Source: an uncultured bacterium
GTDB taxonomy: Bacteria > Cyanobacteriota > Vampirovibrionia > Gastranaerophilales > Gastranaerophilaceae
Direction of reading: 5' to 3'
Length of the DNA stretch: 38,115 nucleotides
NCBI GenBank assembly: GCA_949282215.1
Contig: CASDPF010000015.1
Coordinates: 1 to 38,115, forward strand
Below, in pieces: positions 1 to 38,115 of the stretch. A program made the position numbers and the translations under genes. How positions within the stretch are numbered: position 1 is the first letter of the stretch; the number at the start of each line of letters is the position of its first letter. Below the pieces are notes generated by a model that was not told the DNA's origin, made no database searches, and saw nothing but the letters and a program-made list of their open reading frames with translations.

Positions 1-2
1 GA

Positions 3-71
3 ATTTTTGCAATTGCGGGCTCCATTTTTGCGTTAATTATACCTTCAGGAGTTTATATGCATGCAGGCTAA
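3..71 (+). CDS. C-terminal end of an unidentified membrane protein (partial)
   Basis: The frame starting at position 3 is open from the window edge and ends at TAA 69-71. The 22 residues visible are hydrophobic (I-F-A-I-A-G-S-I-F-A-L-I-I-P) and end in M-H-A-G, which looks like a final transmembrane helix. The gene enters from outside the window and converges on the minus-strand gene ending at 73. Too little is present to name a family. The composition could be chance, so confidence is modest. Confidence 0.4.
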   Translation: MFAIAGSIFALIIPSGVYMHAG

Positions 72-72
72 A

Positions 73-570
73 TTATTTAAACCTTGAATTGAGCGGGTTC
101 GGGCTGCCGAAGCCTAAGATGTCACGGATGAATTTAAAGCCGCCGTAGACTAATAAACCAATACCTGCGCCTTTACAAATTTTTCCGTGTTTTTTAGGGC
201 TTGCAAGGAGTGCTGTTAGCCCTAAACCAAGCGGAACTACACCTGATACAAGCATTTCACCGAGTCCGCTAAAGTAGCCGATTGCTGAATTGAAAAAATT
301 GAAGAAGTTGTTTTCAAGTTCAAAATTGAATAATTTCTTTTTAATTTTTTGTTGAATAGTACTCGGATCCGTGAGGTAGAGCGTATTTGTCGCAAGGGTT
401 CCAGTTCTGTCTGCTTCGCGGCTCTGGGAGTATGTGTCGGCATTTAGTTTTCCGATAATATGCGCATCATACGCAACAAGTCCTACGGCTGCTGCCCCTG
501 CAGCTTTTGCAAGATATTTTCCGTAATTATTTTTTATTGCTGTTGTAATATTAGAGAGTGAGAATGCCAT
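73..570 (-). CDS. Hypothetical protein with hydrophobic segments, 165 aa
   Basis: Not recognised as a named family. Residues about 20-40 are Ala/Gly-rich and hydrophobic. A second hydrophobic block (about 100-122, S-G-V-V-P-L-G-L-G-L-T-A-L-L) and a third (about 133-150) suggest two or three membrane-associated helices; the middle part is polar. The ATG is preceded by AGTAGG at a normal distance. It lies 7 nt downstream of the 265-aa gene on the same strand, so the two are probably cotranscribed. Confidence 0.7.
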   Translation of the reverse strand: MAFSLSNITTAIKNNYGKYLAKAAGAAAVGLVAYDAHIIGKLNADTYSQSREADRTGTLATNTLYLTDPSTIQQKIKKKLFNFELENNFFNFFNSAIGYFSGLGEMLVSGVVPLGLGLTALLASPKKHGKICKGAGIGLLVYGGFKFIRDILGFGSPNPLNSRFK

Positions 571-577
571 TTATTAC

Positions 578-1375
578 CTACTTTTTATCTTCTGTTTTTT
601 TCGGTTGATCTTTTACTTCAAATTCTTTTTCTACGGTTTTTCCTGCCATTTTTAACAGGATGTTTGTTGCGGTTTTAGCATCTTGTCCGTAGTTTGTTTG
701 TCCTGTTTGCATTTTTTGAAGTACTCCGACTGTATAATCGTTTCCTGTACATTGTCTTGAGTCAAGTACTCCTAGTGCAAGCATTTTTACAGGCTGATAT
801 GGATCTTGAAGCATTTTGTTTACTAAAGCAGTGAGAGCAGGATCATCTTTTCTGGAGTCATCTTCTTGCAATCTTGCAATAACTTCTTTTGCTCCCATCA
901 TACGAACTTCTTTATCTTGATTATTTAAATAGTTTTCTAAAGTTTTAATATACTCATCTGTTAGTTGGACGATTTGTCGTTTTTCAGTTTTTTTAGGTTC
1001 TTCTTTTTTTTCAGTCTCAACTGGAGCCTGTGCTTGTAACGGAGTTTGCTGAGGGGTTGTATTATTGAATTGTTGTGTATAATAATTTGACGGATAGCAT
1101 CCGGTCGGGGCTTGTCCCGATTGGTATGAAGGTGCATTGACGTTATACACAGGTGATGGGCCACCAGGAGCTGCTACTGACGGATTAAATATTTGAATAT
1201 TTACCCCTGCATAATTAGGGTTTTGTGGAGGTATTGTAATTGCCGGCGGTGTTGCGTAATTTTGTTGAACCGCAGGTTGAGTTTGTACTTGTTGCTGCTG
1301 AACTTGCGGAGCTTGTGTTTGTACTATTGGTTTTTGTTGTTGAATTACCTGATTTTGTTGAACTGCACTTTGCAT
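578..1375 (-). CDS. Hypothetical protein with Gln/Pro-rich N-terminus and HEAT-like C-terminal half, 265 aa
   Basis: Residues 1 to about 115 are low complexity (Gln, Pro, Asn, Val; repeated Q-Q and P-Q-V-Q patterns) and probably disordered. After a Lys/Glu linker, residues about 138-245 are helical with HEAT/armadillo character (D-K-E-V-R-M-M-G-A-K-E-V, then P-Y-Q-P-V-K-M-L-A-L-G-V-L), suggesting a protein-interaction scaffold. There is no signal peptide. The start has AAAGG upstream. It is the first gene of a likely two-gene unit with the 165-aa membrane protein. Function unknown. Confidence 0.7.
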   Translation of the reverse strand: MQSAVQQNQVIQQQKPIVQTQAPQVQQQQVQTQPAVQQNYATPPAITIPPQNPNYAGVNIQIFNPSVAAPGGPSPVYNVNAPSYQSGQAPTGCYPSNYYTQQFNNTTPQQTPLQAQAPVETEKKEEPKKTEKRQIVQLTDEYIKTLENYLNNQDKEVRMMGAKEVIARLQEDDSRKDDPALTALVNKMLQDPYQPVKMLALGVLDSRQCTGNDYTVGVLQKMQTGQTNYGQDAKTATNILLKMAGKTVEKEFEVKDQPKKTEDKK

Positions 1376-1491
1376 ATAATACTACCTTTTCACTACCTAA
1401 TATATAAAAGTATAAAAATAAGAAAATATTGCCATATTTTTGTGTTTTTTAAGAATTGTAACAAGTTTTTTTTATTATAAGCATGCCGCAC

Positions 1492-1497
1492 TATAAT
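1492..1497 (+). promoter_or_regulatory. -10 box TATAAT placed 6 nt before an ATG (candidate leaderless start)
   Basis: TATAAT is followed by AAAACT and then ATG at 1504. A transcript starting about 7 nt after the box would begin at the start codon. No Shine-Dalgarno precedes either possible ATG (1483 or 1504), and no convincing -35 is visible. Confidence 0.4.
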
Positions 1498-1503
1498 AAA
1501 ACT

Positions 1504-2085
1504 ATGAGCAGTTATGAAGAAAGCTATTTAAAAACGCGTCCTCAAAGGTTATGTCATATGTGCGGCAGGTGTTGCAGGGTGGTAACAACTCCTAAGACGT
1601 ATTGCGAATTAAAATACTTGGAATCTCAAGGGGATCAAGGTGCTATTGATTTTCTTAAAATATTTGTTCCATACCCTTCGATTGAGGCTGCCAGAAAAGT
1701 AGATAAGGAACTTGTAGATAATGTTATAGAGAAAATGTCTGAGGCTGACGATTTTGATATAAATAAGATAACCTTTTACGGGTGTAAATATTTATTAGAC
1801 GATAATACTTGTCCTATATATGAAGAAAGACCTGCTTTGTGCAGGCATTGTCCTTCATCCCCATGGGCTATTGTGCCTCCAGGTTGCGGTTTTGAAGCTT
1901 GGTTATTTTTGAAACGTGAAGAAACGAAGCAAAAAGTTCGTAAGGCAAAGGAAGATTATTTGGAACTTCAGCTTCTAAAAACTAAAACTAATGAGCCAGA
2001 AAATTTGAAAAAAATAGAATCTGTCGAAAATAAAATTCGTCATACTATTGAGATTTATAAAAAGTATGGTTCTAAGGATTGGTAA
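1504..2085 (+). CDS. YkgJ-type cysteine-cluster protein (CxxCxxCC), 193 aa
   Basis: The N-terminal motif L-C-H-M-C-G-R-C-C, then G-C-K-Y-L and C-P-I-Y-E-E-R-P-A-L-C-R-H-C-P, are the spaced cysteines of the YkgJ/UPF0153 family, which probably chelates Fe or Zn; the biochemical role of the family is not settled. The C-terminal part is a Lys/Glu-rich helix. The open frame extends up to an ATG at 1483, but I choose 1504 because a TATAAT box overlaps the longer start and sits 6 nt before this one. Its stop lies 3 nt from the convergent GH57 stop, with no terminator between them. Confidence 0.8.
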   Translation: MSSYEESYLKTRPQRLCHMCGRCCRVVTTPKTYCELKYLESQGDQGAIDFLKIFVPYPSIEAARKVDKELVDNVIEKMSEADDFDINKITFYGCKYLLDDNTCPIYEERPALCRHCPSSPWAIVPPGCGFEAWLFLKREETKQKVRKAKEDYLELQLLKTKTNEPENLKKIESVENKIRHTIEIYKKYGSKDW

Positions 2086-2087
2086 AT

Positions 2088-4610
2088 TTACCCAACATAT
2101 AATTTGTCAAGTTTTTTACGATAAAAATCAGTATTAATGTTTAATTTATCTCCGATGTCCAGAAGCATTTCAATTAAATGTTTATCCTTGGAACGTTTTG
2201 ATTGGATACTAAGTTCAATAATATCATCAATACGATGGTATATTTTTGTAAAATATGTATTTTGAGCTTCAGATATATCAATTTCCAATTCAAGTTTTTC
2301 TGCGTATTCAAATAACTCAAGCAATGCTTCAGCTTGTTGAATTTCAAGTCCGTAGGTTAATCTGTTGAGATTTTGTATAATTTTCTTTGAAAAAATGTTA
2401 TTGGAAGTTGTTTTATCAAGTTTAATTCCCATTTTTTTAGCTTCATAATTAATATCTGTTGCTTGCTGAGTAATTGTAGGGTCAACAAAACCTCCTGAGT
2501 GCATTATTAAATCATTAAATTTACGACTCAAAGCATAACTTGCCGAAATTTTAAATTCGTCAGGAATTGCAAGCCCGAGATTTTGCATGTGGTAAATAGA
2601 GCCTTTGCCTTCTTCATACATTTCTTCATAAGTTCTTGCGAATTTTTGCATTTTACCTTTAAGCAGAATTTGAAGAATTTTTCTTCTTTCTTCAATAAAT
2701 ATATCTTTAAGTGTGAAGTATTCTTTTCCAAAGAATTCATCAAGAGCTCTAATAATTTCTGTAAGCGGATTAAGCATAAATGTTTTTATTAATTCCGCTT
2801 TCATATTCGCATATTCCGTTTCATCAGAGAATTCTTTGATTGTGCAGTGGAAATCTCCAGCAGAATACTGCATAAGTGCAAACATAAGATTAGATTTTTG
2901 AAGCGTAATTTTAGACTGAACCTCAATATGCCCTACTACAAAGCTTGAATTCCCTTTTTGAACTCTTTGATAATCATGTCTTGTTACTTTATAGCAGTAA
3001 ACGTATTCTTCATCTTCAAAATCCTGATATATTGATGATACTGCCCATAAACTTGCTATCTGTTTCATAGTGACAATTGAAGGTTTTACAAATCTTTCAA
3101 AAATATCTTTTCCATTACCGTATTCTGCGATATTACTTTTTGCTTCAGATAGAATTTCTAAGAAATGCTTTTCAAGATTTTTCTTAGAAAATACTGCTGC
3201 AAGCTGCATAGCTCTCGCTGCGTATTTCATAATTTGGACGGTTTCAATTCCTGAAATTTCAGAGAAAAACCAGCCGCAACTTGTATACATAAGTAAAGCT
3301 TGACGCTGAATTTCAAGTAATTCCATGGCTTTTACTTTATCGTCATCAGATAAATTTGGCAGGAAGTTTTCACGTTGGAACTTATTTACCGTATGACTTC
3401 CTCTGTCTAATATAACTGATATGTAATTATTTCTTACTTCCCAAGGGTTTTTAAAATATTTTACACCTTCAGTTTCATATATTTTAGCGAGTTCGTCTCT
3501 TAAGTAATCTAGAGCTTCTCTTAATGGTTTTCTCCATTTTTGATTCCACCCCGGATGTCCGCCTGTAGAACAGCCGCAATCTTCCTTCCATCTGCCGACA
3601 CCATGGAAACAACTCCAACTTGAAGCTTGTTTTATATCAGCTTCATAATCACTTCTGTATTTTTCAAGATATTCTGCATAGTTTGTAATTGTGAAGCCTT
3701 CATCTTTTGCTTTAATTTGAAGTACATAAGCAAGTGCCATATCTCCGAATTTTGTATGGTGTCCGTAGCTTTCACCATCTGTGGCAATATTAATAAGTTG
3801 AGGATAATTTCTTAAATCAGAAACGCCTTCTTTTAAACGTTTAATAAATTTATTTCCATCTTTTAACAGCTCATCAAAAGCTACTGAACGAGAAATAGCA
3901 CCGTCATAGAAGAATAAATCAATGTATTTTCCAGGTGCTGACTTAATATAGTAGCGATAAGATCTTGCAGGGTCAATATTACCCCAGCTTACATCTTGCC
4001 AATCTTTGCCGCCTTCTTTTCTTATTTTAAGTGCTTGATATGGTGAAAGTACCGTAAATTTAATTCCGTTTTCTTCAAGTATTCTAAGGGTATCATCATC
4101 TACAGCAGTTTCAGCTAGCCACATCCCTTCTGGTTTTCTGCCAAATCTGTATTCAAAATCTTTGATGCCCCATATTACTTGAGTTTGCTTATCTCTTTCG
4201 TTTGCAAGCGGCATAATAATATGGTTATATACTTGAGCCATAGCGTTACCATGACCGTTATGTTCCGCAATACTTTCGATATCGGCTTTTATAATTCTTT
4301 CGTAAGTATGAGGTGCAAATTTTTCCATCCAGGATAAAAGTGTCGGTCCGAAGTTAAAACTCATGTGTGCATAGTTGTTAGTCATATCAAGTATTTTGTT
4401 ACGACTGTCTACAATTTTTGAAACGGAGTTTGGATTATAGCATTCTTTGTTTATTCTTTCATTCCAATCGTGGAATGGAAGTGCACTGTCCTGAAGTTCA
4501 ATAGCTTCTAACCAAGGATTTTCTCTCGGAGGTTGATAAAAGTGTCCGTGAACTGTTAGAAAAACCTCTTTTTTTGCTGTTTTAGCTTCTTTGTTGTTTT
4601 TTGATTCCAT
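2088..4610 (-). CDS. Glycoside hydrolase family 57 protein (DUF3536 type), 840 aa
   Basis: The N-terminus V-H-G-H-F-Y-Q-P-P-R-E-N-P-W, then G-M-W-L-A-E-T-A-V-D around residue 165 (the likely nucleophile Glu) and A-T-D-G-E-S-Y-G-H-H around 275 are hallmarks of the GH57/DUF3536 group acting on alpha-glucans. Residues 20-330 form the catalytic barrel; the rest matches the family's long helical C-terminal part. No signal peptide, so it is probably cytoplasmic and acts in glycogen-type storage polymer metabolism. CGGAG lies upstream of the ATG. The length fits the family. The exact substrate cannot be told from sequence. Confidence 0.88.
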   Translation of the reverse strand: MESKNNKEAKTAKKEVFLTVHGHFYQPPRENPWLEAIELQDSALPFHDWNERINKECYNPNSVSKIVDSRNKILDMTNNYAHMSFNFGPTLLSWMEKFAPHTYERIIKADIESIAEHNGHGNAMAQVYNHIIMPLANERDKQTQVIWGIKDFEYRFGRKPEGMWLAETAVDDDTLRILEENGIKFTVLSPYQALKIRKEGGKDWQDVSWGNIDPARSYRYYIKSAPGKYIDLFFYDGAISRSVAFDELLKDGNKFIKRLKEGVSDLRNYPQLINIATDGESYGHHTKFGDMALAYVLQIKAKDEGFTITNYAEYLEKYRSDYEADIKQASSWSCFHGVGRWKEDCGCSTGGHPGWNQKWRKPLREALDYLRDELAKIYETEGVKYFKNPWEVRNNYISVILDRGSHTVNKFQRENFLPNLSDDDKVKAMELLEIQRQALLMYTSCGWFFSEISGIETVQIMKYAARAMQLAAVFSKKNLEKHFLEILSEAKSNIAEYGNGKDIFERFVKPSIVTMKQIASLWAVSSIYQDFEDEEYVYCYKVTRHDYQRVQKGNSSFVVGHIEVQSKITLQKSNLMFALMQYSAGDFHCTIKEFSDETEYANMKAELIKTFMLNPLTEIIRALDEFFGKEYFTLKDIFIEERRKILQILLKGKMQKFARTYEEMYEEGKGSIYHMQNLGLAIPDEFKISASYALSRKFNDLIMHSGGFVDPTITQQATDINYEAKKMGIKLDKTTSNNIFSKKIIQNLNRLTYGLEIQQAEALLELFEYAEKLELEIDISEAQNTYFTKIYHRIDDIIELSIQSKRSKDKHLIEMLLDIGDKLNINTDFYRKKLDKLYVG

Positions 4611-4634
4611 ATCTTAACTCCGTTTCAGTAAATT

Positions 4635-5150
4635 TTATTTTTCAGTTTTTGCTTGTGTGCTGATTACAGTGAATTTTTCTGCATCCATCCATACATCACC
4701 TAGGGCATTAGAGAACACATGTCCTGCTACTTCAATTTCATCTCCTGAGTTTAAATCGATGTGTTTTTCAGCTTCTTTTCTGTCAAGAAAGATTTTTAAT
4801 TCTGAAAGCGGGACGTTATGTGTTGTTACATCGTTGCGTTGAATTAAGAAAGTTATAAATTTTTCAGAACTTCTGAATGCAGGTTTATAATCAAGCCCCA
4901 GCGTTGAATATTTATCAAATTTAGCTTTAAATTTTACATTTTTGTTCATATAAGGCTTGGGATTGCTTACCATAACAACAGGATTAACTGCTTCATAGGT
5001 TTTTGCAGGTGCTGTAGCTATAGCTTTGGTTGCTGCAGGAATTATAGGACTTTTAATCCTAACAGGTGCTTGTTGTGCTAAAGATAGTGCATTAATTCCA
5101 AAACCTAAAATTAATATAAATGCAATTGACAAATGTTTTAATTTATTCAT
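4635..5150 (-). CDS. Secreted protein with probable OB-like domain, 171 aa
   Basis: I start at the ATG at 5148-5150, because the upstream extension is not signal-like. From here the protein opens with M-N-K-L-K-H followed by a hydrophobic core and L-S-L-A-Q-Q, a typical signal peptide. After a Pro/Ala linker, residues about 55-165 (K-P-Y-M-N-K-N-V-K-F-K-A-K-F then G-D-E-I-E-V-A-G-H-V-F) have the beta-rich pattern of an OB fold. A purine-rich GAGG lies about 12 nt upstream. It follows the GH57 gene on the opposite side of a 24-nt gap, same strand. Function unknown. Confidence 0.7.
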   Translation of the reverse strand: MNKLKHLSIAFILILGFGINALSLAQQAPVRIKSPIIPAATKAIATAPAKTYEAVNPVVMVSNPKPYMNKNVKFKAKFDKYSTLGLDYKPAFRSSEKFITFLIQRNDVTTHNVPLSELKIFLDRKEAEKHIDLNSGDEIEVAGHVFSNALGDVWMDAEKFTVISTQAKTEK

Positions 5151-5235
5151 CCTTAAAGACCTCTTCTTATATAACTTAACGTTAATATGATAGCACACAT
5201 ATATTATTTTGTAACTACCTTATAAGAGAATATAG

Positions 5236-5264
5236 TTGAAAAAGCTTAAAAAATCATTTATAAT
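5236..5264 (+). promoter_or_regulatory. Promoter of prepilin leader cassette 1
   Basis: TTGAAA (5236-5241), a 17-bp spacer and TATAAT (5259-5264). The start would fall near 5271, immediately before the AAGGAGG of the leader ORF. The same arrangement is seen at the other three cassettes. Confidence 0.75.
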
Positions 5265-5284
5265 AAATGAAAAAGGAGGCGAAT

Positions 5285-5335
5285 ATGCAAAAGATAAGTA
5301 TAGCAAGAATTTCGGGGGGGGGGGCTACCGACTAG
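5285..5335 (+). CDS. Leader peptide of cassette 1, 16 aa, on an 11-G tract
   Basis: AAGGAGG at 5273-5279 precedes ATG 5285. The ORF reads MQKISIARISGGGATD and stops at TAG 5333-5335. The 11 G at 5314-5324 encode the three glycines. The same peptide pattern (M-Q-K, R-I-S-G-G-G-A) appears in three other cassettes. If the tract had 12 G, the reading frame would run through the anti-Shine-Dalgarno arm and stop at 5386-5388; with 10 G it would stop at 5340-5342. Expression is inferred from the strong initiation site and conservation. Confidence 0.6.
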   Translation: MQKISIARISGGGATD

Positions 5336-5339
5336 CAGA

Positions 5340-5469
5340 TAAGTCAAGCATTTCCGACTTAGACCTCCGATTGAAAGCAAAGTGCTGAATGCAAGCCGTG
5401 CCAAAAGACACGGTGATTTTTGTTGCAAAAATTTTGAAAAACAGTTAATAAAAACGAACGGAGGACTAA
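5340..5469 (+). promoter_or_regulatory. Structured leader of cassette 1 with anti-Shine-Dalgarno arm
   Basis: CCTCCG (5364-5369) pairs with CGGAGG (5459-5464), the ribosome binding site of the prepilin at 5470. The helix continues on both sides across A-A mismatches: TTAG 5359-5362 with CTAA 5466-5469, and TTG 5371-5373 with CGA 5455-5457 (one wobble). Enclosed is the hairpin CCGTG 5396-5400 / CACGG 5409-5413. A competing hairpin TAAGTC 5340-5345 / GACTTA 5356-5361 shares three bases with the sequestering arm. Confidence 0.6.
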
Positions 5470-6186
5470 ATGAAAAAGAAAAACGCTTTCACCTTAGCAG
5501 AAGTGCTAATCACCTTAGGTATAATAGGTATAGTTGCAGCAATGACATTGCCTGCTATAATTCAAAAGAATCAAAAAACGATTGCGATTACAAGAATAAA
5601 AAAATATTATACATTATTGCTTCAAGCCTTTAATTTGGCTCAATCGGAATCTGATCCAAATGGTTTAACGATACTATCTTATCTTTCAGTTGTTGATGAA
5701 GAAAATGATCAGAAAGCTCTATCTTTTTTTATTGAAAATTACATTAGACCTAACTTTAAAGTTATAAAGGATTTTGGCTATGTAACTCCAAGTTCTGCTG
5801 GAATGCCCAATTATTATCCTTTAAATGGCATTATTGATTCTGATGGAAATACTTTTCATGGGACTAAAAAAAATATTTTTGTTCTTGCCGATGGGAGTAT
5901 AATGTATGTTTCTTTGGGCGGAGATAATACAACTGGAAGATATGTAATAGCTTATATTGATATTAATGGTAAACAAAAGCCAAATATAATAGGTAAGGAT
6001 GTCTTTTGTATTGTATTATTTTTCCCAAAAGTAAATTCGGTTAAATTCTTTACATTAGATAAACAGAAATCAAGAGAGGATTATCTAAGTACTTGTAATA
6101 AAAATGCCGGGACTATTGATAGTAGGACTTGTGGAGCTTTGCTTCAACATGATGGATGGGAAATGAAGGAAGATTATCCTTGGTAA
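5470..6186 (+). CDS. Type IV prepilin/pseudopilin-like protein 1, 238 aa
   Basis: The N-terminus K-K-K-N-A-F-T-L-A-E-V-L-I-T-L-G-I-I-G is a class III (prepilin) signal: a basic leader, cleavage after Ala before Phe, Glu at +5, then a hydrophobic assembly helix. The prepilin peptidase would remove about 6 residues. The mature part is variable but carries D-I-N-G-K-Q-K-P-N-I-I-G-K-D near residue 160 and ends D-G-W-E-M-K-E-D-Y-P-W. GGAGG at 5460-5464 sets the start, and the leader cassette overlaps it. Role in a pilus, or a pseudopilin in secretion or competence, cannot be separated from sequence. Confidence 0.85.
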   Translation: MKKKNAFTLAEVLITLGIIGIVAAMTLPAIIQKNQKTIAITRIKKYYTLLLQAFNLAQSESDPNGLTILSYLSVVDEENDQKALSFFIENYIRPNFKVIKDFGYVTPSSAGMPNYYPLNGIIDSDGNTFHGTKKNIFVLADGSIMYVSLGGDNTTGRYVIAYIDINGKQKPNIIGKDVFCIVLFFPKVNSVKFFTLDKQKSREDYLSTCNKNAGTIDSRTCGALLQHDGWEMKEDYPW

Positions 6187-6309
6187 TATAATTCTAAACC
6201 CTTGATATCGAGATTTACTTGTTGACTTTTTTTATTTGTGTTAAAGTAATTGTGTATAAGAAGGTAAATATTACATTTTTATAATTTTGACAAAAAGAAG
6301 GAGAAAATT

Positions 6310-7968
6310 ATGTCAACAAAAGAATTTTTTACAAATTCTGAAGAATTAAAAGAGCTTTATTCAGCTGCTCGTGCAACTATTACAGCTCCTTTCTTCGGTA
6401 ACAACGTTGAAGAAGTTAAGTCTGTTTCTGAAGCTTACAAGCTTGCTAAAAACAGCCCGGGAACTATCGAATTAACCGGCATGCCTATTTTTAAACCTGA
6501 AAAAATCGGTTTACCTCAAGGTGCTAATCAATTATTATTCAACGATGGTACAGTAGTTGGTCGTTGTGCTGCTGCTAGAAAAATCGTTGGTGAACCAAAT
6601 TGCGATTTGAAATACTTACTTCCAATCATTCGTGAAGCTATTTACAACACTCGTGATAAATTAATGTACAAAACTGAAGTTGTTGTAGGTTTGGAAGAAG
6701 ACTTCATGGTAAAAGCTCACTTAATGATTCCTGAAGGATTTGAAAACATTATGTATTCTTGGATGTTAAACTTCCAATACATCAATGAACAATATGCTCA
6801 AATGTACGCGGATTCCAGAGAACTTCCGGATGGCGACATTTTTGTATTCTCTGATCCTGATTGGACTCACCCTGACTTCCCATACGGTTTAACATTCTTT
6901 GACCCTGAACACAACTGTGCAGCTATTTTGGGTATGAGATACTTCGGTGAACACAAAAAAGGTACATTGACTCTTGCTTGGGGTTGTGCTGCTCGTAACG
7001 GTTATGCTTCTTGCCACGGTGGTATGAAACGTTATAACCTGGATGGCGGTAAATCATTCCAAGTTGCTGTATTTGGTCTTTCAGGTTCCGGTAAGTCTAC
7101 CATTACTCACGCTAAACACAACAACAAATATGATATTACAGTTCTTCATGATGATGCATTCATCATTAACGTTCATGACAAATACACAATCGCTTTGGAA
7201 CCTGCTTACTTCGATAAAACAGCAGATTATCCAATCGGATGTGATGACAACAAATATATCTTAACTCAACAAAATGCCGGTGCTATTCAATTAGCTGACG
7301 GTAAAGTTGTTTCAATTACAGAAGATATCAGAAACGGTAACGGTCGTGCTGTTAAGTCTAAACTTTGGTCACCAAACAGAGTTGACAGAATTGACCAACC
7401 AATCAACGCTATTTTCTGGTTAATGAAAGACCCTACAATTCCTCCTGTATTGAAATTGTCAGGTGCTTCATTAGGTTCAGCTATGGGTGCAACTCTTGCT
7501 ACAAAACGTTCTTCAGCTGAAAGATTAGCTGCTGGTGTTGACCCTAACGCATTGGTTGTTGAACCTTATGCTAACCCATTCAGAGTATATCCGTTGTCAA
7601 CTGACTATACAAGATTCAAACAATTAATCGCTGATGGCGTTGATTGCTACATCTTGAATACAGGTGAATTTATGGGTACTAAGGTTAAACCTGCTCATAC
7701 ATTGGGTATTATTGAAGCTATCGTTGAAGGTACTGCTAAATTCCATAAATGGGAAAACTTCTCAGATATTGAAATTATGGATGTTGAAGGCTTTGATGCT
7801 TCATTCTCTAACAAAGAATACGCTTCTCAATTCGTTGCTCGTATGAATGACAGAATTGAATTTGTTAAATCTAGAGAAACAGAAAAAGCAGGTATTGATA
7901 AACTTCCTGCTGATGCATTGGAAGCTTTACAATCAGTTGTTAAAGAAGCTTCAGCTCTAGCTGTATAA
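6310..7968 (+). CDS. pckA: Phosphoenolpyruvate carboxykinase (ATP)
   Basis: Catalyses oxaloacetate + ATP to PEP + CO2 + ADP (or the reverse, anaplerotic direction) in the cytoplasm. The kinase P-loop G-L-S-G-S-G-K-S-T is at residues 256-264, followed by H-D-D-A-F-I and T-E-D-I-R-N-G-N-G-R segments typical of the ATP-dependent family. The length of 552 aa is close to the usual 520-550. AGGAG lies before the ATG at 6310. Codon choice is biased to AAC, CGT, GGT and GCT, as in the tuf gene here, pointing to high expression. A strong terminator follows. It stands alone between two prepilin cassettes. Confidence 0.95.
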   Translation: MSTKEFFTNSEELKELYSAARATITAPFFGNNVEEVKSVSEAYKLAKNSPGTIELTGMPIFKPEKIGLPQGANQLLFNDGTVVGRCAAARKIVGEPNCDLKYLLPIIREAIYNTRDKLMYKTEVVVGLEEDFMVKAHLMIPEGFENIMYSWMLNFQYINEQYAQMYADSRELPDGDIFVFSDPDWTHPDFPYGLTFFDPEHNCAAILGMRYFGEHKKGTLTLAWGCAARNGYASCHGGMKRYNLDGGKSFQVAVFGLSGSGKSTITHAKHNNKYDITVLHDDAFIINVHDKYTIALEPAYFDKTADYPIGCDDNKYILTQQNAGAIQLADGKVVSITEDIRNGNGRAVKSKLWSPNRVDRIDQPINAIFWLMKDPTIPPVLKLSGASLGSAMGATLATKRSSAERLAAGVDPNALVVEPYANPFRVYPLSTDYTRFKQLIADGVDCYILNTGEFMGTKVKPAHTLGIIEAIVEGTAKFHKWENFSDIEIMDVEGFDASFSNKEYASQFVARMNDRIEFVKSRETEKAGIDKLPADALEALQSVVKEASALAV

Positions 7969-7990
7969 TAGTTTCAAAATAGAAGCAAAA

Positions 7991-8018
7991 AAGAGACGGA
8001 TTTTTCCGTCTCTTTTTT
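7991..8018 (+). terminator. Intrinsic terminator of pckA
   Basis: A perfect 10-bp stem AAGAGACGGA (7991-8000) / TCCGTCTCTT (8005-8014) with a TTTT loop, continuing into a T run. The -35 of prepilin cassette 2 begins at 8020, directly behind it. Confidence 0.9.
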
Positions 8019-8019
8019 G

Positions 8020-8048
8020 TTGAAAAATCTTAAAAAATCATATATAAT
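8020..8048 (+). promoter_or_regulatory. Promoter of prepilin leader cassette 2
   Basis: TTGAAA (8020-8025), a 17-bp spacer and TATAAT (8043-8048). The spacer is nearly identical to that of cassette 1, so the repeat begins at the promoter. Confidence 0.75.
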
Positions 8049-8068
8049 AAATAAAAAAGGAGGCAAAT

Positions 8069-8119
8069 ATGCAAAAAACGCAAATAGCTAGAATTTCGGG
8101 GGGGGGGGCTACCGACTAA
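8069..8119 (+). CDS. Leader peptide of cassette 2, 16 aa, on an 11-G tract
   Basis: AAGGAGG at 8057-8063, ATG 8069, stop TAA 8117-8119. Peptide MQKTQIARISGGGATD, with 11 G at 8098-8108. With one extra G the frame reads on through the anti-Shine-Dalgarno arm and the CCGTG hairpin, ending in K-P-C-Q-K-T-R just after CACGG. Confidence 0.6.
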   Translation: MQKTQIARISGGGATD

Positions 8120-8142
8120 CAGATAAGTCAAGCATTTCCGAC

Positions 8143-8259
8143 TTAGACCTCCGATTTGATGAAAAAGAGCTGAGAAGCAAGCCGTGCCAAAAGACACGGT
8201 GATTTTTGCTGCGAAATTTTTAACAAACATGTAATAAAAATTAAAAAACGGAGGACTAA
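8143..8259 (+). promoter_or_regulatory. Structured leader of cassette 2 with anti-Shine-Dalgarno arm
   Basis: CCTCCG (8148-8153) pairs with CGGAGG (8249-8254). TTAG (8143-8146) pairs with CTAA (8256-8259), right up to the start codon. After an A-A mismatch, TTT (8155-8157) pairs with AAA (8245-8247). The enclosed hairpin is CCGTG 8182-8186 / CACGG 8195-8199. Confidence 0.6.
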
Positions 8260-9018
8260 ATGAAAAAAAGAAACGCATTTACGTTGGCGGAAGTACTGAT
8301 AACGTTAGGAATAATTGGTGTGGTAGCTGCAATGACACTGCCATTACTGATACAAAATTATCAAAAGCTGGTTTTGAAAAATCAATATAAAAAAATGTAT
8401 TCACAGTTTTTTAGTGCTGTAAAACTTGCTCAGGCAAAAAATGAGGCTCCTATACATTGTTATTATTGGTCGTACAGTGTGAGTGGAGCTGTTTGTGTAG
8501 AATATAATGAGTATGGTAATTGTAAAAAGTGGACTATGCCAGATGGGAGTCCAGTCCCAAATGATTATAATGGAGCATTTGAGGACTGTACAAAGTTTTA
8601 TGATAATTTTTTTGGTAATGTCTTAAAGGTTTCCAAATATTGCCCTAAGAATGCTTTAGCAAATGGTTGTATAACAGAGAATTATAGAGGTATAGATAAG
8701 GTTAAAACTGAGAAAGATCCTAACGTAGATGAGGATCCTTCCCAAATGTTTAGTGATAGTAAAATAAAGAATTCTTGTCCTGCTTGGCTTTTAACAGATG
8801 GGACTCTTGTAATGCTTTATGCGATTGCCGGCAGACCAATATTTTTATTTGATATAAACGGACATAAGCGACCAAATAAATGGGGGTATGATCTTTTTAC
8901 ATTTGAATTAAAAGGTAGTTTAAATGATGGAATAACAAAGTTAGTGCCTGTAAACTATTATTATGAAGAAGGTGGATTTTCTTCAAGTGATATGTTATTC
9001 AATGCTTTTAGCAAGTAA
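8260..9018 (+). CDS. Type IV prepilin/pseudopilin-like protein 2, 252 aa
   Basis: Prepilin signal K-K-R-N-A-F-T-L-A-E-V with the same hydrophobic helix as the other copies. The mature region is Cys-rich (motifs H-C-Y-Y, Y-G-N-C-K-K, E-D-C-T-K, Y-C-P-K) and carries D-I-N-G-H-K-R-P-N-K-W-G-Y-D. Unlike the other three it lacks the terminal D-Y-P-W and ends D-M-L-F-N-A-F-S-K. GGAGG at 8250-8254 fixes the start. It is expressed from its own leader cassette behind the pckA terminator. Confidence 0.85.
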   Translation: MKKRNAFTLAEVLITLGIIGVVAAMTLPLLIQNYQKLVLKNQYKKMYSQFFSAVKLAQAKNEAPIHCYYWSYSVSGAVCVEYNEYGNCKKWTMPDGSPVPNDYNGAFEDCTKFYDNFFGNVLKVSKYCPKNALANGCITENYRGIDKVKTEKDPNVDEDPSQMFSDSKIKNSCPAWLLTDGTLVMLYAIAGRPIFLFDINGHKRPNKWGYDLFTFELKGSLNDGITKLVPVNYYYEEGGFSSSDMLFNAFSK

Positions 9019-9032
9019 AATAAAATGAAATA

Positions 9033-9070
9033 AAAATACCTGATTAATTTACTAATTAATCAGGTATTTT
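9033..9070. terminator. Bidirectional terminator between prepilin 2 and ferredoxin
   Basis: A perfect 17-bp stem 9033-9049 / 9054-9070 with loop TACT. It begins with AAAA and ends with TTTT, so it serves both converging genes. Confidence 0.9.
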
Positions 9071-9091
9071 CAATAATTGTTTTATTGTTAA

Positions 9092-9268
9092 TTATTCAAT
9101 TTCGATAGCACCAACAGGGCAAGCTTCAGCAGCTTCTTTTACGCCATCCATGTTGTCAGCTACAGCAGCTTCATCAACTTGAGCAACACCGTCTACTGAA
9201 AATACTGCGTCGCAAATTGATTCGCAAGCGCCGCATCCGATACAAGAATCGTTAACTTTAACTGTCAT
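9092..9268 (-). CDS. Ferredoxin, single [4Fe-4S] type, 58 aa
   Basis: A small electron carrier of about 58 aa. The motif C-I-G-C-G-A-C-E-S-I-C puts Cys at 9, 12, 15 and 19, and a later A-C-P-V-G-A-I places Cys50. By comparison with single-cluster ferredoxins such as that of Thermotoga, Cys9, 12, 15 and 50 would bind one cluster and Cys19 is extra. The protein is very acidic. GGAG lies before the ATG (9266-9268). It is a single gene, closed by the strong hairpin at 9033-9070. Its redox partner is unknown. Confidence 0.92.
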   Translation of the reverse strand: MTVKVNDSCIGCGACESICDAVFSVDGVAQVDEAAVADNMDGVKEAAEACPVGAIEIE

Positions 9269-9336
9269 TTTAATTTCTCCTTATTATTTATCATCATACG
9301 TGAATTTCTTCACGTCCATATTATATAATAAACATT

Positions 9337-10512
9337 TTAAAATATCCACTCTTTTACAAATTTCGCAACATTATCAAATCCTAAAAGAGTTCCGAGATTT
9401 TTACCATTAGTCTTTCGGTTATATACAAGTACCGGGACTTTTTCTCTTGTATGGTCTGTACCCGGAACACAAGGATCACATCCATGGTCTGCTGTTATAA
9501 TTAATAAATCATCCTCATTTAGGGCTGGCAAAATTTCTGTTAGATATCTGTCAATTTCTTCAATTGCATCTCCATAACCTTTTGCATTATTTCTATGTCC
9601 GTATAACATATCGGTATCTACAAGGTTTGTAAATATTAAACCGAATTCATTATGACATTTTATATTCGGGTAAGCTATTTTATCTAAATCAAGTTCATTT
9701 TTAATGGCTTTTAGAGTTAATTCAAGTCCTTCTTTATTTGAACCTGTATGAATAGCATGTGTTATACCGGATTTTGAGAAAATATCTTCTATTTTTCCTA
9801 TTGCGATTACACTTCCGCCTTTTTCTTTTATTTCGTTTAGCAGGGTCTTTTCAGGCGGAACCATTGAATAATCTCTTCTGTCTTTAGATATCCTTGTCGG
9901 TTTTCCATCTATTACTTTATATGGTCTTGCAATAACTCTTGAAACGTTATAATTACCTTCATCAAGAATTTTTCTTGCTATTTCACACCACTTATAAAGC
10001 GTCTCAAGAGGGATTAGGTCTGTATCAAGAGCAATTTGGAAAACGCTATCAGCCGAAGTATAGACGATAGGAAATTTTGTCTTGTGATGTTCTTCGTTCA
10101 ATTCTTCTATGATAGCTGTACCGCTTGCAGGTCTATTTGCAAGAATTCCTCCACAATTTGTTTCTTTTATAAATTTTTCAATTAGCTCACTAGGAAATCC
10201 ATTAGGGAAAGTAGCAAATGGTCTGTCTAATACAAGTCCGCTAAATTCCCAGTGTCCTGTTGTAGTATCTTTGCCTTTTGATTTTTCAATCATAGTTCCG
10301 TATTGAGCCAGGGGTGTTTCGGTTTTGTCTATACCTAAAAAATCTTGAATGTTGCCAAGACCTAATTTAGATAAGTTTGGCACATTTAATCCGTTGTTAA
10401 ATTCGCAAACATGTTTTAATGTATTGCATTCAGGAATATCATTGAATTCTTTGCAATCATCCATTGCACCTATGCCCATTGAATCTATTACTATAACAAT
10501 AGCTCTTTTCAT
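9337..10512 (-). CDS. deoB: Phosphopentomutase
   Basis: Interconverts ribose-1-P/deoxyribose-1-P and the 5-phosphates in nucleoside catabolism. It belongs to the alkaline-phosphatase-like metalloenzymes. I see I-D-S-M-G-I-G-A-M at the N-terminus (Asp10 a metal ligand), K-G-K-D-T-T-T-G-H-W-E with the phospho-accepting Thr region, and I-T-A-D-H-G-C-D-P plus G-T-D-H-T-R-E near the C-terminus as the second metal site. I start at ATG 10512, preceded by GGGGGA, rather than the TTG 7 codons upstream. The length of 391 aa is normal for the family. Confidence 0.93.
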   Translation of the reverse strand: MKRAIVIVIDSMGIGAMDDCKEFNDIPECNTLKHVCEFNNGLNVPNLSKLGLGNIQDFLGIDKTETPLAQYGTMIEKSKGKDTTTGHWEFSGLVLDRPFATFPNGFPSELIEKFIKETNCGGILANRPASGTAIIEELNEEHHKTKFPIVYTSADSVFQIALDTDLIPLETLYKWCEIARKILDEGNYNVSRVIARPYKVIDGKPTRISKDRRDYSMVPPEKTLLNEIKEKGGSVIAIGKIEDIFSKSGITHAIHTGSNKEGLELTLKAIKNELDLDKIAYPNIKCHNEFGLIFTNLVDTDMLYGHRNNAKGYGDAIEEIDRYLTEILPALNEDDLLIITADHGCDPCVPGTDHTREKVPVLVYNRKTNGKNLGTLLGFDNVAKFVKEWIF

Positions 10513-10561
10513 ATTTATCCCCCAGGTTTTCAATTTTATATTTATATTTTAGCATAAAGCA

Positions 10562-10592
10562 AAAAAAAACGGACGCCCCTTAGAGATGTCCG
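10562..10592 (-). terminator. Intrinsic terminator downstream of the first cobO
   Basis: Read on the minus strand, CGGAC / GTCCG (10588-10592 and 10570-10574) is followed by a run of nine T. It ends transcription from the cobO at 10683-11216 before deoB begins. Confidence 0.7.
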
Positions 10593-10682
10593 ATATTTCA
10601 TTTCTGAAACAAAAAGGATTTACATTAACTTAAAGTCTGTTTTAGATTCCTCCCCCGCCTTATTTGGCGTGAATGAAAATCC

Positions 10683-11216
10683 TTAGTATTCAATACCCTG
10701 TCTTGCCATAACACCTGTATCAAAGTAATGTTTGATAGGTTTCATTTCTGTAACAAGATGTGCCATTGCTTTTAATTCAGGATGTGCGTAACGTCCTGTT
10801 AATACAATTTCAAGATTTTCAGGTTTGTGGAGCAATGCCTCTTTTACTTCACTTACCTTAATCATATTCATTGCTGTACAAATATTGATTTCATCCAAAA
10901 TAATTAACTGATATTCTCCGGAGTTGATTGCTTTCTTAGCAAATTCCCAGCCCTTTTTAGCTTCTTTAAAATCATCCATACATACATTGTGTGAATAGCA
11001 AACTCTATCCATACCAAACTGAACTACATCAAGATTTGGTAAGAATTTAGATGATGTAATTATTTCCCCATAAGAAGTAGCACTGTCACCTTTTGTGAAT
11101 TGGATGATAAGAACCTTCCATCCATGTCCCAATGCTCTTAGAGCAAGCCCCAATGAAGCTGTTGTCTTTCCTTTTCCGTCTCCGGTATAGATTTGAATAT
11201 AACCATGCTCTAACAC
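10683..11216 (-). CDS. cobO: Cob(I)alamin adenosyltransferase, CobO/BtuR type (copy 1), 177 aa
   Basis: Transfers adenosyl from ATP to cob(I)alamin or corrinoid precursors. The P-loop G-D-G-K-G-K-T-T is at residues 12-19; L-I-I-L-D-E-I-N, E-I-V-L-T-G-R-Y-A and the terminal H-Y-F-D-T-G-V-M-A-R-Q-G-I-E-Y are family signatures. It starts at GTG (11214-11216) with GGAGG about 9 nt upstream. A close paralogue lies at 21573-22151. No other cobalamin gene is nearby, so salvage is as likely as synthesis. Confidence 0.92.
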   Translation of the reverse strand: MLEHGYIQIYTGDGKGKTTASLGLALRALGHGWKVLIIQFTKGDSATSYGEIITSSKFLPNLDVVQFGMDRVCYSHNVCMDDFKEAKKGWEFAKKAINSGEYQLIILDEINICTAMNMIKVSEVKEALLHKPENLEIVLTGRYAHPELKAMAHLVTEMKPIKHYFDTGVMARQGIEY

Positions 11217-11636
11217 TTCTAACTACCTCCGATACAACTATTAATTATTATCTCCATCACCATTTTAAACGATATTATAAATTAGTTAATCGTTCTTTGG
11301 GTTGATAAATCATGAGATGTAAGTTTTTAAATAACCCCACCTCCCAAGATGTATATTCATCATAGAATAAATTTTTAAAAATGAAATATAAAATTGGTAA
11401 ACCATGCCAATCTTTTTACAATTATTTTTTGCTATAAAACGTATAAAGAGTATTAATAACACTTTTAGCCTATTATCACTATAGTAAAAAAGTTTACTTA
11501 ATTTTTGTTAAGAATTGAATAATTTTACTTGCAAAACCTGAAAGAATTCTCGAGTGTTGAAGCATGGGAAATTTACTCTCATTAAGTGATGTTAAGTATT
11601 CCTACGCAGTATATGATTTATTTTTTAAAAATATGG
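11217..11636. other. Gene-free AT-rich stretch
   Basis: No ORF with coding character and no RNA gene seen on either strand. I looked for a cobalamin riboswitch upstream of the minus-strand cobO and found no recognisable B12 box. The only clear functional sequence is the GGAGG of cobO at the left end. Confidence 0.5.
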
Positions 11637-11642
11637 TATAAT
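11634..11642 (+). promoter_or_regulatory. Extended -10 promoter upstream of the coiled-coil protein
   Basis: TGG followed by TATAAT (11637-11642) forms an extended -10. The matching -35 is poor. A dyad CTGTAA 11674-11679 / TTACAG 11696-11701 lies downstream in the likely 5' leader. Confidence 0.5.
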
Positions 11643-11715
11643 AATACTATATGGGGTCGAGTATTATTCTGTCCTGTAATGATTGTAAAGAAATGTTACA
11701 GTGAGGCGTAAAAAC

Positions 11716-11781
11716 ATGCAATTATTTGGAAGAAAAATTTTTTATATAGTTACAGAGTATAAAAAACAGAGAGAGAATTGA
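11716..11781 (+). CDS. Short upstream ORF, 21 aa
   Basis: ATG 11716 is preceded by GTGAGGCG at a normal distance and encodes MQLFGRKIFYIVTEYKKQRE plus N, ending at TGA 11779-11781. The next gene starts at 11784, 2 nt later, so translation may be coupled. The peptide is short and basic, with a hydrophobic middle. It could simply be an accidental ORF. Confidence 0.35.
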   Translation: MQLFGRKIFYIVTEYKKQREN

Positions 11782-11783
11782 GT

Positions 11784-12980
11784 ATGACATCTCCAACAGC
11801 AATCAGACCGGGCTTTGGAAAAGCTCCAGATATACCGAAAACATTATCCAACAAGAAAACTTCATCTGGTGGAAAACAGGTTACTGCGACTCCAAGCAGT
11901 TTAAAGTCGTCAGCTACTCAGACTATCTCGACTTCTACACTTTCAAATGAGTGGAGAGCTCAGTTAAAAGATACTAGTTCAAATTTTGTTCCAGGTCAAA
12001 GACCGATTGAATTTAAACGTGACAGGACAGTTACAGTTCCTCATGGTGCTTTTGCAGAAGCAGGTGGTAAACATATTACTGAAAGTAATATGGGAATGAC
12101 CAAAAGAAGTACAGAAAGACTTATTAAACAACAGTTAGAAGCTCAAAAGCAACAGCAAATGGCATATTTAAATAATTTGAATGCCAGCTATGGTAATAAT
12201 ACTATTGATAAAGCTACCTTAATGCAGTCTGTATTAAGTATTCCTAATGTAATTTCTGGGCTGATTGATTATGTGAAAAATAAAAATGCAAATGTTAAAA
12301 CTGCTGAAGAGCCAAAAGTTACATCAAATGATTCAAATATTGCAGCAATGCAAAATGCAACAACAGCATCTGATTTAAGTACTGCAATTGAAGCCGCAAA
12401 AGGTAAGGTTTCAGAAATCGGTACTAAGTTAACTACTTTGAAAAGCGAATTAAACAACTTAAAAGGTCAAACAAGCGGTTTAGAAACGGCTAAAGATGAA
12501 GCTACAAAAGCTTTAGCTGATAACAAAACTTCAATAAGTCAAAAACAAGGAGAGGTTCAAAATAATATACAAAGAGAAAGTGCTTCGCAAATGGCGATGA
12601 ATGCAGCTCAAACTCAGGTTGATATGTTAAAATCTCAATTGGCTACAGCAGGACCTTTGGCAAAAGCCGGTATTGAAGCTTCTTTAGTTCAAGCAGAGCA
12701 ACAACTTGAATTAAAAACTAAACAATATGAAGAAGCTGTTAACGCAAGAGAACAATCTGAAAAAGATTTGAAAGCTTTGCAAGAGCAGACTCCAACTCTT
12801 GAAAACAATGAAAAAACTGCAAAAGCAAAACTAGATGATAATAAAAACCAAATTGCATCAAAAGAATCAGATGTAACTAACTATGGAATGCTTGAAAAAG
12901 ATATGAATCTTGAAATTGCTAAGCAAGAAGAAAGATTAGCGACTTTACAAAAAGAAGAAGAATCTAATAAAAAGGCATAA
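11784..12980 (+). CDS. Coiled-coil hypothetical protein, 398 aa
   Basis: Residues 1 to about 100 are polar, Ser/Thr/Pro-rich and probably disordered. From about 185 to the C-terminus the sequence is almost entirely heptad-like helix (L-K-S-E-L-N-N-L-K, Q-L-E-L-K-T-K-Q-Y-E-E-A), rich in Lys, Glu, Gln and Ala with very few aromatics. No signal peptide or membrane segment. I prefer ATG 11784 to a TTG two codons earlier. The weak purine stretch before it and the short ORF ending 2 nt upstream suggest coupled translation. Function unknown; a structural or filament role is possible. Confidence 0.75.
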   Translation: MTSPTAIRPGFGKAPDIPKTLSNKKTSSGGKQVTATPSSLKSSATQTISTSTLSNEWRAQLKDTSSNFVPGQRPIEFKRDRTVTVPHGAFAEAGGKHITESNMGMTKRSTERLIKQQLEAQKQQQMAYLNNLNASYGNNTIDKATLMQSVLSIPNVISGLIDYVKNKNANVKTAEEPKVTSNDSNIAAMQNATTASDLSTAIEAAKGKVSEIGTKLTTLKSELNNLKGQTSGLETAKDEATKALADNKTSISQKQGEVQNNIQRESASQMAMNAAQTQVDMLKSQLATAGPLAKAGIEASLVQAEQQLELKTKQYEEAVNAREQSEKDLKALQEQTPTLENNEKTAKAKLDDNKNQIASKESDVTNYGMLEKDMNLEIAKQEERLATLQKEEESNKKA

Positions 12981-13002
12981 TGTAAAAAACTTTACATTAT
13001 GC
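12975..13002 (+). terminator. Hairpin terminator of the coiled-coil gene
   Basis: A perfect 12-bp stem 12975-12986 / 12991-13002 with loop AAAC; the stop codon lies inside the left arm. Only a moderate T-rich tail (TTTACTTTT) follows. Confidence 0.75.
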
Positions 13003-13032
13003 TTTACTTTTGTATTAGGTTAATTTATAATC
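13003..13032 (+). promoter_or_regulatory. Probable promoter of rimP-nusA
   Basis: TTTACT (13003-13008), an 18-bp spacer and TATAAT (13027-13032). The start would be near 13039, so the terminator at 13061-13086 would lie in the mRNA leader. Confidence 0.5.
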
Positions 13033-13048
13033 AAAAAGAGGACAGTAT

Positions 13049-13123
13049 TGTCAGTTAAAAAAAGAACGGGAATCCCCGTTCTTTTTTCTCTCAATAGCGA
13101 AGCGTGGAGTTTGTTAAATTAAA
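13049..13123 (+). CDS. Possible TTG-initiated leader ORF spanning a terminator, 24 aa
   Basis: AGAGGA (13038-13043) lies 5 nt before TTG 13049. The frame stays open across both arms of the terminator hairpin and stops at TAA 13121-13123, immediately before the AAGG of rimP. Position suggests a link between leader translation, termination and rimP expression. The peptide itself is unremarkable (M-S-V-K-K-R-T-G-I-P-V). Speculative. Confidence 0.3.
13061..13089 (+). terminator. Intrinsic terminator inside the rimP leader (candidate attenuator)
   Basis: An 11-bp stem AAAAGAACGGG (13061-13071) / CCCGTTCTTTT (13076-13086) continuing into T. It lies between the likely promoter and rimP, 46 nt before the rimP start codon. 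Confidence 0.75.
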
Positions 13124-13134
13124 AGGTAGATTAT

Positions 13135-13620
13135 ATGGCTAAAATTGATATTAACAGGCATGATATTATGGAAAAGATTACTCCTTTAATAGAAAACACA
13201 GCAATGCGTTTTGGTTATGTCCCTATTGAAATTGAGTTTGTAAAAGAAAATCACAGATGGTTTTTGAGGATTTTTTTATACTCAAAAGAAAAAGATGTTA
13301 CACTTGATGATTGTGAAAAAGTTACAAGAAGTTTAAGCGACTTTTTAGATGAGTTAATTCCGGTAAAATACTATTTGGAAGTTTCATCTCCCGGATTGGA
13401 AAGAAAATTCAAATCTGATAAAGAGTTTGTAATATTCAAGGGTAGACGTATAAGTATTAAATTAAAAGAACCATTGGAAGGGGAGTCTGAAAAAATTTTT
13501 AAGGGTGAAATTGTAGATTTTGATGAAAAAGAAGGATTAAAATTTTTCAGATTTGAAGACGGTCAGGAATTAATTATTCCAAGAACTAATATTCAATCAG
13601 CTAAGCTTTATATTGATTAA
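13135..13620 (+). CDS. rimP: Ribosome maturation factor RimP
   Basis: Needed for late 30S subunit assembly. The family signature V-S-S-P-G-L-E-R-K-F-K-S (about residues 83-94) is present, with the N-terminal D-I-M-E-K-I-T-P-L-I-E domain and a C-terminal SH3-like domain ending in N-I-Q-S-A-K-L. The 161-aa length is typical. AAGG lies before the ATG. It is followed 26 nt later by nusA, the conserved bacterial order. The leader contains a terminator, so the operon may be attenuated. Confidence 0.93.
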   Translation: MAKIDINRHDIMEKITPLIENTAMRFGYVPIEIEFVKENHRWFLRIFLYSKEKDVTLDDCEKVTRSLSDFLDELIPVKYYLEVSSPGLERKFKSDKEFVIFKGRRISIKLKEPLEGESEKIFKGEIVDFDEKEGLKFFRFEDGQELIIPRTNIQSAKLYID

Positions 13621-13646
13621 CAAGATAAGAGAAAGGATAAAAGAAG

Positions 13647-14885
13647 ATGATTAAAATAGGTACAGCACTATTTGAAGCATGCGAAGAGTTGGAAAGAGAA
13701 CGCGGAATTTCCAAAGAAGTATTAATTTCATCACTTTGTGATGCAATGGTGGCAGCTTACAAAAAACACATGAGAGTGAAAGAAGCAGCAAATATTGAAG
13801 CGATATTAGATGAATCTTCGGGAGAAATCGGCGTATTTAGTACAAAGACCGTTGTCGATTCTGTTGAAGAAGGTGAAGAAGATACACAAATTTCAATAGG
13901 TGAAGCTAAGGAAATTGATGAAGATGTAGAAGTCGGCGATGAAGTAAAAATAGAAGTTACGCCTGAGCAATTCGGCAGAATAGCTGCTCAATCAGCAAAG
14001 CAGGTAATTACACAAAGAATAAGAGAAGCTGAAAGAAATCTTGTGTTGAATGAATTCCTTGAAAAGAAAGGAACCTTAACCACAGGTATTATCCAACGTG
14101 TTGAAAACCGTAATGTGATTGTTAATATCGGTAAAACAGATGCTATTATGCCTCAAAAAGAACAAATTCCTGGTGAGTATTATAAGCCTGGTAACAGAAT
14201 AAGAGTTTTTGTGCTTAACGTAAAAGAAACGACACGATTACCTCAGGTAATTGTATCACACGCTCATGCAGAAATTGTAAGAGAATTGTTTGAACTTGAA
14301 GTTCCTGAAATTGAAGACGGTATCGTAGAAATTAAATCAATTTCAAGAGAAGCAGGATATAGAACAAAAATTGCAGTATGGTCTAATGACCCTGAAGTAG
14401 ACAGTGTCGGGGCATGTATCGGACCTCGCGGAAGCAGAATTCAGACAATTGTTTCAGAATTAAAAAATGAAAAAATTGATATTGTAAGATATTCCGAAGA
14501 TCCTGTAGAATATATTGTAAATGCTCTTTCACCGGCCAGAGTGGTGTCAGTTGACATTTTAGCAGATGATGAATATTCTCATGAAGCTATGGTGGTAGTA
14601 CCTGATGATCAATTGAGCTTGGCTATCGGACGTGAAGGTCAGAATGTAAGACTTGCTCATAAATTGACAGGATGGAAAATAGATATCAAGAGCGTATCTC
14701 AAATGGAAAAAGCAGAAGCTGCTAATTTCCAAAATTATGAAGAACCTGTAGAAGAAGATTATGAAGATGTCCAAGATGATGAACTTCAACAGGAAATAGA
14801 AGAAGAAATGAATCAACAAGCTTTGGATGAAGAAGATATCCCGCAGGACGACTCTTCTGAAGAAGTTGAAGATGTTGAAGAATAA
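13647..14885 (+). CDS. nusA: Transcription termination/antitermination factor NusA
   Basis: Binds RNA polymerase and nascent RNA to modulate pausing, termination and antitermination. An N-terminal polymerase-binding domain (1 to about 125) is followed by an S1 domain (about 128-200, G-I-I-Q-R-V-E-N-R-N-V-I-V), and KH domains with G-A-C-I-G-P-R-G-S-R-I-Q and L-A-I-G-R-E-G-Q-N-V-R-L-A. After residue about 355 the tail is very acidic (Glu/Asp/Gln), with no C-terminal AR2-like repeats. AGAAAGGA upstream sets the start. Second gene of the rimP operon. Confidence 0.95.
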   Translation: MIKIGTALFEACEELERERGISKEVLISSLCDAMVAAYKKHMRVKEAANIEAILDESSGEIGVFSTKTVVDSVEEGEEDTQISIGEAKEIDEDVEVGDEVKIEVTPEQFGRIAAQSAKQVITQRIREAERNLVLNEFLEKKGTLTTGIIQRVENRNVIVNIGKTDAIMPQKEQIPGEYYKPGNRIRVFVLNVKETTRLPQVIVSHAHAEIVRELFELEVPEIEDGIVEIKSISREAGYRTKIAVWSNDPEVDSVGACIGPRGSRIQTIVSELKNEKIDIVRYSEDPVEYIVNALSPARVVSVDILADDEYSHEAMVVVPDDQLSLAIGREGQNVRLAHKLTGWKIDIKSVSQMEKAEAANFQNYEEPVEEDYEDVQDDELQQEIEEEMNQQALDEEDIPQDDSSEEVEDVEE

Positions 14886-14904
14886 TTTAGCTTTAATATA
14901 AGTG

Positions 14905-14935
14905 AAAAGACCGCCATTATAGACGGTCTTTTTTA
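14905..14935 (+). terminator. Intrinsic terminator after nusA
   Basis: AAAAGACCG (14905-14913) pairs with CGGTCTTTT (14924-14932), ending in a T run. It ends the rimP-nusA unit; infB does not follow directly. Confidence 0.85.
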
Positions 14936-14997
14936 TTTTCAAAAGGTAGCAAAAATTTAAATTTACGGTTTTTAAATCCATATTAGGAGGGATAAAT

Positions 14998-15351
14998 ATG
15001 AATAATAGTATTAATTTTACATCAAGCTACAGGTTTCCTATGACTCAGCCGGGAGTTAACAGATTCAAAAGGGAAAGTCTGGAACCTGAGCTTATGAAAC
15101 ATCTTGAAAAAATATCTTCTTTACAGCTTCCAAATACAGGAAAAGGATATGGTCGAATTTCAGTAAAAGAGAAGTACGATGGCTTTCTGGAGGGTATCTT
15201 GAAACGTTTTGGCTTTAAACGATACCAAAAGCTGCCATTGCATGATGCATCAATAGGACAAGTGGACGAAGCTGTTAGAAATCTTTCAAAAACCAATGAT
15301 TATCAACAAAAAGGAATGCAGAAAAAGGCGTTCAAACATAAAAAACATTAG
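14998..15351 (+). CDS. Small basic hypothetical protein with S-I-N-F N-terminal motif, 117 aa
   Basis: Not recognised. It begins M-N-N-S-I-N-F-T-S-S-Y-R-F, a pattern that recurs near the N-termini of three other proteins in this window. The rest is basic (many Lys/Arg, C-terminus K-H-K-K-H) and probably partly disordered. No signal peptide or membrane helix. A perfect GGAGGG precedes the ATG and a terminator follows closely, so it is a genuine single-gene unit. Confidence 0.75.
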   Translation: MNNSINFTSSYRFPMTQPGVNRFKRESLEPELMKHLEKISSLQLPNTGKGYGRISVKEKYDGFLEGILKRFGFKRYQKLPLHDASIGQVDEAVRNLSKTNDYQQKGMQKKAFKHKKH

Positions 15352-15355
15352 AGAT

Positions 15356-15381
15356 AAAAAGAGGTATTTCACCTCTTTTTT
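15356..15381 (+). terminator. Intrinsic terminator after the 117-aa gene
   Basis: AAAAAGAGGT (15356-15365) / ACCTCTTTTT (15371-15380), loop ATTTC, followed by T. Confidence 0.88.
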
Positions 15382-15529
15382 GTTTGTAAAATATATTTTA
15401 CAATGCTAAAGTTTTTTACAATCTTTGTCGATATAACTCTTAGAGTGTAGAGAACTTTATAAAGAGGGCAGAATAATTACAATTAACGTAAACAATACAA
15501 ATAATAATAATACTCAGCAGGTCAGCACG

Positions 15530-16333
15530 ATGCAGAGTTTATCAAAAACAGAGAAAACAAATAGTGTGTTTTCAGAATATGATATTTTTAACGGAGAAAT
15601 AGAAGCAACTATGCAATCATTGGAAACCGGTGATTGCTGGCTGTTATCAGGAGTAAATGCATTAAATACAACAAGCTGGGGCAAAAAAATAATAAAAAAT
15701 GCTCTCCGTCCTGATGGAGAAGGCGGAGCCATTGTTACATTGAAAGGTGCTGACAGTGACCAAAAAGAATATAGAGTGACAATTGCAGATTTAGATAAGG
15801 CACTAGCGAGTGGCAAGTATTCGGTAGGTGATGATGATATGCTCGCAATAGAAATTGCCGTCGAAAAATATGCAAAAGCTCAAATCGCAGCAGGCAAGTT
15901 GAATAAAGATTCGAATGATGTACTTTCAGGTGCTATAGACAGAAATGTTTTATATCTTCTTTCAGGAAAGCCGTCTCATGATTTTCATAAAGATGATAAA
16001 AATATGGATAAAGCATTGGAGAAAATAATGGTTAACTCAGGTAAATATTCTGCGTATTGCGGTTTTAAGGAGGATACTGAGTATTTAGAAAAAAATCATG
16101 CCTATGCCATAAAAGAAATTAAGAAAGATATATACGGTAATAAATTTGTCCTGTTGATAAATTCACAAGATTCTTCAGAACCAGAAGTCGTTCCTTATGA
16201 AGAATTCAGAAGTAATTTAAATATACTTTTTGTTCTGGACAATCCTGCAAGTCCTGATTTAGGCCTTAAATCAGAAGTGGATATTATAAGTGAACAAATA
16301 GAAGAACTAAAAAAACAAGAGATAAATCCTTGA
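15530..16333 (+). CDS. Calpain-like cysteine protease (peptidase C2 type), 267 aa or slightly longer
   Basis: The catalytic triad of the calpain fold can be read: Cys36 in T-G-D-C-W-L-L-S-G, His190 in K-N-H-A-Y-A-I, Asn211 in L-L-I-N-S-Q. Between them, A-I-E-I-A-V-E-K-Y-A-K-A matches the calpain helix that packs against the active site. There is no signal peptide and no calcium-binding EF-hand, only the protease core plus a helical tail. ATG 15530 has only a weak AGG upstream. A better site, GAGGG at 15464-15468, lies 7 nt before an in-frame ATT (15476), so translation may begin there, adding 18 residues rich in Asn. Substrate unknown. Confidence 0.75.
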   Translation: MQSLSKTEKTNSVFSEYDIFNGEIEATMQSLETGDCWLLSGVNALNTTSWGKKIIKNALRPDGEGGAIVTLKGADSDQKEYRVTIADLDKALASGKYSVGDDDMLAIEIAVEKYAKAQIAAGKLNKDSNDVLSGAIDRNVLYLLSGKPSHDFHKDDKNMDKALEKIMVNSGKYSAYCGFKEDTEYLEKNHAYAIKEIKKDIYGNKFVLLINSQDSSEPEVVPYEEFRSNLNILFVLDNPASPDLGLKSEVDIISEQIEELKKQEINP

Positions 16334-16379
16334 AATAACGAAAACTAATTTAAAATCAGCATAATTTTCGGCAATTCTG

Positions 16380-16407
16380 TTGACAAAAAAGTTTGAGCAA
16401 ATATTAT
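16380..16407 (+). promoter_or_regulatory. Promoter of tuf
   Basis: Consensus TTGACA (16380-16385), a 16-bp spacer and TATTAT (16402-16407), consistent with strong expression. The leader would be about 58 nt. Confidence 0.75.
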
Positions 16408-16471
16408 GATAATATGGCTTAAATACCAAATTAGTATTGTAGTATAAGTAGAAAAAAAGGAGATTAATCTC

Positions 16472-17680
16472 ATGGCACGTGAAAAGTATGAACGTACGAA
16501 ACCGCACGTTAACGTAGGTACAGTAGGCCACGTTGACCACGGTAAAACAACATTAACAGCTGCTATTACTGCTGTTTTAGCTGCTGCAGGTCAAGCTGCA
16601 ATGAAAAAGTTTGATGAAATCGACGCAGCTCCGGAAGAAAGAGCAAGAGGTATAACCATCTCTACAGCTCACGTTGAATACGAAACAGCAGCTAGACACT
16701 ACGCACACGTTGACTGCCCGGGACACGCTGACTATGTTAAAAACATGATTACAGGTGCAGCTCAAATGGATGGTGCAATTCTTGTAGTTGCAGCAACTGA
16801 TGGTGCAATGCCTCAAACTCGTGAACACATCCTACTTGCTCGTCAAGTTGGTGTTCCTAACTTGGTTGTATTCTTGAACAAATGCGATATGGTTGACGAT
16901 CCTGAATTGTTAGAATTAGTAGAAATGGAAGTTAGAGAACTTCTTTCTTCTTACGAATTCGATGGTGACAATATTCCGTTCATCCATGGTTCTGCATTGA
17001 AAGCTTTAGAAGCTGCTCAAGCTAACCCATCAATTAAACGTGGTGAAGATAAATGGGTTGATAAAATCTGGGAATTGATGGATGCTATCGATTCTTACTT
17101 CCCAACTCCAGAACGTGACTTAGACAAACCATTCTTGATGCCTGTAGAAGACGTATTCTCTATCACTGGTCGTGGTACAGTTGCAACAGGTAGAGTAGAG
17201 CGTGGTGTTGTTAAAGTTGGTGATGAAGTTGAATTAGTAGGTCTTGGCGAAACTAAGAAAACAACTGTTACTGGTGTTGAAATGTTCAGAAAATCACTTG
17301 ATCAAGGTCAAGCTGGTGACAACATCGGTGCATTACTTCGTGGTATTGATAAAACTGATATCCAACGTGGTCAAGTTCTTGCTAAACCGGGAACAATTCA
17401 CCCACACACTAAATTCACTGCAAACGTTTACGTATTGACTAAAGAAGAAGGCGGACGTCACACTCCATTCTTCCCTGGTTACAGACCACAGTTCTACATC
17501 AGAACTACTGACGTAACTGGTTCAATTAAATTTGACGGTCAAATGGTAATGCCTGGTGATAACGTAGTTATGGAAGTTGAACTTATCGCTCCAGTAGCTA
17601 TCGAAGAAGGTATGAGATTTGCAATCCGTGAAGGCGGCCACACTGTTGGTGCCGGTGTTGTAGACAAAATTATTGAATAA
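16472..17680 (+). CDS. tuf: Translation elongation factor Tu
   Basis: Delivers aminoacyl-tRNA to the ribosome as a GTPase. G1 motif G-H-V-D-H-G-K-T-T at residues 19-27, then R-G-I-T-I, D-C-P-G-H, N-K-C-D and S-A-L, followed by beta-barrel domains 2 and 3 ending G-A-G-V-V. At 402 aa it is slightly longer than the enterobacterial protein. AAGGAG precedes the ATG. Codon use is strongly biased. It stands alone here, without fusA or ribosomal protein genes on either side. Confidence 0.97.
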
Positions 17681-17707
17681 TTTCGTTTTGCAAATATTAT
17701 AAATATA

Positions 17708-17744
17708 AGAAAGAGCTGATATATAAATTATGTCAGCTCTTTCT
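17708..17744 (+). terminator. Hairpin terminator after tuf
   Basis: A perfect 12-bp stem 17708-17719 / 17733-17744. The tail is only moderately T-rich (TTTCTGTC), so it may be a weaker terminator letting some transcripts into the next gene. Confidence 0.7.
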
Positions 17745-17766
17745 GTCTATAAAGGAGAAAAATTTT

Positions 17767-18096
17767 ATGACCATAAGACCTGTATCATCTAATCTTAGTT
17801 TTCAAGGCAGACTTGATGCTTCTGCTCAAAATTTGTTTGCTAAAAAAATAAAAAATGTCGATTTAGCGAATTTGAAAATTGGTAAAAAAGCCGCAAATAA
17901 AATTTCTGTATCTTATAATATAAAACCTAACGGAAAATATGTAACAACAATGTATGTAACAGATACTTCCAAAATCACTAATCCTTTTGTAAGTGTTGAA
18001 TTGGCAAAAGGTAAGAAACATTTTAATGAAAAATTGTTGGATTTGATTAAAAAGAATATAGCTAAGGCTGAAAAAATCCAAGCTAAGTATTTGTAA
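17767..18096 (+). CDS. Small basic hypothetical protein with L-S-F N-terminal motif, 109 aa
   Basis: Not recognised. It opens M-T-I-R-P-V-S-S-N-L-S-F-Q-G-R, sharing the short S/N-x-[IL]-[NS]-F pattern seen in other proteins here. The middle (S-V-S-Y-N-I-K-P-N-G-K-Y-V-T-T-M-Y-V-T-D) looks beta-rich and the C-terminus is a Lys-rich helix. AAAGGAG precedes the ATG. A hairpin follows that overlaps the promoter of prepilin cassette 3. Confidence 0.75.
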   Translation: MTIRPVSSNLSFQGRLDASAQNLFAKKIKNVDLANLKIGKKAANKISVSYNIKPNGKYVTTMYVTDTSKITNPFVSVELAKGKKHFNEKLLDLIKKNIAKAEKIQAKYL

Positions 18097-18100
18097 AATT

Positions 18101-18124
18101 AAAGTCCGTTGAAAAACGGACTTT
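18101..18124 (+). terminator. Hairpin overlapping the -35 of cassette 3
   Basis: AAAGTCCGTT (18101-18110) / AACGGACTTT (18115-18124) with loop GAAA. It ends the 109-aa gene. The -35 of the next promoter (18109-18114) is formed by the loop and its edge. Confidence 0.7.
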
Positions 18125-18137
18125 AGTATGTTATAAT
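18109..18137 (+). promoter_or_regulatory. Promoter of prepilin leader cassette 3
   Basis: TTGAAA (18109-18114), a 17-bp spacer and TATAAT (18132-18137). The spacer is unrelated to those of cassettes 1 and 2, so the promoter architecture, not just the sequence, is kept. Confidence 0.72.
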
Positions 18138-18156
18138 GAATATAAAGGAGGACTGT

Positions 18157-18207
18157 ATGCAAAAGTTAGATATAGAGAGAATTTCGGGGGGGGGGGCTGC
18201 CAGCTAA
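18157..18207 (+). CDS. Leader peptide of cassette 3, 16 aa, on an 11-G tract
   Basis: AAAGGAGG (18144-18151), ATG 18157, stop TAA 18205-18207. Peptide MQKLDIERISGGGAAS; 11 G at 18186-18196. With one extra G the frame reads through the anti-Shine-Dalgarno arm and on past the CCGTG hairpin. Confidence 0.6.
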   Translation: MQKLDIERISGGGAAS

Positions 18208-18230
18208 CAGTTAGGACAAGCATTTCCGAC

Positions 18231-18339
18231 TTAGACCTCCGATTATATGAAAAAGAACAGAAAAGTAAGCCGTGCCAAACGTCACGGTGGTTTTTGTTGT
18301 GAAATTTTTGAAAGTCAGATAATAATAAACGGAGGAGTT
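18231..18339 (+). promoter_or_regulatory. Structured leader of cassette 3 with anti-Shine-Dalgarno arm
   Basis: CCTCCG (18236-18241) pairs with CGGAGG (18330-18335). After an A-A mismatch, TTAT (18243-18246) pairs with ATAA (18325-18328). The TTAG/CTAA extension present in cassettes 1 and 2 is lost here. The enclosed hairpin is CCGTG 18270-18274 / CACGG 18283-18287. The TAAGTC hairpin is not maintained in this copy. Confidence 0.58.
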
Positions 18340-19020
18340 ATGAAAAAGAAAAAAGCTTTTACCTTAGCAGAAGTGCTTATAACGTTAGGAATTATAGGTG
18401 TTGTAGCTGCAATGACATTGCCAATATTAATTCAAAAACAACAAAAAATAGCTATATCGTCAAGTCTTAAAAAATTTTATTCTGCAATGAGTCAGGCAAT
18501 ATTGTTGTCTGAAAATGACAATGGTCCTGTTAAATATTGGTATCGGCCTAATTATGAGTATGATCCTGATGTAGGATATGATTATGGAAAGTATAATGCT
18601 GAGTCCAAAATAGTTTTAGATAAGTATTTATTACCATATTTAAAATATTTGAAGACTGATGAAGGAAGGCTGCCTGGTACAACTCCTGAGGGAGGAACTA
18701 TTTCTGGTGCTTTTCCTACTGTATATTTTGCAGATGGTTCTACTATGCAAATTAAGCTAGGGTCTTGTTTTGATATGTATTTTGATGCTAATGGTGCTAA
18801 AAAACCTAATTTATATGGTAGAGACCGTTTCATTTTTTATTTTTGTTACGTAACAGGTGAATCAATGTATGGAAAAAATAAGTTTTTTGGTCCAGTATAT
18901 CCTGGAAATTTGACAACAAGAGATGAAGCGTTGAAAAAATGTAAGGATTCTCCATCTAATTGTGCATATTTGCTTTATAAGTTTGATAATTGGGAATTTA
19001 AGAAAGATTATCCTTGGTAG
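18340..19020 (+). CDS. Type IV prepilin/pseudopilin-like protein 3, 226 aa
   Basis: Prepilin signal K-K-K-K-A-F-T-L-A-E-V, cleavage expected after Ala, then the hydrophobic helix shared by the family. The mature part is Tyr/Pro-rich, has D-A-N-G-A-K-K-P-N-L-Y-G-R-D and ends N-W-E-F-K-K-D-Y-P-W. The frame is open upstream to an ATG at 18247, but that stretch is the leader RNA region and does not stay open in the other copies; GGAGG at 18331-18335 selects ATG 18340. Likely function as for the other copies. Confidence 0.85.
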   Translation: MKKKKAFTLAEVLITLGIIGVVAAMTLPILIQKQQKIAISSSLKKFYSAMSQAILLSENDNGPVKYWYRPNYEYDPDVGYDYGKYNAESKIVLDKYLLPYLKYLKTDEGRLPGTTPEGGTISGAFPTVYFADGSTMQIKLGSCFDMYFDANGAKKPNLYGRDRFIFYFCYVTGESMYGKNKFFGPVYPGNLTTRDEALKKCKDSPSNCAYLLYKFDNWEFKKDYPW

Positions 19021-19025
19021 TACAA

Positions 19026-19050
19026 AAGCCCTGCAAAAATTGCAGGGCTT
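19026..19050. terminator. Bidirectional terminator hairpin
   Basis: A perfect 11-bp stem AAGCCCTGCAA (19026-19036) / TTGCAGGGCTT (19040-19050). The T-rich tail is better on the minus strand, so it probably serves both prepilin 3 and the minus-strand gene at 19101. Confidence 0.75.
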
Positions 19051-19100
19051 ACAAGTTTGGTTTTACCGCGTTTTTCGCACACACACGGTCTAAATCTTTT

Positions 19101-19283
19101 TTAGTTTACAGCTGAAGCTTTAAGTTTATCAAATTTAGTTTCAGAGTGAACTCTTTTCAAATACTTTGTAAGAGATTTAGCAACCATTTTTGAACGTTTT
19201 TGAGCTTCCTGATCTAGAATTTCAAAGTATTCATCAATGGATGACATGATGTAACCATTTTTTTCTAATTCTAAGTTTTCCAT
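19101..19283 (-). CDS. Small helical hypothetical protein, 60 aa
   Basis: Not recognised. Highly charged and helical throughout (D-E-Y-F-E-I-L-D-Q-E-A-Q-K-R-S-K), with no signal or membrane segment. GGGGGA precedes the ATG. It lies 48 nt downstream of the ribbon-helix-helix gene on the same strand, but a separate -10 (ATTATA at 19308-19313, minus strand TATAAT) sits between them. Confidence 0.6.
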   Translation of the reverse strand: MENLELEKNGYIMSSIDEYFEILDQEAQKRSKMVAKSLTKYLKRVHSETKFDKLKASAVN

Positions 19284-19331
19284 ATTTCCCCCAGTATCTC
19301 CCTAATTTTATTATATCAGCAAATCCTTATT

Positions 19332-19520
19332 TTAGCCAAGTAATGTTTCTAAAATTTCTGCATTTTTTATTGCTTTTTTAGAATTTCTGACTTGATTTCT
19401 GTACATATAAGTTCTTAGTGCTTCACGAATTAATTCTGAACGTGTTCTGTTTTCAGAGTTCGCAACATTGTCTATTTCGTCTAAAAATCTTTCAGGCATT
19501 GAAATTAATACTCTAGCCAT
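19332..19520 (-). CDS. Ribbon-helix-helix (CopG-type) transcriptional regulator, 62 aa
   Basis: The N-terminus A-R-V-L-I-S-M-P-E-R-F-L-D-E-I-D is the beta strand plus first helix of the RHH fold, followed by R-T-R-S-E-L-I-R-E-A-L-R-T-Y, the typical second helix. It would bind DNA as a dimer through the strand residues. AAGGAG precedes the ATG. RHH proteins are often antitoxins, but no recognisable toxin is adjacent. Confidence 0.85.
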   Translation of the reverse strand: MARVLISMPERFLDEIDNVANSENRTRSELIREALRTYMYRNQVRNSKKAIKNAEILETLLG

Positions 19521-19640
19521 TGTTAACTCCTTTTTATTTCCCTATTCTAAACTTTTCCCATATATATAAAGTTTTTTGTTAGTGAAAAATTGCTTAATTT
19601 GTATATATTTTTTATAAAAGACTTAACAAAACTTTATTTA

Positions 19641-20351
19641 CTAAAATCTGCGAACGTAATAATTTTTATCATTTTTAAGCTCAAGGCGTGCTTTTTCTAA
19701 GTCTGCATCGTTGAAATTTTTTGTTAATATTTTTGCAGTTTTTTCTCTTATTGTATATTCATCAATATTTTTAGCTGTGAGTAAAATTTTTTTTAAAGTT
19801 GCGAAATCTATTGAATCGCTAAATTCATATATAGTTTCAAGGCACCAATATAACTTAAATACTTCTTTGTTTACTTTATATTTACCGTCTTGGAAGTCAA
19901 AATCTTTTATTATATCAAGTAAATTGAGTGTTTTTTGAGCTAATTTTTCAGTGAAATATTTGCAAAAAACAGGATTTGTTTTGAGATTCGATATTGCAGA
20001 AATTATATTTCTGCAAATATTTGCGTTTATATCTATTATAGCTTCTAAAAATATATCATAGCTTTTTGTGTTTTCAAAAAAATGCAGCAAAGACGGTGTG
20101 CTCATAAATTCATTAATTTTTAAAGATACAGCTTCTCTTATTTTGCCGTCTTGTCCTATCAGATTATCAATCAGAGTCTGAGCCTCTTCTTTTGATGTGA
20201 TAGTTTCAAGTCTTAAGGCAGCAATTTGTTTTTCTGCTATATTTCCATTTTTCATCATAGAAATTAACTCATCTTGAGTTAAGGATTTTTCTGCCAACTC
20301 AAGTGCCTTATTAAAATTTTCATCTAAAGTTTCATAGTAAGTATTATTCAA
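19641..20351 (-). CDS. HEAT-like alpha-helical hypothetical protein, 236 aa
   Basis: Not assigned to a named family. Successive amphipathic helices with HEAT-like spacing (A-E-K-Q-I-A-A-L-R-L-E-T-I, then D-G-K-I-R-E-A-V-S-L-K-I-N-E-F, then D-E-Y-T-I-R-E-K-T-A-K-I-L) suggest an interaction scaffold. It ends N-Y-Y-V-R-R-F. No signal peptide. No good Shine-Dalgarno is visible before the ATG (20349-20351). Divergent from the 56-aa gene at 20468. Confidence 0.7.
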   Translation of the reverse strand: MNNTYYETLDENFNKALELAEKSLTQDELISMMKNGNIAEKQIAALRLETITSKEEAQTLIDNLIGQDGKIREAVSLKINEFMSTPSLLHFFENTKSYDIFLEAIIDINANICRNIISAISNLKTNPVFCKYFTEKLAQKTLNLLDIIKDFDFQDGKYKVNKEVFKLYWCLETIYEFSDSIDFATLKKILLTAKNIDEYTIREKTAKILTKNFNDADLEKARLELKNDKNYYVRRF

Positions 20352-20405
20352 ATTTAAACCTCAAGGCTTCCTGTATAAATAATATAGCATAAAGTATAAT
20401 GAAAT

Positions 20406-20434
20406 TTGCACATTGGTTGGATTTAATGTATTAT
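20406..20434 (+). promoter_or_regulatory. Promoter of the 56-aa gene
   Basis: TTGCAC (20406-20411), a 17-bp spacer and TATTAT (20429-20434), about 34 nt before the ATG. Confidence 0.5.
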
Positions 20435-20467
20435 ATCGGTATAAGACAAATTGTGAGGAGTTACCCT

Positions 20468-20638
20468 ATGCAAGAAATAGTAAATTTTTTAAAAGAAATG
20501 TTTATGATGAAAAAAGATGAGAAAAAAATCGGGCTGTCTCAGTTTAAAACAAAAGAACCGATAGAAAAGCCTGCCATAAAACCTGTAAAGGCTGCAAATG
20601 AAATTAAATTATCCGATCTTATGAGAAGAAGTTATTAG
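20468..20638 (+). CDS. Small hypothetical protein, 56 aa
   Basis: I start at ATG 20468, because GAGGAG lies at a normal distance before it; the longer frame to 20399 runs through the promoter. M-Q-E-I-V-N-F-L-K-E-M-F-M-M is an amphipathic or hydrophobic N-terminal helix, followed by a Lys/Pro-rich linker and L-S-D-L-M-R-R-S-Y. Function unknown. Confidence 0.55.
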   Translation: MQEIVNFLKEMFMMKKDEKKIGLSQFKTKEPIEKPAIKPVKAANEIKLSDLMRRSY

Positions 20639-20648
20639 TTTTGTCCAC

Positions 20649-20677
20649 TTGTATTTTAGTACATAATCTTTTATAAT
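20649..20677 (+). promoter_or_regulatory. Promoter of prepilin leader cassette 4
   Basis: TTGTAT (20649-20654), a 17-bp spacer and TATAAT (20672-20677). The distance to the leader Shine-Dalgarno is about 9 nt longer than in the other copies. Confidence 0.6.
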
Positions 20678-20704
20678 AAGTATATATAAAAATAGGAGGC
20701 AAAT

Positions 20705-20755
20705 ATGCAAAAATCGCTAATAGATAGAATTTCGGGGGGGGGGGCTACCAACTAA
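20705..20755 (+). CDS. Leader peptide of cassette 4, 16 aa, on an 11-G tract
   Basis: AGGAGG before ATG 20705, stop TAA 20753-20755. Peptide MQKSLIDRISGGGATN; 11 G at 20734-20744. The +1 frame again reads through the anti-Shine-Dalgarno arm and ends at TAG just after CACGG. Confidence 0.58.
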   Translation: MQKSLIDRISGGGATN

Positions 20756-20780
20756 CAGATAAGTCAAACATTTCCGACTT

Positions 20781-20887
20781 AGACCTCCGATTGAACAAAA
20801 AAGAGCTGAGAAATAAACCGTGCCAAACGTCACGGTAGTTTTTGATGCAAAATTTTTGAAAGTCAGATAATAACAAACGGAGGATTT
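20781..20887 (+). promoter_or_regulatory. Structured leader of cassette 4 with anti-Shine-Dalgarno arm
   Basis: CCTCCG (20784-20789) pairs with CGGAGG (20878-20883). After an A-A mismatch, TTG (20791-20793) pairs with CAA (20874-20876). The hairpin CCGTG 20818-20822 / CACGG 20831-20835 is extended by an A-T pair where cassette 1 has G-T. Confidence 0.58.
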
Positions 20888-21568
20888 ATGAAAAAGAAAA
20901 AAGCTTTCACCTTGGCAGAAGTGCTTATAACGTTAGGAATTATAGGTGTTGTCGCCGCAATGACATTGCCTATTATAGTTGGTAATTATAAAAAGCAGGA
21001 AGTTGTAACTTCAGTTCAAAAAGTTTATTCAGTTTTAAATCAAGCTTTTAACTTTTCCCAAGCTGATAATGAATCTTATGAATATTGGGCTCAAGCTTAT
21101 GAAATTGGTTCAGAGAATTATTTTAATAAGTACTGGAGACCTTATTTTAAACTTAGACGTATTTGTAATAATTATAAAGATTGTGGATATAAAAAAGCTA
21201 CTCCTTGGATATTAACCAATGGTAATATTTCTACTTTACAAGTTGTATAAAAGTCTTTGCGTATTACATTTCTTACTCAAGATGGGATGCTAGTTTCTAT
21301 TTCAGCCTATACCGGTTCAACAGATTTGGATAATGGAGGAAATATTGATCATTCAATTTATGTTGATATAAATGGACCTAAGGAGCCGAATCAATTTGGA
21401 AAAGATTTTTTTTCTTTTAAAAGAACTAAAAAAGGGATAATGCCGACTGGCTACGAATATTCTGCAGCTTCAGTTAACTATAATTGTTCAAAGAGTAGTT
21501 CTGGAACATATTGTGCTGCAAAGTTATTTAAAGATGGCTGGAAAATGAATGCGGATTACCCATGGTAA
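20888..21568 (+). pseudogene. Type IV prepilin-like protein 4, interrupted by an in-frame TAA
   Basis: The N-terminus K-K-K-K-A-F-T-L-A-E-V is a normal prepilin signal. The frame stops at TAA 21248-21250 after 120 codons, then continues open in the same frame to 21568. The distal part carries D-I-N-G-P-K-E-P-N-Q-F-G-K-D and the family ending D-G-W-K-M-N-A-D-Y-P-W. A single substitution therefore explains the break. The upstream half would be a truncated pilin without the conserved C-terminal modules. The leader cassette is intact. A sequencing error at one base is the main alternative. Confidence 0.8.
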
Positions 21569-21572
21569 AAAT

Positions 21573-22151
21573 CTAATATTCAATACCTTTTCTGGCTGCA
21601 ATCCCAGTATCCCAGTAGTGTTTTACAGGCTTAATTTCAGATACCAGATGGGCAATATCTATTATTTCCTGTCTGGCATTTCTGCCTGTTAGGACTATTT
21701 CCATTTCTTCAGGTTTATTTTTTAGTACATCAAGCATTTCATTCAAATCAATAAAACCCATATCAATTGCAATATTCGCTTCATCAAGGATAATCAGATT
21801 ATATTCGTCATTTTGTATAGCTTTTTTAGCTAATGCCCAGCCTTTTTTTATCAGTTCTACATCGTCATCAGTTTTGTTGTTTTGATAGACAATTCTATCA
21901 GGCCCTGCTTGAATAATTGTTAAATTATTAGCAATTTCAGGGGATAGGTTTCTAAATGAATTAAGTTCTCCATAGTCATCTCCGCCTTTCATAAACATAA
22001 TAATCAAGACTTTCCAACATCTGCCTAACGCCCTCATTGCGAGACCTAGAGAGGCTGTTGTCTTACCTTTTCCGTTACCTGTGTAGACTTGTATATATCC
22101 GTGTTTTGCCCAATTCGGGTTTATTAAATTGTTTGTACAATTGTCTGTCAT
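21573..22151 (-). CDS. cobO: Cob(I)alamin adenosyltransferase, CobO/BtuR type (copy 2), 192 aa
   Basis: Same fold and motifs as copy 1: P-loop G-N-G-K-G-K-T-T, L-I-I-L-D-E-A-N, E-I-V-L-T-G-R-N-A and the ending H-Y-W-D-T-G-I-A-A-R-K-G-I-E-Y. It has about 15 extra N-terminal residues (M-T-D-N-C-T-N-N-L-I-N-P-N-W). There is no Shine-Dalgarno in the 24 nt upstream; a minus-strand TATAAT (22165-22160) lies 8 nt before the ATG, suggesting a very short or absent leader. Convergent with the broken prepilin 4 (4 nt apart), divergent from the folate gene. Confidence 0.92.
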   Translation of the reverse strand: MTDNCTNNLINPNWAKHGYIQVYTGNGKGKTTASLGLAMRALGRCWKVLIIMFMKGGDDYGELNSFRNLSPEIANNLTIIQAGPDRIVYQNNKTDDDVELIKKGWALAKKAIQNDEYNLIILDEANIAIDMGFIDLNEMLDVLKNKPEEMEIVLTGRNARQEIIDIAHLVSEIKPVKHYWDTGIAARKGIEY

Positions 22152-22169
22152 AATTATTTATTATATATT
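22141..22169. promoter_or_regulatory. Overlapping divergent promoter of cobO copy 2 and the cyclo-ligase gene
   Basis: Plus strand: TTGTCT (22141-22146), 17 bp, TATATT (22164-22169), then AAAACT and ATG 22176. Minus strand: TATAAT (22165 down to 22160), 8 nt before ATG 22151. The two -10 boxes overlap, so polymerase can probably occupy only one at a time. Confidence 0.5.
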
Positions 22170-22175
22170 AAAACT

Positions 22176-22709
22176 ATGCAGGAAAAATCACACCTAAGGA
22201 CTAAATTTAAAGAATTAAGAAAAAGTATTGATACATATAGAGTTAGTACTTTAATTTGTAAGAATATCAGAAATTTTGATTTGTATAGAAATGCAAATAA
22301 TGTTATGCTGTTTTATCCCACTAAATACGAAATTAATCTTTTATCATTGTTGAATGATAATAAAAATTTTTTCTTTTCTCGAGTGTATGGAATGGAATTA
22401 CAAGTTTGTCCATATTCAAAGGATGTCGAATTTAAAAAATCTGCTTATAATATTAATGAGCCATGTTCAAATCCTGTATCAGCTGAAATTTTAGATCTGA
22501 TTTTGGTACCTGCATTAGCTGTTGATAAAAAAGGTTTCCGTTTAGGTTATGGCGGAGGTTTTTATGATAGATTTTTGCCTCAGTGCAAGAATGGAGTTAC
22601 TGTTGTGCCGATTTGTGATGAGTTTATTTTAGATAATCTTCCAAAAGATAATTTTGATTTTAATGTAGATTTTATTATATCAGATGTAAAAAGGCTCACT
22701 GTTAAGTGA
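22176..22709 (+). CDS. 5-formyltetrahydrofolate cyclo-ligase
   Basis: Converts 5-formyl-THF to 5,10-methenyl-THF using ATP. The C-terminal signature G-Y-G-G-G-F-Y-D-R is at residues 124-132, after D-L-I-L-V-P-A-L-A-V-D. The N-terminal R-T-K-F-K-E-L-R-K region holds the basic substrate-binding residues. At 177 aa it is near the family length. No Shine-Dalgarno; the -10 lies exactly 6 nt before the ATG. The stop codon lies inside the terminator hairpin. Confidence 0.92.
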   Translation: MQEKSHLRTKFKELRKSIDTYRVSTLICKNIRNFDLYRNANNVMLFYPTKYEINLLSLLNDNKNFFFSRVYGMELQVCPYSKDVEFKKSAYNINEPCSNPVSAEILDLILVPALAVDKKGFRLGYGGGFYDRFLPQCKNGVTVVPICDEFILDNLPKDNFDFNVDFIISDVKRLTVK

Positions 22710-22720
22710 GCCTTTGTTTT
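22690..22720 (+). terminator. Intrinsic terminator overlapping the end of the cyclo-ligase gene
   Basis: An 11-bp stem AAAGGCTCACT (22690-22700) / AGTGAGCCTTT (22705-22715), loop GTTA, followed by GTTTT. Confidence 0.85.
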
Positions 22721-22762
22721 GGTTAGTTAAGGATAATAGGATTAAGGGGGGTAAATTTTTTA

Positions 22763-23290
22763 TTATGCTACGTATTCAGGTTTCCATTGTTTAACTGCAT
22801 CTTGTTCACCCTGACGAACTCCTTCAAGTTCTGCTTGCAGCATTTTTAGTTGAGTTTCAATCTTTGTTTTCTCTTGTTGTAATTGTTTTTCTTGTTCGTT
22901 TAAAAGTTTTGTTTCTTGTTTTGCAAACTGTTCTCTTTGTTGTGCATACAAATTCTGGAAAATCCATTGCTGATACATCATTTGTTGATTTGGATCAGTC
23001 ATTTGAGCCATTTGAGCTTGTACATTCGGAAGCATCATTATCTGCTGCATATTTGCATTTGCTCCTAATATTGCTCCGTTATGTGCATAACTCATATACA
23101 TTAATGTTCTATTGAACATTGATGCAGGTGTACTTCCCATATCACTAATTGATATCGTACCATCAGCAATGTTACTTGCATACTGTTGCAGGTCGTGAAT
23201 TTTCATTGTAATTTCATTCAACCTTGCGTTCTTTTCATATTGTTGATGAATAATATCAAGCCGACGCTTGTGGAACATTAACAGACACAT
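22763..23290 (-). CDS. Coiled-coil hypothetical protein, 175 aa
   Basis: Not recognised. Residues 10-45 form a helix (R-L-D-I-I-H-Q-Q-Y-E-K-N-A-R-L-N-E). A Met/Gln/Asn-rich middle follows, then residues about 115-160 form a strong Gln/Glu/Lys coiled coil. No signal peptide or membrane segment. AGGAG precedes the ATG. The 130-aa protein at 24160 has a similar helical opening, so both may belong to a lineage-specific set. Confidence 0.7.
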   Translation of the reverse strand: MCLLMFHKRRLDIIHQQYEKNARLNEITMKIHDLQQYASNIADGTISISDMGSTPASMFNRTLMYMSYAHNGAILGANANMQQIMMLPNVQAQMAQMTDPNQQMMYQQWIFQNLYAQQREQFAKQETKLLNEQEKQLQQEKTKIETQLKMLQAELEGVRQGEQDAVKQWKPEYVA

Positions 23291-23347
23291 AGTCCTACTC
23301 CTACCATAAAGTTTCTAACTAACCTTTTATAACCTTTACATATATAT

Positions 23348-23381
23348 AAAAACATGCAACTCTTACGAATTGCATGTTTTT
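23348..23381 (-). terminator. Terminator of clpP
   Basis: A 12-bp stem AAAAACATGCAA (23348-23359) / TTGCATGTTTTT (23370-23381). A and T runs on both ends let it act on the minus strand. Confidence 0.85.
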
Positions 23382-23400
23382 AATAAATTGTTAATTTTTG

Positions 23401-24015
23401 TTACAAAGAGTTTTTTTGAACAACTTTATCAATAAGTCCGTATTCCAATGCCTCTTGTGCTGATAAGAAATGATCTCTTTCGCAATCTTCTTTAACTTTA
23501 TCAAAAGGTTGACCTGAATTTTGAGCAATTATATCAATTAACATATTTTTCATTCTTAGAATTTCTTTCGCTTCAATTTCAATATCAGTAGCCTGACCTT
23601 TCGCACCTCCAAGAGGCTGGTGTATCATAATCCTTGAATTAGGCAGAGCCATTCTTTTACCTTTTGTTCCTGAACATAACAAGAATGCACCCATTGATGC
23701 TGCATCTCCAAGACAGATTGTTGCTACATCTGATTTAATCAAATTCATTGTGTCATATATTGCCATACCTGCTGTAATTACACCGCCAGGGCTGTTAATG
23801 TATAACATAATATCTTTTTCGTTATTTTCACTGTCCAATAAAAGAAGTTGTGCAACGATAGAATTTGCTACTTCGTCATCAATTTCTGAGCCTAAGAATA
23901 CAATTCTTTCTCTCAGTAGTCTTGAAAAAATATCAAATGAACGTTCGCCTCTTGATGAAGCTTCAATTACTGTCGGGACGTAGCCCATAATTTTCATATA
24001 AGTTTGTTGATCCAT
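23401..24015 (-). CDS. clpP: ATP-dependent Clp protease proteolytic subunit
   Basis: Serine protease that forms the barrel degraded-protein chamber with a Clp ATPase. The triad is visible: Ser107 in D-A-A-S-M-G-A-F, His132 in [10 protein letters not shown], Asp181 in E-R-D-H-F-L-S. The S-P-G-G oxyanion-strand motif is at about residues 75-78. Oddity: G-D-A-A-S replaces the usual G-Q-A-A-S or G-L-A-A-S. 204 aa, typical length. GGAG lies upstream of the ATG. No clpX is adjacent. Confidence 0.95.
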
Positions 24016-24159
24016 TTTTCTCTCCTAATTAATATTTTTATTATACCATAAAAAAATATTTTTTGTTAACAAATGTAACAGATTTAATTCATGCTGAAAT
24101 TAGCTATTTTTATAAGTTTTTATATATATAAGAGAACTAAATGAAGAGAGGCGAGAGTT

Positions 24160-24552
24160 ATGGCTATTTCAAACATTCAAGAAACTTTGTTAATGTATAC
24201 CAAACAAAAAGCTATGCTTAATGAAAAAATCGGAGATGTAATGTTTCAGATTATGAACGCTACGCGTGAAAATGCCGAAATTCAGCAAAAATATAATGAT
24301 AAACAGCAGTATTATTATTATGAATATTATGATTCTGAAGATCAGACTATCTATCAAGAAGTTATGGAACAATTAGAGAAAGACCGTGAATATGAGCTTG
24401 CTAACTTAAACTCTTGGGAATCTCAATTAGAAGTTGATAAAAATAACTATGAAACAAGGCTTAATGAGGTTACAACTTTTGAAAGTACTTGGACGAAGTT
24501 ATTACAGAACAATATCAAGAGCGATTTTACTTACGGAGGTGCAAGTCAATAG
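24160..24552 (+). CDS. Coiled-coil hypothetical protein, 130 aa
   Basis: Not recognised. Helical, starting M-A-I-S-N-I-Q-E-T-L-L-M-Y-T-K-Q-K-A-M-L-N-E-K, with a Tyr cluster (Y-Y-Y-Y-E-Y-Y) near residue 50 and acidic helices after. No signal peptide. AGAGGCGAGAG precedes the ATG. A strong terminator follows directly. The opening resembles a small helical hairpin; a role in a secretion or filament apparatus is possible but unsupported. Confidence 0.7.
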   Translation: MAISNIQETLLMYTKQKAMLNEKIGDVMFQIMNATRENAEIQQKYNDKQQYYYYEYYDSEDQTIYQEVMEQLEKDREYELANLNSWESQLEVDKNNYETRLNEVTTFESTWTKLLQNNIKSDFTYGGASQ

Positions 24553-24577
24553 TTCAAAACTTAATATTCGAGATTGG

Positions 24578-24606
24578 AAAAGCGGCAAAATGCCGCTTTT
24601 TTTGTT
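24578..24606 (+). terminator. Intrinsic terminator after the 130-aa gene
   Basis: A 10-bp stem AAAAGCGGCA (24578-24587) / TGCCGCTTTT (24591-24600), loop AAA, followed by TTTT. Confidence 0.92.
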
Positions 24607-24607
24607 G

Positions 24608-24613
24608 TATTAT
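24608..24613 (+). promoter_or_regulatory. -10 box TATTAT placed 6 nt before an ATG
   Basis: TATTAT, then TTAGTT and ATG 24620; there is no Shine-Dalgarno. The spacing is the same as at 1492 and 22164. No -35 is evident, since the terminator lies immediately upstream. Confidence 0.35.
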
Positions 24614-24619
24614 TTAGTT

Positions 24620-25585
24620 ATGATAAATATGGATGAAAAGTTAGGTGTATTTATTGTCCCGACAGGAATTGGTGCTTCAGTTGGTGGGTATGCCGGTGAT
24701 GCAAGCTGTTGGGCTAGAAAATTTACTCAGAAAGCTAAACTTATTGTAAATCCTAATGTTGTTAATGCCGGTTGTTTTTCTGGTATTAATGAAAGCATGT
24801 TATATGTTGAAGGGTATTCTCTTGATGAGTTTTTTAAAGGTAATTTGACATTATCTCTATCCTCTGATAATAAAATCGGTGTTGTGTTTGATTGTGCAAT
24901 TCCTGAGGATGTTTTAAATATTCACATAAATACGATTAATGCAGTCAAAACTGTCTATGGAATTGATGTAATAGGTTATGAGATGACTGAAAATCCTGTT
25001 GGCGTCGGGTTTTCTCTTGATAAAAACGGTGTTTCTGCAGGGAATGTTTTGAATGAAAAAACTCTGCTTGATGCTTCTAAAAAGTTATTAAAAAAAGGTG
25101 CTCAGGCTATTGCTTTAGTATGTTTGTTTGAAGATCCTGAAGATATGAATTTGGATTATGCAAATGGTATCGGAACTGACCCTGTGGGAGGAATTGAAGC
25201 GGTTTTATCGCATTATATTTCTGCTGAATTAAAAGTCCCTTGTGCTCATTCTCCTGCATTTCTTGATTATTCCATATCTTCGGAGATTGTAAATCCTAAG
25301 TCTTCTGCTGAATATATTACGCCGACTTTTTTGCCGTGTATTTTAATAGGTTTATCTATGGCTCCTTTAATTAATTTAAGTAACGGAATTTCTGTAGATA
25401 ATGTTGATTTTCTTGTAATGCCTTATAATTCCTTAGGTTCAGTACCTGTATTTGAGGCTGTAAAACGAAAAATACCTGTATATGCAGTTAAAGAAAATAA
25501 GACGGCGTTAGGTATTACGAAAGATAAAATTTCACAACAAATTATCGAAGTTGAGGATTATGAAACATGTTTTAGTTTAATATAA
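24620..25585 (+). CDS. DUF3326 family protein, 321 aa
   Basis: The domain begins at G-V-F-I-V-P-T-G-I-G-A-S-V-G-G-Y-A-G-D-A and includes N-P-N-V-V-N-A-G and G-T-D-P-V-G-G-I-E-A-V-L-S-H; this matches my memory of the DUF3326 family of Cyanobacteria and relatives, function unknown. The open frame extends upstream through the previous gene and its terminator, so I start at ATG 24620 (alternative 24629). The last 14 nt overlap the end of murI tail to tail. Confidence 0.8.
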   Translation: MINMDEKLGVFIVPTGIGASVGGYAGDASCWARKFTQKAKLIVNPNVVNAGCFSGINESMLYVEGYSLDEFFKGNLTLSLSSDNKIGVVFDCAIPEDVLNIHINTINAVKTVYGIDVIGYEMTENPVGVGFSLDKNGVSAGNVLNEKTLLDASKKLLKKGAQAIALVCLFEDPEDMNLDYANGIGTDPVGGIEAVLSHYISAELKVPCAHSPAFLDYSISSEIVNPKSSAEYITPTFLPCILIGLSMAPLINLSNGISVDNVDFLVMPYNSLGSVPVFEAVKRKIPVYAVKENKTALGITKDKISQQIIEVEDYETCFSLI

Positions 25586-26375
25586 TTTGTTTTGGGGATG
25601 CTTTTAATTCATAAAATATAGAAGCTGCTTTTTCGAAGTTTTCAGTGCTTCCGCTCACGTAATATTCTTCTTTTCCTGTTCCTGTTGTTGAGATTAATCC
25701 GCTATTTTCTAAATCTGATTTTATGTATGTTGCAAAAGAAGCTGCTGGGTTAATGAACATACTTTCAGGTGCATAACTTTTTAGATTATTTAGTAGATAC
25801 GGATAGTGTGTGCAGCCTAAGACAATTTTGTCGGGCTTATATTTTAAGATTTTTTCTAAGTCTTCTTTTATTTCTTTTTTACTTTCGGGCAAATCTTCTT
25901 GTCTGTTTTCAACAATTTTTACCCATTCTGGACAAGCCTGTTCGATTACTTCAATTTTGGGATTTAATTTATTTATTCCGTTTTTGTATGCGTGAGAATT
26001 TATTGTTGCATGGGTTGCAAGAATTCCCAATTTTTCTATCGGGAGTTCTGATAAAATCGTTGTAACGGATTGGATTATAGGATATATTTTAAAATTAAAT
26101 CTATCTTTTAGTGTTTCGTAAGTCGTTGCAGATGTTGTGTTGCAGGCCATAACTACTGCTTTTACACCCTTTTGCTCAAAGAATTTAAAAATATTATATG
26201 AAAATTCAATTAATTGCTCTTTGGTCTTTTCTCCATAAGGCATATTCTTAGTATCACCGTAGTATAAGCAATCCTCCTGCGGCAGAAGCTCTCTGAATTG
26301 TTTTAATACAGTGAGTCCTCCGACGCCAGAATCGAAAAATCCTATAGGGTAATTTTTAGTTTTGTTTGAAATAAT
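25572..26375 (-). CDS. murI: Glutamate racemase with a non-canonical ATT start, 267 aa
   Basis: Makes D-glutamate for peptidoglycan. From the ATT at 26375: the N-terminal P-I-G-F-F-D-S-G-V-G-G-L-T-V-L (Asp15 region) and G-D-T-K-N-M-P-Y-G are conserved family blocks. Catalytic Cys78 is in M-A-C-N-T-T-S-A and Cys188 in L-G-C-T-H-Y-P-Y. An ATG at 26243 would remove the essential Asp loop. The frame is closed upstream by TAG 26391-26393 and holds no ATG, GTG or TTG before that ATG. GGAGGG (26389-26384) is 8 nt before ATT. It overlaps the amidase gene by 20 nt, so translation is coupled. Confidence 0.9.
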   Translation of the reverse strand: MISNKTKNYPIGFFDSGVGGLTVLKQFRELLPQEDCLYYGDTKNMPYGEKTKEQLIEFSYNIFKFFEQKGVKAVVMACNTTSATTYETLKDRFNFKIYPIIQSVTTILSELPIEKLGILATHATINSHAYKNGINKLNPKIEVIEQACPEWVKIVENRQEDLPESKKEIKEDLEKILKYKPDKIVLGCTHYPYLLNNLKSYAPESMFINPAASFATYIKSDLENSGLISTTGTGKEEYYVSGSTENFEKAASIFYELKASPKQIILN

Positions 26376-28203
26376 TGTTAATTCCCTCCACTATAGCTTT
26401 TGCTGTATCTTGTTTACGTTTTTCGCTTACAAGTTGAGCTCTTTCGTTATCATTAGATATAAATCCTATTTCAATCAATATTGCAGGGGCTGTAGTATGG
26501 TTAATTACATAGAATTTAGATTTGAATAAACCTCTGTTGTTAGATTGAATTTTACTTGCAAGTGATGAATGTACGGTTTGAGCAAGATTTAAACTTTCCT
26601 GATGATAGTAGTGAGTTTCAATCCCTGTAATTTCAGGTTTTGTACTTGAGTTTACGTGAATACTTACAAATATATCAGGAGCATTAGTTTCACTTATTGA
26701 GACTCTATCTGCAAGAGATACGTATATATCGTTAGTTCTTGTCATTGTAACTTGATATCCTTGCTTCTTCAAAAGTGCTTCAACTCTTTTTGATACATCA
26801 AGTGTTATATCTTTTTCATTTATTCCATTTCTTATTGCACCACAATCGGTACCGCCATGTCCTGCATCTATTACAACGCGTTTTACCCCTGAAGGTTTTT
26901 TAATTATAGGTGTAACCGGTGCAATTTGCTTTTTAGGTGCTTTTACGCTTATTTTAAGTGCTTTCCCATCAGCTCCAAGGTATGTATTTACAAGACTGTC
27001 TTTATCTATTGGAATAGTTAATTTCAAGCCGTTTCCGCTCATTAAACTGATTGTAGCTTTTGAAAATAATGATTTTGCAAATGTATTTTTGAATGTTTCT
27101 TCATTGAATCTTGAAACATTATATAAATATATAATTATTTCATCATTTGTCCTGTCAAATCCGTGAACTACAGGATGACTGAATGATAAAGTCATTGCAT
27201 CAGTTTGATTGTTTATTTCTTCAAGATTATATGTCAGCATATCTGCAGATGTTGAATATAAGGATGAAGGAATTACGCTGTTTATGTTTGCAATCAATAA
27301 AGATTGATTATCATTAGCATAAATCGGAATATATTTTTCAACATTTGGAGTTGTAATTACGATTCTAGCTTTATTAACTGAAAACTGTCCGATTTTAACA
27401 CTTTCAGTTTCATTTATTTTGAATTCTTTATTTCTAATATTTTGAGCTACTAAGGTATTAGACATATCAAATACTATACGCGTAGGGTTTGTTAAAATCA
27501 TTGGCTTTTCAACCGTAAGAGACCCAAAGCCGTTTATTAACACTGCATTTGGCTTTGTCGTAACTCTATCTATATAGTATTTCGTATTTAATCGTAATTG
27601 CATTTTTTCGACATCAGGTGATGTTACTTGCTGAACTGTCGTATTAAAGGCTTCTTGAAGTTGTTCTACTATATTATTTTCTGTTATTTCTTTTTTTATA
27701 GGCGTGTAGATTGTCATATACTCGTAAAAATCACTTGAAGAAGCGTGTTCATCACGATATGTTTGTTGAAAATAAGGGTTTTGGCATATTGAATTCTTAA
27801 ATTTAAGAATGATATTATTCTTGATTTTCATAAACTTAATATTAGAAGTAGAAAAATCCTCATCTAAATACATAACAACTCTTACAACGTCAGGATTAGT
27901 CGTAAATTGTGATATTTTGACCTGTTTAATACCTGCAGAGTTGAATGTCCAGTCTTGTTTCGGAATAGTTAAAATTGCTGAATTAATATCAAAATATGCA
28001 CGTTTAGGGTTTTCTAAAGTGACAATCTTTACATCAGGCAAAATCTGCCCTAAAGTGTTATCTTGAGCCGATATAATCATCATTGAATTAGAAGTGTCAA
28101 AATTTGCTGATGTGATTTTAAATATATCTTCTGCAAAAGCTTTGGAGCAAAATGTTGAAAATACCGTAATTATGAATAGTAATAATATAAATAATTTTTT
28201 CAT
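26356..28203 (-). CDS. N-acetylmuramoyl-L-alanine amidase with AMIN-type N-terminal domains, 615 aa
   Basis: Cleaves the peptide side chain from peptidoglycan glycan strands in the envelope. A signal peptide (M-K-K-L-F-I-L-L-L-F-I-I, ending at A-F-A) is followed by AMIN-like beta domains (about 25-430, several I-V-F-D-M-S / A-Y-F-D-I-N strands). The amidase_3 domain (440-615) has zinc ligands His449 (D-A-G-H-G-G), Glu463 and His516 (V-S-I-H-V-N), and catalytic Glu578 (I-E-I-G-F-I-S-N). AAGGA precedes the ATG. It is followed by murI, an order I recall from Cyanobacteria. Confidence 0.93.
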   Translation of the reverse strand: MKKLFILLLFIITVFSTFCSKAFAEDIFKITSANFDTSNSMMIISAQDNTLGQILPDVKIVTLENPKRAYFDINSAILTIPKQDWTFNSAGIKQVKISQFTTNPDVVRVVMYLDEDFSTSNIKFMKIKNNIILKFKNSICQNPYFQQTYRDEHASSSDFYEYMTIYTPIKKEITENNIVEQLQEAFNTTVQQVTSPDVEKMQLRLNTKYYIDRVTTKPNAVLINGFGSLTVEKPMILTNPTRIVFDMSNTLVAQNIRNKEFKINETESVKIGQFSVNKARIVITTPNVEKYIPIYANDNQSLLIANINSVIPSSLYSTSADMLTYNLEEINNQTDAMTLSFSHPVVHGFDRTNDEIIIYLYNVSRFNEETFKNTFAKSLFSKATISLMSGNGLKLTIPIDKDSLVNTYLGADGKALKISVKAPKKQIAPVTPIIKKPSGVKRVVIDAGHGGTDCGAIRNGINEKDITLDVSKRVEALLKKQGYQVTMTRTNDIYVSLADRVSISETNAPDIFVSIHVNSSTKPEITGIETHYYHQESLNLAQTVHSSLASKIQSNNRGLFKSKFYVINHTTAPAILIEIGFISNDNERAQLVSEKRKQDTAKAIVEGINNYFKQN

Positions 28204-28272
28204 ATCCTTAATCTCATTACTATTATATAATATAATTTTTTTGCCGTATTTTCAAATTGTAACGAAATTTGT

Positions 28273-28491
28273 TTATTTAATAATTTTCTTTCTGAAAGCA
28301 ACGCTCACTGCTTCTGTACGATTTTTTGCATTTAATTTTTTTAAAATAGAACTTATGCAAGCTTTAACTGTATGGGTGCTTACATAAAGTTTTTGTGAAA
28401 TCTCTTTGTTTTCATAGCCATAAGTCAAAAGGTGTAATACGTCAAGCTCTCTTTCGCATAACTCATTTTGATTATTTCTTATAGACATCAT
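28273..28491 (-). CDS. Solitary LuxR-type (GerE) HTH protein, 72 aa
   Basis: The whole protein is a GerE HTH: L-C-E-R-E-L-D-V-L-H-L-L-T-Y-G-Y-E-N-K-E-I-S-Q-K-L-Y-V as first helices, then S-T-H-T-V-K-A-C-I-S-S-I-L-K-K-L recognition helix. There is no receiver or ligand-binding domain, as in small DNA-binding regulators of the GerE kind. AGGAGG lies 5 nt before the tandem ATG ATG. It is 69 nt upstream of the amidase gene on the same strand and might regulate it. Confidence 0.88.
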   Translation of the reverse strand: MMSIRNNQNELCERELDVLHLLTYGYENKEISQKLYVSTHTVKACISSILKKLNAKNRTEAVSVAFRKKIIK

Positions 28492-28630
28492 GCCTGCCTC
28501 CTGTTATTATTATGATACAGAAAGTAAAAATACGAAACAAATTTATTAATAATATTGCCGTTTTGTTATATAAAAATCTTAAAAAAAGATAGCAAAAATT
28601 TTTATTTTCAGGTTTATATATGGTTAAAAT

Positions 28631-29374
28631 ATGGAAGTACACAATAGTTATAATAAAATAAATTTTGGGCAGGTTTATACAACAACGGCAGCTGAGAAGC
28701 TTTTGAAAAAAGCCGATAAAGCAGTAAAAGCCTCAAGAGAGGTGTCGTTTGTTGATATAAATATTCCGGATGGGCATAGAATACCTTTATGGTCGGTGCT
28801 TTCAGAGCATATAAAAAATCGACAAAGTGATAATCGTAATAATATACTAATTGATATATTTAAAGAAGGGAAAAATCTTCTTTCTGTAAAATCTTGTGAT
28901 GCAAAAGGTTTTGTCCACAAAAAGTGGGTTGTTAATCCAATGCCTGTAATTGGGACTTATAGTGATATCTTTCCTGAAGCAAAACTTGTATCAAGTAGTA
29001 AAACTCTTTCGCTAAATACCTATGGACGTTCGGCGTTTTTCGACGTAATTGATAGTGCCGAGGCGGATGTTGATATGCTGAAATTGGAAGAAAGATTGAA
29101 TTCAAAAGATAAACAAATCAGTATAAGAGAATTACCTAGAGTAAAAAGAGAAAATAGAACAAATGGAAAAACTTTACGTTACTTGTTGAAAAGGCAGGAA
29201 AAACTTAATATTCCCCATGTGCAAAGACCGTTTTTAAAATTAAAAGATATGGTATTAGGGTTAATGAATATTAAGGTTGATTGTATAGATACAAAACCTC
29301 AACCAAAGCTCAAAAATAAACTTCCTCGTCGTATAAAAAAAGATTTGAAGAAAAATAATACAGAATTAAACTAA
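28631..29374 (+). CDS. Hypothetical protein with I-N-F-G N-terminal motif, 247 aa
   Basis: Not recognised. Starts M-E-V-H-N-S-Y-N-K-I-N-F-G-Q-V-Y, the same short pattern as the proteins at 14998, 17767 and 30778. Residues 20 to about 150 look mixed alpha/beta, and the C-terminal 100 residues are very basic (L-P-R-R-I-K-K-D-L-K-K). No signal or membrane segment. No Shine-Dalgarno is visible before the ATG; a TATATA lies 10 nt upstream, so the mRNA leader may be very short. Confidence 0.7.
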   Translation: MEVHNSYNKINFGQVYTTTAAEKLLKKADKAVKASREVSFVDINIPDGHRIPLWSVLSEHIKNRQSDNRNNILIDIFKEGKNLLSVKSCDAKGFVHKKWVVNPMPVIGTYSDIFPEAKLVSSSKTLSLNTYGRSAFFDVIDSAEADVDMLKLEERLNSKDKQISIRELPRVKRENRTNGKTLRYLLKRQEKLNIPHVQRPFLKLKDMVLGLMNIKVDCIDTKPQPKLKNKLPRRIKKDLKKNNTELN

Positions 29375-29379
29375 AAAGA

Positions 29380-29400
29380 AAAGGGGCTCTTCGCCCCTTT
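29380..29400. terminator. Terminator hairpin after the 247-aa gene
   Basis: AAAGGGGC (29380-29387) / GCCCCTTT (29393-29400), loop TCTTC. The T tail is short on the plus strand and longer (TTTCTTTTT) on the minus strand, so it may serve both converging genes. Confidence 0.75.
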
Positions 29401-29539
29401 CCATTCTAAATGAACTAAAGTCAGTATTTTTAACTGATATTTATATAAAAAATTTTTTGATTTTTAGATTTCAATAATTCGTAATTTTGTAATATTTGTT
29501 TACTTAATCAAGTAATATTCATCTAAAAATTTTTTTTAA

Positions 29540-30541
29540 TTATTTGAAACAGGCAGCAATAACGATGACAGCTAATAAAATTTTTATGAATGAGTATATC
29601 TCATAGTGTTTGCCTAATTTATTATTTGCATTGCTATCTTTGAATTGTTTTTTGTCATAAATATATGATATGTCAATAACAGTTGAAAATAATATTGGGA
29701 TTAAAAATATAATTAACCCGAAATCTTCCGGGAAATTAGCAACGTTATTTTTAAAATTAATAATTAAACCAATACCCAAAATATAAAGTAATACTGAGGC
29801 AATACCCAAGATACATTTTTCTGTGTCTGTTAATTTTGGCTTTCCATATTTTTTATAATTATCTATTTGCGTTTGTAAATCTTCAGTTATGGTACTTGTG
29901 TGACCATCAATATGAGCAAATTTAAAAGATATTTTAAGATTATTTCTTTTACAATAGTCAATTATTGAAAAAATAAAAGATGTTACATAAAGAGGAAATG
30001 GGGTCATACAAATTGATAATTCTGAATTATCTGTTTTAATAAATTTGAAATTTATATTATCAATCTTATAACCACTGCCTTGTGCTAATCCGTTTGAATA
30101 TACATTCATTTTGGATACATAAATATTCAGGTCGATGCTTTTAATTTCACTAAATTTACAAATGGTATTATTTGATGGCTTATTATAATTAAAACAGATT
30201 TTATCTGGAAGTAAATTTACAGATTTTATATATATGCCCGAATTTAAATTTATTACAGCCAGTACGTATTTGATTATATAAGCTATACAACAAAGATAAA
30301 CTCCAAGTGGTAGAAAAATAGAAAATAGTATAATTAAAATTTTAGATTTTAAGTCACTATAAGCCAATAATGAGTTGATAGATTCTGCAAACCACTTAAA
30401 AAAGTGAACTAAGGAATAGGTTTGTTCTTGTGTATTTGATGTGTATATGGCAAAAATCAAAAAACTTGTAAATATTCCTAAAGCAAGTGCTATAATAAGT
30501 TCATTATTTAATTCTCTTAATAAATTATTTTTTAAATGCAT
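29540..30541 (-). CDS. Multi-pass membrane protein of unknown function, 333 aa
   Basis: Hydrophobic segments at about residues 16-34, 67-92, 185-200 (weak), 245-262, 275-290 and 315-331 suggest four to six membrane helices. A soluble beta-rich region (about 100-185; I-K-S-V-N-L-L-P-D-K-I-C-F-N-Y) lies between them. No catalytic motif recognised. GAGGGGCGGGGAG before the ATG is a strong, unusually G-rich ribosome binding site. It sits alone between gene-poor AT-rich spacers. Confidence 0.75.
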   Translation of the reverse strand: MHLKNNLLRELNNELIIALALGIFTSFLIFAIYTSNTQEQTYSLVHFFKWFAESINSLLAYSDLKSKILIILFSIFLPLGVYLCCIAYIIKYVLAVINLNSGIYIKSVNLLPDKICFNYNKPSNNTICKFSEIKSIDLNIYVSKMNVYSNGLAQGSGYKIDNINFKFIKTDNSELSICMTPFPLYVTSFIFSIIDYCKRNNLKISFKFAHIDGHTSTITEDLQTQIDNYKKYGKPKLTDTEKCILGIASVLLYILGIGLIINFKNNVANFPEDFGLIIFLIPILFSTVIDISYIYDKKQFKDSNANNKLGKHYEIYSFIKILLAVIVIAACFK

Positions 30542-30777
30542 ACTCCCCGCCCCTCTTTATAAATTAAGTACTTAAGTGATTTTTAATAATAAAAATATAT
30601 ATACATTTTTATAGATTATAGCATAAATGTTCTCATAAATATAGCAGTCGGGTAATAATTTATTTTACTGCAGGATTTAATAGTTCAAAGTTTTTTGTTT
30701 TTGTTTAAAATGTTTTAATCTTGAAAAAATATAAAAACGTTTTTTGAAAGTTATTTATAATTCCTAAATTTGTTATA

Positions 30778-32226
30778 TTAATGATGAGTTTTTTTTCTGT
30801 CAATACCAAATTGTTCAATTTTTTTGTAAAATGTATTATTGCTAATATTCAGCTCTTTGCATATTTCATTGACTGATTTTTTTGAATTAATCAATTGTTC
30901 TAATTGTTCTTTGGTTATTTTTTTTGCATTATCAAAGACTTTTTTGCCGGAGCTTTGTAAATTATATTTCCTTAACAAGCTGTGATACATATTAGTTGTA
31001 AGGTCATACATCTCACATATTTCCTGCGTTGTTGCCCCTTCATCTAAATATTGCTGGACTTCTTTTATATTGATAGAATTGAGTTTTTTAATAGAGTTAC
31101 TCATTACGGTATCAACTTTAGCTTCTTTTGTTTTGATATAAAATGCAGTAGGAGAGATGTTTAATTTTTCTTCTATGTCGTCTTGTGATTTCCAATCTGA
31201 TACTACTTTTTCCAGTTTATTTTTTTGTACTTCTTTTAATTTGTAGTGATGTTGATAATTATAGTTTATATTTAATTTTTTAAATAATCTGTAAATTGCA
31301 GATGGGTCAGAAAAGTTAAAATGCTTACATAACTCTTTAACCGTCAAGCCTTTGTCTACCAATTCTTGTAATTCTTCTTTTGATATATTTGCCATGGCAG
31401 CTTTGTTTTTACGGAATTCTGTCATTATTCCAAATCTGTTTACTAATGTTGAATAATTTCTTCTCGATATATTTAATTCTTTACAGATTTCATCAACTTT
31501 TTTACCGCTTTTTATAAGATTTTCTAATTTTTCTTTAGTTATATTTTCTAAAGTACTTTTAGTTTTCATTATTTGAGTTTCTATTTTAAATTTTCCGATA
31601 AGTCTTTGCAGAGTAGGTTGAGATATGCCAAGGATTTTGCTTATTTCAGGATATGTTTTTTCGCTTTCAATTAATTTAGTAATTTCTTCTTTTGTAATTT
31701 CGGAAGTCCTCATTTTATTTTTTCTATATAAAGTTTGAATATCCAGCTTTTTTACCAACACATAATATACAGGTTCAGAGATACTTAATCTTTCACATAT
31801 TTCTTTTATTGGAAGTTCCATATCTACCAGTTCTTGTAATAGTTCTTTTGTAACTTTTTTGCTGTTTGCACCTAATATATATTGTCTAAGGTTAAATTTT
31901 TCCAATAAATTATAATAAGCTGTAGTTGTAATTTTAAAAAACTTACAAATCTCATTTATTGTGAAATGATTTTTTAGCATCTCTTCAAATTTATCTTTAG
32001 ATATTTTGCTTAATTCGTCATTGTAAATTGATAATCTTTTTTCAATTCCTAAGGCTTTTAAGTGTTTGTAATAAGTAGCTGTACTTATGCCTAAGTTTTC
32101 AATAATTTTTTTTTCAGATATTCCGGACTCACGCAGTTGTAAAATTTGATCTTTGGATATATTGATTTTTCGAGCTGCGAATGATGGATTTGTATTTATG
32201 TAGCTAGAGTTAATTGTAATATTCAT
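30778..32226 (-). CDS. Protein built of nine tandem HTH repeats, 482 aa
   Basis: After M-N-I-T-I-N-S-S-Y-I-N-T-N-P-S-F-A-A-R-K, the protein consists of about nine repeats of roughly 52 residues beginning near 22, 74, 124, 176, 228, 280, 332, 386 and 436. Each reads approximately [NK]-I-[ST]-K-E-x-L-x-x-L-[IV], then E-I-C-K-x-L-N-I-S, then Y-Y-x-L-[LV]-K-K-F, the helix-turn-helix pattern of resolvase/Psq-like DNA-binding domains. Linkers are basic (Y-R-K-N-K, M-K-T-K-S). No other domain. Likely a multivalent DNA-binding protein. Its own promoter has a direct repeat just upstream. Confidence 0.82.
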   Translation of the reverse strand: MNITINSSYINTNPSFAARKINISKDQILQLRESGISEKKIIENLGISTATYYKHLKALGIEKRLSIYNDELSKISKDKFEEMLKNHFTINEICKFFKITTTAYYNLLEKFNLRQYILGANSKKVTKELLQELVDMELPIKEICERLSISEPVYYVLVKKLDIQTLYRKNKMRTSEITKEEITKLIESEKTYPEISKILGISQPTLQRLIGKFKIETQIMKTKSTLENITKEKLENLIKSGKKVDEICKELNISRRNYSTLVNRFGIMTEFRKNKAAMANISKEELQELVDKGLTVKELCKHFNFSDPSAIYRLFKKLNINYNYQHHYKLKEVQKNKLEKVVSDWKSQDDIEEKLNISPTAFYIKTKEAKVDTVMSNSIKKLNSINIKEVQQYLDEGATTQEICEMYDLTTNMYHSLLRKYNLQSSGKKVFDNAKKITKEQLEQLINSKKSVNEICKELNISNNTFYKKIEQFGIDRKKTHH

Positions 32227-32260
32227 ATTGTATTAAAATCCTTAGAGAAATTAATTTGCT

Positions 32261-32289
32261 ATTATAGAGCAAATATACCATAATGTAAA
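32261..32289 (-). promoter_or_regulatory. Promoter of the HTH-repeat gene
   Basis: On the minus strand TTTACA (32289-32284), a 17-bp spacer and TATAAT (32266-32261), about 35 nt before the ATG at 32226. Confidence 0.7.
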
Positions 32290-32290
32290 A

Positions 32291-32329
32291 GAACACATGG
32301 TTTGATTATTTGTTCCACATGGTTTGATT
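32291..32329. repeat. 13-bp direct repeat next to the HTH-gene promoter (candidate operator)
   Basis: ACATGGTTTGATT occurs at 32295-32307 and 32317-32329, 22 bp apart (two helical turns). GAACA (32291-32295) and TGTTC (32311-32315) also form an inverted repeat. The pair begins 2 bp upstream of the -35 of the HTH-repeat gene. Confidence 0.6.
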
Positions 32330-32441
32330 TTTTTTGGCAACTTGTATTCAACGCTTTTTTAGTTTTCATCTATACGGCTTTACTTGTTTGTATTTACAAT
32401 TTTAATGAAATTGTTAGGTTTGATAATTATATAAATTTAAT

Positions 32442-32474
32442 AAAAACAGGAGTCAATTTTGAACTCCTGTTTTT
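32442..32474 (-). terminator. Terminator of the 805-aa/DUF6765 operon
   Basis: A perfect 12-bp stem 32442-32453 / 32463-32474, flanked by A and T runs, just after the DUF6765 gene on the minus strand. Confidence 0.9.
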
Positions 32475-32480
32475 ATAATT

Positions 32481-33563
32481 TTATGGTAATAAAAATGGTA
32501 CATTTTTACTCGCTAAGTACTCGGTTAAAAAGTCGAGTTGTTTTCTTGCTGCATTTTGAAATTTTAAATAATTAATAACTCCACCTTCACGTTTCACATC
32601 TTCTTTTTTGTAATCATAAATAAGTTCACTATCACCAGTTAAAAATAAAAGATTTTTACGCCAAGCTTCTGTCTGATCTTTATCTTTCGTTTCAAAAATT
32701 TTAAGTAATGTAATTATTGTATTGTAATCCAATTTTGTATAATTTCCTTTTTCAAAACTATTGTTGTTCCTTATACAAGTTAAAGCATAAACCATTTGAA
32801 CAAAAGCGAATAAAAATTCGAAAGGATTATATTTTTCAAGTTTCTTATCACCACACCATTGCGGATTAAATTTGTATTGTCTGTAACCCTCATCTGGTAA
32901 ATGCCCCATTCTGCCATGCCCCATATACGACATTGAAGAATATCTAAATCCTTTAGGTGTATATGGGAAACAGGTTAAATATTTTATATGATTACCAATA
33001 CCATCAATTTCTTCTACTGCTGTACTAGTATCATTAACCGCCCAACAAGGTGCACCAACAAAATATTGATGAGCCCAAGTATCAGCAAGGACATGCATTC
33101 TTAATCCTATTAATTCTAAATAGTTATTTTCTTTTGGATTAATCATTTCGTTTATCATTTTTTCGACGGTTTCGCTATTTGAAACACACATTAATTTAAA
33201 TAAATTCTTCTCATTGTCATCATAAGACCAACCTAATGGAAATAACTCGCTGTTATCGTCATTATCTTTACCATAACCCTCGTATTTATATATTTCATCA
33301 ATATTACCTGGCAGAAAATGAAATGGCATCCAAGCTTGTCTTATTTCATTAAGTTCACTATTTTTCCAATTTTGAGGATTTATAGCATAACTTGCCAATT
33401 TCGTACCACTTTGTACTGTATTTATTTCACCTGCAACTATGCTATTCTCATCGCAATCATCAACGAACTGGGCGCTATATGCTATTTTGAGAGCATCATC
33501 TTTATTGTATCCTGCTATTCTAGCAGCCGTATATGTTCCATAATAATGAAAATCTTTATTCAT
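32481..33563 (-). CDS. DUF6765-like protein (zinc phospholipase C/P1 nuclease-like), 360 aa
   Basis: The N-terminus N-K-D-F-H-Y-Y-G-T-Y-T-A-A-R-I-A-G-Y with A-Y-S-A-Q-F-V-D-D (Asp35, Asp36) and the motif H-V-L-A-D-T-W-A-H-Q (His157, Asp161, His165) are the pattern I recall for DUF6765; the His/Asp arrangement resembles metal sites of zinc-dependent phospholipase C folds. His6 and His82 could be further ligands. No signal peptide, although that fold is usually secreted. AAAGGAG precedes the ATG, 15 nt after the 805-aa gene, so the two form an operon. Enzymatic activity is inferred, not shown. Confidence 0.75.
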   Translation of the reverse strand: MNKDFHYYGTYTAARIAGYNKDDALKIAYSAQFVDDCDENSIVAGEINTVQSGTKLASYAINPQNWKNSELNEIRQAWMPFHFLPGNIDEIYKYEGYGKDNDDNSELFPLGWSYDDNEKNLFKLMCVSNSETVEKMINEMINPKENNYLELIGLRMHVLADTWAHQYFVGAPCWAVNDTSTAVEEIDGIGNHIKYLTCFPYTPKGFRYSSMSYMGHGRMGHLPDEGYRQYKFNPQWCGDKKLEKYNPFEFLFAFVQMVYALTCIRNNNSFEKGNYTKLDYNTIITLLKIFETKDKDQTEAWRKNLLFLTGDSELIYDYKKEDVKREGGVINYLKFQNAARKQLDFLTEYLASKNVPFLLP

Positions 33564-33578
33564 AATATCTCCTTTGAT

Positions 33579-35996
33579 TTATGCTGTTTGCAAGTTTAAC
33601 TTCTGTTTTTGTTTTTTCATTTCTTCTATTATATTTCTGTAATCAGCAACAAATTTTTCAATAGTGACGTATCCTGCAAGTGTTTCTGATTCTGAAATAT
33701 CATCAATAACGGTACTTTTATCAGCATAAGTTGCCTCTAAATAATAACCAATAATTTGTGGAGTATCGAATTTAAGAGTTACGCTGTTTGCATCTGATTT
33801 AGAGTGTACTGATGAAGAAGACGAAGAACTACTTGAACTGCTTGAACCACTAAAGAATAGGAAGCCTCCTCCACTTGATGCATGTTTTTCCGTTGAATCT
33901 GCAAAACTTTCCATGTAACTGTTACTAGAAGATACTTCAATAGAAATATCACGAGCAATTATCATTGCTACCGGATAGCACGGAAATACACAAGATGACA
34001 TCGCCGTTAATCGTGCATCATCAATTTTAGTATATTCCTCTGTTGGGTTAGGAGCTATTTTTGAAGTCGTAACATTAAACATATCCTTAGTTAATGCAAA
34101 AACTCCTGGATTAAACCAAGGACGTTCAATACTTACTTTTGCGATATTCATACCGATTGAGATGCTAGCATTTCCCTGCTCTGACAAGTTAGAAAATGAA
34201 CTTGATGCCTCGCTGCTTTTACTATCGCCTCCACAGAACCAAAACCCTGCTCCTCCTGTACTTTGAGATGCAGATGATTTCTGTGAAGTTTGCGTATTTA
34301 ATGTTGCAAAATCTTCATTAATTATTATTTGTGTATATCCCTCTGGAACTGTGTTTGGTGTTACGTTTTCTTCTGGGGTATTACTTTGGGTTTGTACTGA
34401 ATCTGAAAGTTGTATTTTTATCTGCAAATTAGTTATATCATTGTTAATCTGTTCAAGTTGTGTTTTTAAAGGTAATAATGCATTTTCAAGTTGTTTTAAA
34501 TTTTGAGATTTGATAAGACTTTCAGATTTAGTAGCTAGTTCTAAAGATGCATCCACTAATTGTTGTTGAGCCTCACATACACATTTGTTATCTTTTATTA
34601 GCTGTTGCACAATATCGTTAACTATACTAGCAGTGTCTTGTGTGTCGTCAGATTTCTGTTTGGTTAGTTTAGTTAATATCGTCTGCATTGAACTACTCTC
34701 TGGTGCAACAACAGATGCAATATCTAATGCAACATTAAATATTGATACAAGGTTACTCGAATAATTTTGTAATAAATTATTTCTTGCACTATCAATTTTA
34801 GCTTGACTAGTCGCAACGTCTTGCTGAAGTTTCAAAAGCTCTTCATCAGAAGGTATGAGAGAGGACAATTGGTCTATTTGAGATTGGACTTTAAATCTTA
34901 AAGTTGATAAATTCTGCATTTTGGTTGCAAGTGCAGCGGGAGTTTCTAATAAATCAACAGGAGTAAATGATGTACCTAGTAATTCAAACCAGTTTGAAGG
35001 ATATAAATTTACAGGATATATATATCCACCATCTGGTGTTAATTTTTCAGTATTTGTTAATGTCTGTCGTGCTTGTTGCAGTTCAGCACCGGAACCGCTA
35101 TCTAAAATTCCTTCTAATATTTTCATATCATTTGGAGAAAATACAGATAACACTTTTGACATTTTTTCATTTATTTTGTTTAGATAGCTTTCAGCTACAG
35201 TTTCATACCATTCAAGATAGGCATCATTATATTTTATGTTTTCTGATTCGGTATTTCCCGGGTATTTTTCTCGAAGAACTTTTTTCTCTTCATTTTGGAT
35301 TTCAGCCCAATCTTGTGTCGCATCCACCCAATCATCATACAGTCTAAAGAACACTTCTTGAAGTGTGTATGTTTTCTGAACATCGTCTCCAAAATCATAA
35401 GGATATTCTGTTAAAAGTAATCTTCTTAATTCATTTTTTGCATTTGCCATCTTTGCATTGAGCTTTGGGGATAGCATATCTAATGCAGAACGATATTGGT
35501 AAGGTAATGTTAGACCATTGTCACTCCCTGTAATTCTACATGGATCAAAAAGTTTATTTGCAAGTTTAGATTCGTTTGCTTCTACTGTTGGCCCTTTAGG
35601 AGCATTGTTTTTATAATCATATTTATAGTCTCCTGCGTATAATGACTGACCGGGTAAAGTTAACAAAAGAAATTGATTAGCATTACTACCGCCTATCACT
35701 GAATTTACTTTTTCATAAAAGATATCTGCAAAAGATTTAGATGCATCTCCTCCATCAGTGTTAGAAGTAGAATCTGCAAATAATCTATTTATTCTATGTA
35801 TTGTTTTTGTAACCATTTTTTCAACATAGTTAGCTTGGTTTGTTTTTTTTGTTTCTATTTTATCTGAATCTTCTTGAGTGCTAACTTCGGTTTTAGCGTT
35901 GATTGGATTTTTTGCAGAATTGCTTTCTGACGGTTTATTAACAGAATTTTGCATATTATTATTCTGCTTGTTTTGACTGTCATTGCTTTTGTCCAT
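33579..35996 (-). CDS. Large Ser-rich protein of unknown function, 805 aa
   Basis: N-terminal 55 residues are polar and low complexity (Asn, Ser, Gln, Lys). Residues about 90-350 are mixed, with Trp/Tyr-rich helices (F-F-R-L-Y-D-D-W-V-D-A-T-Q-D-W). Residues about 365-550 form long coiled coils. The C-terminal 230 residues are beta-like, with I-E-R-P-W-F-N-P-G-V-F, paired Gly-rich turns (G-G-A-G-F-W-F-C-G-G and S-G-G-G-F-L-F-F-S) and a run of about 12 Ser near 717-729 written in mixed codons, so selected at protein level. AGGAGG precedes the ATG. No signal peptide. Possibly a cytoplasmically made, self-assembling or exported particle or toxin component; this is speculation. Confidence 0.75.
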   Translation of the reverse strand: MDKSNDSQNKQNNNMQNSVNKPSESNSAKNPINAKTEVSTQEDSDKIETKKTNQANYVEKMVTKTIHRINRLFADSTSNTDGGDASKSFADIFYEKVNSVIGGSNANQFLLLTLPGQSLYAGDYKYDYKNNAPKGPTVEANESKLANKLFDPCRITGSDNGLTLPYQYRSALDMLSPKLNAKMANAKNELRRLLLTEYPYDFGDDVQKTYTLQEVFFRLYDDWVDATQDWAEIQNEEKKVLREKYPGNTESENIKYNDAYLEWYETVAESYLNKINEKMSKVLSVFSPNDMKILEGILDSGSGAELQQARQTLTNTEKLTPDGGYIYPVNLYPSNWFELLGTSFTPVDLLETPAALATKMQNLSTLRFKVQSQIDQLSSLIPSDEELLKLQQDVATSQAKIDSARNNLLQNYSSNLVSIFNVALDIASVVAPESSSMQTILTKLTKQKSDDTQDTASIVNDIVQQLIKDNKCVCEAQQQLVDASLELATKSESLIKSQNLKQLENALLPLKTQLEQINNDITNLQIKIQLSDSVQTQSNTPEENVTPNTVPEGYTQIIINEDFATLNTQTSQKSSASQSTGGAGFWFCGGDSKSSEASSSFSNLSEQGNASISIGMNIAKVSIERPWFNPGVFALTKDMFNVTTSKIAPNPTEEYTKIDDARLTAMSSCVFPCYPVAMIIARDISIEVSSSNSYMESFADSTEKHASSGGGFLFFSGSSSSSSSSSSSSVHSKSDANSVTLKFDTPQIIGYYLEATYADKSTVIDDISESETLAGYVTIEKFVADYRNIIEEMKKQKQKLNLQTA

Positions 35997-36093
35997 ATAA
36001 CCTCCTAACTTTCTCTTTAATCTATTCTTATTAAAACAGTATTTAAACTTTAAGTATTATAATTAATTACAAGGTATAAAATTCGGTAATTAA

Positions 36094-36751
36094 TTATGAC
36101 TTTTCACGTGTCATTAAAAGTGGCAAATTTAATTCATACAAAACATCATTTATGTAGAATACGTTTTTTGCAGTTTGTGCATTCTCCAATAAGTATTTGA
36201 CAACCATATCAAAGGCAATCGATTCTGATAAAACATATCCGGCTTTCTGTAACAAAAGATATATTTCATCTGTTTTTAGTTCTAAAGATATTGCAAGAGC
36301 GAGTAAAGATGCTTTAGTCGGATGATAATCAACCCTAATCCGTCTGTACATTCTGTCGCTAATCAATGCTTTATCATATATATTTTTATGTTTCTTTGGG
36401 GATAAATAAATTAATAAATTTAAATAATCATTAAAATTATCAGTTATTTTTAATGTAAAACCTGCTTTATTGGCAAGTTTCTCTTTTTCTAATTCTGAGA
36501 GTTTAAAAATTTTGGCAGCTTTAATAAGAATATTGATTTTGAGTTTTTTTTGTCTGAACACTATTTGGATTTTTTATCCAATGAGCTATATATTGTTTTT
36601 TTAAACCTATTAAAGCGTATACTGTTTCAATATTTTTAATCCCATGTCCTTTTTGAAAATCTTTTGCCAGTTTTTTCAATGCTGCTGCAAAACTTTCTTG
36701 AAGTGTAATACCTCTTTCTTCTAACCATTTTTCTGCTTTTTTGTTTGTCAT
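36094..36751 (-). pseudogene. HTH-like regulator or effector gene split by a frameshift
   Basis: Two overlapping ORFs: 36751-36521 (76 aa, M-T-N-K-K-A-E-K-W-L-E-E-R-G-I-T-L-Q-E-S) and 36561-36094 (155 aa from a GTG). The second ends with the widespread Firmicutes-type module I-S-D-R-M-Y-R-R-I, Y-H-P-T-K-A-S-L-L-A-L-A-I-S-L-E-L, A-G-Y-V-L-S and N-L-P-L-L. The N-terminal half joins naturally to it through L-I-K-A-A-K-I-F. The frames differ by +1, and an eight-A run (36543-36550) lies in the overlap, giving a slippage or mutation site. Only the first ORF has a good ribosome site (AAAGGAG). Function of the module is uncertain. Confidence 0.7.
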
Positions 36752-36783
36752 TTGTTTTCTCCTTTCTTGATTTTGTAAACAAA

Positions 36784-36818
36784 AACGGCTGTTAAAGAGA
36801 GGTATCTAAACAGCCGTT
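36784..36818 (-). terminator. Terminator upstream-side hairpin between the split gene and the barrel gene
   Basis: AACGGCTGTT (36784-36793) / AACAGCCGTT (36809-36818). On the minus strand it is followed by TTTTTG, so it ends transcription of the autotransporter-like gene. Confidence 0.85.
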
Positions 36819-36833
36819 AAAAATTTCTTTGTA

Positions 36834-38115
36834 TTATTTATTTCCTGTTAGCAACATTCTAGTTTTTGGAAGTTCCGGAAGTTTGCCCGCTGTTTTTTGT
36901 TTGTCGGGTTCTGCCTTGCCGAGAGTCCATCTGAATCCTGCCTGCAAACCAACACCGTTTCTGCCGCCGTTAGTGATGTATGTTTGGAAGAACCCTGTAA
37001 ATCTTTCACCCCAGGATTTTCTAACACCTACTCCGTATTTTACAAACGGGTCGATTGAAAGGTTCGGCAGAGAGACATTGTTTGCCTGAAAATGAGTTTT
37101 GTCCATAATATTCCAAACAACGCTTACACCCAAGTATGGCTGCCATCCGTTTTTCAGATTACCGATGAATTTAATTCCCGGTTCTAATTGGATTGCGTGT
37201 AGAGGGTCTGAGTTAATGCTGACACCTGCTGCATTATGGTAGTCGAATGTGTTAATAAATGAATATGACATCAATAAACTTGGCTGAATAATAAATTTAC
37301 CCTTTGCAAGTTCAAAGTTGTAGCCGGTTTTAGATGCAACGCCAGACATAAGCATTGCAAAATCTTCATTTCCGAACATTGCACTTGCTTCACCAACGCT
37401 TGCACCGACATTTGCAGTCAAACCTGTGAAAAAATTGCCTTTATATGCCATACCAACAGCCCCGAATGTTCCGCCGTTCTGATAGATGCTTACACCGTCA
37501 TAAGCCTGATGAGAGCCGTTATAGCCTGCATAGACACCCCACATTCCATCCCAACCATGACCGAGATCATAGAGTTCTGATTCAGCCCCGAAGAAAGAAC
37601 CGTAAGCAACATTTGAAACATCCGGTCCGTTATTAAGCGGGACACTTTCAAAAGTTGCATAAGGTCTGAACCATCCGGCTTTGTTTTCATACCGGGTAAT
37701 TGTCGGATCAAAGACTATATTTTTATTTGTCGCTGCGTATCTGTTACGCATTTTCATAGCCTGACGCTGGTCTTTTGTCATAAGCATATACATATCCATA
37801 TTACGGAATGCGTTGTCGTAAGAATTTAATTGTACAAGATAACCGCCTAACTGTGCAGCAACAGGAGCCGCAAAGACATCAGGATTAAAACTGCTGTATC
37901 CACCGCCGGAACTTTTTGCAAAATTAAACATCCCCATTGTCGGGTCATAACTTGCAGAGTATTTATAAATCGGAGAATATACAATATCTCCGCCCGTATA
38001 TTGAATTGCTCCGGCTAGGGCAGACCTTACATCATCACTCATTCCGCTTCCGAGAGGCGATATACTGAAAGTCATATCTTTAGTAGGTTCGGTGATTAAG
38101 ATATTTGAAATATTT
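36834..38115 (-). CDS. Autotransporter-type outer-membrane beta-barrel protein (partial, N-terminus outside window)
   Basis: The frame is open from the window edge: the codons before the first ATG (38075) read I-S-N-I-L-I-T-E-P-T-K-D without a stop, so the gene continues to the right. From about residue 130 (W-F-R-P-Y-A-T-F-E-S-V) it shows alternating aromatic/Gly beta strands (W-G-V-Y-A-G-Y-N-G-S, F-F-T-G-L-T-A-N-V-G-A-S-V-G, I-Q-P-S-L-L-M-S-Y-S-F, G-L-Q-A-G-F-R-W-T-L) typical of autotransporter translocator barrels. The barrel does not end at a terminal aromatic; a 30-residue Pro/Lys tail follows. Codon use is more GC-rich than its neighbours. It implies a diderm envelope. Confidence 0.82.
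   Translation of the reverse strand, partial: NISNILITEPTKDMTFSISPLGSGMSDDVRSALAGAIQYTGGDIVYSPIYKYSASYDPTMGMFNFAKSSGGGYSSFNPDVFAAPVAAQLGGYLVQLNSYDNAFRNMDMYMLMTKDQRQAMKMRNRYAATNKNIVFDPTITRYENKAGWFRPYATFESVPLNNGPDVSNVAYGSFFGAESELYDLGHGWDGMWGVYAGYNGSHQAYDGVSIYQNGGTFGAVGMAYKGNFFTGLTANVGASVGEASAMFGNEDFAMLMSGVASKTGYNFELAKGKFIIQPSLLMSYSFINTFDYHNAAGVSINSDPLHAIQLEPGIKFIGNLKNGWQPYLGVSVVWNIMDKTHFQANNVSLPNLSIDPFVKYGVGVRKSWGERFTGFFQTYITNGGRNGVGLQAGFRWTLGKAEPDKQKTAGKLPELPKTRMLLTGNK

Follow-up and report, generated by a model that had tools for sequence, protein, structure and literature searches.

The 38,115-nt window, which is the whole stretch of contig CASDPF010000015.1 (assembly GCA_949282215.1, Gastranaerophilaceae) analyzed here, contains four prepilin genes, each preceded by a copy of the same leader (Table 1). 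The block CATTTCCGACTTAGACCTCC begins at positions 5349, 8133, 18221 and 20769, against zero occurrences expected from shuffled sequences, and in all four copies it is accompanied by AGGAGG, a 16-codon open reading frame (ORF) with exactly 11 consecutive G residues, a CCGTG/CACGG hairpin and the Shine-Dalgarno (SD) sequence of the prepilin (termed here SD2), all as described in a first-pass annotation of this DNA. The same annotation assigned each copy a promoter with a 17-bp spacer, which is exact in copies 1 and 2 and readable in copy 3; in copy 4 the -10 element is clear and the -35 element weak. In a set of 82 leader copies, the mean score of the best promoter match is 9.9 out of 12 (8.3 for shuffled sequences), and 60 of these copies have a 17-bp spacer. 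All four prepilins bear the N-terminal methylation motif PF07963, and, again as annotated, conservation among the copies in the window stops after the signal peptide. In prepilins of the form found in the window, the residue preceding the Phe of the cleavage site is always Ala (NA/FTLAE) instead of the usual Gly. The prepilin of copy 4 is broken by a single in-frame TAA, yet the leader of this copy is intact.

Table 1. Leader and prepilin features of the four units, in window coordinates.
Copy	Feature	Position	Strand	Remark
1	Promoter TTGAAA-17-TATAAT	5236..5264	+	exact match
1	SD1 (AGGAGG) of leader ORF	5274..5279	+	
1	Leader ORF, MQKISIARISGGGATD then stop	5285..5335	+	
1	G11 tract	5314..5324	+	proposed frame-setting switch
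1	Invariant block	5349..5369	+	CCTCCG at 5364-5369, predicted anti-SD of prepilin RBS
1	Hairpin GCCGTG/CACGGT	5395..5414	+	followed by GATTTTTG; terminator-like
1	Prepilin SD (SD2), GGAGG	5460..5464	+	
1	Prepilin, 238 aa	5470..6186	+	congener has other cargo after about 5547
2	Promoter	8020..8048	+	exact TTGAAA-17-TATAAT
2	Leader ORF, MQKTQIARISGGGATD then stop	8069..8119	+	G11 at 8098-8108
2	Block	8133..8153	+	predicted anti-SD at 8148-8153
2	Hairpin	8181..8200	+	
2	Prepilin	8260..9018	+	congener G003 lacks entire unit 8024-9027
3	Promoter TTGAAA-17-TATAAT	18109..18137	+	read from sequence
3	Leader ORF, MQKLDIERISGGGAAS then stop	18157..18207	+	G11 at 18186-18196
3	Block with predicted anti-SD	18221..18241	+	
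3	Hairpin	18269..18288	+	
3	Prepilin	18340..19020	+	start is the one bearing SD2, not ORF start 18247
4	Leader ORF, MQKSLIDRISGGGATN then stop	20705..20755	+	G11 at 20734-20744
4	Block with predicted anti-SD	20769..20789	+	
4	Hairpin	20817..20836	+	
4	Prepilin	20888..21568	+	in-frame TAA at 21248-21250; G003 lacks unit 20641-21573

The host of this leader family is a gut bacterium with cyanobacterial relatives, a member of Candidatus Gastranaerophilales in the genus of Ca. Scatousia. In the 2.19-Mb genome to which the window belongs (G000), a search for the 20-nt block that allows up to three mismatches gives 60 matches, and a covariance model gives 72, divergent forms included. Among relatives, the block was matched 35 times in G003, twice in G006 (one of these not being a leader) and once in G007, and there was no match in the remaining 55; similarly, a family-wide search with the covariance model drew responses from the genus only, apart from one weak match elsewhere. 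No Rfam covariance model matches the leader, and phage, plasmid and viral collections contain no match to it. A prepilin follows in all 93 readable units, with exactly six residues ahead of its FTLAEV motif in each, and none of these units has a leader situated away from a prepilin. The suggestion that the leader is dedicated to a pilin family is thus borne out: matches stand before prepilins, not scattered relative to genes as those of a mobile repeat might be, and are almost exclusive to the genus. Because G000 encodes at least 150 prepilin N-methylation motifs, many of its prepilins lack this particular leader. Leader copies lie at or close to the ends of several G000 contigs (C1, C10, C12, C13, C19, C24, C25 and C33); the assembly was probably interrupted by the repeat, and the real copy number may therefore be higher.

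The leader ORF, whose translation is predicted from its SD sequence and reading frame, encodes a peptide with the consensus MQKxxIDRISGGGAT[ND] followed by a stop. GGG is a minor glycine codon (31 of the 392 Gly codons in genes of the window), and tracts of C+G9 occur 74 times in the genome when 0.06 are expected from its composition; the homopolymer is pure in 89 tract copies. Upon translation, the length of this homopolymer would set the frame in which the remainder of the leader is read, and the three frames end at distinct places: among 77 G11 copies, the stop precedes the block by 16 nt for frame 0 (74 copies) and by 9 nt for frame -1 (69 copies), whereas frame +1 reads through the block in all 77 with no stop before it. 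In 29 copies the +1 stop lies approximately 10 nt ahead of the hairpin, and in about 28 it falls within the 3' arm; it is nearly always upstream of SD2. Divergent leaders have the same arrangement, in that the present frame closes before the anti-SD and another frame passes it in 16 of 17. We also considered the possibility that the +1 frame encodes a conserved protein, and rejected it because substitutions are often nonsynonymous and indels downstream of the block give different C-termini.

The block contains CCTCC, the complement of the prepilin SD sequence, a feature missed in the first-pass annotation. In RNA, its CCUCCG is the complement of CGGAGG in the ribosome-binding site (RBS) of the prepilin, and RNAalifold pairs the two unprompted. 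For RNA downstream of the 0-frame stop, the predicted probability that SD2 is unpaired has a median of 0.00; occluding the block raises it to 0.64, and shuffling the upstream part gives 0.40. Because block and RBS are both invariant in the main family, there is no covariation between them in that family (-20.9 kcal/mol for matched and -20.75 kcal/mol for mismatched combinations), and we therefore turned to divergent leaders. In most of the divergent forms related through the covariance model, the arm lies 39-43 nt downstream of the tract, with flanks that track the form's own SD sequence: AUUCCUCCG faces CGGAGGAAU in L108, UACCUCC faces GGAGGUA in L107, CUCCAAA faces UUUGGAG in L305, and UUUUACCUCC faces GGAGGUAAAA in L143. 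Over fifteen divergent forms, the flanks yield 52 contiguous pairs against 31.2 +/- 5.7 after permutation, with a p-value of 0.0006 that is indicative because the forms share some ancestry; duplex energies (89 of 20000) are consistent with the permutation result. An unrelated form in G007 has its RBS masked by AUUUGCGAAU against AUUCGCGAAUG, and its read-through frame ends at a hairpin with T6. From these pairings, we conclude that the block is an anti-SD predicted to sequester the prepilin RBS, with the pairing kept by compensatory changes. Separately, the AAUGCUU codons of the prepilin at NA/FTLAE are complementary to AAGCAUUU of the block, and RNA pairing may thus constrain the signal peptide.

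The hairpin that follows the leader has a 6-bp stem and 5-6 T in 8 nt, the run often being interrupted; L113, L231 and L251 represent the only forms with a clear hairpin plus T6, and the hairpin is absent or damaged in L056 and L045. Between hairpin and SD2, about half of the copies contain the promoter-like sequence TGTTAAAAT, and a sub-form, counted in 41 of the 93 units, has AAAAATGTTAAAATAGAAAATAGTATA there, which resembles a -10 element; a possible internal promoter at this place could bypass the leader switch.

The tract is G11 in 51 of the 56 leaders of G000 in which it is measurable, and none of the standard-leader copies of this genome has a length that permits read-through; in G003, 4 of 32 do (G12), all four preceding intact prepilins. 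Broken prepilins are few, and the tract is altered in three of six. Tract length differs between related loci and between related genomes: the orthologous leaders L037 and L095 have G11 and G12, respectively, within flanks that are 95/89% identical, further orthologous pairs of G000 and G003 also differ (including G10/G11), and among paralogues in G007 G11 is open and G12 closed. Across loci the tracts span G9 to G18, each length being one consensus per locus from one assembly per species, in which short-read assembly of G-tracts can err. The consensus of a metagenome-assembled genome (MAG) may likewise mask a mixture of tract lengths. The uniformity of G11 counts against a fast switch, for which scatter might be expected. 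The G18 copy (L138, at G006:C3:108083), in which about 50 additional A-rich bases separate the tract from the block, is apparently decaying.

Short SD-led ORFs with G-tracts are abundant in congeners, and most of them run directly, out of frame, into a prepilin or a secretory protein. In 7 of 58 such fused loci the long ORF is in frame as assembled, and in the other 51 it would need another tract length (a shift of -1 in 43 and of +1 in 8). In one example, G11 yields the 15-aa peptide MRNSVIVSISGGGAG and then a stop, and one G fewer yields a full prepilin that continues as GGGQDKSLSVKGFTLAEVL. These loci look like textbook contingency loci that would be mostly OFF in the assemblies. Intermediates exist as well, since L143 and L270 combine an RBS of their own with an in-frame fusion in one shifted frame. 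The first-pass annotation had taken the leader for a regulatory RNA of no described design. An RNA part is indeed present, as anti-SD arm and hairpin, but it appears to be gated by the frame of the G-tract, and because relatives have the tract-bearing ORF joined to prepilins in a mismatched frame, the leader is best read as a phase-variation module rather than as a regulatory RNA of the metabolite type. At L115, L136 and L210 (G012, G005 and CALUTK01), the G-tract ORF start leads in some frame to long secreted proteins (over 500 to 1000 aa) instead of prepilins, which extends the contingency system beyond pilins.

The prepilins behind the leaders are exchanged. The window is collinear with congener G003, and at site 1 leader and signal are common to the two genomes as far as 5547, similarity resumes at 6215, and the pilins in between differ; this synteny agrees with the earlier proposal that leader and signal form one cassette with variable cargo. 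At sites 2 and 4, G003 lacks the whole units (Table 1; compared with L289/L290). No target-site duplication or inverted ends are obvious at these two presence/absence sites, and we therefore claim no transposon. Beyond residue 40, the closest cargo paralogues are about 39% identical (median).

The frame geometry, the covarying anti-SD pairing, the tract differences between orthologues and between paralogues, the restriction to prepilins and the swapping of cargo, all of them visible in the sequences, point to each leader being, with good probability, a switch that controls expression of the following prepilin by phase variation. Were the G-tract to slip, its length would change and with it the frame in which ribosomes exit the tract. 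At G10, G11 and G13, ribosomes would in most copies stop 9-16 nt before the block, leaving it free to pair with the SD and start region of the prepilin and allowing the hairpin to form, such that the prepilin is OFF. At G12 or G9, they would continue past the block and stop at the hairpin, either immediately ahead of it or within it, so that the block is unpaired, the RBS exposed, the hairpin disturbed and the prepilin ON. G11 would accordingly be the OFF state, tract lengths would vary within a population, and control might act on translation, on transcription or on both. With approximately 60 units per genome in addition to the fused G-tract prepilins, each cell might express a small random subset of pilins.

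Expression could also be set without any change in DNA, if a few of the ribosomes or RNA polymerases passing a tract of fixed length shifted frame and thereby provided constant low expression. The near-invariance of G11 leaves room for such programmed slippage, and 43 of 58 fused loci have their long frame at -1, as expected if ribosomes slipped back by one nucleotide on G GGG GGG. However, the window family requires +1, not -1, for read-through in 77 of 77 copies, and because its fused relatives mostly require -1, a single -1 frameshift cannot serve both; moreover, orthologues and paralogues alike differ in tract length, and the loci as a whole range from G9 to G18. We consider this explanation unlikely; its variant in which the polymerase slips at the tract, with either sign, may still apply. 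A signal-responsive attenuator, in which a pause at the three GGG codons or at RISGGGAT senses glycyl-tRNA or another cue and controls the exposure of SD2, would account for the conserved short peptide, the rare GGG codons and the downstream anti-SD and hairpin, which resemble those of amino-acid and translational attenuators. But the anti-SD lies about 39-43 nt downstream and is not covered by a ribosome paused at the tract, so that pausing would not expose SD2; the N-terminal residues of the leader vary, being unrelated in L057 and L090, and in the fused relatives the tract acts as a frame switch. Attenuation of this kind is therefore improbable, about half as credible as programmed slippage.

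Two further explanations were considered. In Helicobacter pylori, a variable G-repeat in the untranslated mRNA leader of tlpB is read by the small RNA RepG and affects expression (PMC8295292); the repeat of the Gastranaerophilales leader lies instead within an ORF. A trans-acting C/U-rich sRNA might similarly bind the G-tract, with the tract merely its target. This precedent, with its variable 12G leader tract, is the argument in favor, but such binding leaves the frame geometry, the stop positions and the covarying anti-SD unexplained; we give it the least credence. Hardly more plausible is a repeat without regulatory role, the end of a recombination or mobile cassette conserved by gene conversion: units are present or absent as a whole and cargo is swapped at shared sites, as it would predict, yet conservation is patchy and shaped like functional sites, divergent forms preserve pairing by compensation, all matches are correctly placed before a prepilin, and the phage, plasmid and viral collections hold none.

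The phase-variable switch that we favor has parallels in several known systems. In translational attenuators of the erm and cat type, drug-stalled ribosomes on a leader control the masking of an RBS by an anti-SD; leader translation would likewise govern the masking of the downstream RBS here, but the determinant would be a frame set in the DNA rather than ribosomes stalled by a drug. The closest parallel, and one that qualifies the novelty first claimed for the design, is a leader-peptide phase-variation attenuator already described for pil1 of Streptococcus gallolyticus, in which frameshifting repeats in the leader peptide were shown experimentally to control the pilus (PMC3894217). Both have a slippage-prone repeat inside a short leader ORF that has its own RBS and lies upstream of pilus genes, and in both the shifted frame stops just before or inside the hairpin; from the stop of the common state to the hairpin is 39-49 nt in pil1 (PMC3894217) and about 61 nt here. 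The pil1 and pil3 systems employ GCAGA pentamers and an intrinsic terminator with 6 U, and serve sortase pili at two loci (PMC3894217), whereas the present leaders precede type IV prepilins in approximately 60 units per genome and have a mononucleotide G11, a weaker hairpin and an anti-SD arm that covaries with the RBS. The logic of pil1 has been demonstrated by experiment and that of the Gastranaerophilales leader is predicted from sequence; there is no sign of common descent. In Bifidobacterium, another gut commensal, length polymorphism of a G11 tract was measured, the sortase-pilus gene of B. breve being the case in point (PMC9187656). There, too, a G11-type tract near the 5' end sets the downstream frame, an exact fit for the fused prepilins of congeners; unlike this contingency locus, the window prepilins have their own start and RBS and are fused to the leader ORF in no frame.

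We lean, by a modest margin over even chances, towards genome-wide combinatorial antigenic variation, in which dozens of type IV pilin cassettes share one portable RNA switch, each with its own G-tract to determine whether ribosomes clear the anti-SD arm from the pilin RBS, and exchange cargo between leader sites; such a frame-gated anti-SD switch would be without precedent, would have evolved independently of pil1 and would operate at genome scale. The literature searched yielded no paper that combines 'Gastranaerophilales' and 'phase variation', and among the papers found, phase variation by leader-peptide frameshifting is represented by one experimental system. If true, ours would be a second, separate invention in an uncultured gut lineage, with another repeat and with an RBS-masking arm visible in covariation, and it would explain why many such genomes hold on the order of 100 prepilin genes. 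It suggests that a group of gut commensals switches pilins at a scale usually linked to pathogens. G-tract prepilins in these MAGs resemble short ORFs or pseudogenes, and may simply be switched off.
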